Position numbers and translations under genes: made by a program
Assembly (NCBI GenBank): GCA_021850805.1
Contig: JAJZKO010000006.1
Coordinates: forward strand, 1-52,013
From: Microcaldota archaeon
GTDB lineage: Archaea > Micrarchaeota > Micrarchaeia > Micrarchaeales > CABMGC01
Direction of reading: 5' to 3'
DNA: 52,013 nucleotides
Part shown: one piece after another, positions 1-52,013 of the stretch
How positions within the stretch are numbered: the stretch's first letter is position 1
Layout of the letters: every line of letters starts with the position of its first letter
The notes under the pieces: model-generated
Databases searched by the model: none
Seen by the model: only the letters and a program-made list of their open reading frames with translations
Told to the model about the DNA's origin: nothing

Positions 1-830
1 ACGGATGGGCGATACTGATTATCGCAGTGGTTCTTGGCGCGCTCTTCGAGCTCGGCGTCTTCAGCGGAACTTTCTTCATGCCCCATGTACCTCCAGGATC
101 GTGCCATGTCTTCAGGCCTTACGGGCCAAGGACCGTAGGCTCAATAAACCTGGAGGGCGAGTGCCAGGGTGCGCTGCCGCAGTACGCTATAAGCGAAGTT
201 TCTTACGATCCTGCATACGGATGCGTAACTAATCCTGACGCAATTTATGTATCCAATGTCACCATGGCAAATACCTATAATGTAACAATTACAGGATGGT
301 TTAAACCTAGGGCTTATCCATGGAGTGTTATATGGCATCTAGACTCTTCGAATCCCACTCTTGGAGGCGCGGGCACTTATTGCGGTCCTCTTGGTAGCTG
401 CAATGTGCCAGACAAGGGCATTGGTGCTCCTGCATTGCCTATAGGGTCATGGTCATTTTTTGCGGAGAGATTCAATAAGACTTCTGCCAGCTTGTTTGAG
501 AACGGATACGAGGTCGCGTCTTCAAGCTGGAGTGGGCCGTTTGTCGGAATAAGCGATTTTAATATTGGATCCTACGAGCCGAACTGCGCAGATGAATTCA
601 ACGGAACGATGTCAAACGTACAGCTTTATAACGGGAGCCTGTCAGCCAATGACATCCTCTCGCTTTATCAGGAAGGAATAGGAGGCGCTCCCATAAACCT
701 TGAGAACCTGGTTGGGTGGTGGCCGCTGAATGGAAATGCAAATGACTATTCGGGAAACAACAATAACGGCAAGACCGCGAGTAATGACATATATCTAAGC
801 GACTGGGAGAGCGGGTATACGCAGCCCTGA
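1..830 (+). CDS. Type IV pilin-like protein with LamG domain, 5' end outside window
   Basis: The reading frame is open to the left edge. The first visible residues (GWAILIIAVVLGALFELGVF) are a hydrophobic helix of the kind that follows the class III (archaeal pilin) signal peptide in many DPANN surface proteins, usually preceded by EYLMTY. The codon at 27 (GTG) lies inside this helix and is not the true start. After the helix comes an extracellular part with several Asn-X-Ser/Thr sequons and cysteines. From about residue 90 to the end it resembles a LamG/concanavalin-like jelly roll: 'ITGWFKP', 'GSWSFFAERFN', a 'LFENGYEV' strand, 'NGTMSNVQLYNGSLS' and 'LVGWWPLNGNANDYSGN'. Such domains bind glycans or partner proteins. 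The likely role is a surface filament subunit or pilus-anchored adhesin. Pilin character is inferred from the helix only. Confidence 0.75.
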   Translation, partial: GWAILIIAVVLGALFELGVFSGTFFMPHVPPGSCHVFRPYGPRTVGSINLEGECQGALPQYAISEVSYDPAYGCVTNPDAIYVSNVTMANTYNVTITGWFKPRAYPWSVIWHLDSSNPTLGGAGTYCGPLGSCNVPDKGIGAPALPIGSWSFFAERFNKTSASLFENGYEVASSSWSGPFVGISDFNIGSYEPNCADEFNGTMSNVQLYNGSLSANDILSLYQEGIGGAPINLENLVGWWPLNGNANDYSGNNNNGKTASNDIYLSDWESGYTQP

Positions 831-1116
831 TCCTATTGGAACGTTACGGCTCTGATGTCACAGAATCTATCCCTTCTGCAAGCATTGCTCTATCCTCATT
901 TTCCATCTTCAGGAACTGATATTTGCACATATCTAAAGAGGAACCCTTCTAAGGCATTGCTTAATGTGTGCGCATGTGTGCCATAACGGGCAAAGATCAA
1001 ACAAGTAAAGAAGCACAGGCATCGCAGGCGCTTTCCAATCTGCCTAAAAGTAAGCTGCGCCATAGTGCTCATGCACAAGTCAGCCGAATTCTTCATAAAA
1101 GCGTGCAGACCATGAG
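831..1116. other. Intergenic stretch, no supported gene
   Basis: This 286-base gap lies between convergent genes. A plus-strand frame (968-1204) and a minus-strand frame (896-1096) are open here, but neither has a recognisable domain, promoter or Shine-Dalgarno site, and the plus frame runs into the zinc-protein gene. No tRNA, clear terminator or repeat was seen. Confidence 0.4.
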
Positions 1117-1401
1117 TTATCCATGCGTGGAGCTCAGTAGCCTCGCTATGTTTATCTTCTCCGTCTGCAACTTCATGGACGAATCCGCGCAGCCTATGTT
1201 ATAGCACTTCATGCAGAGCATCCTTCTCTTCACCAGCTTTGCCTGCACGTAGCGATCCCTCTCCTGCATCCTGCGCGGCGGAATTACCCGTATCTCATTC
1301 TTCCCGAATTCCTTGCCGCAGTCCATGCAGCTGTTCTCAACCTTTGTTCCCACTGTGGCGTTCCAGCCACTAGCCTCTAGGCTATCCTCATTCATATCCA
1401 T
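1117..1401 (-). CDS. Small double-CxxC (zinc-binding) protein
   Basis: This 94-residue protein has two CxxC knuckles, CMDC at residues 25-28 and CMKC at 63-66, separated by a strongly basic stretch rich in Arg and Lys (RVIPPRR, KLVKRR). This is a treble-clef or zinc-ribbon style arrangement expected to bind one zinc ion and possibly nucleic acid. The ATG is preceded by a G-rich Shine-Dalgarno-like sequence on the minus strand (GGTGG), and a TATA-like TTTAAATA lies about 55 bases further upstream. It does not match a family I can name. A role in RNA or DNA binding is only suggested by charge and zinc knuckles. Confidence 0.6.
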   Translation of the reverse strand: MDMNEDSLEASGWNATVGTKVENSCMDCGKEFGKNEIRVIPPRRMQERDRYVQAKLVKRRMLCMKCYNIGCADSSMKLQTEKINIARLLSSTHG

Positions 1402-1559
1402 TTTCCCCCACCCTTTAATATGAACTTTCCCTACATCTCTCTTACCGATACTCTGGTATTTAAAAACTTTGTTTTAGCGGAACGGTTACGCAATAAAACA
1501 TATAGTATAATAATATTTTCGTAAAAATTTCATCTGACAGCTTATCTACTGGGAGTGGC

Positions 1560-2234
1560 ATGGCAATGAAAAAATCAATATTCCTAGACATAAACACGCT
1601 GATTTCAGAAAAGAAAAACGTGGACAATTACATAGCCGAGGCAATAAAGGATGTCTACGGCATAGACGCCCAATCAACAGTCCAGGGCTTTATAAGCGAT
1701 ACTGCCCAGGCAAGCGTCAGGGCCATACTCGCTGCGAAGGGCATATCGGAGGATGAGATAAAGCCTAAGATAGGCATGGCAATGGAATTCCTCCAGTATT
1801 CCTACTACAACACTGCAGGGCACGACGGGATTATACTCAATCCCGGAGCCAAGGATCTTGTCATGAAGCTTTCCAATGATTCGTCTGCCTTATACGTGGT
1901 ATCTGGAGAGCCGGAGAAGATAATCGAGAACAAGCTTAAGAGGGCGGGCATGGAGAACCTCTTTGCAGGCATGATCTCAGGAACAAACAACGCCACCTTC
2001 CCTGACATATGCTCCGAAATGCTTAAGGCTGCAGGACTGGCCGGAGTGCAGCCTGAAGGAACGTGGCTCATCACTTCTATTCCGAAGCTAATAAGCGCAG
2101 CGAGCGGTCTAGGGATATCTACAATAGGATTATCAGCGACGCAGAACGATATGGACATTCTCAAGGCTTCCGGAGCGCGGTATCTATTCAGGAATCTCAA
2201 GGAGAGGAAACTATACGGGCTTCTCCTTGAATAA
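1560..2234 (+). CDS. HAD-superfamily protein with degenerate active site
   Basis: The 224 residues follow the HAD hydrolase layout. Motif I is at residues 9-13 (LDINT), followed by a helical cap; motif II is 'VVSGEP' near residue 120; an IENKLKRAGM helix follows; and the motif IV region is near residue 170. The nucleophile Asp of motif I is present but the second Asp is Asn. The motif IV acidic pair that normally binds magnesium is replaced: 'LITSIPKLISAA' where active members have GDs..Di.aA. The fold is therefore probably kept while phosphatase activity is doubtful. It stands alone upstream of the convergent RNase P genes. It could be a regulatory or binding pseudoenzyme; assignment to HAD is by motif order and spacing. 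Confidence 0.65.
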   Translation: MAMKKSIFLDINTLISEKKNVDNYIAEAIKDVYGIDAQSTVQGFISDTAQASVRAILAAKGISEDEIKPKIGMAMEFLQYSYYNTAGHDGIILNPGAKDLVMKLSNDSSALYVVSGEPEKIIENKLKRAGMENLFAGMISGTNNATFPDICSEMLKAAGLAGVQPEGTWLITSIPKLISAASGLGISTIGLSATQNDMDILKASGARYLFRNLKERKLYGLLLE

Positions 2235-2277
2235 TTCAGCCCCCGCAGATATGGCTAATGCCTGTGAAGCCGTACAT

Positions 2278-2610
2278 TTACCCGCGCTCTCCACGCTGCA
2301 CCGCATCCCTGTAGTTCCTAAGCGCTGCTTTTATTGTCCCGGATGTTGCAATGCTAAAGATGCCTCCCCACTCCCCTCTGGCGAATGAGAGCGCAAGTAT
2401 GAATTCCTTCTCCTCCCCTCGTGCAACCCTTGCTATGAATGCGTTACCTTCAACCCTTGCAATAAACTTATAGCCCAGTCTTGAGTATCCTATGCTTCCA
2501 AAGAGCTTAAGCAGGCACAGCCTCAGAGATTTCTGCATCTCATGGGAGGACATATCCACATTGCCTGAGCACTCTGCAACAACATATCTCCGCTTAGCCT
2601 TGACTATCAA
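2278..2610 (-). CDS. rnp2: Ribonuclease P protein component 2 (Pop5)
   Basis: This is the archaeal Pop5/Rpp14 family, a subunit of RNase P that works with Rpp30 to help the catalytic RNA mature tRNA 5' ends. Recognisable segments are the opening 'RRYVVAECSG' strand, 'LRLCLLKLFGSIG' helix, 'FIARVARGEEKEFILALSFA' and the glycine-rich 'GGIFSIATSGTIKAAL' end. I prefer the TTG at 2608-2610 because GGTGA (complement of 2616-2620) sits five bases upstream and it begins just before the conserved core. An in-frame ATG at 2641-2643 would add 11 residues. The gene overlaps the 3' end of rnp3, which implies translational coupling of the two interacting subunits. Confidence 0.85.
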   Translation of the reverse strand: MIVKAKRRYVVAECSGNVDMSSHEMQKSLRLCLLKLFGSIGYSRLGYKFIARVEGNAFIARVARGEEKEFILALSFARGEWGGIFSIATSGTIKAALRNYRDAVQRGERG

Positions 2611-3118
2611 ACAACTCACCAAACGCTGATGCCGATTCTTCATAATGCCTTCTTTCTATCCCTATAAACTCATTCATTGCGGCAAGCTGCGCAGCAGACA
2701 ATAAGCCGTCTCTGGATGCTGCCATGGTAACTGCGCAAGCATGCACATTTTCCCGCATGCATATGGCTGCAGCCTTCCTGACAGAGTATATCCTTCCGAA
2801 ATCCCCGGAGAGCATGGCGCTTACAATATCCGTGCAAGGGAAGAGTATTACCTTCTTCTCCCTAGCACTGTCCTGTATGGCCCGCAGGGGCATCTCCCTG
2901 CCCTCAAATATTATGCCTGCCACATTGGGGTTCTTCACAGCCCTCGAGAGAATCTTCTGGCTGCTACCCCTCACAAGGTATATGTGCTTCCCCTCAAAAG
3001 CAGTACCCTCTGCCAGATGCACGTCCCTGCCAAGCACAACGATACGCTCAAGGCCCAATCTCCTTACAAGCCCGGAGTCATCCTCGGCATACGATAGCAG
3101 GTCAAATGGGTAATGCAT
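2594..3118 (-). CDS. rnp3: Ribonuclease P protein component 3 (Rpp30)
   Basis: This is an Rpp30 family TIM-barrel protein of RNase P, partner of Pop5. Features include 'VAGIIFEGREMPLRAIQDSAREKKVILFPCTDIV' in mid-protein and the conserved 'VTMAASRDGLLSAAQLAAMNEFIGI' towards the C terminus, which matches the family's Ser/Arg-rich SA...L.P.ql..la signature. The ATG at 3116-3118 is chosen because GGAGGT lies seven bases upstream; a GTG at 3139 is possible but would place the Shine-Dalgarno inside the gene. It is first in a minus-strand pair with rnp2, which overlaps its stop codon. At about 174 residues it is slightly short compared with typical archaeal Rpp30 (around 200-210). Confidence 0.85.
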   Translation of the reverse strand: MHYPFDLLSYAEDDSGLVRRLGLERIVVLGRDVHLAEGTAFEGKHIYLVRGSSQKILSRAVKNPNVAGIIFEGREMPLRAIQDSAREKKVILFPCTDIVSAMLSGDFGRIYSVRKAAAICMRENVHACAVTMAASRDGLLSAAQLAAMNEFIGIERRHYEESASAFGELFDSQG

Positions 3119-3183
3119 ACGGGCAACCTCCCTCTGCACAGAAACGGATCTTCAGCAAGAAGCTCCCTGGAAATGGGATAGGC

Positions 3184-3543
3184 TTACTGCGATTGCTTGT
3201 AAGCCTTCATTATCCTGTCTCCGAGATCCTTCTCCTTGCTCTTCAATTCATCATACTGTTTGTTTGCAGACTGCATCCTTACTGAATTTAACTCCATGCG
3301 ATCCTTGAGATCGCCCAGCGCCTTCTCCTTTGTGGTCTCCACTATAACTCCTCCAACGGTGAAGTAGACCTTGCCCGCAGCCTTCTCAAGCTCATCCAGC
3401 GCCTTCTCAGCCTCAAGTTTCTGCCCGCGCAGCTGCTCTATCTGTATTGCAACCGCCTTCATCTGTTCCTGCAGGACCTGGTAATCCTTAAGCATGTTCT
3501 CAACATCCCTGCCGCCCTCATTTTCATTTGGCATAGTAACCAT
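3184..3543 (-). CDS. pfdB: Prefoldin subunit beta
   Basis: The protein is 119 residues with two long coiled-coil helices (residues 12-52 and 78-115) joined by a short beta hairpin, 'GKVYFTVGGVIVETTKEKA', which is typical of prefoldin beta. Prefoldin is a hexameric alpha2-beta4 jellyfish-shaped chaperone that captures unfolded proteins and passes them to the thermosome. Length and layout match the family. It lies just upstream of the RNase P pair on the same strand, an association also known in other archaea where prefoldin beta sits among RNA-processing genes. A TATA-like element lies about 30 bases before the ATG, so the message may be nearly leaderless. Confidence 0.9.
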   Translation of the reverse strand: MVTMPNENEGGRDVENMLKDYQVLQEQMKAVAIQIEQLRGQKLEAEKALDELEKAAGKVYFTVGGVIVETTKEKALGDLKDRMELNSVRMQSANKQYDELKSKEKDLGDRIMKAYKQSQ

Positions 3544-3622
3544 CGTTAAATATAACTGTCTCAGAAAACAATATAAAACAGAAGCATGATATCATATCGC
3601 AATCCTACGCAGGCATCATATC

Positions 3623-4102
3623 ATGGAAATAAACGAGGCCTCGCTCATAGAGAAAGAGATGACCATAAGGAACATGAGGCTTACGAAAGAGGTGCTCGAG
3701 ACAAGGAGGTCTGCAATCCGGTGGCTTGCGCTGACCATTGGGATAATAAATCCGGGGGAGTCGAGGCTTGGCGTCATATCAGTGCTGGACGCGCTTGTAT
3801 ATTTCCAGTTTGCAAAGAAGAGGGATCCTTCTGCGAAGGAGATAGAGGCTTACATAAATTCCAACTACGGGGAGATAAACGAGAAGACCCTAAGGTATCA
3901 TCTCCTGCGCATGAAGAAGATGGGCCTCATCAAGAACGAGCAGGGCAGATTCTACTTCTCCCCTCCCCAGAAGGGAGAGAAGTTTGAGGCTGAGGACTGG
4001 ATCCGCTCTGTCTTCGATTCAAGCGTATCCCAGATAATAGTAAACGTAAGCGAAGTAATAAAAGAACTTAACAAAAAATCATTAATTGGCGAGCTAAAAT
4101 GA
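3623..4102 (+). CDS. Winged-helix DNA-binding protein
   Basis: This 159-residue soluble protein has a central winged-helix region at about residues 50-115. 'LGVISVLDALVYFQF', 'DPSAKEIEAYINSN', 'INEKTLRYHLLRMKKMGLI' (recognition helix) and 'EQGRFYFSPP' (wing) fit an archaeal MarR/ArsR-like regulator. The N terminus is a charged helix and the C terminus ends in an amphipathic helix that could dimerise. Its stop overlaps the start of the next gene by four bases (ATGA), so the two are translationally coupled. That coupling suggests it regulates, or works with, the membrane-anchored extracellular protein downstream. Target and ligand are unknown. Confidence 0.7.
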   Translation: MEINEASLIEKEMTIRNMRLTKEVLETRRSAIRWLALTIGIINPGESRLGVISVLDALVYFQFAKKRDPSAKEIEAYINSNYGEINEKTLRYHLLRMKKMGLIKNEQGRFYFSPPQKGEKFEAEDWIRSVFDSSVSQIIVNVSEVIKELNKKSLIGELK

Positions 4103-5712
4103 AAGAAAGATATCTTTGGATAATATTCATAGTTGCGGTAGCCACAGCTGCTGTATACTATAGGAGCATCTCATCAAACCCGCAGATAGGCATATCAGTC
4201 AGGTTCTCAAACCAGAATCTCTCCAGCAGCGTGTACCAGTACCAGCAGGTCTCTCTTCCCATATCCGTCAAGAATACGGGCTCTGCGGAAATAAGCAATT
4301 TCGATATAGGACTCTTCGTAAACGGCACATTGTACAAGACTTATTCAATAAGCAACCTTCCCCCTGGCAGGAGCGCAGATCTCTTCTTCAACTACACCTT
4401 CCAGGGATATGGCTCATACTCCTTCTCCGCGATAGCGGATCCAGGGCACCTGTACAACATACCAAACAGGACATCCACAGTAGCCTATGAAAACTTCAGC
4501 GTATCCGCTCCAGAGCAGCCGAATCCAGCATCTGATCTGCCTTCTGCAAACCGAAGCTTCTACTCGACATACTCCTACCGCACTCTCGGACTGATTTTAT
4601 CAATATATCTGTCAAAGGTGTATAACCAGAGTGCATTCTCGATATCCGGGATACAGCCTTTTAACAACTACATATACCCTCTGCTCAACACAACGTCACC
4701 GTACGTTGCCAACCTCGATGCGGCATATGCCGGCTATAAAAATGGTTCTTATATAATGTCCTTCTGGCTGGACGGCTACCTCTCGCCTTCCGTATTCAGC
4801 ATAGCTTCGCAGGCCAAGGGGCTCTATAACACAAATTACACTATAGATAATTCCACAGTCTCTTTCTCCCGCATAAATGCCACAACCACGCTCTGCACAA
4901 GGTACAGCGGAGGCTGGATAAAAGGAATCGTATATGTCGGTGGGAACTGTATATCTGAACTTAACTACACAAACGCCACGCAGAGTCTTCCAGTGCGTAC
5001 CTTCCCAAGGCTCACTTACCCTGCCAATTCAGACATAGAATCAATTTATAATTTCTCCAACGGCACAGCATTCGTACTGGGCATTAATGGGTCATATCTG
5101 GGCTACCGCATAGAGAAGGAAATGCCAAGCAGCGCCAACATGACATGCTTCGGCATAATAAGCATATCTGACAACCGCTCATACTGCAGCACTTACCTGC
5201 AGCCTTACGGAAGCAAAAACTACTCCTACCTGCAGAACCTATCAATGATAGAGACGCAGGCATACCTGGGCAACTACAGCATAAGCATCTTTTCGCCAGT
5301 GAACAAGGCACTCATACTCGCGCAGCCTTCGGAGAATATAAACTACATAAATGAGTTGGGAATAACTGGCAAATCAGAAGCATTCTCTTCTGGATTTGCG
5401 AACACCTGCTCATTCGGAAACCTGTTTGCGTGCACAAACGCCTCTTTCAGCGGAAACACCCTATCCGTAGTATTGTCATCGAGCCAGAACTATACCATCG
5501 TATCCGCCTCGTGCACCCTGTACGGCAATTCAACAGTAGAGAAGGAGGATTACCACACTCTTGGCAAAGCACCGCTAAACATCACGTGCTACAACCACTC
5601 TGAGCCGCTGCAGGGAATACCCCTCGGTCTTACTCTTGACCTGCAGCTCAATTATACGAAGCCAAACGCAACGAAGCAATACTCTGCATCAGGCAATGCC
5701 TATATTGTATAA
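4099..5712 (+). CDS. Membrane-anchored extracellular protein with CARDB-like domain
   Basis: A single N-terminal transmembrane helix (residues 5-21, 'YLWIIFIVAVATAAVYY') is followed by about 510 residues predicted to lie outside the cell. Residues 30-115 look like a CARDB/Ig-type domain: 'VKNTGSAEISNFDIGLFVNG', 'LPPGRSADLFFNYTF'. The rest is rich in Tyr, Ser and Asn, has many N-glycosylation sequons and several cysteines that could pair, and shows no enzyme motif. The four-base overlap with the preceding winged-helix gene makes an operon certain or nearly so. A sensor or surface-binding role is possible but not shown. I do not recognise the large C-terminal part. Confidence 0.7.
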   Translation: MKERYLWIIFIVAVATAAVYYRSISSNPQIGISVRFSNQNLSSSVYQYQQVSLPISVKNTGSAEISNFDIGLFVNGTLYKTYSISNLPPGRSADLFFNYTFQGYGSYSFSAIADPGHLYNIPNRTSTVAYENFSVSAPEQPNPASDLPSANRSFYSTYSYRTLGLILSIYLSKVYNQSAFSISGIQPFNNYIYPLLNTTSPYVANLDAAYAGYKNGSYIMSFWLDGYLSPSVFSIASQAKGLYNTNYTIDNSTVSFSRINATTTLCTRYSGGWIKGIVYVGGNCISELNYTNATQSLPVRTFPRLTYPANSDIESIYNFSNGTAFVLGINGSYLGYRIEKEMPSSANMTCFGIISISDNRSYCSTYLQPYGSKNYSYLQNLSMIETQAYLGNYSISIFSPVNKALILAQPSENINYINELGITGKSEAFSSGFANTCSFGNLFACTNASFSGNTLSVVLSSSQNYTIVSASCTLYGNSTVEKEDYHTLGKAPLNITCYNHSEPLQGIPLGLTLDLQLNYTKPNATKQYSASGNAYIV

Positions 5713-5959
5713 AACTGCCATCGTCAGTTCTCCCAAAGTGCACCTGCCACGTATGTGCCGATATGCAGCTGAGCATGCCTGCATGTGCAGAGGAACTAAC
5801 AAAGCGATATAAACATGAATACAGATATTTACATGATGCAATATCAAGCGGTGTTCAGGCGTAGGTGCCATCAAGCAGCAGCGCATCCGGGCACGGCATG
5901 CAACTATGTCAAGCGCCTGGCTTCCATGCCTGCATGATCATTCCAAGAGGCATAACAAA
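5713..5959. promoter_or_regulatory. Intergenic region with putative promoter of propeller gene
   Basis: This is the gap between the two surface-protein genes. An AT-rich element near 5805-5812 (GATATAAAC) resembles a TATA box, but it is far from the chosen ATG at 5960, so the leader would be long. A minus-strand open frame across this gap has no protein-like features. Confidence 0.25.
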
Positions 5960-6985
5960 ATGAAACAACCAAAGAAAAGAAGAGACGGCAGGCATGGCAC
6001 AATAAAACCAATTGCAATAGCCATTATTGTTGCGCTTGCAATAGCGGCAATATACATCTACATTTCAGGAGGTACATCCTCATGCAACGAGAGAGCATGG
6101 AATGCGAGTGTGCAGGAATACCCTGCATACGTTATATTCGGTCCTGGCTGCAGGATATACCTTAGCAACTTCGGCACAGGCTCCGTGTCGGTGCTCTACC
6201 CGTCAAACGGCTTAGTGAAGAGTGCCGTAACCGCTGGTCTGGGGCCTGATGGGATGGCACTCTCCCCAAACAGTTCGTACCTTTACATAGCCAATTACGG
6301 ATCCAACAGCATTGCCATACTCTCTACCTCAAAAGACACGGTTATAGGTACAATAACCGGAATCCGCACCCCTGTAGGAATAGCTGTCTCGAAGAACGGC
6401 AGTTACATATACGCCACAGATAACCAGGGCAACTCAGTCTATGCCATATCCGTAGCTTCCAGGGAGGTCATTGCAAACATAAGCGTTGGCCCCGATCCCA
6501 GCGGAATAGCTGTCTCGAAGAACGGCAGTTACATATACGTTGCGGAGAACGATCAGAATGCAATAACTGAGATATCCGCAGAGAATTATGCCATCACAAA
6601 CTCAGCTCCAGCAGGGATTGGCCCTGTGAATATTATACTCTCCCCTGGCGGCAGGCGTATCTACATATCCGACAACATGGGGAACACCGTCTCTGTCCTG
6701 AACTCCACAAGCCTCTCGACCTTAAGGACTATAAGCGTCGGTCCTGCCCCAGTTGGGCTTGCGTTATCCCAAACAGGTTCTGATCTTTACGTATCAAGCC
6801 ACGTTAATGGTACCGTATCGATAATATCCACCTCAAATTATACCGTATCAAAGACCATACGCGTAGGCAGCCTTCCCGTAGGCATAGCAGTCTCGCCCGA
6901 CGGGAAGTACATATATGCAGCAGACTACGGTTCAAGTGAGATCACATCAACTCTAATTGCCACAGGAAATAGCAGAGGCACCTGA
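5960..6985 (+). CDS. Membrane-anchored YVTN-type beta-propeller surface protein
   Basis: The ATG at 5960 is chosen because AGAGG lies ten bases upstream and the protein then begins with a basic stretch followed by one transmembrane helix (about residues 17-35, 'IAIAIIVALAIAAIYIYI'); an earlier in-frame ATG at 5906 would add 18 unremarkable residues. The rest is made of about seven blades of roughly 42 residues, each containing 'VGxxPxGIAxSxxGxxIYVAxxxxNxVxxIs' and closing with 'TISVG'-like strands. This is the YVTN/NHL-like propeller found in archaeal surface-layer proteins. It probably mediates protein-protein contacts at the cell surface. Two adjacent blades share a 37-bp identical DNA block (see repeat entry). 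Confidence 0.85.
   Translation: MKQPKKRRDGRHGTIKPIAIAIIVALAIAAIYIYISGGTSSCNERAWNASVQEYPAYVIFGPGCRIYLSNFGTGSVSVLYPSNGLVKSAVTAGLGPDGMALSPNSSYLYIANYGSNSIAILSTSKDTVIGTITGIRTPVGIAVSKNGSYIYATDNQGNSVYAISVASREVIANISVGPDPSGIAVSKNGSYIYVAENDQNAITEISAENYAITNSAPAGIGPVNIILSPGGRRIYISDNMGNTVSVLNSTSLSTLRTISVGPAPVGLALSQTGSDLYVSSHVNGTVSIISTSNYTVSKTIRVGSLPVGIAVSPDGKYIYAADYGSSEITSTLIATGNSRGT
6377..6539 (+). repeat. Two identical 37-bp blocks in adjacent propeller blades
   Basis: Positions 6377-6413 and 6503-6539 are identical at DNA level and encode GIAVSKNGSYIY. They are exactly 126 bp apart, one 42-residue blade. The other blades encode similar residues with different codons, so this pair reflects a recent blade duplication or gene conversion, not general repeat constraint. 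Confidence 0.9.
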
Positions 6986-6986
6986 G

Positions 6987-9749
6987 ATGAAAGACCCGTA
7001 CGCGCTCCTTGAAGAGAGGTTTGGCAGCCTGACAGATATACAGAAGATGGCATTTCCTGCGATAGAGAAGGGCCTCGACTGCCTGATATCTGCCCCTACG
7101 GGAAGCGGCAAGACAGAAGCCGCAATAATACCAACGCTGAAGAAAATAATTGATACTGATTCATCAGGTAACGTAGAGGGGATATGCGCTATATACGTAA
7201 CGCCTCTCCGCGCCCTTAACAGGGACCTGCTCTCAAGGCTGGAGTGGCTCTCAAAAGAGACTGGAATAAGCATAAGCGTGCGGCATGGGGATACAAGCAC
7301 GCAGGAGCGCAGGGAGCAGGTCAAGAAAGCGCCCCAATTCCTGATAACTACTCCTGAGACCCTTCAGAACATACTGCTCTCAGGGCTGCGCCCAAAACTG
7401 AAGAATCTCCGCACCGTGATAGTCGACGAGATGCATGAGCTATACTTCAACAAGCGCGGAGCGCAGCTTGCCATAACGCTTGAGCGGATAAGGGAAATAT
7501 CTGGCGAGTACCAAAGGATTGGAATAAGCGCGACTTTTGCAGACAGCAGCGAAGCTGCGACGTTCCTATTCCCCAGGGGAGATTATAGGAATATATCATC
7601 AGGCACCTCGAAGAAATACTCAGTGAGCGTGGAGATGCCAATGCAGCCTGGTGATAAAGGCACCAAGCTTAAGGCGATGTTTGCAATAGACCAGAGTTCG
7701 ATTGCAAGGATAGAGCGCATCAGCTACCTGATCCGGGAATCAAGGGCCTCGATACTATTTGCCAACACGCGTCAGGTCGTGGAATCCCTGGGTAGCAAGC
7801 TGCTGTACTTCAGCAGGGAGGACGACTTCGGGAAGGTCGGCGTGCACCATAGCTCGATAGACAGGGAGGAACGCGTAATTGTGGAAGACTCATTCAAGAG
7901 AGGCGAGATAAAATGCATAATAGCAACAAGCTCGCTGGAGCTGGGAATAGACATAGGCGCAATAGACTTGGTCATGCAGTACGGCTCCCCGCGCCAGGTG
8001 GTGAGGCTTATCCAGAGGATTGGCCGCGCGGGCCACCGCGAAGGCGCAGTCTCCAACGGCATCATAATAGTGGCCGGGGTAATGGAGTGCATCGAGTCAT
8101 CCGCAATAATAAGTCTGTCCGAGAGCGGCGTTCTTGAAAAGAGGGCAATAGAGCGGTCGGCTGCCGATGTCGTTGCGAACCAGATAGCCGCAATGGCCCT
8201 TGAGTATGGCGTATTGGACGAGAGAAAGGCGTACGATATAATCCGGAGGGCGTCTCCCTATCTGGATATGGAGTACGGATGGTTCAGGTCAACGCTATCC
8301 TTCTTATCGGATAACAGGATAATAAACTATTCCGAAGGAAAGATCTCAAGGACAGGGAAAGGGCGGCAGTATTTCATAAGGAACATAAGCATACTCCCGG
8401 ATAACAAATACTTCAGGGTAAGGAATACCTCATCAAACAAGATAATCTCCCTCCTGGACGAAAAATTTGTCTATAACAACATAGATTCAGGCTCCACGTT
8501 TATAACCAAGGGCGTACCGTGGAGGGTCATAACAATAGAGGAGGATACCATATACGTGGAGCCTTCCGCAGAGCTCGAAGCGGCAATACCAGACTGGGAA
8601 GGGGAAGACATTCCGGTCTCAAGGGAGGTGGTGCATGCATGCGCCTCGGCTTTCTCAAAACCTGATGCAATAGCCAAATCGATTCATGAAAGGGCGACGC
8701 TGAAAGCAGTAAAAGAATTCATATCAGCGCAGAATGCAGCATTCGTACCTGATACATCAGAGGTTGTAATAGAGGAGAGTGAGAATCTGGTCATGATCAC
8801 TACCTACCTGGGCACGCTTGCCAACCAGCATCTGTCAAAGCTCATATCCTCATTCGCCAGATCATACATGTCAAAGGAGATTACAGCAAGGGTAACCCCA
8901 TACTCAATAGTACTCGATATAAGCAGGCTGCGCACGCCTCCTGATTTCGCAGAGATGCTTAAGCGCATAGCATCAGTGAGGTACTTCGAGAGCAGGGAAG
9001 CGATAACATCGTCTGAGATATTCAGGTATAAATTTGTCCAGGTCGCCAAGACATTCGGAGTGGTTAGCAAAGATGCGACAATAACAAAGAGTGCGGCAGA
9101 GAAGCTAATCTCCTTCTACTCCGGCTCAATAATAGAGGCCGAAGTGATGCGCGATCTCAGCAAGAACTACCTCGATGCATCTGCCATATCCGAATTCATG
9201 GAAGGCATAATGGCAGGAAGGATTAAAATAAAATACATCGAAGGCAAGCTCTCACCGATTGCCGCAGAGATAGCTAGCAGTGCCTATCTGTACAAGGAGT
9301 TCCTCATGCCAAACCTCCCTACGGACAGGGAGATTAAGGACTTCAGGGACAGGCTCTCAGGCAAGAGGGTAACAACCATATGCACATACTGCTCCTTCGA
9401 GTCTCCTTATGGGATATCGTTCGATGGATCCACTCAGATAAAATGCCCTAACTGCGGAAGTCCGCTTCTCGCAATCTACTCGGAAGAATACCGCAAGGTC
9501 CTCTCAAAAAAGAGAGCAGGGTCGCGCCTCTCCTCAAAGGAATCCGCTATATACTGGGAGATGGTGAAGGAATCCGGGCTCATCGCATCCTATGGCGACC
9601 GCGCTGTAGTTGCGCTCTCCACATACGGAATAGGGCCAAACACAGCTGCAAGGGTGCTCAGGATGCTGAGAAAAGAGGAGGACAGCTTCATAATGGACCT
9701 CCTCGATGCGCAGAAAAAATTTATAAAGAACAAGAAATACTGGGCATGA
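6987..9749 (+). CDS. Lhr-like DEAD/DEAH superfamily 2 helicase
   Basis: The 920-residue protein has superfamily 2 motifs in order: Q motif near Q19, Walker A 'APTGSGKT' (36-43), DEMH box near residue 147, 'SATF' near 182, 'SSLELGIDIG' and 'QRIGRAGH' (about 342-350). It continues with a winged-helix and a long Lhr-type C-terminal region, two CxxC pairs (CTYC about 799, CPNC about 821) forming a zinc ribbon, and a helix-hairpin-helix-like end (STYGIGPNTAARVL). Lhr helicases unwind DNA and DNA-RNA hybrids in repair and recombination. The ATG at 6987 follows the previous stop by one base; a TTG at 6957 would overlap the propeller gene. The zinc ribbon suggests the archaeal Lhr2-like branch, which I infer and have not shown. 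Confidence 0.85.
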   Translation: MKDPYALLEERFGSLTDIQKMAFPAIEKGLDCLISAPTGSGKTEAAIIPTLKKIIDTDSSGNVEGICAIYVTPLRALNRDLLSRLEWLSKETGISISVRHGDTSTQERREQVKKAPQFLITTPETLQNILLSGLRPKLKNLRTVIVDEMHELYFNKRGAQLAITLERIREISGEYQRIGISATFADSSEAATFLFPRGDYRNISSGTSKKYSVSVEMPMQPGDKGTKLKAMFAIDQSSIARIERISYLIRESRASILFANTRQVVESLGSKLLYFSREDDFGKVGVHHSSIDREERVIVEDSFKRGEIKCIIATSSLELGIDIGAIDLVMQYGSPRQVVRLIQRIGRAGHREGAVSNGIIIVAGVMECIESSAIISLSESGVLEKRAIERSAADVVANQIAAMALEYGVLDERKAYDIIRRASPYLDMEYGWFRSTLSFLSDNRIINYSEGKISRTGKGRQYFIRNISILPDNKYFRVRNTSSNKIISLLDEKFVYNNIDSGSTFITKGVPWRVITIEEDTIYVEPSAELEAAIPDWEGEDIPVSREVVHACASAFSKPDAIAKSIHERATLKAVKEFISAQNAAFVPDTSEVVIEESENLVMITTYLGTLANQHLSKLISSFARSYMSKEITARVTPYSIVLDISRLRTPPDFAEMLKRIASVRYFESREAITSSEIFRYKFVQVAKTFGVVSKDATITKSAAEKLISFYSGSIIEAEVMRDLSKNYLDASAISEFMEGIMAGRIKIKYIEGKLSPIAAEIASSAYLYKEFLMPNLPTDREIKDFRDRLSGKRVTTICTYCSFESPYGISFDGSTQIKCPNCGSPLLAIYSEEYRKVLSKKRAGSRLSSKESAIYWEMVKESGLIASYGDRAVVALSTYGIGPNTAARVLRMLRKEEDSFIMDLLDAQKKFIKNKKYWA

Positions 9750-9750
9750 T

Positions 9751-10563
9751 TCATCTGGAATACGCCGAATCCGACAAGCTGCGTATATGCTCCATCAACT
9801 CCTTCTGCTTACCCTCCTTGACCATCTTCGCAATCTTCCCTGCAGACCCGGCAAATGTATCCTCAATACTCCCGAGCCCATGCAGGCTCGTCTGGAGATA
9901 AGAGTAAAAATTAGGGTCAGAAGATATTATATCATCAACAAAAGACTTCAGCTTCCTGAAACTCGGGCCACTCAGCCCCATGTACTTCATTATATGCATC
10001 CTGCTCCATGCATCCGCAGTGGCGAAGGCCACGAAGTGCGTAAGCCCCAATATGACATTCATTGCCTCGTCATGCTCCTCAGGAGTTACCTGTACTACGT
10101 TAAAACCCATCATGGTGAGCCTGCTTCCAAGCTTCCCAGCAAATCTGCGCTCCTCTTCATTGGTCGGAGTAAGAACAAAGTTCTCGCCCTTTCCGGAAGA
10201 GCCCGGACCGAAGACAGGGTGAGTGCCAAGAACCGTGGCACGTCTTATATTGGAGTGCATTATCTCTACCGGAACCGTCTTCACGGAAGTTATATCAATG
10301 ACCTTCTGCCCGCTCCCTATATGCGGAGCTATCTCCTTTACCACACCCTCAAAATCCTGCAGAAGAACAGAGATGATTACAAGATCGGCTCCATCTACAG
10401 CGGCTATGTTGTCACGTGCCACTGACACAGGGCACTGCCTCTCCACTATCCTGCATTTCCTGCTGTTCCTTCCTGATATGACAACTTCATGACCTTTCTC
10501 GGAAAGGAACCTGGCGAACCATGCGCCCATCTGCCCTCCACCTCCTATTATGGCGATTTTCAT
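9751..10563 (-). CDS. tyrA: Prephenate dehydrogenase
   Basis: This 270-residue protein starts with an NAD(P)-binding Rossmann motif, 'MKIAIIGGGGQMGAWFA', then 'VVISGR', 'DLVIISVLLQDFEGVVKEI', 'VIDITSVKT' and 'LGTHPVFGPGS', the last containing the His-Pro-Phe-Gly signature of TyrA. It oxidatively decarboxylates prephenate to 4-hydroxyphenylpyruvate in tyrosine synthesis. The chosen ATG overlaps the stop codon of pheA as ATGA, so the two are translationally coupled. A longer frame upstream simply runs through pheA in another frame. The gene ends two bases from the convergent helicase gene, leaving no room for a separate terminator. Confidence 0.88.
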   Translation of the reverse strand: MKIAIIGGGGQMGAWFARFLSEKGHEVVISGRNSRKCRIVERQCPVSVARDNIAAVDGADLVIISVLLQDFEGVVKEIAPHIGSGQKVIDITSVKTVPVEIMHSNIRRATVLGTHPVFGPGSSGKGENFVLTPTNEEERRFAGKLGSRLTMMGFNVVQVTPEEHDEAMNVILGLTHFVAFATADAWSRMHIMKYMGLSGPSFRKLKSFVDDIISSDPNFYSYLQTSLHGLGSIEDTFAGSAGKIAKMVKEGKQKELMEHIRSLSDSAYSR

Positions 10564-11384
10564 ACACGCACCTTTGCCTTGGCGTATGAGCCAAGGAATC
10601 TGAAGCTCTTTGCGTTCTTTGCGAGCTCCTCGCATGCCCTTGACATCGGGCGGCTTTTCATGCTTCCCTCGCACTCTGCATAAAATATGTAATTCCATGG
10701 CTTGCCTATTATCGGCCTTGACTGGAGGTAAGTCATGTTTATACCGTTTTTCACGAAACAGCCTATGGCGTTGTAGAGCGCCCCTGGCTTATTGGTCGTT
10801 ACAAATGCGAAAGAGCTCTTCGTACCCTTGCCATCATGAGCCTCCATCTCCCTCGATATGGCAAAGAACCTGGTATAGTTCATGCGGTCATTCTCTATGC
10901 CCCTCATTATTACCGACAGGCCGTAAGCCCTGGCTGCTCTCTCGCTTGCTATCGCACCAAAGTCCTTCAACCCCTCATCTTTTATGTGCTTTGCGCTTGC
11001 TGCCGTATCATAGAATGGTATCTCAACCATCCTGTTGCGGTGTATGAACCTGCTGCACTGCGCAAGCGCCTGCGGATGCGAGTATACACCTGATATATTC
11101 CTTAGCTTTCTGCCACCAAACCCGATAAGGCAGTGCGATATTCTGATTATATTCTCTCCATGAACGAAGAGCTTGCCGTTGACAAGGGAGTCGTACGTCT
11201 GAGTAACCGGTCCCTCTATGGAGTTCTCAACTGGCACAAAGCCGAAGTCAACATCGCCGCGTTCTACAGCGCTGAAGACATCTGCTATGTTATAGCATCC
11301 TATAAACCTGTTCTTTCTGCCAAAGTGCTTCTCTGCCGCAGCTTCGCTGTAAGCGCCATGAACCCCCTGGAAAGCAATCCTCAA
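10560..11384 (-). CDS. pheA: Prephenate dehydratase with ACT domain
   Basis: The first about 180 residues form the dehydratase domain ('IAFQGVHGAYSEAAA', 'FGFVPVENSIEGPV', and 'NYTRFFAI' carrying the Thr-Arg-Phe signature). The last about 80 residues form an ACT domain ('KPGALYNAIGCF', 'YLQSRPI'), where the family uses GAL and ESRP to bind phenylalanine for feedback inhibition; here ESRP is QSRP. The enzyme converts prephenate to phenylpyruvate. The start codon is TTG, fixed by an in-frame TGA immediately before it, with AGGTG about nine bases upstream. It is the first gene of the pheA-tyrA pair. Confidence 0.9.
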   Translation of the reverse strand: MRIAFQGVHGAYSEAAAEKHFGRKNRFIGCYNIADVFSAVERGDVDFGFVPVENSIEGPVTQTYDSLVNGKLFVHGENIIRISHCLIGFGGRKLRNISGVYSHPQALAQCSRFIHRNRMVEIPFYDTAASAKHIKDEGLKDFGAIASERAARAYGLSVIMRGIENDRMNYTRFFAISREMEAHDGKGTKSSFAFVTTNKPGALYNAIGCFVKNGINMTYLQSRPIIGKPWNYIFYAECEGSMKSRPMSRACEELAKNAKSFRFLGSYAKAKVRV

Positions 11385-11460
11385 TCAAACACCTACGCCA
11401 ATCAACGTATTAAATTCCAGACTTAATAAACACGTAACTGATTAATAAAGATTGGATAAT

Positions 11461-11982
11461 ATGTCAATCCTGCTTAGCCAGGCTCCTGAACCGCAGGCAA
11501 TGATAAAGGTAGCTCCTTCAATTTCCGAAGTACACAACATCGTACACATAATGACGCTCCTAAGGAACCCCAGGAGCGGCGAAGAACTGCTCCTTATGTT
11601 CAGGAGGAAGCCTGAAGATACTTTTGGAGGCATGCTCAACTGCCCCTCAGGCCATATAGACGGCAGCGAGACGAGGCGCGCCGCAGCCGTGCGTGAATTT
11701 ATAGAGGAAACCGGAATAGAAAGAAGCATGAAATTCCGCCACCTTGGCGAGATGAGTGTGCAGACGAACATAGGCACCTTCAATTCACACTCGCTCATCG
11801 CGAGGATAACCGCAGAGGAATATGGCGCCATAAGGAATACAGAACACATCCCCGGAAGCAAGATGGCAATAGCGCTCTCAGGTATATGTGCATCCACGCT
11901 CTCCGAGATGACCCCTGTTGACGCGGCCATAATACGCGCAGCACTGGCCAGAGGCGCAGACAAAATATCCGCGATGGTATAA
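11461..11982 (+). CDS. Nudix hydrolase
   Basis: A complete Nudix box spans residues 64-86 with the spacing G-x5-E-x7-REFIEETGI, including the metal-binding Glu residues. Nudix enzymes cleave nucleoside diphosphates linked to other groups, often for nucleotide pool sanitation or cofactor turnover. The substrate cannot be told from sequence here. The ATG at 11461 is preferred; a TTG three codons earlier is possible. The gene is divergent from pheA and convergent with gyrA, ending two bases from the gyrA stop codon. Confidence 0.85.
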   Translation: MSILLSQAPEPQAMIKVAPSISEVHNIVHIMTLLRNPRSGEELLLMFRRKPEDTFGGMLNCPSGHIDGSETRRAAAVREFIEETGIERSMKFRHLGEMSVQTNIGTFNSHSLIARITAEEYGAIRNTEHIPGSKMAIALSGICASTLSEMTPVDAAIIRAALARGADKISAMV

Positions 11983-11984
11983 AG

Positions 11985-14390
11985 CTAATCCTTGCTGTAA
12001 GCAAGCGCAGCATCAACTATAACCGCACCGCTGTCAAGCTTCATAAGCCTGACTCCGCTCGCAGCCCTTCCCGTAACCCTTATTGAGCTTATGGGTATGG
12101 TTATGCTTACGCCGTTTGAGCTTATCAGCCTCACAAAGGTCTCATCCTTCACGAAAAGTGACTTTGTCACCTTCCCTGTCTTCTCATTTGCCTTTATATT
12201 TATGACTCCTCCCCCGCCTCTTCCCTGCGCCCTGTATTTATTAACGTCGGTGACCTTCCCATATCCCTTCTCCGTTACGGTGAGCACGCTGCCGGCATCG
12301 CTTGCGGATATTATGTTTATCGCAGCATCCCCCTTCCTGAGGCGTATTCCCCTAACCCCTATCCCAGACCTGCCTATCATGCGCACATCCTCTTCAGGGA
12401 ACTTTATGGCCTTCCCGTTTTTGGTCATTATAAGGAAATACTTCCCGCCCCTGTAGATTATGGCATCTACTATCTCGTCCCCATCGTTAAGGGAGATTGC
12501 TTTTATCCCAGTGGCCCTCGGCCTTGAAAAGAGCTCCCCATTCAATCTCTTTACGACTCCTTTGGAAGTCAGGAAGGCTATCTTGGAGCCTGTAAAGTCC
12601 TTGACATTGAACATTAGCACCATCTTCTCATCCTTTACGTTCAAGAGGTTCACTATCGCCTTGCCTTCCGAATATCTCCCGCTCTCAGGTATATTGTAAG
12701 CCTTGAGCCAGTACGCCCTGCCGGTATTCGAGATGAACATGACATATTCCTTGTTCCTGCACCCTATCATCTGCTTCGCGAAATCGCCCTCCTTAAGATT
12801 CATCGCTATTATGCCATGCCCTCCGCGCGCCTGCTCCCTGTAATTCTGCGTGCTTAGCCTCTTCACATACCCGCTGTTCGTCATTATAACCGTCACATCG
12901 TAGTCGCTTATCATGTCTTCCTGGGTAATGTCCACAGCCTCCTCGGACACCTCTATTGCGGTCCTCCTCGGCCGCGCATAGGACTTCTTCAGCTCCTCTG
13001 TCTCATTTATTATTATCCCATCGACCAGCACGGGATCGCCTATAACCTTGCCGTAGTAATCCACCTTCCCGTTCAGCTCCGCCTTCTCCTTCTCAAGGGT
13101 CTCATTCTCAAGGTGCGTAAGCCTGCCCAGCCTCATCTCAAGTATCGCATTCGCCTGCTTCTCAGAGAGGGAATAATTCCCTATAAGCACCGTACGCGCT
13201 TCGTTTATATCAGAGCTGGCCTTGATGTCCCTTATCACGCTGTCTATCCTGCCTATTGCTATAAGTAGCCCGTCAACTATATGCAGCCTCTCTGTAGCCA
13301 CCTTCAGCTCATGCCTGCTCCTGCGCAGCACCACCTCCCTCCTGTGCTCGATGAATGTTGCCAGCATCTGCGGGAGAGTGAGGTTCTTCAGGCTCTTCTT
13401 TACTATTGCAAGGTTTATCAGCGGGAAGGTTATCTGGAGCTGCGTATGCTTGTAGAGCTGGTTCAGGACCTGCTCTCCCTGGAACCCATCCTTGTACTCC
13501 ACAACTATCTCTATTCCGTTCTTGTCGCTCTCGTCCCTTATGTCTTTTATGCCTATTATCTTCTTGTCCTTGACGAGCTGCACTATGGTCTTTATCAGCG
13601 TAGCCTTGTTGACGCTGTATGGTATCTCAACTATCCTTATCGTACCCTTCTTCTCGTTTATCTCCGCGCGCGCCTTAAGCGCCAGCTGCCCTCTTCCCAG
13701 CTTGTATCCCGCATAGGCCGCCTGTGACATTACCGCTATCCCTCCTGTAGGGAAATCCGGGCCTTTTATTATCTCAAGCAGCTGCTCAGCCGTGCAGTCC
13801 CTGTTCTTAAGCATGAATACTACAGCGTCGCAGACCTCACCCAGGTTGTGCGGAGGTATACTGGTGGCAACTCCAACCGCTATTCCAGAGGCGCCGTTCA
13901 CAAGGAGGTTCGGGAGCTTGGACGGGAGTATAGCAGGCTCGCTTTCCGTATTGTCGAAATTCGGAACGAAATCGACAGTCTCCTTGTCCATGTCCGCAAG
14001 AGCCTCCTCAGCTATCTTGGCGAGCCTCACCTCAGTGTATCTCATCGCCGCAGGAGGGTCCCCGTCTATGGAACCGAAATTGCCCTGCCCCTCCACCAGG
14101 GTATGGTTCATGGAGAACTCCTGGGCCATTCTTGCCAGGGAGTCGTATATGGCAATGTCCCCATGAGGATGGAACTTGCCTATGACCTCTCCCACAATCC
14201 TGGCACTCTTCTTGGTTGGCAGGTTATGGAAATTCTTTATCATATGCATTGCATATAGTATCCTGCGCTGCACAGGCTTCAATCCGTCCCGTGCTTCGGG
14301 TATAGCCCTGCCGATTATCACGCTCATTGCATAATCAAGATAGCTCGTCTGGAGCTCATTTTCAAGCATTACTTTGTTTATCTTGCCCAT
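11985..14390 (-). CDS. gyrA: DNA gyrase subunit A
   Basis: This 801-residue type IIA topoisomerase subunit has the N-terminal 'SYLDYAMSVIIGRAIPEARDG' signature, a catalytic tyrosine at about Y118 in 'AAMRYTEVRL', and a C-terminal six-bladed pinwheel with a GyrA box, 'QARGGHG' near residues 519-525, a slightly degenerate form of QRRGGKG. The box is what lets gyrase wrap DNA and introduce negative supercoils, so this is gyrase and not topoisomerase IV. The ATG is preceded by GGTGG; a longer upstream frame is out of character. A minus-strand TTTAAATA near 14470-14478 is a likely promoter. Gyrase in archaea is considered of bacterial origin. Confidence 0.92.
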   Translation of the reverse strand: MGKINKVMLENELQTSYLDYAMSVIIGRAIPEARDGLKPVQRRILYAMHMIKNFHNLPTKKSARIVGEVIGKFHPHGDIAIYDSLARMAQEFSMNHTLVEGQGNFGSIDGDPPAAMRYTEVRLAKIAEEALADMDKETVDFVPNFDNTESEPAILPSKLPNLLVNGASGIAVGVATSIPPHNLGEVCDAVVFMLKNRDCTAEQLLEIIKGPDFPTGGIAVMSQAAYAGYKLGRGQLALKARAEINEKKGTIRIVEIPYSVNKATLIKTIVQLVKDKKIIGIKDIRDESDKNGIEIVVEYKDGFQGEQVLNQLYKHTQLQITFPLINLAIVKKSLKNLTLPQMLATFIEHRREVVLRRSRHELKVATERLHIVDGLLIAIGRIDSVIRDIKASSDINEARTVLIGNYSLSEKQANAILEMRLGRLTHLENETLEKEKAELNGKVDYYGKVIGDPVLVDGIIINETEELKKSYARPRRTAIEVSEEAVDITQEDMISDYDVTVIMTNSGYVKRLSTQNYREQARGGHGIIAMNLKEGDFAKQMIGCRNKEYVMFISNTGRAYWLKAYNIPESGRYSEGKAIVNLLNVKDEKMVLMFNVKDFTGSKIAFLTSKGVVKRLNGELFSRPRATGIKAISLNDGDEIVDAIIYRGGKYFLIMTKNGKAIKFPEEDVRMIGRSGIGVRGIRLRKGDAAINIISASDAGSVLTVTEKGYGKVTDVNKYRAQGRGGGGVINIKANEKTGKVTKSLFVKDETFVRLISSNGVSITIPISSIRVTGRAASGVRLMKLDSGAVIVDAALAYSKD

Positions 14391-14656
14391 GCAACCACCG
14401 CAGCCTAAGAGCCAGAAAGACAGGAATTCTGCGTCGTGTGGATTTACAGGCAATTAATAACAGAAAAAGTATTTAAACCATTCAAGCCGATGGGAAAATC
14501 CGCCGGCGCCGGCGGAGCGCTATGTGCGCAAAGCCTCATTTTATAAACATTGATACATGTTTCGTGAAGAGACGTAGGAGAACGTAACCGAGGCAAGGTT
14601 TTTATAGAAACAAACGGAAGCTAGAATCACAGTAAGACAATCATTTTTGTTTTTAG
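14391..14656. other. Intergenic region upstream of gyrA
   Basis: It contains the likely gyrA TATA box on the minus strand (14470-14478) and the 16-bp palindrome at 14500-14515. An AT-rich tract at about 14597-14655 comes before the gene whose frame opens at 14657. A long minus-strand open frame (14541-14876) here is antisense to that gene and has no domain or promoter. Confidence 0.4.
14500..14515. repeat. Perfect GC-only 16-bp palindrome
   Basis: The sequence CCGCCGGCGCCGGCGG is its own reverse complement and stands out in AT-rich intergenic DNA. It lies about 20-30 bases upstream of the putative gyrA TATA box. It could be a protein-binding site, a strong hairpin, or a restriction/modification-prone site; nothing else indicates which. 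Confidence 0.6.
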
Positions 14657-15226
14657 GTTGTTTACACGCAAAAACTAAAAGGCGCCGCCCAAGGCGACCT
14701 GCCGTTTGAGATAAAGCGAATATCCGATTCACTCGAGAGCATCTCAAGGCGAGCAGCCTTCTCATATCCTTCAGCGCGCGACATATACAGGGTAAACGAA
14801 TCGATACTGCACCTTTATTCCTCAATCCTCCTCTCCGAGACGATAGGCACCGGAGAAAAGTCCATGGCCGTTTCAATGATCAATTCCGCTGTCCTAAGCG
14901 CGGCACGGGAAATAAACAGCCCCAACTACAAATCATCTGGGCATCACATACTCGAAGTAATAGAGGTTCCCGCATTGGAACTGGTTGCACTACTCTCGAA
15001 TGGAAGCCGCCCGCTCCAGGGCGCTCTGCGCGACAGTGAAGCCACACACCTATCACGGCTTTCCCTATGGAACAGCGGGATAAGCGTATCAGGAGTAAAG
15101 GATATGCTAAGGGCTTCAGATACCACAGTGGAAGAGACAGCAAAGAAGCTCTCCAAGGAGGCATCGGGCATCAGCCACATAATGCTCCTCGCCCTCGCAG
15201 AGGGCTCAATAGTATTCTACAGCTAG
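14657..15226 (+). CDS. Unrecognised helical protein gene without standard start codon
   Basis: The frame opens after a TAG at 14654-14656 and runs to the stop at 15226. The first ATG is at 14864, but translation upstream of it is clearly protein-like ('GDLPFEIKRISDSLESISRR', 'RVNESILHLYSSILLSETIG'), with helix-forming composition and codon usage like neighbouring genes. No ATG, GTG or TTG occurs in frame between 14657 and 14864. The candidates are the CTG near 14699 preceded by GGCGA, a frameshift, or a 5' truncation. The rest is alpha-helical, with 'ETAKKLSKEASGISHIMLLALAEGSIVFYS' at the end. No family recognised. It lies antiparallel between gyrA and gyrB. Confidence 0.5.
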   Translation, partial: VVYTQKLKGAAQGDLPFEIKRISDSLESISRRAAFSYPSARDIYRVNESILHLYSSILLSETIGTGEKSMAVSMINSAVLSAAREINSPNYKSSGHHILEVIEVPALELVALLSNGSRPLQGALRDSEATHLSRLSLWNSGISVSGVKDMLRASDTTVEETAKKLSKEASGISHIMLLALAEGSIVFYS

Positions 15227-15230
15227 CCGG

Positions 15231-17135
15231 CTATATGTCAAGGGAGCTGACCTCCTCCGCATGCTCGTGCAGGAACTTCCTTCTTTTAGATACATCGATT
15301 CCCATGAGTATGGTGAAGAGCTCATCTGCCTTCTCCGCATCCCCAACCCCGACCTGCTTAAGTATTCTTGTATCTGGATTCATTGTGGTCTCCCAGAGCT
15401 GCTCCTGGTTCATCTCCCCAAGCCCCTTGTACCTCTGCACATCGACCTTGCCCATCGAAGAAGTAAGGTCATCAAGCTCCTTCTCGCTGTAGCAGTATCT
15501 CTCGTCCTTTCCTTTCGATACCCTGAAGAGCGGCGGCTGCGCGATGTAAACATAACCCAACTCTATTATCCTCTTCATGTATCTGTAGAAGAAGGTCAGG
15601 AGAAGGGTGCGTATGTGGCTTCCGTCAACGTCCGCATCCGTCATGATGATGATCTTCCTGTACCTTATATTGTCAGGGTTGAAGCTCTCGTTTATTCCAG
15701 TCCCGAAAGCGGCTATCATTGCCTTTATCTCCGCATTGTCGAATATCTTCTCGCTGCTCGCCTTCTCCACGTTGAGTATCTTGCCGCGCAGAGGGAGCAC
15801 AGCCTGTATCTTCTTGTCCCTTCCCTGCTTTGAAGAGCCGCCTGCGCTCTCCCCTTCCACTATAAACAGCTCGGTCCTCTCAGGATCAGACTCTATGCAA
15901 TCGGTAAGCTTTCCAGGCAGTATGTTGTCATCGAATATGCTCTTCTTCCTGGCAAGCTCCCTCGCCTTCCGTGCGCTCTCCCTTGCATTTGCGGCGCTTG
16001 AGGCCTTCTCTATTATCATCCTTATATCCTGCGGATGCTCCTCAAAATATCTCGAGAGCTGCTGGTAGACGCAGCTCTCCACCAATGCCTTCACCTGTAT
16101 GTTCCCGAGCTTCTCCTTCGTCTGTCCCTCGAATTCCGGGTCCTGCATCATAACGCTGACTACCCCTGCAAGCCCTTCCCTGACATCCTCGCCGCTTATC
16201 CTCTCTGCCTGCTTCGCAGATGCCTTGTTCCTTGATATATAATTTGATACCGCTTTAGTCAGGGCAGAGTGGAATCCGGTAAGATGAGTACCGCCCTCGT
16301 CAGTCCTTATGGTGTTCACGAAGGATTCGACCTTCTCCTCGTATCCGGTATTGTATTGTATGGCAAATTCCACAACTATGCCTCCCTCCGCCTTCTTCCC
16401 GCTTATTATCTCGGTTATCGCCTCCTTCCCTTTGTTCAGGTAGGCTATGAAATCCGCAACGCCTTTCTCGGAGTAATACTTCTCCTCCTCGTTTAAGCCG
16501 AACCTCTCATCTACAAGCGTTATGCTTATCCCGGGATTTAGGAATACCGTATCCCTAAGCCGCTCCTTGAGCGAACCCGAATCGAAATTCTGGGAGCTGA
16601 ATATCTCCGCATCAGGCTTGAACCTTATCGTAGTGCCCGTTCCCTCTGCTTCACCTATAATCTCAAGCCCGCCAGTCGGCAAGCCCCTGCTGAAGCTCTG
16701 CCTGTACTCCTTTCCGTCCCTCCTAACTGTAACTATAGTGAATTCCGAGAGCGCGTTTACAACCGTCAGCCCGACGCCGTGCAGCCCACCGGATACCTTA
16801 TACACGTCATTCTCGAACTTTGCGCCCTTGTGCAGGGTTGTCATTATAACCTCAAGCGCACTCTTGCCGTACTTCTCCATGATCCCTACGGGTATTCCCC
16901 TTCCATCGTCGCTAACCTCCGCTATGTTTCCCGTATCATCCTGCGTGAGCCTTATGTATATATTTTTGCAGAACCCAGCCATCGCCTCGTCCACAGAGTT
17001 GTCAACCACTTCGTACAAAAGATGCAGTGCCCCCGCAGGCCCGGTAGAGCCGATATACATTGCCGGCCTCTTGCGTATGCCCTGTGCCCCCTCAAGGACG
17101 ACTATCTTTGAAGCATCATAATCATTATCTGCCAT
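15231..17135 (-). CDS. gyrB: DNA gyrase subunit B
   Basis: This 634-residue protein has a GHKL ATPase domain with Glu42 and Asn46 in 'YEVVDNSVDEA', 'DDGRGIPVG' and 'GGLHGVGLTVVNALS', then a transducer domain and a TOPRIM domain with 'EGESAGG' (about 426) and 'DADVDGSH' (about 499). The C-terminal 'QRYKGLGEMNQEQLWETTM' is standard. It pairs with GyrA to use ATP for negative supercoiling. The ATG at 17135 follows TGG-rich sequence; the in-frame extension upstream overlaps the divergent promoter and is not protein-like. Length matches short bacterial-type GyrB without the Proteobacterial insert. Confidence 0.93.
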   Translation of the reverse strand: MADNDYDASKIVVLEGAQGIRKRPAMYIGSTGPAGALHLLYEVVDNSVDEAMAGFCKNIYIRLTQDDTGNIAEVSDDGRGIPVGIMEKYGKSALEVIMTTLHKGAKFENDVYKVSGGLHGVGLTVVNALSEFTIVTVRRDGKEYRQSFSRGLPTGGLEIIGEAEGTGTTIRFKPDAEIFSSQNFDSGSLKERLRDTVFLNPGISITLVDERFGLNEEEKYYSEKGVADFIAYLNKGKEAITEIISGKKAEGGIVVEFAIQYNTGYEEKVESFVNTIRTDEGGTHLTGFHSALTKAVSNYISRNKASAKQAERISGEDVREGLAGVVSVMMQDPEFEGQTKEKLGNIQVKALVESCVYQQLSRYFEEHPQDIRMIIEKASSAANARESARKARELARKKSIFDDNILPGKLTDCIESDPERTELFIVEGESAGGSSKQGRDKKIQAVLPLRGKILNVEKASSEKIFDNAEIKAMIAAFGTGINESFNPDNIRYRKIIIMTDADVDGSHIRTLLLTFFYRYMKRIIELGYVYIAQPPLFRVSKGKDERYCYSEKELDDLTSSMGKVDVQRYKGLGEMNQEQLWETTMNPDTRILKQVGVGDAEKADELFTILMGIDVSKRRKFLHEHAEEVSSLDI

Positions 17136-17159
17136 AAAACCACGGTACCGGCGCACCAG

Positions 17160-17213
17160 CGAAAAGATATAATACATTCGCAGGGAATATATAAAAAATA
17201 TCGGGTCTTTCAC
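17160..17213. promoter_or_regulatory. Divergent promoter for gyrB and the GTPase gene
   Basis: On the plus strand ATATATAAAAAAT (about 17187-17199) lies about 25 bases before the ATG at 17214, implying a leaderless message. On the minus strand GTATTATATC (complement of 17165-17174) lies about 30 bases before the gyrB ATG, also giving a very short leader. Confidence 0.5.
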
Positions 17214-18545
17214 ATGCAAAGAAAACGCGTAATAATACTCGGCGCCGCAGGGCGTGACTTCCACAACTTCAACATGCTCTTCAGGGAAGACGACAGATAC
17301 GAGGTGGTGGCATTTACCGCAAACCAGATACCGTTCATCTCGGACAGGCCGTATCCAAAGGAGCTCAGCGGCAGACTCTATCCAAAAGGGATAAGGATAT
17401 ACGACGAATCAGAGCTTCCCGGCCTTATAAAGAGGACAAAGGCCGACGTATGCATCATGTCATACAGCGATCTTCCATACAGCGCAGTCATGGAGAAGGC
17501 CAGCCTGGTAAATGCAGCAGGAGCCGATTTCTGGCTCTTATCACCTGAGCATACGATGCTCAAATCATCGAAGCCTGTAATAGCCGTATGCGCCGTAAGG
17601 ACGGGCAGCGGCAAGAGCCAGACATCGCGATACATAGCATCGCTGCTTAGGAAGAACGGGATTAAGGCTGTTGCAGTAAGGCATCCGATGCCGTATGGGA
17701 TACTCAAGGACCAGATACTGCAGCGATACGAGAAACTCAAGGACCTTGACAAGTATAAGGCAACCATAGAGGAACGTGAGGAGTACGAACCGCACATAAA
17801 GAACGGCACAGTAGTCTACGCGGGAGTGGACTACGAGAAGATACTAAGAAGCGCAGAGAAGGAAGCCGATGTCATCCTATGGGACGGCGGGAACAACGAC
17901 GCTCCGTTCATAAAGCCTGATCTTATGATTACAGTTGCGGATCCTCTCCGCGCAGGCGCGGAGCTCTCCTACTATCCCGGTGAGATAGTAGCACGGATGG
18001 CTGACATAGTGCTGATAAACAAGGTTGATTCTGCTGAGAAAGCTGACGTCTCAAGGGTCAAGGAGGACATATCCAGGATAAATCCTGGCGCGAGGATACT
18101 GCTCGCAGAGTCTGCGGTATCCGTAGACAATCCGCGGATAATAAAAGGGGCGAAGGTCCTCCTCGTGGAAGATGGCCCGACGATAACCCATGGCGAGATG
18201 ACATTCGGAGCTGCAACAATAGCGGCAGAGAAGTTTGGCGCAGGTGAGGTGGTCAGCGCAAAGAAATACGCAAGGGGGCTGATAAGGGAGACATTCGAGA
18301 AGTATCCGCGTCTCTCAAAGGAGCTCCCGGCAATGGGTTACAGTCCGAAGCAGATAAGGGATCTCGAGGCTACGATAAATTCTGCAGAGTGCGATGTTGT
18401 CGTATCGGGAACGCCAACGAATCTCCGCACGCTGGTAAACTCCAACAAGCCGATAGTGCAGGTCTTCTACGACCTCAAGCCTCTTACCGGCGAGCTCGAT
18501 AAGAGAGTGCTCTCTTTTGCAAAAAGCTTTAAATCAAGGAGGTAA
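17214..18545 (+). CDS. cPGS-like P-loop GTPase (COG2403-type)
   Basis: This 443-residue protein resembles cyclic 2,3-diphosphoglycerate synthetase and the related predicted GTPases of COG2403. The N-terminal part is a nucleotide-binding fold, 'RVIILGAAGRDFHNFNMLFR'. A P-loop 'VRTGSGKSQTSRY' follows near residue 129, then 'VILWDGGNND' (about 220) and 'VLINKVDSAE' (about 264, an NKxD G4-type motif). The C-terminal region includes 'GTPTNL'. True cPGS makes an intracellular thermoprotectant in some methanogens, but most relatives have no proven function, so only the family assignment is firm. The start is a leaderless ATG downstream of a strong TATA box. Confidence 0.75.
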   Translation: MQRKRVIILGAAGRDFHNFNMLFREDDRYEVVAFTANQIPFISDRPYPKELSGRLYPKGIRIYDESELPGLIKRTKADVCIMSYSDLPYSAVMEKASLVNAAGADFWLLSPEHTMLKSSKPVIAVCAVRTGSGKSQTSRYIASLLRKNGIKAVAVRHPMPYGILKDQILQRYEKLKDLDKYKATIEEREEYEPHIKNGTVVYAGVDYEKILRSAEKEADVILWDGGNNDAPFIKPDLMITVADPLRAGAELSYYPGEIVARMADIVLINKVDSAEKADVSRVKEDISRINPGARILLAESAVSVDNPRIIKGAKVLLVEDGPTITHGEMTFGAATIAAEKFGAGEVVSAKKYARGLIRETFEKYPRLSKELPAMGYSPKQIRDLEATINSAECDVVVSGTPTNLRTLVNSNKPIVQVFYDLKPLTGELDKRVLSFAKSFKSRR

Positions 18546-18565
18546 ATAATTAAAAGTGCTTTTCT

Positions 18566-18640
18566 GGACCTGTAACTCAGCTTGGTCAGAGTGGCTGGCT
18601 CTTAACCAGCAAGTCAGGGGTTCAAATCCCCTCAGGTCCG
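18566..18640 (+). tRNA. tRNA-Lys(CTT)
   Basis: A complete 75-nt cloverleaf: acceptor GGACCTG/CAGGTCC, D stem ACTC/GAGT, anticodon stem GCTGG/CCAGC with loop CTCTTAA giving anticodon CTT, five-base variable loop, T stem AGGGG/CCCCT with loop TTCAAAT, discriminator G. No CCA is encoded and no intron is present. It follows the GTPase gene by about 20 bases; an AT-rich stretch before it (TAAATAATTAAAAG) may hold its promoter. Confidence 0.97.
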
Positions 18641-18684
18641 CTGCCATCTCCCATGTAGCTGCGCCCAAGGCGATTTCTGAGCTT

Positions 18685-19812
18685 TTACGAATGCCTTAGC
18701 ATCTCGAGGTTGCGCTCCTTTCTCTCCTTCCATATCTCAGCCGCGCTTTTTCCCTCAGTTACATGCCCCCTGTGGATCCCGCGGAACTCCTCATCCTCTA
18801 TTATCCTGTCGTAGATCTCATCAAGCATCTGCCTTACCTGCTTGATTATGAGCCTATCAGTCTCCTCCTTCTTCATGAGCTGATCCAGCTTCGCTATCTC
18901 TGACGGGCTGCCCTCCCTGAATATCTGCATGGAAATCTTGTCTGCAAATAGCTCCATCCCAAGTATCAGGTCCTCGTAAAGCACCGCCGCTTCGCGTATA
19001 TCTCCCCTCTCCGCCGCTTTCCTCGCCGTCTCCGCAAGCAGAGCATTATCATCTACGCTCTGCCTGTCAATCCTTCCCGAGTATCCTCCCCCCTCATTCG
19101 CAACTATTTCCATTATCCCCTTCTGCCTCGCGTTCATATCCTCGAAGGCCTTCGCTTCCCTTCCTTCTATCCCAAAGAGCACATCGTCCGCAGCCTTGCT
19201 GAGCGCTCCTGCCAGCTTGAGCATGCCCCTCTCAAAATATCTCTCAGCCGCCTTGTCGTACTCCGCTGCAGCCGTAACCCTGTACTTAAATGCATTTGAA
19301 CTTCTCCCAAGCTTCTCCATCCCGTATGCAGCCCTCTCGGCTGCGAACGCCGTAAGGTAATCGAGTCCAAGCTTCTCGTAAGCCTTCATGGACCTGTAGT
19401 AGCACGCCGTAGACCTGGCGACGTTCCCAATATCAAGGTACTCTTCTCCGAGAAGAAAGAATGTCCGCGCCATCTCGCGGAGGGGTTTTGCTACATCTGC
19501 GCTATCCCTCCTCACCGCGCCGAGCGATTCGGCGACCATCTTCTCCCCCATCCTGACTTTGTCCTTCAATCCGTCCAGTACGGCCGAGTACTCGCCTATG
19601 GCCTTCATGTGGCACTCGTACTCTCTCTGCTTTATGTCATTGTACGCATCCTTCCTGCCGCGGAGAAGGGCCTCAGACGCCTCCTTGGAGAGCTTCTTTG
19701 CCATGCTCCCGTACTGCTCACCCGTGCCAAGGGAAGCGAAGCTACTCCCGTACACCTTGACAGGTATCTCTCTCCTGCCTCCGTCATCAGAACTGACGCG
19801 TATTACTGCCAC
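18685..19812 (-). CDS. Alpha-helical TPR-like protein of unknown function
   Basis: The 375 residues are almost entirely helical. Residues 110-215 contain paired helices such as 'ARTFFLLGEEYLDIGNVARS', 'YYRSMKAYEKLGLDYL' and 'AAEYDKAAERYFERGMLKLA', which resemble degenerate TPR or SNAP-like solenoid repeats, followed by another such pair near 265-300. The N-terminal 20 residues look like a beta strand pair and the C terminus is charged. There is no signal peptide or membrane helix, so it is cytoplasmic. I cannot name a family; scaffold or regulatory binding is the usual role of such repeats. It ends close to the tRNA-Lys gene on the opposite strand. Confidence 0.65.
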   Translation of the reverse strand: MAVIRVSSDDGGRREIPVKVYGSSFASLGTGEQYGSMAKKLSKEASEALLRGRKDAYNDIKQREYECHMKAIGEYSAVLDGLKDKVRMGEKMVAESLGAVRRDSADVAKPLREMARTFFLLGEEYLDIGNVARSTACYYRSMKAYEKLGLDYLTAFAAERAAYGMEKLGRSSNAFKYRVTAAAEYDKAAERYFERGMLKLAGALSKAADDVLFGIEGREAKAFEDMNARQKGIMEIVANEGGGYSGRIDRQSVDDNALLAETARKAAERGDIREAAVLYEDLILGMELFADKISMQIFREGSPSEIAKLDQLMKKEETDRLIIKQVRQMLDEIYDRIIEDEEFRGIHRGHVTEGKSAAEIWKERKERNLEMLRHS

Positions 19813-20000
19813 TCCAACCCCTTATATCAAACCGCTTATAATCTAAGCATATGTAACCGTATTTATTTCTTTTCTACAAATCCCGCTCGCCTTTGCAAAA
19901 TAACAAAACCGCCCAAACATAATTTCATATTGGGCAACCCATATAAACCAAAAAAGCCAAAAGAAGAGTATGGGTCTCTGCAGCATCAAGGGCGGAATAA

Positions 20001-20010
20001 CTATATATAT
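20001..20010 (+). promoter_or_regulatory. TATA box upstream of TFE
   Basis: CTATATATAT at 20001-20010 would place transcription start near 20030, giving the TFE ATG (20056) a leader of about 25 nt. The ATG at 20031 would then be almost exactly at the transcript 5' end. Confidence 0.5.
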
Positions 20011-20030
20011 CAGTTATAGCATATTTCCGT

Positions 20031-20111
20031 ATGCCGCTGTTCCTAGGCGTTTTTAATGGCCATATCAAGAAAAAACAACAAGCAAAAGTCAAAGTCCTCA
20101 AAGTTGGGTAA
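20031..20111 (+). other. Short upstream ORF overlapping the TFE start
   Basis: A 26-codon frame (MPLFLGVFNGHIKKKQQ...) begins at the predicted transcription start and overlaps the first 18 codons of TFE in another frame. Its basic tail is simply the overlap with the Lys-rich TFE coding region. It may be chance or a leaderless regulatory ORF. Confidence 0.25.
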
Positions 20112-20907
20112 TTCAAGAATCAAGCTTCATCAGAAGCCAAAACCGCGCAAAAACAATGCAAAATCACATCCAAAAAAGCCTGCTTCACATTCGGGATTCA
20201 GGAAAGGAAGCACCAAGAGCATAAGACACGGCATGGGAAATAAGGCCCGCGCGGCCCAAAAGAGATCATCCCGCAGCCCTGCAGCCATGGGGAGGAAGCC
20301 CACACGCCACACATCCCATAACCCCGCAGCAAAGAGATTGCCTAAGCCCGCGCCCAAGGTCCAGAGGCAGCAGGCAAAGAGACAGGAAGTCCAGGGCACA
20401 ATACAGATAGTAAACAATATAGCGCTAATAAACAATATAATAAAGGAGAACTACTTCTCGGAGTACCTCACTACGAACATAGGCACAGAGTCGCTCAAGA
20501 TACTCGAGTATCTCGCGAGCGGACCGCAGACTGACGAAGCACTCGCGGCGAAGCTGGACCTGAAGATAAATGACGTAAGGCGCATACTCAACGCCCTAAA
20601 CGGGCACAGCATAACAAGATACGACACCAACAAGGATTCAAAGGGATGGCTCATATTCAGGTGGCATGTGGAAGACCAGAAGCTTCAGGAGTTTGCCGAT
20701 ACTTTGCGCAAGAACTCTTCCCTCCAGGGTCAGAAGAAGCACCTGCCGGAGAACTGCAACGACTTCTTCTTCTGCGAAGTCTGCTATAAGAAAGATAAGA
20801 GCATACTTCCTTTCGAGACCGCGTTCGAGTACCGTTTCAGGTGCGCGTGCGGAAAGCCGCTCTCCTCCCTGACCCGCGCCGAAGCAGAGACAAAGGCAAC
20901 AACGTAA
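20056..20907 (+). CDS. tfe: Transcription initiation factor E alpha (TFE) with basic N-terminal tail
   Basis: Residues about 120-210 match the TFE winged helix ('LINNIIKENYFSEY', 'SLKILEYLASGPQTDEALAAKLDLKINDVRRILNAL', 'SKGWLIFRWHV'). A zinc ribbon follows: CEVC near 237-240 and the CAC pair near residue 267 ('RFRCACGKPL'). TFE binds RNA polymerase and helps open the promoter. The unusual part is the first about 115 residues, a low-complexity tail extremely rich in Lys, Arg, Ser, Pro and Asn and lacking acidic residues, absent from typical archaeal TFE, which starts at the winged helix. Codon usage in the tail looks normal and there is no obvious alternative start just before the domain, so the tail seems genuine. 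It might bind DNA or RNA nonspecifically. Confidence 0.8.
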   Translation: MAISRKNNKQKSKSSKLGNSRIKLHQKPKPRKNNAKSHPKKPASHSGFRKGSTKSIRHGMGNKARAAQKRSSRSPAAMGRKPTRHTSHNPAAKRLPKPAPKVQRQQAKRQEVQGTIQIVNNIALINNIIKENYFSEYLTTNIGTESLKILEYLASGPQTDEALAAKLDLKINDVRRILNALNGHSITRYDTNKDSKGWLIFRWHVEDQKLQEFADTLRKNSSLQGQKKHLPENCNDFFFCEVCYKKDKSILPFETAFEYRFRCACGKPLSSLTRAEAETKATT

Positions 20908-21021
20908 GCGGTACTGGCCAAGAGCTCCTACTCCTTTTCTTCAGGCACAAAAAGTTAGTCAAAAGACGATTAGTTAGCCAAACAGCGAAGGTATATAACC
21001 CTTAATATGCATGATAATTGC

Positions 21022-21135
21022 ATGGAAACAGGTGTAGGCGATTCAATCGTCAAAACAGGCAAAATCCCGGCAATCGTTATACGCATTTTCTATGATCAAC
21101 GAATATTAATCTTTAATTTATATTTAAAAAGATAA
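21022..21135 (+). CDS. Possible leaderless 37-residue protein or small transcript
   Basis: GTATATAAC at 20991-20999 is a good TATA box 27 bases before this ATG. The predicted peptide (METGVGDSIVKTGKIPAIVI...) ends in a hydrophobic and basic stretch. Another in-frame ATG is at 21007. Protein character is weak; the region could equally be the start of a non-coding RNA or a promoter relic ahead of the S-layer gene. Confidence 0.25.
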   Translation: METGVGDSIVKTGKIPAIVIRIFYDQRILIFNLYLKR

Positions 21136-21148
21136 ACAAAACACCACC

Positions 21149-21158
21149 CTTTAAATAC
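21149..21158 (+). promoter_or_regulatory. Promoter of S-layer gene
   Basis: CTTTAAATAC is a strong archaeal TATA box. Transcription would start near 21178, giving a leader of about 25 nt before the ATG at 21204, with GTGAT eight bases before the start as a weak Shine-Dalgarno. Confidence 0.65.
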
Positions 21159-21203
21159 TTTGTTTTTCATCATAACTCCAGAAATTAGTATTTGTGTGAT
21201 AGA

Positions 21204-24188
21204 ATGAAAAGCCTAAACGCGAAGAAGATAGCTGCAATCGCAGCAACACTGTTGACAGGTCTTGCGTACGCAGGACAAGTCTCCTTCCAGAATGTAGTAA
21301 TAGTAAATGGCCAGGGGACGCCATCCGTGCAGATTGTAGTAGGATCCCACGCTCAGCCTAGCGACGGTGTAGTAGCCGCCAACATAGCTGCAGTGATAGG
21401 AAACCTTGCATTCACGTCCACGCCTGTAACTGCAACAGTCTCGAACAAGAATGCTGTAAGCTGCGTTGTAACAACGCCTACATGCACATTGACAGACCAG
21501 CAGGTCTACTTCAATGAGCAGGGCGTCTCAACACCTGCAGGATCATATGGATTCACGGCGCTGATAGGCTCCGTGCTCAACAGGGCAGTCAAGCTGAGCT
21601 CACCTCAGTACACAAAGGGTCTGCAGAGCGGATCTGGAACGCAGTATGCGTACCCAGAGACAACCTCATTGCAGAGCTCACCTGCCGCAAGCCCATACAC
21701 GACCGCGGGCTTCGTACCAATCTCAACATCAGTAACCGCAAACAACAACGGAGGCGGCGTATCATTTACGCAGTTCACGCAGAACAAGGAAGATAATATA
21801 CTAAGAGTATCTTCAGCGAACCTTCCTTCACTGCTGAGCAATGCAGGCTCAAACGGAGAGAGCGAGTACCTTTGGGTAACCGGGTTCCCTGTATACGACC
21901 AGGCAAGCGGAGTGAAGAACTTCCAGCTTCTTGACGCTGCAGGAGCATACCAGGTACTCTTCAACAAGCCTGTGCCTGCTCGCGCCTCAAGCGGAACAGT
22001 AAACAACGCTGCATTCAACCTCCTTGGCCAGAACTGGACAATAATAAACTATGAACTCCCTGGCACATCAGGATTGACAGCCAACGTAGCCGCAGCGACA
22101 GAGGTAAGCTCAACAAATACTACTGCGGGCGGAGCATTGGAGCTCGCATCATCATTGAGCCCTATGCAGACCGTATACGTGGGACAGAACCTGACAGCGC
22201 ATGTAAATGGTGCAAACTACTCTGTAGAGCTCCAGGACCTTGGTCAGCCTAACTCTGCTGGCACATCAGATGCTGCAGTAGCTGTATTCAAGAACGGAGT
22301 GCAGGTAAACGAGAGCTCAGTCGCTCCAGGATCAATAGAGCGCTTCAACGTAACAGGGACGAAGCTCTTCCTGAAGGTCAACCAGACCTTTGCAGGATTG
22401 TACGCATACCAGAAGTGGGCGAAAATGCAGCTCTACTCGAACGTCTACAACGTGACGAGCGGAAAGGCATTCAACCAGACGAACGACCCTGGATGGTACA
22501 CAACGCTGCTCTGGACGAACTCTTCATCCTCGCATGGACATGCGGATGGATTGCAGAGCATAATCCTGTACAACACAACCCCGACGAATCTCTCGCCTGG
22601 GCAGAGCCTCTCGTTCATACAGGATCCGTCTGCATACAAGCTGACTTTCGTGGGACAGACATTGGGCCCTTCAAGCTTTGACCCTCTGACACTCACGACG
22701 AGCACCTCAAGCAGCTGGACATACCAGAATCAGAACGCATCAGCAAGCGCTCCGACAGGCCTTGACATAACGAATGTCACTGAGCCGGCTCAGTTGCTTA
22801 CAGTGACGAGCAGCATCCCTAACGCATTCAGCTATGCTGGACAGGTCAACAACACAGTAACCTACGACCTGACTCCATACACGCTGACCGAACAGGCCAA
22901 CGCCCTTGGGGTAAATGCTCTCGCAGCAAACAACAACGCTCTGGTGACTCTTACTGTGCCTAACACAGTGGCAGGGAACTTCATAAACAACAACAACCCT
23001 CTGCTTGTTACAGTAAGCGGATACACAAGCAACACGGCGTCATCGCCTACGAGTGTCACAGTGACATTCAACAGCCTGTCCGGAAATACAGCGAAGAACC
23101 AGACTGGTGTCTTCCTCTACAACGTAACCGGCATAAAGCCTGACAGGGCATTGCCTGGACTTACAGTAGAAGTATCGGCGAATACAGTAGGCACGGATCT
23201 TGCAAGGCTTGACTCATTGGGTCCTGCGGTAATATACCCACTTCCAGGGCATACATATTCGGGATTGTCGGTGAGCGCAGCAGGCAATGTTGTCTACAAC
23301 CAGCAGAATGGGCAGCCTACGAGCGACTTCGTGCTCAGTGCACTTCCTGATACTGGTTCGGCATTCCCTCCTGTAGTGGGAACATCACAGGCGCACGCGT
23401 TCTTCACATACAATGTAGCTGAAGTCGCAGTGCCTGACAACACCCTTGCTCAGGACAGCCTATCAGTGGCTCTTGTGAACGCGACATCAGGAGTGGACGC
23501 AACGCCGCTCTTCAACCTGAACTACTCAGGAAGCCAGTACACGCACAACAACGTTACATACACCGCAGTAGGTGGTGCATCGTTCAATGCGCAGCAGGGC
23601 TTCACAACTGAGAAGGGTTCTGTTGTAGAGTCGATATCGCCTGACTCTGTCCAGTTCAACCTGGCAAAGGCAATAGACACGCTGCAGTTCGTAGTTGGAG
23701 TATCAACCAACACCACATCAGTGACCTCGACGCACCAGGTCGGTCCAGTCGGAGTAGGCCAGACAGTACCTGGCTTCCCTAACCTGACCGTATCCAAGGT
23801 CAATGCAACATGCAGCTTCCCATCGGGTTCTGCAAGCTGCACGGTAACGGGCTTGGACAACCTCACAGCGGTTGCAACCCCGAACACGACCTATACAAGG
23901 GTGCCGTTGAACACTGCTACAACTCCGCTTGTAGTACTTGACACGAACGCGTCAAGCTCACAGGCTCAGATAGTGGTAGGAAGCTGGTATGTGAACTCAG
24001 TAGCGCAGCAGATATTGGCAAGCAACCCTCAGCTCAACACGACAATAAGCGCGACGAGCAGCAACCCGGTAGTGGTACAGGCATTCGGCGACAAGATCCT
24101 CGTAGCAGGATACACCGCACAACAGACAGTGCAGGCAGGAAACACCTTCATACAGGACCTCCTGAACAGCGCATCATCAACAACCTAA
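21204..24188 (+). CDS. S-layer protein
   Basis: The protein is 994 residues. A signal peptide (residues 1-22, 'KKIAAIAATLLTGLAYA') is followed by the N-terminal S-layer signature 'VVGSHAQPSDGVVAANIAAVIGNLA', known from Methanococcus-type S-layer proteins. The C terminus has the matching S-layer end: 'IVVGSWYVNSVAQQIL' and 'GDKILVAGYTAQQTVQAGNTFIQDLL'. The centre is rich in Ser, Thr, Asn, Ala and Val, with many N-glycosylation sequons and few charged residues. It should assemble into the paracrystalline cell envelope. Codon choice is strongly biased and repetitive (GCA, GTA, AAC), as expected of the most abundant protein, and a strong promoter and a T-rich terminator flank it. The ATG at 21204 is chosen because it directly begins the signal peptide. 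Confidence 0.88.
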   Translation: MKSLNAKKIAAIAATLLTGLAYAGQVSFQNVVIVNGQGTPSVQIVVGSHAQPSDGVVAANIAAVIGNLAFTSTPVTATVSNKNAVSCVVTTPTCTLTDQQVYFNEQGVSTPAGSYGFTALIGSVLNRAVKLSSPQYTKGLQSGSGTQYAYPETTSLQSSPAASPYTTAGFVPISTSVTANNNGGGVSFTQFTQNKEDNILRVSSANLPSLLSNAGSNGESEYLWVTGFPVYDQASGVKNFQLLDAAGAYQVLFNKPVPARASSGTVNNAAFNLLGQNWTIINYELPGTSGLTANVAAATEVSSTNTTAGGALELASSLSPMQTVYVGQNLTAHVNGANYSVELQDLGQPNSAGTSDAAVAVFKNGVQVNESSVAPGSIERFNVTGTKLFLKVNQTFAGLYAYQKWAKMQLYSNVYNVTSGKAFNQTNDPGWYTTLLWTNSSSSHGHADGLQSIILYNTTPTNLSPGQSLSFIQDPSAYKLTFVGQTLGPSSFDPLTLTTSTSSSWTYQNQNASASAPTGLDITNVTEPAQLLTVTSSIPNAFSYAGQVNNTVTYDLTPYTLTEQANALGVNALAANNNALVTLTVPNTVAGNFINNNNPLLVTVSGYTSNTASSPTSVTVTFNSLSGNTAKNQTGVFLYNVTGIKPDRALPGLTVEVSANTVGTDLARLDSLGPAVIYPLPGHTYSGLSVSAAGNVVYNQQNGQPTSDFVLSALPDTGSAFPPVVGTSQAHAFFTYNVAEVAVPDNTLAQDSLSVALVNATSGVDATPLFNLNYSGSQYTHNNVTYTAVGGASFNAQQGFTTEKGSVVESISPDSVQFNLAKAIDTLQFVVGVSTNTTSVTSTHQVGPVGVGQTVPGFPNLTVSKVNATCSFPSGSASCTVTGLDNLTAVATPNTTYTRVPLNTATTPLVVLDTNASSSQAQIVVGSWYVNSVAQQILASNPQLNTTISATSSNPVVVQAFGDKILVAGYTAQQTVQAGNTFIQDLLNSASSTT

Positions 24189-24234
24189 GCATGAAGGCTT
24201 CCTGAAGAAGCGCACTGGTTTGTTTTAATATTTC

Positions 24235-24275
24235 AGGCCTTTTTGGCCTTTTTTCTTTTTTTCTGTTTTTCAAGA
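24235..24275 (+). terminator. Hairpin and T-tract terminator after S-layer gene
   Basis: AGGCC, a five-T loop and GGCCT form a short hairpin (24235-24249), followed by runs of T interrupted by single C up to about 24275. Archaeal termination needs mainly the T-tracts, and this is by far the strongest in the window, which suits a highly transcribed gene. Confidence 0.75.
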
Positions 24276-24400
24276 CCTTAGCTATGCATTGCCTGGCTTA
24301 TTTTATATGATTAGAGAAGCAGGTCCCTCCCTCTTCACGAATCACGCTGCATAAGACAAAATAACAAAAAACATCAAATAAAAGTGCATTATAAGTAATG

Positions 24401-24410
24401 CTTTAAATAC
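24401..24410 (+). promoter_or_regulatory. Promoter of leaderless microprotein
   Basis: CTTTAAATAC is identical to the S-layer promoter box. Its centre is 28 bases before the ATG at 24433, the spacing of a leaderless archaeal gene. Confidence 0.6.
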
Positions 24411-24432
24411 CTCATCGGCATTACATCTAATC

Positions 24433-24537
24433 ATGCAGGGAACATCAGTAAAGCAGGTAAAGGTGCAGAAGATAGAGTTGATAAGCCTTATCAGGCTTGA
24501 TGTTGCATCTCTGCTTAAAGGCTTAAAGAGAGGCTAA
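24433..24537 (+). CDS. Leaderless 34-residue basic microprotein
   Basis: The frame encodes 34 residues: an N-terminal 'MQGTSVKQVKVQKIELI' followed by an amphipathic helix 'LIRLDVASLLKGLKRG'. It has its own strong TATA box at the exact spacing for leaderless translation and sits between the terminator of the S-layer gene and a small hypothetical gene. Net charge is positive, and there is no signal peptide or membrane helix. It resembles no family I know. Coding status rests on promoter placement and clean helical composition. A small RNA starting at the same promoter is the alternative. Confidence 0.5.
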   Translation: MQGTSVKQVKVQKIELISLIRLDVASLLKGLKRG

Positions 24538-24612
24538 GGCGCGCAGCTTCCCCCATTTCCCCCCAAACATCTGGCTGCGGCCTATGCCTTTTATGGTTAA
24601 AAGGGAAATACT

Positions 24613-24963
24613 ATGAAAATATTCAAAGTTGCCAAGGCTTTTCTTACTCCTCCTTACATAGAGCGTACCTCGGGCGATGACCAGAGAGGCGTTCAAGCTG
24701 CAAACCTGCGAGATGGCGCAGACTTGATGGATCTCATAGGGCTTAAGCGCGCAGCAGGCCAGATGCGAAGGCAGGCCTATGCTATACAAGAAACTCAGGA
24801 CAGGCTTGCGGATAGATACCAGTGGACATTGCAATTCGAGCAGTGGCACGGAAGGCCGCCAGGAATAATGGAGGCAAGGTTCGCTGAGAAGCATGACTAC
24901 AAGGGAGACGCGGATCCGCACCACATGTTCCTGCATCCAGGAATAGCGAACAGAAGGGAGTAA
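24613..24963 (+). CDS. Hypothetical small soluble protein
   Basis: The 116-residue protein has charged helical segments ('LMDLIGLKRAAGQMRRQAYAI' and 'QETQDRLADRYQWTLQFEQWHG') and a His/Asp-rich end ('DADPHHMFLHPG'). No signal peptide, membrane helix or known motif is visible. It follows the leaderless microprotein on the same strand by 75 bases, without an evident promoter of its own, so the two may be cotranscribed. Codon usage is ordinary for the window. I cannot suggest a function; its location between two surface-protein genes is the only clue. Confidence 0.5.
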   Translation: MKIFKVAKAFLTPPYIERTSGDDQRGVQAANLRDGADLMDLIGLKRAAGQMRRQAYAIQETQDRLADRYQWTLQFEQWHGRPPGIMEARFAEKHDYKGDADPHHMFLHPGIANRRE

Positions 24964-25234
24964 CTGCGATTACGCTACCTGGAGCTGCCGGGCAGATGCA
25001 TAATACAACTAATGCTCTCCTTTGCAGAACTGCAAAAGCCTCTTCCTGCAATAAGGCTGAATGATTGCAGACAAGGCAAATAGTTGATAAGTACCTCATT
25101 GAGATGCACATCTGCCATTGCAAAGAGGCACTAAAGCCGCCTAAGAGAAAAGTATATAAATATCCGCTTTAAATAACTAAGTTGTAATACTTGGTTTTAA
25201 GACAGACGCACAAAACCACAGGTTCGTGTATTGT
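24964..25234. promoter_or_regulatory. Promoter region of the giant surface protein
   Basis: Two TATA-like boxes occur, AGTATATAAAT at 25151-25161 and CTTTAAATAA at 25167-25176; the second predicts a leader of about 35 nt. A small inverted repeat, TTTGCAG-AA-CTGCAAA, lies near 25021-25036. No gene was seen in the rest. Confidence 0.5.
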
Positions 25235-28200
25235 ATGAATAAACTAAAGACACTCGGCACTGCGCCACTGGTTCTCCTCCTGTTATCATTCTTTTTTGTA
25301 AGCAACCTCCATGCCATAAGCTTGTCTCTTGTACCATCACAAGCGCAAATAGGCATCGACTACGGTACGCTGTGCACCAACAGCTCCGGTGTCACTAGAA
25401 ACTGCACAGTAAGCTATACTGCAGTCGCATCAGATAGTAGTGGCAACTATATCTATACTGTGTCGTATCTGATCAGTCCGTCAGATTACTGTACTTATAG
25501 CAATCAGCAGTTAGGGCTTTCATCAAGTACTACGCTTACCAATCTACCGCTACCACGCGTACCGGATGCGGGCAATTTTATTTGCCCTAATGGCACCCTT
25601 ACCGGCACAATACCGTTAATCCCGTTACAGACTATCAAAGTAAATGTATCAGTAACAAATCCTAACACGCGCAACACTTTTTATGCAAATTCATCAGTAA
25701 ACATATACCCAATGCTCATTGACCCTAGCATTTCCCAGTCTGCAAGTACAGTATACGTATCAAATACAGTTTCGTTTACTATGTCATGGATAAACTCAAC
25801 CGACTACCAGACAGGCACACCACCTTACAATGCAGTAATATATAGTACCTCTTCTAGTGGATGCAGCACCTCAAATCCCGTATTATCACAGAATGGCATA
25901 ACCGTAGGCACAGCAACAATCTCATTCAATGCCCCATCCACTACAGGAACTTACTACTACTGCGGTTCAGTAAAGGACAGCTCATACAATTCATCGCAGA
26001 CAACTTATTCCAGCGTTGCGGATCTTGTAACAGCGCAGGTGCCGACTGTATCGATAAATGTACCTCAGACAAGCTTTGATGCCGGCGGGGAGAATGTCGG
26101 CGTAGGGTTCGTGATACATAACGGCATAGGGCCGTTTACCGTAGCCGTATACGCATCTAACGGCACAAAGGTCAGCAACACAGTGACGATAGGATCACCC
26201 AACTCCTCAGGCAGCATAACGTTCCAGACTCCATATTCTTCAGGAAACCACAATTACCACCTCGTAGTTGTAGATGAGCAGAAGAACAATGGCGGATCAG
26301 GAAACATCTACACATTCGATTCAAACAACCTGACCATATCAGTATCCGCGCCTTCCGCAACCCTCTCGATCACCAACTCGTCCCTGGATCAAGGTCAGGT
26401 AGAGACATTCAATGTAGGTGTATCAGGCGGCGTGGGCCCATTCAACGTGGGAATTTACAACGAAACTGGGAACACGCAAGTTGGCGGCAACCTCATAATA
26501 GCATCACCAGGAGGCTCCAACTCCATAAGCATAAAAGTATCCAATACAGGGAGTTTCTCATACAATGCCATATTTGCAGATACCGGTGTATCCCCTAACT
26601 ATACGTTCTCTACGCCTACGAGCACGATGCAGGTGAATAATGTGCTCTCTGCAGAGCTATCGGCAAACGTTCCTCAGTCAAACACCATAAAGCAGGGCCA
26701 GCTGGTTGAAATAGGAGGCATCGCAGTCGGAGGAACATCCCCATTTACCTACAACTTCATAGTATCAAATGCAATGGGCGTCTTGCATTCAAGCTCATCA
26801 TCCTCTAATGCATTCTCCTTCAACTCCATCAACTTCACCTATGTGGGTGCACCATACTCTGTCAATGTCGTGATAACTGATTCTGCATCAACACCCGTTA
26901 CTGCCGGTTCTGCATCGCAGCAGATAAACATAAACAACACGCCTTACATAACGCATCCAGTTGCATCAGGAAGCATATTCGATGTTGGGCAGAGCGTCAC
27001 TTACTCAAACACAACTATATCCGACGGTGAGAATCCATTCAAGGCAAACATAATGATAAACGGGAACGTGGTAGATACCGTAACAACAAATGCACTCTCT
27101 CCAATCACCTATACTTACACACCCTCTTCAACCGGGCATTTTAAGTACAACATAAGCGTGGTTGATACAGGCAATGCTACCGATTATTCCTTCAACTCAA
27201 CATCAAGTACCGTGACATTTAATACCCATCCTAATGTAACGCTCTCAACGCCTGCAAATGTATACTATGTAAACGAGACAATTCCTATAAACGTAACGAT
27301 ATCCGGAGGAACAGGACCTTTTATTGAGAATATATACAGAAAGTCGTCCCTTTTAAACTTATCCATAGACACTATATACGAGGTGCCTGACGGCAGTTAT
27401 GTAGTCAATAAGACAATAGAATACCCTGGCAATTACATACTAACGGTAAAGAGCACAGATAAAGGCACAAGCTCGCCTTATAACTCAATAAGCAACTCCG
27501 TCCCAATCACAATACTCCCGATACCATCAAATGCTCCTAAGATGAGTATGACAGTCAACAATACTGCCCTTGATTTTGGCCAGAGCACCTCAATCACAAT
27601 AAGGCTGGTAAATAACACGTCTCCAGTGAACGTAAGCCTGTATGATACCATGCAGTTATTAAACAGGTCTGGGGGCGAATCCCCATACTCGCTAGTAGAT
27701 ACATTTACCAATGCAGGACCAAACGCAACGCTTCATTACACATTCGCACCATCACCTGGCAAATATTACTTCTATGCTGTCGGTAAAGACAATGCATACA
27801 CACCACAATACGTATTTGAAAACAACTCCCTATTCCAGGTAATCAGCGGGACGCCTGGATACCCTCTCTACATATGCGAAGGGTCATCAGGAAATAACCC
27901 AATATCCTTCTCTTGGAACGCCCAGTCCAACGGCACCTATAGCTCTGCAGGTAACTCAATCTCGAATGTATGTATGATGAATACTACGAGCGGAGGAGAG
28001 CAGATTGAGAGCGCCATAATAGGCGTGAGCTCAAATACATATACTCTATACCAAAACTCGGAAAATAGGAATTTATTGGACAGCCTTTCATTAACCTATA
28101 ACGTGCCATCGGCAAGCTCCACAGTGCTTCTTGCAGGCGCCTGCGGCTATTACAACTGCACTGCCGTATCGCTTCCTTCAGGCTGCACCCAGAAGCTGAA

Positions 28201-29686
28201 CCTTCAGGGCACGGATACGTTCGATACTGTGTATTTTGCAATATGCAGGAACCAGCCAGTTGGTTTGCATAGATTCACAATGTATGATCAAGGCACTGGC
28301 GAAGAGAGCTCATTCGCGCTCGCAGCTTATATATTCAACGGTTCAGTATCATTCTCTAACATAAACTATGGGAATTCAGGCGCCGACGGCAACCCATTAT
28401 TCATTGCCTACAACCAGACACATGCGCTCTTAAACTTCACTCCACAGCTTTCTGCAAACGACACAATAAACGGAGGAGTAAATAGCATTATAGCAAATGC
28501 CATAGTCAGCGGAGGCTCTGGGAACTTTACATTTGACTGGAATGTAAGGGCATTCAATACTACAAACACCTTATTCAGCTACACCAACGCGACCAATGCC
28601 CTTGTATTTAACAACTTCTCAACTTACAAGATAACCGATCCGCGCAATGGCACGTACGTGTTCAACATAGCCATAGTAGACAACAACACCACAGTGCCTT
28701 ATCACCTATCCTTGAATAAGACATTCTATGTAGGGATTCTTCCATTATCTGCCTCATGCTCAAGCCCTGGCACAGTGGGACAGTATGCGATAGCAAATGT
28801 GACATGCACTGGCACAGTGGTAAGCGGTCTGCCTTGGAGCCTTTACGTAAACGGGCAGTTATACGGTACTACTACGAATGGGACGATAGAATGGAGCATA
28901 CAGAACGCTCCTGGAACGTACACATTCACGTTCTCTAACCCTGGAAGCATCCTGTACAAGGCCTACTCTACATCCACTTCACTTACTGTGCAGCAGGCAG
29001 GCAACACAGGATTCAATCCAGTCGGCGTACCATCTACAGTACCTACAACCATATTCACAACAATACCAACCACGGTTCCTCCAACCACTATACCGCAGAA
29101 TTCAACAAATAACACAGAGATGAACCTGCATCTTAACATAACCAACCATAACACGGATATCAACTTCGGAAGCACAGGTATAGTAATCTCAATACATTCA
29201 AACAGCACAACTCCGCACAAAGCATACCTGCTGGTAAAGAACGAGACCGCATTAAACTTCACATTAAAGAACTACACGAAGATTACAGTGCTGGATCTGA
29301 ACCTCACTGCTGCAAATACGACCACTTTGCTTAACGTTACCATTCCATACAACTGCGGAATCCCTGCATCTGTGCTTAAGCCATTCATAGATGTAAACGA
29401 CACGTGGGAAGCCATAACCCCATTCACAGTAAATGCGACAGCATGCACTGTGACATTCCAGGTTCCTTCAGATCCTGTAGTGGGCCTTTATTATAGGAAT
29501 ACCACATCTACTGCTAACACAACAAGCACAACTGCGCCTGCAACAACTACCGTGCAGCAGACAAACACCACAACCTCACCACCTGCACCTCCGGCACAGC
29601 CAAGCAGCGTACCTATAGTAGTAGGCGTGATAATACTGGTTGTAATAATAGCTGCAATATTTTACTTCTTGAAGTCAAGAAAGTAA
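25235..29686 (+). CDS. Giant Ig-like repeat surface protein with C-terminal membrane anchor
   Basis: The 1483-residue protein starts with a signal peptide (residues 1-27, 'LVLLLLSFFFVSNLHA') and ends with a Thr/Pro/Ser stalk ('TTAPATTTVQQTNTTTSPP'), a transmembrane helix ('PIVVGVIILVVIIAAIFYFL') and a short basic tail. Between about residues 260 and 880 there are at least six domains of about 95-105 residues with the shared pattern 'S-x-D-x-G-Q-x-x-x-F-x-V-x-x-x-G-G-x-G-P-F', resembling Ig/PKD folds. Two further cysteine-containing parts follow, and another domain lies before the stalk. Dozens of Asn-X-Ser/Thr sites point to heavy glycosylation. It is likely an adhesin or envelope component facing the medium. 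A GTG three codons upstream is possible; the ATG better begins the signal peptide. Confidence 0.85.
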   Translation: MNKLKTLGTAPLVLLLLSFFFVSNLHAISLSLVPSQAQIGIDYGTLCTNSSGVTRNCTVSYTAVASDSSGNYIYTVSYLISPSDYCTYSNQQLGLSSSTTLTNLPLPRVPDAGNFICPNGTLTGTIPLIPLQTIKVNVSVTNPNTRNTFYANSSVNIYPMLIDPSISQSASTVYVSNTVSFTMSWINSTDYQTGTPPYNAVIYSTSSSGCSTSNPVLSQNGITVGTATISFNAPSTTGTYYYCGSVKDSSYNSSQTTYSSVADLVTAQVPTVSINVPQTSFDAGGENVGVGFVIHNGIGPFTVAVYASNGTKVSNTVTIGSPNSSGSITFQTPYSSGNHNYHLVVVDEQKNNGGSGNIYTFDSNNLTISVSAPSATLSITNSSLDQGQVETFNVGVSGGVGPFNVGIYNETGNTQVGGNLIIASPGGSNSISIKVSNTGSFSYNAIFADTGVSPNYTFSTPTSTMQVNNVLSAELSANVPQSNTIKQGQLVEIGGIAVGGTSPFTYNFIVSNAMGVLHSSSSSSNAFSFNSINFTYVGAPYSVNVVITDSASTPVTAGSASQQININNTPYITHPVASGSIFDVGQSVTYSNTTISDGENPFKANIMINGNVVDTVTTNALSPITYTYTPSSTGHFKYNISVVDTGNATDYSFNSTSSTVTFNTHPNVTLSTPANVYYVNETIPINVTISGGTGPFIENIYRKSSLLNLSIDTIYEVPDGSYVVNKTIEYPGNYILTVKSTDKGTSSPYNSISNSVPITILPIPSNAPKMSMTVNNTALDFGQSTSITIRLVNNTSPVNVSLYDTMQLLNRSGGESPYSLVDTFTNAGPNATLHYTFAPSPGKYYFYAVGKDNAYTPQYVFENNSLFQVISGTPGYPLYICEGSSGNNPISFSWNAQSNGTYSSAGNSISNVCMMNTTSGGEQIESAIIGVSSNTYTLYQNSENRNLLDSLSLTYNVPSASSTVLLAGACGYYNCTAVSLPSGCTQKLNLQGTDTFDTVYFAICRNQPVGLHRFTMYDQGTGEESSFALAAYIFNGSVSFSNINYGNSGADGNPLFIAYNQTHALLNFTPQLSANDTINGGVNSIIANAIVSGGSGNFTFDWNVRAFNTTNTLFSYTNATNALVFNNFSTYKITDPRNGTYVFNIAIVDNNTTVPYHLSLNKTFYVGILPLSASCSSPGTVGQYAIANVTCTGTVVSGLPWSLYVNGQLYGTTTNGTIEWSIQNAPGTYTFTFSNPGSILYKAYSTSTSLTVQQAGNTGFNPVGVPSTVPTTIFTTIPTTVPPTTIPQNSTNNTEMNLHLNITNHNTDINFGSTGIVISIHSNSTTPHKAYLLVKNETALNFTLKNYTKITVLDLNLTAANTTTLLNVTIPYNCGIPASVLKPFIDVNDTWEAITPFTVNATACTVTFQVPSDPVVGLYYRNTTSTANTTSTTAPATTTVQQTNTTTSPPAPPAQPSSVPIVVGVIILVVIIAAIFYFLKSRK

Positions 29687-29689
29687 CGT

Positions 29690-30283
29690 CTAAAGGAGCT
29701 TTAGTACATCGTAAGAGGTTATTATCCCAACAGCATGGCCTCTGTCCATAACTATTACCGCGCCCCAGTTCTCGAGTATCGGCTTTATCTTAGATATCTG
29801 TGTATCCTTGCTCACTTGCGGCAAAGCGGTATCGGCAACTTCTTCCACCAGTATCTTGCCTATCCTGGAAGGGTCCCTGCTGGCTATCTCAAGCACTTCC
29901 TGCTGGTAAAGCGCCCCTACGACATACCCGTCCTTGTCTATCACCGGAAGCTGCGGGAAGTCGTAATACTTGAAGAGCTTTATCGCCTTTGCGACACTGT
30001 CCTTAGGCCTTGCAGCTATTATCCTGCGGTGCATTATGCTCTCTGCTGTCCTGTTAAGCAGCCCTGCGGATCCCTCCTCCATCTCCAGTCGGTTAAGCTC
30101 CTCAACAACCCTGAACACAAGAGCATAGCTCGGATTAATCCCATCTATATCGCTCTCCAGCCTTGCGACTGCGCTCTGGCTTATGCCTACACGCTTCGCA
30201 AGAGCCTGCTGGCTTATTCCTGCGGATTTCCTGAGGTTCCTTATCTTTATCGAGACCGCCTCGAGTGACTCTATCTCAATCAT
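29690..30283 (-). CDS. HTH-XRE regulator with paired CBS domains
   Basis: Residues 10-65 form a Cro/XRE-type helix-turn-helix ('IRNLRKSAGISQQALAKRVG', 'SQSAVARLESDI'). Residues about 80-197 form two CBS motifs: 'SIMHRRIIAARPKDSVAKAI', 'FPQLPVIDKDGYVVGALY', then 'VSKDTQISKIKPILEN', 'AVIVMDRGHAVGIITSYDVL'. CBS pairs bind adenosyl ligands such as AMP, ATP or SAM. The gene is divergent from metK, sharing a promoter region with a perfect palindrome at 30289-30303. A role as SAM- or nucleotide-responsive regulator of itself and metK is therefore likely but inferred. It ends four bases from the convergent surface-protein gene. Confidence 0.85.
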   Translation of the reverse strand: MIEIESLEAVSIKIRNLRKSAGISQQALAKRVGISQSAVARLESDIDGINPSYALVFRVVEELNRLEMEEGSAGLLNRTAESIMHRRIIAARPKDSVAKAIKLFKYYDFPQLPVIDKDGYVVGALYQQEVLEIASRDPSRIGKILVEEVADTALPQVSKDTQISKIKPILENWGAVIVMDRGHAVGIITSYDVLKLL

Positions 30284-30288
30284 AAATT

Positions 30289-30303
30289 ATTACCAATGGT
30301 AAT
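30289..30303. promoter_or_regulatory. Palindromic operator candidate between HTH-CBS gene and metK
   Basis: ATTACC-AAT-GGTAAT is a perfect inverted repeat with a three-base spacer. It lies six bases before the HTH-CBS start codon, about where its transcription would begin, and about 30 bases upstream of the metK TATA box. This is the usual place for an autoregulatory HTH operator. Confidence 0.6.
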
Positions 30304-30330
30304 TTATTACATTAAATAATTACATATAAG

Positions 30331-30340
30331 TTTAAATAAT
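30331..30340 (+). promoter_or_regulatory. metK TATA box
   Basis: TTTAAATAAT lies about 38 bases (centre to ATG) upstream of metK, giving a leader of about ten nt. On the opposite strand the same AT-rich stretch can serve the HTH-CBS gene. Confidence 0.55.
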
Positions 30341-30371
30341 ATTCGCAACAATAGATAAAGCAGATGATCTA

Positions 30372-31577
30372 ATGGTTAGAAACATCTACGTAAACAAGAT
30401 GACTACCAAGGCAGTCGGCGAGCAGCAGACAGAATACGTTGAGAGGAAAGGCCTCGGGCATCCTGACAGCCTCATAGACGGGATAGTCGATGAGACGAGC
30501 CATGCGCTCTCAAGGGAATACCTTGACAAATGCGGGTACATACTTCACCACAATGTCGACAAAGGCCTGATAATAGGGGGAGCCTCAAAGGTGGGATTCG
30601 GGCATGGGGAGATAACAAAAAAGATAGAAGTAATAGTTACGGGAAGGGCTGCAGACAGGCTGGAGAACACCACTATAGAAGTAAACGAGATAGCAACAAG
30701 GGTCGCGACAGAGTACCTGAAGTCAAACACGAGATTCCTCGATCTTGAGAATGAAGTCACTTTTGAGTCAAAGATAGCCAGGGGCAGCGCCGACCTCACG
30801 AATATATTCCAGAGGGGCAAGGGCGCAGTGCCGCTTGCAAACGATACCTCGTTCGGTATAGGCTTCGCGCCCCTTACCGATACGGAAAGATTGGTCCTCG
30901 AAGTGGAGAACTACCTGAATAGCAGGGATTACAAGAACCGTGCGCCTTCCGTAGGGGAGGATGTAAAGGTAATGGGTGTAAGGGAAGGCGATAAGATAAC
31001 CCTTACCATAGCAATAGCATTTGTGGCCAAGCTCATAGATTCCGTAGAGACGTACTCAAAGGTCAAGGAAGGGATAAAGGAAGATGTGCACAAGTTTGCA
31101 TCAAAGATAACCGATAAGGAGGTCGTTGTCTACATAAACTATGGCGACTCGGAAGAGAACGAAGACGTCTATCTTACCAAATCAGGGTTGAGCTGTGAGG
31201 CCGGAGACGACGGCTCCGTGGGAAGGGGAAACAGGGTAAACGGGCTGATAACGCCCTTCAGGCCCATGAGCCTCGAGGCAGCTGCAGGAAAGAATCCGGT
31301 TAACCACATAGGCAAGATATACAACATACTCGCCAAGCAGCTCTCCTCAGACATAGTCAAGGAGTGCCCCGAGGTAAAGGCCTGCAACATAGCCATACTC
31401 TCGCAGATAGGGAGGCCAATAGACCAGCCGCATAACCTTAACATAGACATAATAAACGAGGAAGGATCCGACTTCAGCGTTGTCAATGAAAAGGCACGCA
31501 GGGTTGCCGATTCGTGGCTTGACGGGATAACTGACCTCACGATGGACATACTTCTTGGGAAGTACAAGGCCTTCTGA
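30372..31577 (+). CDS. metK: S-adenosylmethionine synthetase, archaeal type
   Basis: The 401-residue protein matches the archaeal MAT family, distinct from bacterial MetK. It shows 'ERKGLGHPDSLIDGIVDE', 'GGASKVGFGHGEITKKIEV', 'DTSFGIGFAPLTDTERLVLEVE', 'DVKVMGVREGDKITLTIAIAF' and 'EAGDDGSVGRGNRVNGLITP'. It makes SAM from methionine and ATP, releasing phosphate and diphosphate. Length is normal (about 400). Upstream is the divergent HTH-CBS regulator with the palindrome, and 44 bases downstream on the same strand is a SAM hydrolase-family gene, so the locus seems dedicated to SAM balance. Confidence 0.95.
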   Translation: MVRNIYVNKMTTKAVGEQQTEYVERKGLGHPDSLIDGIVDETSHALSREYLDKCGYILHHNVDKGLIIGGASKVGFGHGEITKKIEVIVTGRAADRLENTTIEVNEIATRVATEYLKSNTRFLDLENEVTFESKIARGSADLTNIFQRGKGAVPLANDTSFGIGFAPLTDTERLVLEVENYLNSRDYKNRAPSVGEDVKVMGVREGDKITLTIAIAFVAKLIDSVETYSKVKEGIKEDVHKFASKITDKEVVVYINYGDSEENEDVYLTKSGLSCEAGDDGSVGRGNRVNGLITPFRPMSLEAAAGKNPVNHIGKIYNILAKQLSSDIVKECPEVKACNIAILSQIGRPIDQPHNLNIDIINEEGSDFSVVNEKARRVADSWLDGITDLTMDILLGKYKAF

Positions 31578-31621
31578 AGGCAATTGCCAATCTTCTGTAT
31601 GCAACCATACAAGGCGGTTGA

Positions 31622-32473
31622 ATGGCTAATGAAAACGCAAGCGTATTTGTAATAGCTGATTATGGAATAGGAGATCCTGCATTTGCGGAAGTAAACCAGA
31701 GGATAGCCGCACTTGCCGGAAATCCGCGCATAGAGAACATATCCGTTGCGCCTTTCAGCACGGTCCAGACAGGTTTCTGGGCATACCAGATGGTGCTTAA
31801 TCACAATGAGCTGGCAAGGCTACTTAGGGATGGGCATTCAAGATCCTATCTCTTCCTAAACACTGCCCCGAGGAAGGACAGCTCCGAACCAAGGAAAGGG
31901 AATGCCGGAGAGCCCCTCGTATACGCAAAGCTCTACAATGGCATGGAAGTGGTGGGGGTAATGTCCGGTGAATCATTCTCCTATCTTAAGCCAATAATCA
32001 CGGAGTTTAGGGAGATATCAGTCCCTAACGAAGGCTCACAGTTCAGATCGAGGGATATCTTCCCGCAGGCGCTGGCAAGCATAATGCGCTCCGATTACTC
32101 CATTTTAGGGGATAAGATAGATATTGAAAGCATTCCCGAAAGGACCAAATGGCTCGTGGCGCATGTAGATGGGTACGGAAACATGAAGCTGAGCACTACC
32201 GCCTCAGAGGCAGCACTCATGGAAGGAGAAAAGATAAAAGTGCGCATAAGCGAGAAGACTACGGAAGTGATATACTCGGGCGGCATATTCCATATAGACG
32301 ACGGTGCCCTCTGCGTTGCACCTGGATCATCCGGCAAGAAGGAGGATCCGTTCCTTGAGATATCTGAGAGATCTGGCAACGCTTGGAAGAGGTTCTCTTC
32401 TCCTCAAATAGAATCAATGGTAAAGCTGACGCGCATAAGCGAGAATGCAAAGGCGTTCAGGCTAAGGATTTAA
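31622..32473 (+). CDS. DUF62 (SAM hydrolase / SAM hydroxide adenosyltransferase) family protein, diverged
   Basis: The 283-residue layout fits the DUF62 family, which splits SAM into adenosine and methionine: 'VFVIADYGIGDPAFAEVNQRI' at the N terminus (family: TDFG..D.yvg), 'SQFRSRDIFPQALASIM' in the middle (family: FHGRD.FaP.AA) and 'VAHVDGYGNMKLS' in the C-terminal beta domain (family: iD.FGNl.tN). By eye the active-site His of FHGRD is Arg here, and the Asp of the VVDPGVG segment seems to be Asn ('LFLNTAPR'). Catalysis may thus be altered or lost while SAM binding stays possible. The position directly behind metK supports a SAM-linked role. The start has GGCGG about nine bases upstream. Confidence 0.7.
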   Translation: MANENASVFVIADYGIGDPAFAEVNQRIAALAGNPRIENISVAPFSTVQTGFWAYQMVLNHNELARLLRDGHSRSYLFLNTAPRKDSSEPRKGNAGEPLVYAKLYNGMEVVGVMSGESFSYLKPIITEFREISVPNEGSQFRSRDIFPQALASIMRSDYSILGDKIDIESIPERTKWLVAHVDGYGNMKLSTTASEAALMEGEKIKVRISEKTTEVIYSGGIFHIDDGALCVAPGSSGKKEDPFLEISERSGNAWKRFSSPQIESMVKLTRISENAKAFRLRI

Positions 32474-32515
32474 GAAAAATAATGCAGGAAATCCTGCATC
32501 AATAAAAAAGAAGAG

Positions 32516-32821
32516 TCAGGACAGGGTTATCTCTATCTGCACAGTATCCGGCACAGGAAGCCTCATTACCTGCCTTAGTGCCTGGTCGCTCCCTTCTATC
32601 TCTACAAGGCGCTTGTGGATCCTCATCTCCCAGTGCTCGAACGTATGTGAACCGTCGCCGCATGGGGTCTTCCTTGTAGATATCTTGAGCTTCTTTGTAG
32701 GCAGAGGCACAGGGCCCTTATACTTTATAGTCGCACTCTTAGCTATATCCACTATCTGGTTGGCTATGGCGCTCACCGCTGTAGGATCCCTGCTTATAAG
32801 TTTTATGCGTGCCGTAGGCAA
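32516..32821 (-). CDS. rps10: 30S ribosomal protein uS10
   Basis: This 101-residue protein is a clear archaeal S10: 'ARIKLISRDPTAVSAIANQIVDIAK', 'YKGPVPLPTKKLKISTRKTPCGDGSHTFEHWEMRIHKRLVEI' and the C-terminal 'MRLPVPDTVQIEITL'. It is part of the small-subunit head and follows the EF-1 alpha gene by eight bases, the common archaeal tuf-rps10 order. Translation probably couples to the upstream gene. Its end faces the DUF62 gene, leaving about 40 bases for both 3' ends. Confidence 0.96.
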   Translation of the reverse strand: MPTARIKLISRDPTAVSAIANQIVDIAKSATIKYKGPVPLPTKKLKISTRKTPCGDGSHTFEHWEMRIHKRLVEIEGSDQALRQVMRLPVPDTVQIEITLS

Positions 32822-32829
32822 ATAACCAC

Positions 32830-34095
32830 TTACTTCTTTACTACGTCAAGCACAACTCCTGCCGCAACGGTCTGACCCATATCTCTTATGGCAAACCTGC
32901 CGAGCTGCGGGAAGTCGCTGTACTTCTCCACTACCATTGGCTTCGAGATCTTTATCTTCACAAGCGCTACGTCTCCGTTCTTCAGGAATTCAGGGTTCTT
33001 CTGCATGGTCTGCCCTGTCTTAGGATCCTTCTTCTCCAGAAGCTCGGTTATCGTCGCTGCTATCTGTGCTGTATGTATGTGGAACACCGGTGTGTATCCA
33101 GGAGCTATTGCAGTTGGGTGGTTTATCACAACTATCTGCGCGGTGAATTCCTCCGTTACCGTTGGCGGGTTTGATGCGGGTCCTACCACATCTCCCCTCT
33201 TTATGTCCTTCTTGTCAACGCCCTTTACATTAAATCCTACGTTATCTCCAGGCTCCGCCGTCTGAAGCTGCTGGTGGTGCATCTCTATGCTCTTTACCTC
33301 TGTCTTGGCGCCGCTTGGCATTATGATTACCTGGTCTCCAGGCTTCATCACTCCTGTCTCAACCCTGCCTACAGGAACAGTTCCGAATCCGGCAATGCTG
33401 TATACGTCCTGGATGGGCAGCCTGAGCGGTTTCTCTACAGGTTTCTTAGGCGCAACAAGCGTATCAAGCGCACCTAGAAGCGTTGGTCCATTATACCATG
33501 AGAGCTTATCTGACTTTGAAGAGACGTTGGAGCCTTCAAGTGCAGAGTAAGGAACAAATGTTATCTTGCTTATATCGTATCCTACGGTCTTGAGCAGTTC
33601 GCTTACCTTGTTCTTTACATCGTCGAACTTGGCCCTGTCAAAATTGACAGCATCCATCTTGTTCAACCCGACTATAAGCTGGCTTATTCCAAGAACCTTG
33701 GCAAGATAAGCGTGCTCCCTTGTCTGGGACTGTATTCCGTCAGCGCATGAGACCACGAGCACAGCGGCATCAGCCTGCGATGCGCCTGTTATCATGTTCT
33801 TTACGAAGTCCCTGTGTCCTGGTGCATCTATTATAGTGAAGTAGTACTTCGGAGTCTGAAAATCCCTGTGCATGATGTCTATTGTGATTCCCCTCTCTCT
33901 TTCTTCCTTGAGCTGGTCCATTACGAAAGCGAATTCGAATGTGGGCCTGTTGTACTTGGTTACTTCTTCCTTGAGCTTCTTCATATCCTGCTCAGATATC
34001 GTCTTTGTATCATAAAGCAGCCTTCCTACTGTCGTTGACTTTCCATGGTCTATGTGACCTATGAAGATCAAATTCATGTGCGGTTTTTCAGCCAT
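32830..34095 (-). CDS. tuf: Translation elongation factor EF-1 alpha
   Basis: The 421-residue GTPase has G1 'GHIDHGKST' (residues 10-18), the EF-1A signature '[11 protein letters not shown]', G3 'DAPGHRDF', and G4 'GLNKMD', followed by two beta-barrel domains. It delivers aminoacyl-tRNA to the ribosome. The ATG at 34095 is fixed by an ideal AGGTGA Shine-Dalgarno seven bases upstream; an in-frame extension to 34134 contains none. A TTTAAAT on the minus strand near 34191-34198 is the probable promoter, with a leader of about 70 nt. rps10 follows in the same operon. Confidence 0.97.
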
Positions 34096-34218
34096 ATTTT
34101 CACCTAATAAAGCATATAATAAGCCTAGAATCACTCCTGATAAAAGAGCCTAAAGCTAAATGTAAGCCAATAGTATATGTATAGTAAGCTATTTAAATCT
34201 TGCTATGCCTTCACGACA

Positions 34219-34572
34219 TTAAACCTGCCTGGCATTCCCCGTCAGGCTAAGTATGGCTTCGGCTATGTTCCCGCCTGATGCATTCAGCGCTTCCCTTGCC
34301 TCCTCTGCCCCAACGCCGGTCTTCTCCATGACCATACTTACGTCCTCCTCGCTTATCTCAGCGTGGACCTCCTTCTTCACCTCTCTCGCTTCTCCTGCAA
34401 CCTGGAACGATTTCGAGCCCTGCGCCTCTATGAGCGTTACGGAAGGGTTGTCTATTACTATATCCATCCCTTCGCACTCTATCACTACGCGCCTCGCCTC
34501 CAGCTCCTCGCTGTGTATTCCCATCCTGTCCATCATGCTCTTAAGCGCTCTAGGGTCTATGTTAGGCATCAT
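34219..34572 (-). CDS. nac: Nascent polypeptide-associated complex protein (NAC)
   Basis: The 117-residue archaeal NAC has a NAC domain with 'IDPRALKSMMDRMGI' at the N terminus and 'DIVIDNPSVTLIEAQGSKSFQVAGEARE' (beta barrel). A C-terminal UBA domain follows: 'ISEEDVSMVMEKTGVGAEEAREALNASGGNIAEAILSL'. It binds ribosomes near the exit tunnel as a homodimer and shields nascent chains. The start uses the first of two adjacent ATG codons. It is the third gene of a minus-strand run with the glycosyltransferase and DUF424 genes, although a 71-base gap separates it from DUF424. Confidence 0.95.
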   Translation of the reverse strand: MMPNIDPRALKSMMDRMGIHSEELEARRVVIECEGMDIVIDNPSVTLIEAQGSKSFQVAGEAREVKKEVHAEISEEDVSMVMEKTGVGAEEAREALNASGGNIAEAILSLTGNARQV

Positions 34573-34643
34573 TCAATCCCTAATATATTGCAGACAAATA
34601 ATAAATTATGTTATGCACGAGGCAATACCAAATATCCTGAACC

Positions 34644-34970
34644 TTAATCGTCCAATATGCCTTCGAATGCCCTGCATATGTACACAAAAGGTATACCTTG
34701 CACGGAATCTATCTGGTCTTTCTTAACTATGCTCTTCTTTATGAATACCCCCGTGGCCCTCTCTCCTATGGCGTTTACCGTATAAAAGTCCTCAGGGTCC
34801 AGCTCCTCTGCAAATACATCCTCGTCTTCCCTCTCGCCTCTGTAGAAGTCAGAGTATCTCACCAGGTCAAGTTCCTTGTTGCCTTCCTCATATCTCTTTC
34901 CCAGGAGCTCCTCATCGCATACCGCTATGAGTTTCCCGTTCGGAGTCTCGTGTACCTTGACAAGGATCAA
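34644..34970 (-). CDS. DUF424 family protein
   Basis: The 108-residue protein matches the archaeal DUF424 family: 'LVKVHETPNGKLIAVCDEELLGKRYEEG', 'LDLVRYSDFYRGE', 'NAIGERATGVFIKKSIV' and 'IPFVYI'. The function is not established; members often lie near translation genes. The start is TTG, four bases after the stop of the glycosyltransferase, with GGGTAA inside that gene's end acting as Shine-Dalgarno, so the two are cotranscribed. No signal or membrane segment. Confidence 0.85.
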   Translation of the reverse strand: MILVKVHETPNGKLIAVCDEELLGKRYEEGNKELDLVRYSDFYRGEREDEDVFAEELDPEDFYTVNAIGERATGVFIKKSIVKKDQIDSVQGIPFVYICRAFEGILDD

Positions 34971-34974
34971 ATGA

Positions 34975-36471
34975 TTACCCGTATTTGTAGAAGAAATAGA
35001 ATGTGGAAGTATAAAGGGAACCGTACCAGATAAGCCAAAGCCCGCCGGACAGGTTATTGAGCATAAGCGCTATCCCTCCAAGTCCGAATAATGCAGCAGA
35101 GAATACAACTTCGGTAAATGAATTCCTAAAGGCAAGCGGAAGCCTCCTGCTCGACTTGCTGTAATCCCCGCTCCAGGCATTCTTCCTGCGGAAGTTGGTA
35201 ATAGCCGAGAGCGCTGCATTAGCCCTGACAAAGGCAAGGGAGAAATTAAGGAAAAGGACCATGAACCCCTTCTTTACCGACTTGAAGTATACCTTTGTGA
35301 GTATAACAGGGGTTACAAGCGATAGCGCAAATACTCCGAATCCCGCAATCTCTATATAGTTTCCGAGATACCGTGCCTCTATCAGCTGCTTTGCGCTCAT
35401 ACTGGCGAACTGCAGCGAAGAGAATACGATGAGGATCGATACTACGGTAAAGAAGATGAGTATAACTGATATGTAGTTAAGCCCGAATCCATGCGTGAAG
35501 TAGTCAACCTTGGAAAGGGCGCCCATCCTCTTGTTATCCTTGTTGTGCCTGTTCCTCAGGAAATAGAGCAGGAACTGCGTGTCACCATAATTATACCTCC
35601 ACTGCTGCTTCACAAGGTCGCTGAACTTCATTATCGGCTTGCCAAGCGCATACACCTTGGGCACATAGAGGCTCTTGAACTCCTTCTTGTCAGATTCGAA
35701 GCTGAAGAATGTATCCTCTGTCACATATTCGGGGAAGCCACCCACTTTGTCTATTGCTGAGCGCCTTATCATGCCGCACGATCCGGCGAATATCGCGGTA
35801 TTGTTAAGGGCCCTTGAAGGCTGTATGAACTTGAAGAAGAACGCGTCGAACAGGTTCACCGTGTCAGAGAAGAACGAGCCCTTTGAGTACCTCTTCTCGG
35901 TTTGTATATATGCTATGTCTCTGTCATTGAAGTAAGGAAGTATATCCTTTACAAATTCCCTGTCTATGAGCTTCTCATCCCCGTCGAATATCGCTATAAA
36001 CTCCTCATCTGATATCTTCAGCATATTGTTCAGAGCTCCCGCCTTATAGCCTTTCCTGGTTTTCCTGTGTATATACTGTATTCCTGCGGACGCGCAGAAG
36101 TTCCTCAGGAAATCGTTTATGTACCTCTTGTCAGAGTCATCCAGGAGATAGTACGAGATCCTGCCTTTCTCATAATCCATCTTGAGGAGTTTCAGGAAAT
36201 TGTTCTTCACCATGACCGGATCCTCATTGTAAACCGGCACAACAACAGCAACCTTCGGCGTGTAGTCCAGGGGCCTCAGGCTCTTCCTTATTGCTTCTAT
36301 CTTCTTTGCATAGAAATTCGACCTGTAATAGGAATAAGACGAGAATATGTTGAAGAATCCGGATATCGATGAGAGCAGGAGGAATACTACTGCTATGATG
36401 TAAAGGTAAATGTTGGTGGAATTGTATAGCAGGTATATCGAAAAAGCGATGCCGAAGACCGTAAGCATCAC
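34975..36471 (-). CDS. Membrane glycosyltransferase, family 2 (cellulose synthase-like)
   Basis: The 498-residue protein has two N-terminal membrane helices, a cytoplasmic GT-A domain and about four C-terminal helices. Processive GT2 motifs are present: 'AVVVPVYNED', 'YLLDDSDK', 'FDGDE' (DxD-like), 'TEDTFFS' (catalytic TED) and 'QQWRYNYGD' in place of QxxRW. It probably polymerises or transfers sugars for cell-surface glycans, or flips the growing chain out. The first standard start is GTG at 36471 directly before ATG. The frame stays open and protein-like for 18 more codons upstream ('LRFDDFVRAVTIGLF'), including a CTG preceded by GGTGAG, so the true start may lie further upstream. Confidence 0.85.
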   Translation of the reverse strand: MMLTVFGIAFSIYLLYNSTNIYLYIIAVVFLLLSSISGFFNIFSSYSYYRSNFYAKKIEAIRKSLRPLDYTPKVAVVVPVYNEDPVMVKNNFLKLLKMDYEKGRISYYLLDDSDKRYINDFLRNFCASAGIQYIHRKTRKGYKAGALNNMLKISDEEFIAIFDGDEKLIDREFVKDILPYFNDRDIAYIQTEKRYSKGSFFSDTVNLFDAFFFKFIQPSRALNNTAIFAGSCGMIRRSAIDKVGGFPEYVTEDTFFSFESDKKEFKSLYVPKVYALGKPIMKFSDLVKQQWRYNYGDTQFLLYFLRNRHNKDNKRMGALSKVDYFTHGFGLNYISVILIFFTVVSILIVFSSLQFASMSAKQLIEARYLGNYIEIAGFGVFALSLVTPVILTKVYFKSVKKGFMVLFLNFSLAFVRANAALSAITNFRRKNAWSGDYSKSSRRLPLAFRNSFTEVVFSAALFGLGGIALMLNNLSGGLWLIWYGSLYTSTFYFFYKYG

Positions 36472-36590
36472 GAAAAGCCCTATGGTAACTGCCCTTACGA
36501 AATCATCAAACCTCAGAAGCTCACCATGCTACACAGAAATGATAATCTGACAGCAATATTAATTAATAAAACTTTGTAATATATCTGTGC

Positions 36591-36712
36591 GCCGGGATGG
36601 CAGAACCAGGTAAATGCGCCAGAAAAAACAGGCGAAACTCGAGATCTGGTGGCCTTTGGCTTTCTGGGTTCAAAATGCATCAGCAAGATGCATGAATCTC
36701 CCAGTCCCGGCG
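36591..36712 (+). tRNA. tRNA-Ser(CGA) with two non-canonical BHB introns
   Basis: Acceptor GCCGGGA/TCCCGGC, D stem GCA/TGC, anticodon stem CCAGA/TCTGG, 14-base variable arm with stem GCC/GGC, T stem CTGGG/CCCAG, discriminator G. Intron 1 (36623-36636, 14 nt) lies between positions 30 and 31. Its central helix is CGCC (36617-36620) with GGCG (36631-36634), with bulges AGA and AAA. Intron 2 (36675-36698, 24 nt) lies in the T loop between positions 59 and 60. There the T stem is the outer helix, TTCA/TGAA the central helix, AAA and TCT the bulges, and TGCATC/GATGCA the inner helix. Removing both gives an 84-nt tRNA with anticodon loop CTCGAGA and T loop TTCAAAT. Type II arm, G73 and CGA anticodon identify Ser. 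No CCA encoded. Confidence 0.93.
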
Positions 36713-36720
36713 TATAACGC

Positions 36721-37335
36721 TTATGCCGAACTTCCAAGCATCGCACCTATCTTCTCCTCAAGCCAGCTTTCCGCGTCCTTGAATACCGAATACCTGACAG
36801 CGTTTATTCCCAGCTTTGCTGCAGCCTCGACATTCTCTTCTAGGTCGTCGACGAAGGAGACCTCCTCATAGCGCACTGCGAAGGGATCCACTGCGGATAT
36901 GTATATCTGCCGCTCAGGCTTCCTGACACCCATCGCGAAAGATGCGTAGCGTTTGTCGAAAAACTCCTTCCTCTCGCCTAACATCCGCTCAGCCGAAGCG
37001 TACCTGTATGGATCTATATTGGAGAGCCATGCTGTCTTTACACGGCTGTGCAGTCCCCTTATAAAGTCAAGAAGCTCATAGTTAAGCGAAGAATTCTTCT
37101 CGAAGAAGCCGACATAGTCAACTTCCTTTGCCGCAATCCCAAGCCTATCAGCGATCTTTCTCTCAAAAAGCTCCAGGTTCAAGGAGCCGAGCTCCATGCC
37201 TGTTATCCCTGCATCTACATCCGCATGGAACTCCTCCTCTTCCATTCCTGAGATAGAGGAGAGGTACTCCCTATACCAAGAGCCTTTGTACGCTATCAGC
37301 ACTCCGCCTATGTCAAACATCGCAAGCTTAAGCAT
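36721..37335 (-). CDS. HAD-superfamily hydrolase (subfamily IA, YihX-like)
   Basis: The 204-residue protein has a full HAD motif set: 'FDIGGVLI' (motif I with nucleophile Asp; the second Asp is Gly as in the YihX-type branch), 'WLSNIDP' (motif II Ser), 'VRKPERQIY' (motif III Lys) and 'SFVDDLEENVEAA' (motif IV acidic pair). It should be an active phosphatase on a small phosphorylated metabolite or nucleotide. The ATG at 37335 is preferred over a TTG at 37356 that overlaps the previous gene. It lies 17 bases after the CDGSH gene on the same strand. Confidence 0.82.
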   Translation of the reverse strand: MLKLAMFDIGGVLIAYKGSWYREYLSSISGMEEEEFHADVDAGITGMELGSLNLELFERKIADRLGIAAKEVDYVGFFEKNSSLNYELLDFIRGLHSRVKTAWLSNIDPYRYASAERMLGERKEFFDKRYASFAMGVRKPERQIYISAVDPFAVRYEEVSFVDDLEENVEAAAKLGINAVRYSVFKDAESWLEEKIGAMLGSSA

Positions 37336-37352
37336 CGGAACGCACTTCAGGC

Positions 37353-37619
37353 TCAATATTCGTTCTGCAATCCGGAATCGTCCTTAAGCTCCCTTCTCCC
37401 TCCTTCAACGTCGTAACCGTATACCTTTGAGCTATCCTCGTCTGCCGTGCGCTTGTGGCTGCCGTCGCAGAATGGCTTGTGTCTTGATAGGCCGCATGCA
37501 CAGACATGTATCTGGTAGCTCTTAACCTTCTCATCATTGCTTAGCTTCTCGAAGCCAGGTATGTCCCCTAATCTTATTACGAAAGGATGGTTCGCGTTAT
37601 GCTTAACGAGCCTTGACAT
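37353..37619 (-). CDS. CDGSH-type iron-sulfur protein
   Basis: The 88-residue protein has one full CDGSH motif, 'CACGLSRHKPFCDGSH' (residues 40-55), in which three cysteines and one histidine hold a redox-active [2Fe-2S] cluster. The N-terminal part is short and soluble with no membrane anchor. CDGSH proteins take part in iron or redox handling; the partner is unknown. It lies 11 bases after the alkyltransferase gene on the same strand and just before a HAD phosphatase, so the three form a likely operon. A second, shorter CDGSH protein occurs at 51463-51636. Confidence 0.9.
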   Translation of the reverse strand: MSRLVKHNANHPFVIRLGDIPGFEKLSNDEKVKSYQIHVCACGLSRHKPFCDGSHKRTADEDSSKVYGYDVEGGRRELKDDSGLQNEY

Positions 37620-37630
37620 TAAATCACGCT

Positions 37631-37987
37631 TTAATCCATCGCTGCAAATCCTTTAAAACCTTCAGCGCTAAGTAGTTTAGCCTTCTTCCTGCTCTCCTTC
37701 CTTCCCGAGTATCCGCCTATGCTGTTGTCGCTTCTTACTACCCTGTGGCACGGCACCTCAGGAGCAAAAGGATTGATCCTGAGGGCATTTCCTACTGCCC
37801 TGTAAGCCCTCGGTCTCCCTATCCTGCGTGCGAGCTCCTTATAGGTTATCACCGTCCCTCTCGGCACCTTGATGGTCTCAAGCAGGACATCCTTCTGGAA
37901 ATCCGTGAGCGTCTCCGATTCTATTATTCTTCTCTCAAAATCCTTTCCGTTTCTTGCCCGCACAAGGAATATATAAACAGAAAGCAA
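37631..37987 (-). CDS. ogt: Methylated-DNA-protein cysteine methyltransferase (MGMT domain)
   Basis: The 118-residue protein has the C-terminal MGMT domain only: 'LTDFQKDVLLETIKVPRGTVITYKELARRIGRP', 'RAVGNALRINPFAPEVPCHRVVRSDNSIGGYSGR'. The PCHRV motif carries the alkyl-acceptor cysteine, so it can remove alkyl groups from O6-guanine. The usual N-terminal domain is absent, as in many short archaeal forms. The listed start is TTG at 37987. A TATA box near 37988-37998 would place transcription start near 37965 and make GTG at 37963 a leaderless start instead, removing eight residues. Confidence 0.88.
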   Translation of the reverse strand: MLSVYIFLVRARNGKDFERRIIESETLTDFQKDVLLETIKVPRGTVITYKELARRIGRPRAYRAVGNALRINPFAPEVPCHRVVRSDNSIGGYSGRKESRKKAKLLSAEGFKGFAAMD

Positions 37988-38023
37988 TTATAATACAGCC
38001 TGTAAACGGGTGCCTAGACTCAT
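37988..38023. promoter_or_regulatory. Divergent promoter (ogt / epimerase)
   Basis: ATTATAAT near 37988-37995 can serve as TATA box on both strands: for the alkyltransferase at -28 from GTG 37963 and for the epimerase about 33 bases before ATG 38024. The two genes share a gap of only 36 bases. Confidence 0.45.
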
Positions 38024-38935
38024 ATGGAAATAGTAATTGCCGGAGGTACCGGATTCGTGGGGAACAGACTGACAAAACTGCTGCTCAGGAGCGGAGCAAG
38101 GGTAACAGTGCTGAGCAGGTCGGAAGTCAAGCTCAACGACGAGCTTCTGCAATATGTCAAGTGGTCTCCAGGCTCCAAAGCGGAAAAGGACTGGTCATGG
38201 TGCATAGACGGCGCGCACGCGGTGGTAAACCTCTCAGGAGCGCCCCTCTCAGGGAAGAGATGGAGCAGAAAGCAAAAAGACGGGATACTGAACAGCAGGC
38301 TTAAGGCAACAAGGGCTATTGCAGAGGCAATAAAAAAGGCATCCAACCCGCCAAAAGTTCTCGTATCAGGCTCCGCAGTAGGCTACTACGGCAATGGCGG
38401 GGAGAAGGAGCTTACCGAGTCATCTCCATGCGGAAAAGGCTTCCTTGCAGAAGTCTGCATGAGATGGGAGGCAGAAGCCCACGCCGCTTCTGGTGCAGGA
38501 ACCAGGGTATGCTTTGCAAGGACAGGGATAGTGCTTGGCAGGGAAGGGGGGATGATAAGGCAGATGGAGATGATGCTCAGATACTTTGTCTCTGCGAAAT
38601 TCGGCAATGGAAAGCAGTGGATGCCATGGATACATGCGGATGACGAAGCAAAGGCTATAAAATTTCTGATCGATTCTAAGGGCTGCGCAGGTGCATATAA
38701 CCTGGCGTCTCCCAATCCTGTAAGAAATCTGGAGTTTTCCGAGAAGTTGTCCAAATATTCCGGAAGAAAGGGGCTCCTGAAGCCTCCCGAAGCACTTCTC
38801 CGCGCAGCTGCAGGAGAGATGGCCGAGGAAATGATATTCACCAGCCAGAGAGTGTTTCCAAAGAGGCTGGAGAAGGCAGGGTACAGATTCTCATACCCAT
38901 CAATAGACAACGCCCTCAAGGAGATATTCGGATAA
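38024..38935 (+). CDS. TIGR01777 family SDR epimerase (YfcH/SDR39U1-like)
   Basis: The 303-residue protein begins with the extended-SDR nucleotide motif 'MEIVIAGGTGFVGNRLTKLL' and follows the family through 'AVVNLSGAPLSGKRWSRKQKDGILNSR', 'VSGSAVGYYGNGG', 'FLAEVCMRWEAEA' and 'RTGIVLGREGGMI', then 'WMPWIHADDEAKAI' and 'YNLASPNPVRN'. The catalytic YxxxK of typical SDR members is not conserved in this family. Function is unassigned; members are NAD(P)-dependent epimerase-like proteins found in all domains. It is divergent from the alkyltransferase gene and convergent with the helicase gene. Confidence 0.88.
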   Translation: MEIVIAGGTGFVGNRLTKLLLRSGARVTVLSRSEVKLNDELLQYVKWSPGSKAEKDWSWCIDGAHAVVNLSGAPLSGKRWSRKQKDGILNSRLKATRAIAEAIKKASNPPKVLVSGSAVGYYGNGGEKELTESSPCGKGFLAEVCMRWEAEAHAASGAGTRVCFARTGIVLGREGGMIRQMEMMLRYFVSAKFGNGKQWMPWIHADDEAKAIKFLIDSKGCAGAYNLASPNPVRNLEFSEKLSKYSGRKGLLKPPEALLRAAAGEMAEEMIFTSQRVFPKRLEKAGYRFSYPSIDNALKEIFG

Positions 38936-38955
38936 TCCATTACACATGCTGGGCA

Positions 38956-41658
38956 TCAGCCAAGCCCTGCAGAGAGCATCCTTCCAAGAAGGTCATCGGC
39001 ATCCGAAGCTAGAAAGTCGTCTATGAACTTCTGCGGATTTTCCCTGTACTGGAAGAACTTCGCAAGCGCCTTCTCGAATGTGCCGAACTGCCCCTTCCTG
39101 GGCTGCACATCGTCAAGCTCATATCCTATAACCCCGGTATTTACCCTCCCTCTCAGCGAGATATACGCTATCCCAACCATGATATTCCCGGGCCCGATTC
39201 CCCTGCTTACCGCGTAGAGGTTCCTGTAAACCTCAAGCTGCCTCCTGTGCTCCGATGCCCTTGACGTGTCCCTGTCAGTCTTATAATCAAGTATGATGAA
39301 CTTTCCGTCACTGCACCTGAAAAGTGCGTCTATAACACCGACAAATTGGAGGTTCTCGTGCACCGCATGCGACAACTTCGCAGTCTCGGTGCTCAGCCTA
39401 AGCTCTGCATCTACCTGAACTGCCCCATACTTCTCCCCAAGCTCCTTGGATATGGCATTTATGTTACTCATGTGCAAAAGATCCTCTCCCTTAAGCTCAT
39501 CAGCCCTAAGCTCTCCCCTGAATAATCTCTCAGCAATCTTGTGGATATGCGACCCTCTCGCTGCCGCAGGGCTGCTCTCGTTTAGCCCTAATATGTACCG
39601 TTTCATAAACTCGTAGCTGTCGGATACGGTGTTGACCATGGAATATGACAGCCTCTCGACCCCATTGAAATAGTTATTTATCATGCCTTCAAGCCACTTC
39701 CCTTCTGCAGCAAGCTCAGTCTCCGCTTCCTCCTTTCTGCCCGATGCGAAGAGCGAATAAGCCCTCTCGGCGCGGGTAGCACCATGCCTCTGCAGGTAAG
39801 CGCCCTGATCAATATCCTCCACCTCGGCGCTCCCAGCCTTATAATGCCACGCATTCTTCTTGCTTGCAATAATATACAGGCAATCCTTTGCCCGCGTAAG
39901 CGCGACGAAGTCCACCCTGAGGTTCTCTTCCCTCAGCTCCTCCCGTACATCTATGCCCTTGCAGGCCTTCATTATCGAGTATACCGCCATATCGACGAGG
40001 CTGAGGTTCTCTCGCGGTTCGCGCGGAGCATATATGACATTCTCGAATTCCAGTCCCTTTGCCTTGTGCACAGTAGTGATAACAAGCTTCTCCCCGGCAG
40101 CGGGTTCCTGCTCGTCCTCTCCCGCTACTATATAATCGACGAAATCCTCCATGGATGAGACCGCGGAAGGAAAGTCGGCAAGTTCCTCAATGCTCCTCCT
40201 TATTGATTTTGCAGCCTCAAAATAATCCCTGCTTATGGAGATGCTTATTGGTATTACGCAGCTGTCCATTAACCCGATAAGCGTATCCATCCTCGAGGCC
40301 TTCTTCCTAAGCTCCTCGAATTTCCCGCTGCCGCTGCCAAATCTCTTCTGAGAGAGCCCCGTGCCACCATGCTTAACCTCACCTGCTATCTCGAAGGCTT
40401 CCCTGAGTGTCAGCCCGGAAAAGGGGGTGTAAAGCGCCCTCCTGATATCATCTGCATCTGTGGATATCAGCCCTCGTAGGAAGGCGGCTATCTCGCTTCT
40501 TGCCCTTAACGAAGCAAAGCTTCCTGAGGTGCTTGAGTAGCGTATTCCATGCTCATCAAGCAGGCGCGAGATGGAAAGAAGCTGCCCTCTGCTCCTGGTA
40601 ATTATCGCAATACGGTCCCCGTCTCGCAGGGAGCCAAGCAATTCTGCGGCTTTGTATACGCATGCCGCATCCTGGTCATCTGAGGGCATAATCCTTACTA
40701 CGCCTCCGGATCCGCGTCTCCCTCTAAGCCCCTCCAGCTCAGGCTCATAACCATCCCTTCTACCGGTCTTCGAGAGGAAATAACTCTTAGCGTATTCAAG
40801 TATCTCATCCTTGCTTCTATAGTTCAGCCTGAGCTTCTCTTCCTTTGCGCCTTCGCCTCCGAACCTTGAGAAATTAGAGAAGCTCCCGCCCTGGAATCCG
40901 AATATTGACTGCTTCCTATCCCCTACTGCAAATATCCTGTCCCCGCTCATCTCGGCTATCTCGGCTTCAAGCTCATTCACGTCCTGCGTCTCATCAACAA
41001 GTACATGCCTGTAGTGCCTCTTTCTCCTGTCATACTTCCTCTTGAAAAGAATGAGCATATCATTATAGTCTATCATCCCCTCAGGCTTTGCTTTCTCATA
41101 TGCTTTGAATGAGTCCAAAAAATACCTGAGGAACTGCGCATGCTCCTCCAGTCCTGCATCTTCCATCCCGGAGTGGAGCTCAGCAAGCGCCCTCTCTGCC
41201 GATACAATGTCTATCGCCCCAGGGAGAATCCCGAAACTCTTAAGGTACCTTATCGCGTTCTCCATCTTGGGCACGAACTCCTCAAGTATATACTCCCTGC
41301 TGTAATTAAGGGCATTTGCCTCCATGAGGTGCCTGAATATTGTGTACCTTATGAATCTATTGCTAACAACTCCGTAATCCCTATCGTTGTCCTGAAGGTA
41401 GCCAAAGGCATATCCATGAAAAGTATCCACACTAAGCTCATCTGCGTTGAACTCTATTCCTGCGTCTGATGCCTTCTTAAGTACTCTCATCCTCATCTCT
41501 GCCGCAGCTTTGTTAGTGAACGTTATGCAGAGTATCTCGCTGGGCTTGACACCCTTGGAGATAAGCGCGATGACCTCGTTCGCTATCGCCTCCGTCTTCC
41601 CGGTCCCAGGATTAGCCAAGATACGAACATTTGAGCCTTCACCGTAAGAAGCATCCAT
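38956..41658 (-). CDS. UvrD/AddA-type helicase-nuclease
   Basis: The 900-residue superfamily 1 protein has Walker A 'ANPGTGKT' (15-22), 'CITFTNKAAAEM' (Ia), 'VDETQDVNE' (II, about 220), 'FGFQGGSFSNF' near 255, 'TVHKAKGLEFENV' (V) and 'VALTRAKDCLYI' (VI). A C-terminal PD-(D/E)XK nuclease of the RecB type follows, with 'VGVIDALF' and 'ILDYKTDRDT' (about 789). It should resect or process DNA ends in recombinational repair. The start lacks the usual UvrD Q motif (LNxxQ), because an in-frame TGA lies two codons upstream of the ATG. This means a shortened N terminus or an undetected frameshift. Confidence 0.88.
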   Translation of the reverse strand: MDASYGEGSNVRILANPGTGKTEAIANEVIALISKGVKPSEILCITFTNKAAAEMRMRVLKKASDAGIEFNADELSVDTFHGYAFGYLQDNDRDYGVVSNRFIRYTIFRHLMEANALNYSREYILEEFVPKMENAIRYLKSFGILPGAIDIVSAERALAELHSGMEDAGLEEHAQFLRYFLDSFKAYEKAKPEGMIDYNDMLILFKRKYDRRKRHYRHVLVDETQDVNELEAEIAEMSGDRIFAVGDRKQSIFGFQGGSFSNFSRFGGEGAKEEKLRLNYRSKDEILEYAKSYFLSKTGRRDGYEPELEGLRGRRGSGGVVRIMPSDDQDAACVYKAAELLGSLRDGDRIAIITRSRGQLLSISRLLDEHGIRYSSTSGSFASLRARSEIAAFLRGLISTDADDIRRALYTPFSGLTLREAFEIAGEVKHGGTGLSQKRFGSGSGKFEELRKKASRMDTLIGLMDSCVIPISISISRDYFEAAKSIRRSIEELADFPSAVSSMEDFVDYIVAGEDEQEPAAGEKLVITTVHKAKGLEFENVIYAPREPRENLSLVDMAVYSIMKACKGIDVREELREENLRVDFVALTRAKDCLYIIASKKNAWHYKAGSAEVEDIDQGAYLQRHGATRAERAYSLFASGRKEEAETELAAEGKWLEGMINNYFNGVERLSYSMVNTVSDSYEFMKRYILGLNESSPAAARGSHIHKIAERLFRGELRADELKGEDLLHMSNINAISKELGEKYGAVQVDAELRLSTETAKLSHAVHENLQFVGVIDALFRCSDGKFIILDYKTDRDTSRASEHRRQLEVYRNLYAVSRGIGPGNIMVGIAYISLRGRVNTGVIGYELDDVQPRKGQFGTFEKALAKFFQYRENPQKFIDDFLASDADDLLGRMLSAGLG

Positions 41659-41695
41659 GCTATCTCAACTGCATATACAATAATGGCATTACTCC

Positions 41696-42010
41696 TCAAA
41701 GAAGCTTCTGCAGCCAGTCAGTCACAAAAGGTATGCTTATATCTCTGCCTTCAGAAGCGCTATAGCCTATGTAAAGCCCGTAGATCCATATAAGCAGCTC
41801 GATGAGCGATCCCAGAGGAGGCAGGAATACCAACACAGCAGCTATCACAAGCCCTGCCAGCCCCAAAACTACCGCCTGCGCAGCGTGCAGCTTAAGCCTC
41901 TTGTCAGACTGCCCCAAGGTAACATATACAACGAGACCCGATACAAAACTAAAAAGATAAGTGAGTATGTATGCGAAGCGATCAGTATGCGAAGCCTTCC
42001 TTGACGCCAT
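41696..42010 (-). CDS. Small membrane protein, DUF4870/Tic20-like
   Basis: The 104-residue protein has three to four hydrophobic helices ('FAYILTYLFSFVSGLVVYV', 'AVVLGLAGLVIAAVLVFLPP', 'LIELLIWIYGLYIGYSASEG') and the conserved 'DKRLKLHAAQAVVLG' between the first two, where the family has FHa.qal. It is an integral membrane protein of unknown function. It is 37 bases downstream of nothing on its own strand but upstream of the helicase gene, with which it may be cotranscribed. Confidence 0.7.
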   Translation of the reverse strand: MASRKASHTDRFAYILTYLFSFVSGLVVYVTLGQSDKRLKLHAAQAVVLGLAGLVIAAVLVFLPPLGSLIELLIWIYGLYIGYSASEGRDISIPFVTDWLQKLL

Positions 42011-42149
42011 AATACGACCTGTTAACTATTCTCAGGAAAGATTAAATAAGCCCACATAATGTACCCCTGCCCAGTATCTGCCCATATGCAAAAGCATATT
42101 AATGAGAATTTTCCGAGAATCAAAATACAATACACATGAGGCAGATGGC

Positions 42150-42686
42150 ATGGTACACAAGACAAAAACAGACGCCCCTGGGCCGCAAGCAACCAGAACA
42201 CACAATACAGATGCAGGGGCGGTACGCCCAGTCTCAGAAAGGATGAGTAGGCAGCTATCCAAGGCGTTCCATTGCGTAGAGATAGGCGACCTGCAAGGCA
42301 TAAAGAAGGCACTTGAGAGGGATGTATCAATAAACATGCAGGATATTGACGGCCTTACGATGGCTCATGTTGCAGCAAGATCGGATCGACTCCCATCGCT
42401 TAAATTTCTAGTCGAAAAAGGCGCTGACATTACAATAACCGATAACAAAGGTGCCTCTGTACTTCATTTCTCTGCATATTCAGGAAGCATGGAGATGACT
42501 TCATACCTGCTCAACGAATGCGGCTTTGATCCGAGGGTGAAGGATTACAATGGGAAAACCCCCCAATATTACTCGGAGAACCGCGGCAAGTTCCGAACTT
42601 CCGATATGCTTGTTGAGAAAGCAAGAGAACTTGCGGCAGCAGAAAGGAGACAAGCCTTAGGCATGCACGGGTTAAAAAGACAATAA
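42150..42686 (+). CDS. Ankyrin-repeat protein
   Basis: The 178-residue protein has at least three ankyrin repeats between residues about 40 and 140: 'IGDLQGIKKALERDVSINMQ', 'DGLTMAHVAARSDRLPSLKFLVEKGADIT' and 'NKGASVLHFSAYSGSMEMTSYLLNE', with the end 'YNGKTPQYYSENRG'. Flanking ends are polar and partly disordered (Thr/Pro/Ala-rich N terminus, Arg-rich C terminus). It is a cytoplasmic protein-protein interaction module. The ATG at 42150 is preferred because GAGG lies ten bases upstream; an in-frame ATG at 42102 lacks a Shine-Dalgarno. The next gene starts 10 bases downstream. Confidence 0.82.
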   Translation: MVHKTKTDAPGPQATRTHNTDAGAVRPVSERMSRQLSKAFHCVEIGDLQGIKKALERDVSINMQDIDGLTMAHVAARSDRLPSLKFLVEKGADITITDNKGASVLHFSAYSGSMEMTSYLLNECGFDPRVKDYNGKTPQYYSENRGKFRTSDMLVEKARELAAAERRQALGMHGLKRQ

Positions 42687-42696
42687 AAAGGCAGGG

Positions 42697-42990
42697 ATGA
42701 TGCTGCAGCTTCTGATTCTTGTATCCGGATGGGCAGGAACATGCCTCATACTCGCTGCTTTCTTCATGTCCGTGTCCGGAAGAATGAAAAGCAGCAGCAT
42801 ATCCTATCTGTTCATGAACCTCTTCGGTTCTCTCGGCGTTCTTGCAAACGTCCTGTATTATAGGGCTATCCCTGCCGCTTTCCTGGAGATTGTATGGGCT
42901 GCCGTCTCACTATATGGAATATACTCATACGTCTCAGCAACGCAGGGTTGGGAGAGCACTGGCAAGAAGGCTTTCAAGGGAAGAAAATGA
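42697..42990 (+). CDS. Small membrane protein, CBU_0592-like
   Basis: The 97-residue protein has three transmembrane helices: 'LLILVSGWAGTCLILAAFFM', 'SISYLFMNLFGSLGVLANVL' and 'FLEIVWAAVSLYGIYSYV'. The pattern 'GWAGT-L-LAAF', 'Y-FMN--GS-G' and 'E--WA--SLYG' fits a widespread family of tiny three-helix membrane proteins. Function is unknown. It begins 10 bases after the ankyrin gene, with GGCAGGG as likely ribosome-binding site, so the two are an operon. The positive tail (KKAFKGRK) should face the cytoplasm. Confidence 0.7.
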   Translation: MMLQLLILVSGWAGTCLILAAFFMSVSGRMKSSSISYLFMNLFGSLGVLANVLYYRAIPAAFLEIVWAAVSLYGIYSYVSATQGWESTGKKAFKGRK

Positions 42991-43080
42991 ACTTATACGC
43001 CTGAAAAGCGAAATAAAACCGAAACATCTAGAAACATATTTTAAAACCGCTGTAAAAGTGATTAATGCAAAAGGGATCAC

Positions 43081-44724
43081 ATGAGCAAGACTTGGGAGAC
43101 AAAAAATAGGATAATACGCATGCTTTCTTCAAGACCATATACCCTAAGCGAGATAAGCGAAAAGCTTAACCTATCAGCATCTACAGTTAGCGAGCACCTC
43201 CGCGAACTGGAGTCGCGCGGCGCAATAAGCCAGGTCGATAACCAGTACTCGCGCAAATGGAAATACTACAAACTCAACGAAGGATACAAGGCTGAAGGAC
43301 CCGCTTCAGAGATAGTCGCATCTGCAAGCCAAAAAAGCTCGATACCAAGGATAACATTTTTTGTCATAGCAGCAGCCGCTGCGGTATTCCTCCTTTACTT
43401 GTCCTATTCCACTCTCACATTGCAGTCGGGAAAGTACAGTACCTTGGCCTTCCAGATTACCGATCCGCCAATAGTCCCTTCAGGCACTAATTCACTTATA
43501 ATCTCATACTCCTCACTCGAGGCGCACTACATAAACGGAAACAAATCAGGCTGGGTTGTCGGAAACTCCAGCGGGAGCCTTAATCTCATGGAGCTTGTAA
43601 ACGTAAGCCAGATGCTTGGAACTGCAAAAGTCCCGGCGAACTCCACGGTGAACCTTGTCAGATTCTATATAACATCCGCAAACATAATAGTTAATGGAAC
43701 TGAATATCAAGTGACTGTTCCAAACAGTACAATCACGGTTCCTGTCTCAGGACCGTCAAAGGTTAACCAAAGCTCGGGCATTCTCATAGACATGTCTCCA
43801 ACTGTGGTTGCGATATATACCAACAATTCCACAGTTTTTGTAATGGTGCCTTCAGTGAAGGCAATAGTGATAGGATCATCAAATCTTTCATCGAAGATAG
43901 GATACAGGAGCCACCTGCAGAAAGTTACCGAATCCGAACTGGAAAACAGCTCATCAGGAGTTAAGGTGCTATCCTCAACTCTAAAGACCTCTGCAATAAA
44001 CACTACTGCGCAGAACGGCACATACTTCTCAGTAACCCTCACGAATACGGGAAACAGGAGCGTGACGATAAACCATATACTTGTAATGGGTACTCCTGCA
44101 GTCTACATGCGCATAAACCGGACGGCGCAGCAGCCAGAAAGTAGCCAGCAGCCCTATTCGCAGCAAAACTACAGTGTAAATCATACTGACAGATCTCAGG
44201 GAAGTGGCTCACATGACATGGCTGAAGGAAATGCAGATTCAGGCGCGTCTGCAGGATTCCCAGGCAATTTCGGCTACATTACCGGAAACGTAGCCGGCCT
44301 TAACACAACGGCCAACATCTCAATCGGCGCCGGCACGCACGGGGAAGGCTCCGAAGCAGCAAACATGGGGATTCAGGCTAGCATACATGCACCTATAAAT
44401 GCTTACGTCTTAGGAAACAGGAATGATGCATTGGCATATGGGATTGAGAGGGAAGGCAATCAGATAAGGCTCTTCCGCATGCTGAACTTCATAGTAACGG
44501 AGAATGGGTCCATGGTGCTGCCGTTTACAGGAGAAGCAGTGGGAAGCGGCATAGGGCCCGGGTATGTGCTCAAGCCTGGCGCAGATGTTACATTTACTTA
44601 CAATGGTGAGATAAGGTTCGGGAATGGACACATAACGGTCCATCCTGTAAACGGTACGAACTACAGGGTCGCTATATTCGGCACAGAGGGCTTCCATCTG
44701 TGGGAGAATATCACGGCAACCTAA
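43081..44724 (+). CDS. Membrane-anchored winged-helix regulator with large extracellular domain
   Basis: The 547-residue protein opens with an ArsR/MarR-like winged helix (residues 5-75: 'KNRIIRMLSSRPYTLSEISEKLNLSASTVSEHLRELESRGAI'). A short linker and one transmembrane helix (about residues 93-112, 'ITFFVIAAAAAVFLLYLSY') follow. The remaining about 430 residues should lie outside the cell, with many N-glycosylation sequons and a Gln/Ser-rich linker near residues 350-390. DNA-binding inside and sensing outside on one chain resembles one-component transmembrane regulators (such as CadC or ToxR types) but with an archaeal wHTH. Ligand and targets are unknown. Confidence 0.78.
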   Translation: MSKTWETKNRIIRMLSSRPYTLSEISEKLNLSASTVSEHLRELESRGAISQVDNQYSRKWKYYKLNEGYKAEGPASEIVASASQKSSIPRITFFVIAAAAAVFLLYLSYSTLTLQSGKYSTLAFQITDPPIVPSGTNSLIISYSSLEAHYINGNKSGWVVGNSSGSLNLMELVNVSQMLGTAKVPANSTVNLVRFYITSANIIVNGTEYQVTVPNSTITVPVSGPSKVNQSSGILIDMSPTVVAIYTNNSTVFVMVPSVKAIVIGSSNLSSKIGYRSHLQKVTESELENSSSGVKVLSSTLKTSAINTTAQNGTYFSVTLTNTGNRSVTINHILVMGTPAVYMRINRTAQQPESSQQPYSQQNYSVNHTDRSQGSGSHDMAEGNADSGASAGFPGNFGYITGNVAGLNTTANISIGAGTHGEGSEAANMGIQASIHAPINAYVLGNRNDALAYGIEREGNQIRLFRMLNFIVTENGSMVLPFTGEAVGSGIGPGYVLKPGADVTFTYNGEIRFGNGHITVHPVNGTNYRVAIFGTEGFHLWENITAT

Positions 44725-44790
44725 AATATTCCTGCAACAACCAGCAGCGGCAGCACGAAGTAATATAAACATAACCTGTATTCAATTATT

Positions 44791-46137
44791 GTGGTTGGGT
44801 TGCCAAGATTGAGGCTGTTTGGGGTTACCAGTACTGGCTGGTCAGTATTCAGGGGCGCGTTCGCAGGCTGGTTTCTGGATTCGTTTGACTTAAGCATGAT
44901 GTTCTTGCTTGTTCCGACAATTGCGGCTATATTCTTCCCCTCGGGAAACCTCACGTTCGCCCTGATAGGCGCATTCAGCATATACTTCATAAGCCTTGTA
45001 TTCAGGCCGCTTGGGGGCATAATATTCGGCCATGTCGGGGACAGATATGGAAGGAAGACATCAATGGTAATAACCCTGATAGGCCTTGGGATAGTTATAT
45101 TCCTAACTGGTCTTCTTCCAACATACGCTGAGGCAGGCATACTTGCTCCGATGATACTTATACTATTAAGGATGGTAACCGGCATATTCGCCGGAGGCGA
45201 GTATGGCAACAGCTCTGCAATAATGATGGAGAGCACCCCAAGGAAGTCAAGGGGGCGCATAGGATCTCTCCTCCAGGGCGGCTATCCCATAGGCTACACT
45301 ACTGCCGCCATCGCATTCCTCGCCTTAAGGGTATCCTACGGCGCATCAGGGTTTGCAACGGAAGGCTGGAGATTCATGTTCTTTATCGGAGTGGTGCCTG
45401 TGATAATCGGATTGGCAATAAGGCTCCGCATGCCCGAGTCACAGCTCTGGTCGGATGCAAAGAAGAAAAAACACATTAAGAGATCTCCAATAAGAATAGT
45501 ATTCTCCAAAAAATACATCGGTGCATTCCTCTCAGGCGCCCTTGCCATGACCGGGATAGCGTGGCTCTATTCCCTTACGCTGGGCTACTATCCTACGATA
45601 CTCCCTATATTCACGTCGATAGCATTCCCTACTACAATCTACATAGTAATAGCTGCAATACTGACTTCATTTGCCGGATACTTCACTTCAGGGTACGTGA
45701 GCGACATTATAGGCAGGAAAAAGACAATATACATATTTGCGGCCCTTGGCATAATCTTCGCGTTTCCATCTGTATACGTGCTATTCAACCATTCCTATGG
45801 GGCTGTCCCGATAGGCATAATGGCAAGCGTGCTAGCCTTCGTAACTACCGGAATATACGGGGTTATCCCGGCATTCCTCTCAGAGAAGTTCCCTACAGAA
45901 GTGAGGGACACCGGGGTGGGCAGTTCGTTCAACAGCGGATTCATAATAGGGTCATGGAGCTCGGTAGTTGCGCTCGCAATAGCCGGCTCATCAGATGCTT
46001 TTCTATCCAGCGTGCCTAAGACAGGCACCCTGATGATTGTCACCGCGTCACTAATCATAGTCGGCGAGGTTCTCCTCTTCGCATCTGCATATCTCTCAAA
46101 AGAGACTTACAAGGAAGACCTTGAAAAAACAGAATAA
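44791..46137 (+). CDS. MFS transporter (metabolite:H+ symporter type)
   Basis: The 448-residue protein has about twelve membrane helices. Motif A is in loop 2-3, 'GHVGDRYGRKTSMV', and a related copy occurs between helices 8-9, 'GYVSDIIGRKKTIYIF'. 'RMVTGIFAGGEYGNSSAIMMES' matches the sugar and dicarboxylate/benzoate MHS-type family (family: R.lqGis.GgE...a). The substrate could be an organic acid, osmolyte or sugar. The start is GTG at 44791; TAATATAAAC about 25 bases upstream suggests a leaderless message. It follows the membrane regulator by 66 bases on the same strand. Confidence 0.83.
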   Translation: MVGLPRLRLFGVTSTGWSVFRGAFAGWFLDSFDLSMMFLLVPTIAAIFFPSGNLTFALIGAFSIYFISLVFRPLGGIIFGHVGDRYGRKTSMVITLIGLGIVIFLTGLLPTYAEAGILAPMILILLRMVTGIFAGGEYGNSSAIMMESTPRKSRGRIGSLLQGGYPIGYTTAAIAFLALRVSYGASGFATEGWRFMFFIGVVPVIIGLAIRLRMPESQLWSDAKKKKHIKRSPIRIVFSKKYIGAFLSGALAMTGIAWLYSLTLGYYPTILPIFTSIAFPTTIYIVIAAILTSFAGYFTSGYVSDIIGRKKTIYIFAALGIIFAFPSVYVLFNHSYGAVPIGIMASVLAFVTTGIYGVIPAFLSEKFPTEVRDTGVGSSFNSGFIIGSWSSVVALAIAGSSDAFLSSVPKTGTLMIVTASLIIVGEVLLFASAYLSKETYKEDLEKTE

Positions 46138-46177
46138 TTGCGCTGAATGCTGCTGATTCAGTAAGTGTCTCTAAGGC

Positions 46178-46855
46178 TCAGAATGAGTTCCATGCGGCAG
46201 AGTATCTGCGTGCCTCAGCCACAGGATCCGCCGAATTCAGTATGCCTGATATTACTGCTATGCCATGTACCCTATATCCGGTCTTCATATCCCTTATATG
46301 CTCGTACTTTATCCCGCCGATTGCCACTACCGGCACTTCGGGCCTTTTCCCTGTCACAAATCCCATTATCTCCGCAAGCCCTTCTAATCCTATGACCTCG
46401 CTATCCTCCTTGGTGTTATTCGGGAACACGGCCCCTGCCCCAAGATATGTTGCACCTTCATCAATGGCCTTTGCCGACTGCATGGCGTTAGCTACTGATA
46501 TTCCTATCTCCTTCCCTTCCAGCCACTTTCCCAGCCTCGCCTTAGCCTCTTCCAGCGGCATATCCTTCTGCCCAAGGTGTATTCCGTCAGCGCTAGAGAT
46601 CCTTGCAAGTTCTATATCGTCATTTACTATAAACATTGCTCCTGCATCCTTGCACATTCTCCTTATTACCTCGCACTCGGCAAGCTTTGTATCAAAACCT
46701 GCCTTCTTCTCCCTGTATTGGACGACCTTTATTCCAGCTGCAAGAAGGGCTCTTGCGCTGTCAACATTGTCCATTCCATAAGCATTTGAGGTTATGCCGT
46801 AGATCCCTTCAGGTATACGGCTAAGGCTGTGCCTATTCTTGATTAATACCTGCAT
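46178..46855 (-). CDS. thiE: Thiamine-phosphate synthase
   Basis: The 225-residue TIM-barrel ThiE has 'IYGITSNAYG', 'AGIKVVQYREKKA', 'AMFIVNDDIELARISSADGIHLGQKDMPLEEAKARLG', 'GISVANAMQSAKAIDEGATYLGAGAVFP' and 'PVVAIGGI'. It joins HMP diphosphate with thiazole phosphate to make thiamine phosphate. The ATG at 46855 is fixed by GGTGG eight bases upstream; an in-frame extension to 46879 lies before it. It follows thiL on the same strand by about 50 bases, giving the last two steps of thiamine diphosphate synthesis together. Confidence 0.92.
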   Translation of the reverse strand: MQVLIKNRHSLSRIPEGIYGITSNAYGMDNVDSARALLAAGIKVVQYREKKAGFDTKLAECEVIRRMCKDAGAMFIVNDDIELARISSADGIHLGQKDMPLEEAKARLGKWLEGKEIGISVANAMQSAKAIDEGATYLGAGAVFPNNTKEDSEVIGLEGLAEIMGFVTGKRPEVPVVAIGGIKYEHIRDMKTGYRVHGIAVISGILNSADPVAEARRYSAAWNSF

Positions 46856-46909
46856 ATTACCACCTTTACTACCCCGCACTAGAATAAAAAGCTTGGGAGG
46901 ATTTCGTCA

Positions 46910-47878
46910 TTAGCCAGTATCCGAAAAGTGCTCGTACCCATTGCTTGTTATCTCCTCTGCTCCTTTGTCAGTCTCAATAGTGCATCCTTTTCCCCTGGCA
47001 ATTCCTATCCTTGTAAGTGCCATTCCCCTGCGCTCAGCTTCCTTCTCAAGCTTCGCTGCCCTGGCTTTCGGCACTCCGACAAGGAGCTCATACTCGCCTC
47101 CTACTTCACATGCAATATGCATAAGATCCACACCGCATGATTCCGCTGCGCAGACTGCTGCCATGTCTATAGGCAGTTTACTGTAATCCAGCGATATTCC
47201 TGTCCCAGAGGCCTCGCTTAGCTGTTTTACAGAGGCAAACAGGCCGTCTGACAAGTCTATGGCTGATGTCGCTCCCATCCCGGAAAGAAAGAGTCCTTCT
47301 TTAATTCTAGGTTCCACATCAAGCATGCATCTGGCCCATTTCCTGCCCTTAGACTTTTTCCACATGTAATATGCGGCTGCATTCTTTCCAACCGTACCTG
47401 TTACGTATATCACATCCCCTTTCCTGCAGTTCCTCCTCCTCAAGACTCTGTTTTTCCCGACCTCGCCAACCGCAAACCCGGCAAGCGAGAGATCATGCCC
47501 CTCCTTTGTATCTCCTCCTGCAAGCTTTACGCCGTATCTGTCTAGCACTTCCTTCATTCCCGTCTCAAATTCCCTAACCCAGCGTATCCGGGTGTCTCTC
47601 TCAAGCTCAAGGGCGGTCATGAAGTAAAGCGGCTTGCCACCCATGGCAGCAATATCGCTAAGATTAACCGCGGCGAGGAACCTTCCTATTGCCGCAGGCG
47701 CCACTCCATCAGGGATATGCGACTGCCTGTTTATCGAGTCTGTTGTAAGAAGCATAAGCATATCCCCATACTCGATAGCTGCGCAATCATCGTCGTCGAA
47801 AGAGTATCCGAACATGGATCTTATCTCCTTTATCACTCCACGCTCCCCTATCTCTCCAAGACTTAGCCTGCCATCCAT
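46910..47878 (-). CDS. thiL: Thiamine-monophosphate kinase
   Basis: The 322-residue PurM/AIRS-like ThiL has 'SLGEIGERGVIKEIRSMFG', 'DDDCAAIEYGDMLMLLTTDSI', 'AAIGRFLAAVNLSDIAAMGGKPLYFMTALELE', 'GVKLAGGDTKEGHDL', 'TGTVGKNAAA' and 'GMGATSAIDLSDGLFASVKQLSEASGTGI'. It phosphorylates thiamine phosphate to thiamine diphosphate using ATP. Length is typical. It is first in the thiL-thiE pair; no other thiamine gene is in the window, so HMP and thiazole must come from elsewhere or from uptake. Confidence 0.93.
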   Translation of the reverse strand: MDGRLSLGEIGERGVIKEIRSMFGYSFDDDDCAAIEYGDMLMLLTTDSINRQSHIPDGVAPAAIGRFLAAVNLSDIAAMGGKPLYFMTALELERDTRIRWVREFETGMKEVLDRYGVKLAGGDTKEGHDLSLAGFAVGEVGKNRVLRRRNCRKGDVIYVTGTVGKNAAAYYMWKKSKGRKWARCMLDVEPRIKEGLFLSGMGATSAIDLSDGLFASVKQLSEASGTGISLDYSKLPIDMAAVCAAESCGVDLMHIACEVGGEYELLVGVPKARAAKLEKEAERRGMALTRIGIARGKGCTIETDKGAEEITSNGYEHFSDTG

Positions 47879-47939
47879 GATATGAATTCTGATACGGCAG
47901 CTATAAATCTTGTCATACGCACGCGCCGCACATTTGCCA

Positions 47940-49250
47940 CTACGGACTCTGGCCTTTTACATAGCCAAGCTGCATTATATGGCTAAAAGGCAGTTTCTTC
48001 TCGTTGTTGTAGAACTTGACGAACACCAACATGGAGCTGAGGACGAGGATACCTGATATCACAAAAGAGAACCCGTAGCCTATGTAGTAAGATGCATAAC
48101 CTGCAAACAAAGAGCCGAAGAGGTAACTTAACCCTATTATGCTGCTGTACAGGCCCAGTTTCCTGCCTCGCTTCTCCGTTCCTATGGTCTCAAACAGGAT
48201 GGTGCTTGACGCTATGTAGAAGACTGCATAAGCAAGCCCTGCCGTCATCGAATAAACTACCAGGTTCAGGACGAGGCTGGTCATGCCGCTGAACACGAGG
48301 AAGACAAGCCCTATTGCAACGTATCCGCCTCCCCTCAGAACAAGGGAGTTCATTATGGCCTTGTGCTCGCCGCTCTGCTGCGTAAGCCGCCCATAAAGAT
48401 AAAACGAGAGGGACTGAACAGCATAGCCTGCAAATATTATGCCGAATACAAAAAGGTTCTGGAATCCTTCGTGGTCAAGCCCGGGCACATATGCTGTATT
48501 AAATATCCCGCTTCCAAGGTAAAAAGCGAAGAAAGCTATGTATAATACTGTAAGGTTGGGCAGGCTCCTTCCAGTGCCCCTTCGTATTACCAGGGATCTG
48601 AGGAACTTTTTGTCAGGTATGCGTATAAAAAACAGGTGATACATAAGGAATCGTACTTTCAACGCGACCCTGTTCTTTATTATTGCTCTCCTTCCCATCT
48701 CCTCATGCGGCTCCTTTATCCTTGTTGCTATAGAGACCGCAAATATGGAAAAGGGAATCAGGAGCAGCATCAATAGCTTCAGCGGCAGGAAACCAAGCGC
48801 AGTTGCCAAAAACAACCCTACAGTGCCTCCGACGCTTCCAAGGAGCTGCAATCTGGAGAATCCCGCAGACCACGAACTCTCGTCCATGCTTTCCATTACA
48901 AGCAGGCTTAGCGGAGTTGCGTTTGCTGCAACCAGAAAAGATAGAGCTCCGAAAAGAATAATCGCTTCTGCGACGCTGCTTGTAAGCGACAGTCCAAGGA
49001 GCACGCCTGCCACGCCAAGAAAAGAGAGGATGACAAAACTCTTCCTACCATTGTAAGTATCTATGAGCCACCCCCAAAATACGGCTGCAGGTATGGATAT
49101 GCCATAAAAAGCCGCCATCGCATACGAGACGTCTATGACGGTTCCGTGCAGCTGCAGTATAAAGAGTGCTATTATTGTGCTGATGGGAGAATACGCTATC
49201 TGATAAGGCAGGACGGAATACATCCAAAAGCTGCCTTTTGAATCCTTCAT
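47940..49250 (-). CDS. MFS transporter, second type
   Basis: The 436-residue protein has about twelve hydrophobic helices in two halves separated by a charged loop near residues 205-250. Motif A is 'WGWLIDTYNGRKSF' between helices 2 and 3. It shows no substrate-specific motif I know. The gene is upstream of thiL on the same strand with a 60-base gap, so a link to thiamine or precursor uptake is possible but unproven. The ATG at 49250 is preferred because a TTAAATAT element near 49299-49306 places transcription start downstream of the longer frame's start at 49313. Confidence 0.75.
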   Translation of the reverse strand: MKDSKGSFWMYSVLPYQIAYSPISTIIALFILQLHGTVIDVSYAMAAFYGISIPAAVFWGWLIDTYNGRKSFVILSFLGVAGVLLGLSLTSSVAEAIILFGALSFLVAANATPLSLLVMESMDESSWSAGFSRLQLLGSVGGTVGLFLATALGFLPLKLLMLLLIPFSIFAVSIATRIKEPHEEMGRRAIIKNRVALKVRFLMYHLFFIRIPDKKFLRSLVIRRGTGRSLPNLTVLYIAFFAFYLGSGIFNTAYVPGLDHEGFQNLFVFGIIFAGYAVQSLSFYLYGRLTQQSGEHKAIMNSLVLRGGGYVAIGLVFLVFSGMTSLVLNLVVYSMTAGLAYAVFYIASSTILFETIGTEKRGRKLGLYSSIIGLSYLFGSLFAGYASYYIGYGFSFVISGILVLSSMLVFVKFYNNEKKLPFSHIMQLGYVKGQSP

Positions 49251-49402
49251 CAAATCATGCTCTAAGGCCGATTCTATAAAATATACTTGGACACGTGGAT
49301 ATTTAAGCAGCAATGAGAGTAATGTGTTTCATTTGCGCATTTTGCAATTTTTGTACATAAGCTTTTAATACCTAAGACAAGACGTCTTCTTCAAGTGGTT
49401 GG

Positions 49403-49846
49403 ATGGTGTTATCCGAAGTCGGTTCGGTTAGGAACGGCATGACTGCGCTCCAGAGGAGCATAGGGACAGACGTAAAGGTGGAATACGTGCTTTTCGGCAA
49501 TCCTGCTTCCGCATCAGGGAAACTGAGGGAGGTAAAGGAATTCTCGCATATAGGAATCGAAGTAAAAGAGGATTCACGCGGAAGGGAGATAACGCAGAAC
49601 GTGCAGATACCGTTTGTAGGGCTCAACGCCGCAATAAGGACTGTGTCTGTGGAAGGCAAAACCATATACGACAACAGGCACAATGTTCCCGAAAACCTCC
49701 GTATGCGCACTCTCTCAGACTCTCATGCGGTAAAGGCAAGAAGCTTCGGAGTGGATGCTGCAGGTCCTGCTCCAGCCGAAGCAGAGCCGGAAGCCGCAAA
49801 AGCCTCAGGAAGATTCTCACTATCCCGCCTTCTAAGGAGGGACTGA
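49403..49846 (+). CDS. Hypothetical protein with possible Sm-like fold
   Basis: The 147-residue protein has a beta-rich core (residues about 20-90): 'DVKVEYVLFGNPASASGKLREVKEFSHIGIEVKED', then 'QIPFVGLNAAIRTVSVEGKTIYD'. The order strand, Gly-x-Leu turn, 'sHIGIE' strand and a final 'IPFVGLNAAIRTV' pair recalls Sm1/Sm2 motifs of LSm proteins, but this is by eye and weak. The C-terminal 40 residues are Ala/Glu/Pro-rich, ending in a basic 'SLSRLLRRD'. A TTAATAC element about 35 bases upstream may be its promoter. Function unassigned. Confidence 0.5.
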   Translation: MVLSEVGSVRNGMTALQRSIGTDVKVEYVLFGNPASASGKLREVKEFSHIGIEVKEDSRGREITQNVQIPFVGLNAAIRTVSVEGKTIYDNRHNVPENLRMRTLSDSHAVKARSFGVDAAGPAPAEAEPEAAKASGRFSLSRLLRRD

Positions 49847-50046
49847 CGACCTTCCCCGCTGGGAAGACCATCCTATAACTGCCCATCTGCAATGCATCTA
49901 CCATGCACCATCCTGCAAAATAGTACTTCTATTAGGCACATATTGCATCTAGGCTTCCCTGTAAGAACACCATACCTACAAACCAAAACGTATTAATATC
50001 TAATACTAATAATATTACTTCATATGATAAAATATGAGTGTGAGAT
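49847..50046. other. Intergenic region ahead of cupin gene
   Basis: The last about 60 bases are very AT-rich with TATA-like elements (TATTAATAT near 49990, AATATTACT near 50009), plausible promoters for the cupin gene. The first half has no supported gene or RNA. Confidence 0.4.
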
Positions 50047-50892
50047 ATGGCTGGCAAAATTGTAACAATAAGACAGGGAGAGGCAAGCAACAATGCAGGA
50101 ATAAGGGAACTTGCAAGGTTATCCAAGGAAACAATAAGGATAAACGAATTTTGGATCAACAAGATATCAGGCAGCGGAAAAAACAGGATACGGGAAGGCA
50201 AACGCGGCTCTGGACTTTATTTCATATTCGGATCAGAAGAATTCAGTCTTTCGTATAAAACAGATGGGAAAAGCTACTCGATGAATGTCTCTGCCGCTGT
50301 GCTTCCAGGAGGGTCAGAATGTTTAATAGAGCATTTAAATACCGTCTATATATCAGGCATATCGGAAGGCGCATCCAAAGATACAAAAATGCGTTTACCC
50401 GTGGGATTTACATACTGGGGCATAACAAACAACCTCATGCCCGGCAAACCAAACAAGCTCGTCGTCCCGGAAAACATGAGCAATGAGATGCTTCTTGAAG
50501 AGGGCTCAGTTGCAGGTGGAAAAGGCAATTACATATTTCTGGGACCTGAAAACCAAGAGTTTTCCGCGGGCAATTCTACATCCCCGCAGGATTTCCATAT
50601 GCATAAGCATGCAGTGGAGGCATTTGTAACGTTCGGCGGCATGAAAATGATATATGCTGCAGAAGATGGGCAGCTAAAAGAGACAAAGGCAATACCCGGG
50701 GATATCATAATAGTGCCTGCAGGAGTGGCACACTATTCAATAATGTATGGAAATGAACCCACATATGTTATGAAAGCAAGCCCTAAACCGATAAAAACTG
50801 ATAAATACATTATAGATGCATCAACATATGCAATATCCGGAATTGGGGATAATGTCTGCGACGCATTAAAAGGCATTCTACGTAAGCAGTGA
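50047..50892 (+). CDS. Cupin-domain protein
   Basis: The 281-residue protein has a clear C-terminal cupin: 'FHMHKHAVEAFVTFGGMKMIYA' (two His and Glu of motif 1) and 'AIPGDIIIVPAGVAHYSIMYG' (Pro-Gly-Asp and His of motif 2), giving a full 3-His-1-Glu metal site. The N-terminal half ('GSGLYFIFGSEEFSLSY', 'AAVLPGGSECLI') may be a second, metal-free cupin barrel, making a bicupin. Possible roles are sugar isomerase, dioxygenase or ligand binding; the sequence does not decide. Six bases separate it from the 2H phosphoesterase gene, so they are cotranscribed. Confidence 0.75.
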   Translation: MAGKIVTIRQGEASNNAGIRELARLSKETIRINEFWINKISGSGKNRIREGKRGSGLYFIFGSEEFSLSYKTDGKSYSMNVSAAVLPGGSECLIEHLNTVYISGISEGASKDTKMRLPVGFTYWGITNNLMPGKPNKLVVPENMSNEMLLEEGSVAGGKGNYIFLGPENQEFSAGNSTSPQDFHMHKHAVEAFVTFGGMKMIYAAEDGQLKETKAIPGDIIIVPAGVAHYSIMYGNEPTYVMKASPKPIKTDKYIIDASTYAISGIGDNVCDALKGILRKQ

Positions 50893-50898
50893 TAATCC

Positions 50899-51429
50899 AT
50901 GAGCCAGGAAAAAATACCATATGATGAAGGCATGGGTTACTCTATATGGCTTATGCCGGATCCTTTATCATCAAATAAACTTGGGCATATCATAAAAAAG
51001 TTATCGCGGACTTACGCATCCCCCTCGTTTAAGCCGCATATGACCCTGCTGGGTTCTATACAAATGGACAAAAGCGAAGTAATCAAGAGAGCATCCATGC
51101 TATCCGACAAGATGAGAAAAATGCGCGTGCATGCGCCAAGGATATCAGAAGGGCCTTCATACTTCAAATCTGTATTTATAGAAGTGGAGCACGCTAAAGA
51201 ACTCAGCAGATGTTATTCTGCTGCATGCGAGATCTTTTCTATTCGCGCAGGAAAATTCAACCCCCACATAAGCCTATTGTATGGCAGACTTGCCATACGA
51301 GAACGGGAAAAAGCGATAAATCTCATAGGCTATAGAACCCATTTAATATCCTTCAATAGGCTATGTGCGTTCAATACCTCTGGCAAGGTCGAAAGCTGGA
51401 AAAGAATAGCAAGTTTTGCATTAAAATAA
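50899..51429 (+). CDS. 2H phosphoesterase (cyclic phosphodiesterase / RNA ligase-like)
   Basis: The 176-residue protein has the two His motifs of the 2H superfamily: 'FKPHMTLLGSI' (HxT near residue 49) and 'FNPHISLLYGRL' (HxS near residue 122), with symmetrical lobes. The opening 'YSIWLMPD' and spacing are close to eukaryotic and bacterial cyclic phosphodiesterases (CPDase/CPD1 type), which open cyclic phosphates such as ADP-ribose 1'',2''-cyclic phosphate or 2',3'-cyclic ends produced in tRNA splicing. A role in tRNA-splicing by-product removal is an attractive inference for this intron-bearing organism. It follows the cupin gene by six bases. Confidence 0.82.
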   Translation: MSQEKIPYDEGMGYSIWLMPDPLSSNKLGHIIKKLSRTYASPSFKPHMTLLGSIQMDKSEVIKRASMLSDKMRKMRVHAPRISEGPSYFKSVFIEVEHAKELSRCYSAACEIFSIRAGKFNPHISLLYGRLAIREREKAINLIGYRTHLISFNRLCAFNTSGKVESWKRIASFALK

Positions 51430-51462
51430 TCTTGCGCAGGCGGCAAAAACTAGACGGTTCTT

Positions 51463-51636
51463 TTACTTTAGCTCTAGCCTGTGTTCATCTGCCTTGAATG
51501 CTGCCTGAACATGTGCTCCATTGCAAAAAGGTTTCTTTGCAGAATGCCCGCATCTGCACAAAGCAAACTCTATCTTTCCATCTTTTTTGACCAATATCGG
51601 CCCGTCCTTAGTAAAATCGAATTCTATCTTTTCCAT
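51463..51636 (-). CDS. Mini CDGSH-type iron-sulfur protein
   Basis: The 57-residue protein is almost only a cluster-binding module: 'CRCGHSAKKPFCNGAH' (residues 29-44) matches the CDGSH pattern with Asn for Asp and Ala for Ser (CNGAH). The four ligands (three Cys, one His) are intact, so a [2Fe-2S] cluster is expected. The ATG at 51636 is chosen because GGTAA lies just upstream and the longer frame to 51789 is hydrophobic and unlike the family. It differs from the 88-residue CDGSH protein at 37353-37619. Upstream AT-rich sequence (ATTAAACTTATAAAG) may hold its promoter. Confidence 0.85.
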   Translation of the reverse strand: MEKIEFDFTKDGPILVKKDGKIEFALCRCGHSAKKPFCNGAHVQAAFKADEHRLELK

Positions 51637-51878
51637 GTTACCATCATTTATTTTACGTATATTAAACTTATAAAGACATGGAGGAAAAACCAACTCCTTT
51701 AGAGCAAGGTGAAAGCAGAGAACAACATTGGAAGATACCATGCATTGTGTAAATACGCCTAAAGCTTCAACCACCGTTGCGATGCACATTTATCTCTTGT
51801 CACCAGCGCATGGACAAACCTAAGGAGAGATAGATGACCTCAGGTTGTAATCCGCCATAAGTCCTCACTACGAAATTA
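51637..51878. other. Intergenic region near right end
   Basis: It contains AT-rich promoter-like sequence next to the mini-CDGSH gene. Plus-strand frames here are under 30 codons with no support. No tRNA or terminator was seen. Confidence 0.35.
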
Positions 51879-51977
51879 ATGAAGTCTATCGAAGAGCAGA
51901 TACGTAGACTTGAAGAGCCTAAAGCTGCAAAGGAGGATCGCCCTCAGATATACAAAGGAGGCCACATGACTAAGTAA
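51879..51977 (+). CDS. Possible 32-residue charged peptide
   Basis: The short frame encodes 'MKSIEEQIRRLEEPKAAKED', a charged helix, followed by 'RPQIYKGGHMTK'. The helix has a heptad-like pattern. No Shine-Dalgarno or clear TATA box at the right spacing was found, so coding status is uncertain. A further frame beginning at ATG 51991 is open to the window end but only seven codons are visible. Confidence 0.3.
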   Translation: MKSIEEQIRRLEEPKAAKEDRPQIYKGGHMTK

Positions 51978-52013
51978 GAGTTCCTACGCATGTTTCCTGC
52001 TCTTATACAAAGC

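Follow-up and report, generated by a model that had tools for sequence, protein, structure and literature searches.

The window, the whole 52,013-nucleotide stretch of DNA that was analysed, comes from the genome of a Micrarchaeota archaeon (G000) and carries at 36591–36712 a sequence that reads as a class II tRNA-Ser(CGA) once introns of 14 nt and 24 nt are removed. With a probability of roughly 0.94, we regard this as a functional, single-copy gene whose 122-nt precursor is cut by an epsilon2-type splicing endonuclease and joined by RtcB, giving an 84-nt tRNA that reads UCG. The gene sequence, its structures, their conservation among relatives and the presence of both enzyme genes are direct observations. 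The first-pass annotation had placed the shorter intron between positions 30 and 31 and the longer one between 59 and 60, with helices CGCC/GGCG (bulges AGA and AAA) and TTCA/TGAA (bulges AAA and TCT), and had given an 84-nt spliced product with the loops CTCGAGA and TTCAAAT; all of this is found in the sequence as described. The features are:

36557..36571 (+): AT-rich TATA-like element, a likely promoter, approximately 20–34 bp upstream of the gene
36591..36622 (+): exon 1, positions 1–30 (acceptor 5′ strand, D arm and 5′ anticodon stem to G30), from in silico splicing, the covariance match and relatives
36617..36620 (+): CGCC, exon strand of the motif 1 central helix (4 bp), followed by bulge AG/A and pairing with 36631–36634, as in 30/30 distinct introns of relatives
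36623..36636 (+): intron 1, 14 nt, AAAAAACAGGCGAA, between 30 and 31, its junction set by relatives whose introns begin with T or C and by the intron-less orthologues in G030 and G078
36631..36634 (+): GGCG, intron strand of the motif 1 central helix, followed by bulge AA/A; invariant, with a variable intron loop
36637..36674 (+): exon 2, positions 31–59 (anticodon CGA at 36640–36642, variable arm, 5′ T stem)
36669..36672 (+): TTCA of the T loop, exon strand of the motif 2 central helix, pairing with 36693–36696
36675..36698 (+): intron 2, 24 nt, ATGCATCAGCAAGATGCATGAATC, in the T loop between 59 and 60; loci L140 and L171, which lack it, join TTCGAA-TCCC here
36676..36692 (+): inner helix of motif 2, TGCATC(AGCAA)GATGCA, 6 bp
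36693..36696 (+): TGAA, intron strand of the motif 2 central helix, followed by bulge TC/T; helix complete in 28/31 distinct introns
36699..36712 (+): exon 3 (T60, 3′ T stem, acceptor 3′ strand, discriminator G73); CCA is not encoded

The assignment to class II tRNA-Ser rests on a long variable arm with covarying stem pairs, G73 and the CGA anticodon. Read by eye, TATA-like strings (TTTATAA or TTAATAA) occur at a similar upstream distance in most relatives. Both neighbouring genes, for a HAD-like hydrolase and a family 2 glycosyltransferase, lie on the opposite strand and are uninformative about the tRNA gene.

Two common finders miss the gene in its raw form, as had been anticipated of standard tRNA searches: ARAGORN makes no call, even with canonical introns allowed, and Rfam RF00005 misses the gene at the gathering score. 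With the T-loop intron removed, ARAGORN calls Ser(cga). With both introns removed, a check that the first-pass annotation had proposed in similar form, it finds an intron-free tRNA-Ser(cga), and a normal tRNA is restored. A covariance model of 20 mature tRNA-Ser sequences matches exactly 36591–36712 (67 bits, E = 2.5e-13); the model includes the spliced form of this gene, and the relatives also stand without it. The match is far from chance. The training of the tRNAscan-SE 2.0 intron models on other phyla (PMC8450103) is a possible reason for the under-annotation of such tRNA genes.

All 882,516 bases of the G000 assembly (25 contigs, 83.7% complete) were scanned with the covariance model, and no second tRNA gene with a CGA anticodon was found in this 83.7%-complete genome. 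A DNA search with the mature tRNA likewise gave a single place. Another intact tRNA-Ser(CGA) gene would have spoken against the first-pass reading, and none was found, in an assembly of which some 16% is missing and could hold one, so that its absence is no proof. UCG accounts for 2074 of the 177,368 codons in the long open reading frames of G000.

By the definition of a bulge-helix-bulge (BHB) motif, a 4-bp exon–intron helix with 3-nt bulges on opposite strands, intron 2 has the full form and intron 1 a relaxed one. Intron 1 forms a bulge-helix-loop, in which CGCC/GGCG closes a 10-nt loop containing the 5′ site AG/A, with AA/A on the 3′ side. In G000 it has no inner helix and an outer helix of about 1 bp, in line with the earlier description of a motif nearly devoid of both, and its cutting depends on a relaxed enzyme specificity for this reason. 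Among family orthologues this intron is 11–15 nt long and always ends in GGCGAA, save for a single GGCGAG. The string GGCGA(A/G) is found in 30/30 distinct first introns, as is the CGCC/GGCG helix, which is found in 0/30 when the strands are slid; the loop between the splice site and GGCG shows no such constraint. The helix forms in the minimum-free-energy fold of 32 of the 34 precursors. Longer forms of intron 1, with an inner helix, were read by eye in G054, G055 and G178.

Intron 2 lies in a strict BHB motif, with the T stem outside, TTCA/TGAA as the central helix, bulges AA/A and TC/T, and a 6-bp inner helix. Across relatives it ranges from 14 to 45 nt and has diverged almost wholly, except for the bases that pair with TTCA and the A-rich 3′ bulge. 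The central helix is complete in 28 of the 31 distinct introns and in 0–1 of 31 when slid, where a random 4-mer gives 0.019. It appears in the minimum-free-energy fold of only 4 of 32 precursors; in the G000 fold an internal loop between the T stem and the inner helix takes its place. This is weak counter-evidence, because nearest-neighbour energy rules put a penalty on 3-nt bulges and take no account of the enzyme, and given the strong conservation of the helix we read the low count as a limit of the energy model.

To establish the distribution of the introns, 59 family genomes were searched at the DNA level with the mature tRNA as query, and 36 orthologues were parsed. Intron 1 is present in 34 of these and intron 2 in 32; G016 and G020 have intron 1 only, and G030 and G078 have neither. 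Orthologues that lack both introns, or intron 2, join their exons exactly at the proposed junctions (CGCCAG/ACTCGAG and TTCRAA/TCCC). Dozens of relatives retain both introns, which marks these as genuine and means that the broad-range splicing enzyme of G000 must remove them. The first-pass view of two non-canonical BHB-type introns in one tRNA-Ser(CGA) thus holds, except that the arrangement is not peculiar to G000, the sole member of its genus in the genome set: it is family-wide, and intron 1 is order-wide.

Perfect matches to GGCGARACTCGARAYCTGG, the 3′ end of intron 1 together with the exon that follows, were found in 82 genomes of the order's two families and in one genome outside the order. 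Beyond the order, the 30/31 site mostly lacks an intron (G171, G188 and G274), and G171 has a T-loop intron alone. Genes of f2, the sister family, generally lack intron 2; G237, whose gene resembles that of family f1, is an exception. From these comparisons, intron 1 appears to be old, at least at the level of the order, with a patchy distribution beyond it, and intron 2 appears patchier, with probable gain, loss or gene replacement.

Several relatives show variant arrangements. A tRNA-Ser(CGA) in G181 (L223) has three apparent introns, at 30/31, 37/38 and 59/60, and a tRNA-Leu(CAA) in G166 (L224) has a 30/31 intron ending in GGCGAA together with a T-loop intron, that is, the same intron type in a different isotype. 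At seven loci of family f2 (L184, L185, L186, L188, L192, L196 and L215), Ser(CGA) looks to have given way to a second, recoded copy of Ser(UGA) that carries its 37/38 intron, and the 30/31 form was not seen in those genomes.

It is conceivable that the locus is a decaying tRNA gene with two insertions, UCG being read by a working tRNA-Ser(CGA) elsewhere or by tRNA-Ser(UGA). The unspliced anticodon stem and T loop are broken, gene finders miss the gene, the genome is incomplete and a Ser(UGA) gene is present, all of which would fit such decay. Against this, the two insertions persist across more than 20 genera, compensatory changes hold the acceptor, variable and T stems among relatives, the only conserved intron bases are those of the splice motifs, and the scan of G000 yielded no second CGA gene. 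Conservation across relatives strongly contradicts a pseudogene, which we reject as highly improbable. Cutting of intron 1 at 31/32 in an otherwise real gene is about equally improbable. In G000 alone the intron can be placed at 30/31 or 31/32 with an identical mature sequence, because A is both the first base of the intron and the base that follows it. Relatives with T or C at the start of the intron (L138, L144, L149, L159, L162 and L170 among them) decide the matter: a cut at 31/32 would leave T31 or C31 opposite T39 and break pair 31–39, and only the 30/31 cut restores A31–T39 in all relatives. The 31/32 site was rejected on this evidence.

A variant of the preferred reading, that of a spliced and functional gene, adds an outer helix to motif 1, in which ACCAGGT of the D loop would pair with ATCTGGT of the 3′ anticodon strand before the cloverleaf forms. 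This 7-bp helix is present in the minimum-energy fold of the G000 precursor, is fully complementary in about two-thirds of the genes with intron 1 and is folded in about 20 of 34. In the remaining third or so it is broken, by ATCCGGT or GGC, with no compensating change. The helix shows no covariation, and the same form of the D loop also occurs in tRNA-Ser genes that lack intron 1. A conserved outer helix of this kind is therefore not supported, and we consider it improbable. Also unlikely is the proposal that the 11–15-nt intron at 30/31 is an old mini-intron under selection in one isoacceptor, across the order and beyond, because the interruption (also that of the T loop) is useful. If this were true, the use might be, for example, to bar integrating elements from the tRNA gene or to order the maturation of the tRNA.

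The genome also encodes the enzymes that splicing would need. P0001 (435 amino acids, on contig C20) has as its best PDB match, by a wide margin, the ARMAN-2 endonuclease (4FZ2/9W2K; E = 7e-153 over 383 residues), to which (4FZ2) it aligns from residue 53 to the end, and both the N-terminal and catalytic Pfam domains are found. In the ARMAN-2 enzyme, Tyr236, His251 and Lys282 are catalytic, Tyr160 and Lys161 belong to the ASL, and Arg275 and Trp384 stack on the bulge (PMC12397907). P0001 conserves the ASL GSYK motif (with its Tyr-Lys), the catalytic Tyr, His and Lys, and the bulge-binding Arg and Trp; its three fused units, catalytic triad and ASL Tyr-Lys place it in the epsilon2 type. The endonuclease that the first-pass annotation had suggested looking for is thus present, as a close homologue of the ARMAN-2 enzyme, which is reported to cut relaxed motifs (PMC4033280, PMC12397907). 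The P0001 gene matches metagenome-assembled genomes (MAGs) of Micrarchaeota at 58–68% identity, and the earlier mention of an ARMAN-type archaeon agrees with the position of G000 among these. An RtcB ligase is encoded at C4:38705–40009.

From what is known of these enzymes, maturation by cutting, joining and charging would proceed as follows. The 122-nt precursor would be transcribed from the upstream archaeal promoter, and the epsilon2-type endonuclease of G000 would cut after the second base of each bulge. At 30/31 the cut would fall in the relaxed bulge-helix-loop in which exon CGCC pairs with intron GGCG; at 59/60 it would fall in the complete bulge-helix-bulge that TTCA of the T loop and intron TGAA form atop the T stem. 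RtcB would then join the exons into the 84-nt tRNA, with normal loops and reading UCG. Intron 2 interrupts the T loop, and enzymes of tRNA end processing that recognise the T arm may therefore be unable to act until it is removed.

Such introns are common in G000. Four other tRNAs, Leu(CAA), Arg(CCT), Arg(TCT) and Ala(GGC), have T-loop introns and Leu(TAA) has one in the D loop (the five genes are at C4:40354, C16:23417 on the minus strand, C19:36808, C20:48732 and C21:10123), and several further tRNAs have anticodon-loop introns. The tRNA-Ser(CGA) gene is hence one of many, which fits the enzyme.

The tRNA-Ser(UGA) genes show a different feature. In G000 (C16:5–124 on the minus strand, and C25:4–123) and in family f2 (L184–L219 in relatives), the 37/38 intron has a box D-like CTGA, followed after about 4 nt in most cases by GTGATG, and the apparently recoded Ser(CGA) copies of family f2 have the same layout. 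Upstream of CTGA lie bases complementary to the anticodon loop, in a register that puts nucleotide 34 at N+5 in 27/27 genes read, and the guide base has changed with the anticodon, from A to G, in 6 of 7 CGA copies. This pattern makes the intron a candidate intron-encoded box C/D guide for nucleotide 34, whose pairing could also be structural. The layout resembles that of the tRNA-Trp intron guide (PMC7994747, PMC11408192), and the literature searched holds no report of an intron-encoded box C/D guide in tRNA-Ser.

Other tRNA loci in G000 are also unusual. The locus at C4:44066–44152 (minus strand), called Ser(tga) by ARAGORN, reads as a tRNA-Ile(UAU) with a 13-nt intron at 37/38; AUA makes up about 74% of the isoleucine codons in long open reading frames (10,565/14,193). 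An odd class II-like tRNA at C25:86000–86083 (plus strand) has an anticodon read as TAC (Val), and an ordinary Val(TAC) lies on C9. Identical tRNA-Pro(CGG) and tRNA-Ser genes are found at the ends of several contigs (C2, C3 and C24; C16 and C25), a pattern suggestive of assembly breaks at tRNA genes.

Multi-intron tRNA genes and an epsilon2-type endonuclease were described for ARMAN-1 and ARMAN-2 by Fujishima 2011 and Hirata 2012, as cited in PMC4033280 and PMC6379350, and the structure of an epsilon2-type endonuclease with RNA is available (PMC12397907). Multi-intron tRNAs with introns at non-canonical positions have been documented in both ARMAN-1/2 and Thermoproteales (PMC4033280), and one review includes the T loop in its list of intron positions (PMC6379350). 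G000 shares with ARMAN-1/2 the phylum, the enzyme type with its ASL residues, several introns per tRNA, non-canonical positions and relaxed BHL/hBH motifs, but represents a different genus-level lineage. In the Thermoproteales, going by the summaries of Sugahara 2008 in PMC4033280 and PMC8450103, multi-intron tRNA genes occur with (alpha-beta)2 endonucleases; those summaries describe up to three introns per tRNA, non-canonical positions and a broad-specificity endonuclease, as here, whereas that enzyme has a CSL rather than an ASL loop, the phylum is different, and the G000 introns look long inherited in one isoacceptor. Canonical archaeal 37/38 BHB introns have the same 4-bp central helix, 3-nt bulges and cuts after the second bulge base, and differ from the G000 introns in position and from intron 1 in that it nearly lacks flanking helices. 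The literature searched, a set that does not extend to Fujishima 2011, describes neither the 30/31 and 59/60 pair in tRNA-Ser(CGA) with its conservation in the family nor the small intron 1 shared across the order.

As multi-intron tRNAs and the epsilon2 enzyme are already known in ARMAN-1/2, it is well supported that this tRNA-Ser(CGA) is an added example and not a new mechanism. It adds a very small, relaxed intron with deep conservation and clean natural proof of its junctions. The epsilon2 endonuclease gains a tiny predicted natural substrate, an intron of 11–15 nt with a 4-bp helix that shares its precursor with a strict BHB, and the minimal RNA requirement of the enzyme becomes directly testable. 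Non-canonical tRNA introns are often regarded as recent. The Micrarchaeota gene indicates that they can persist over long periods and that common tools will miss tRNA genes in this phylum.
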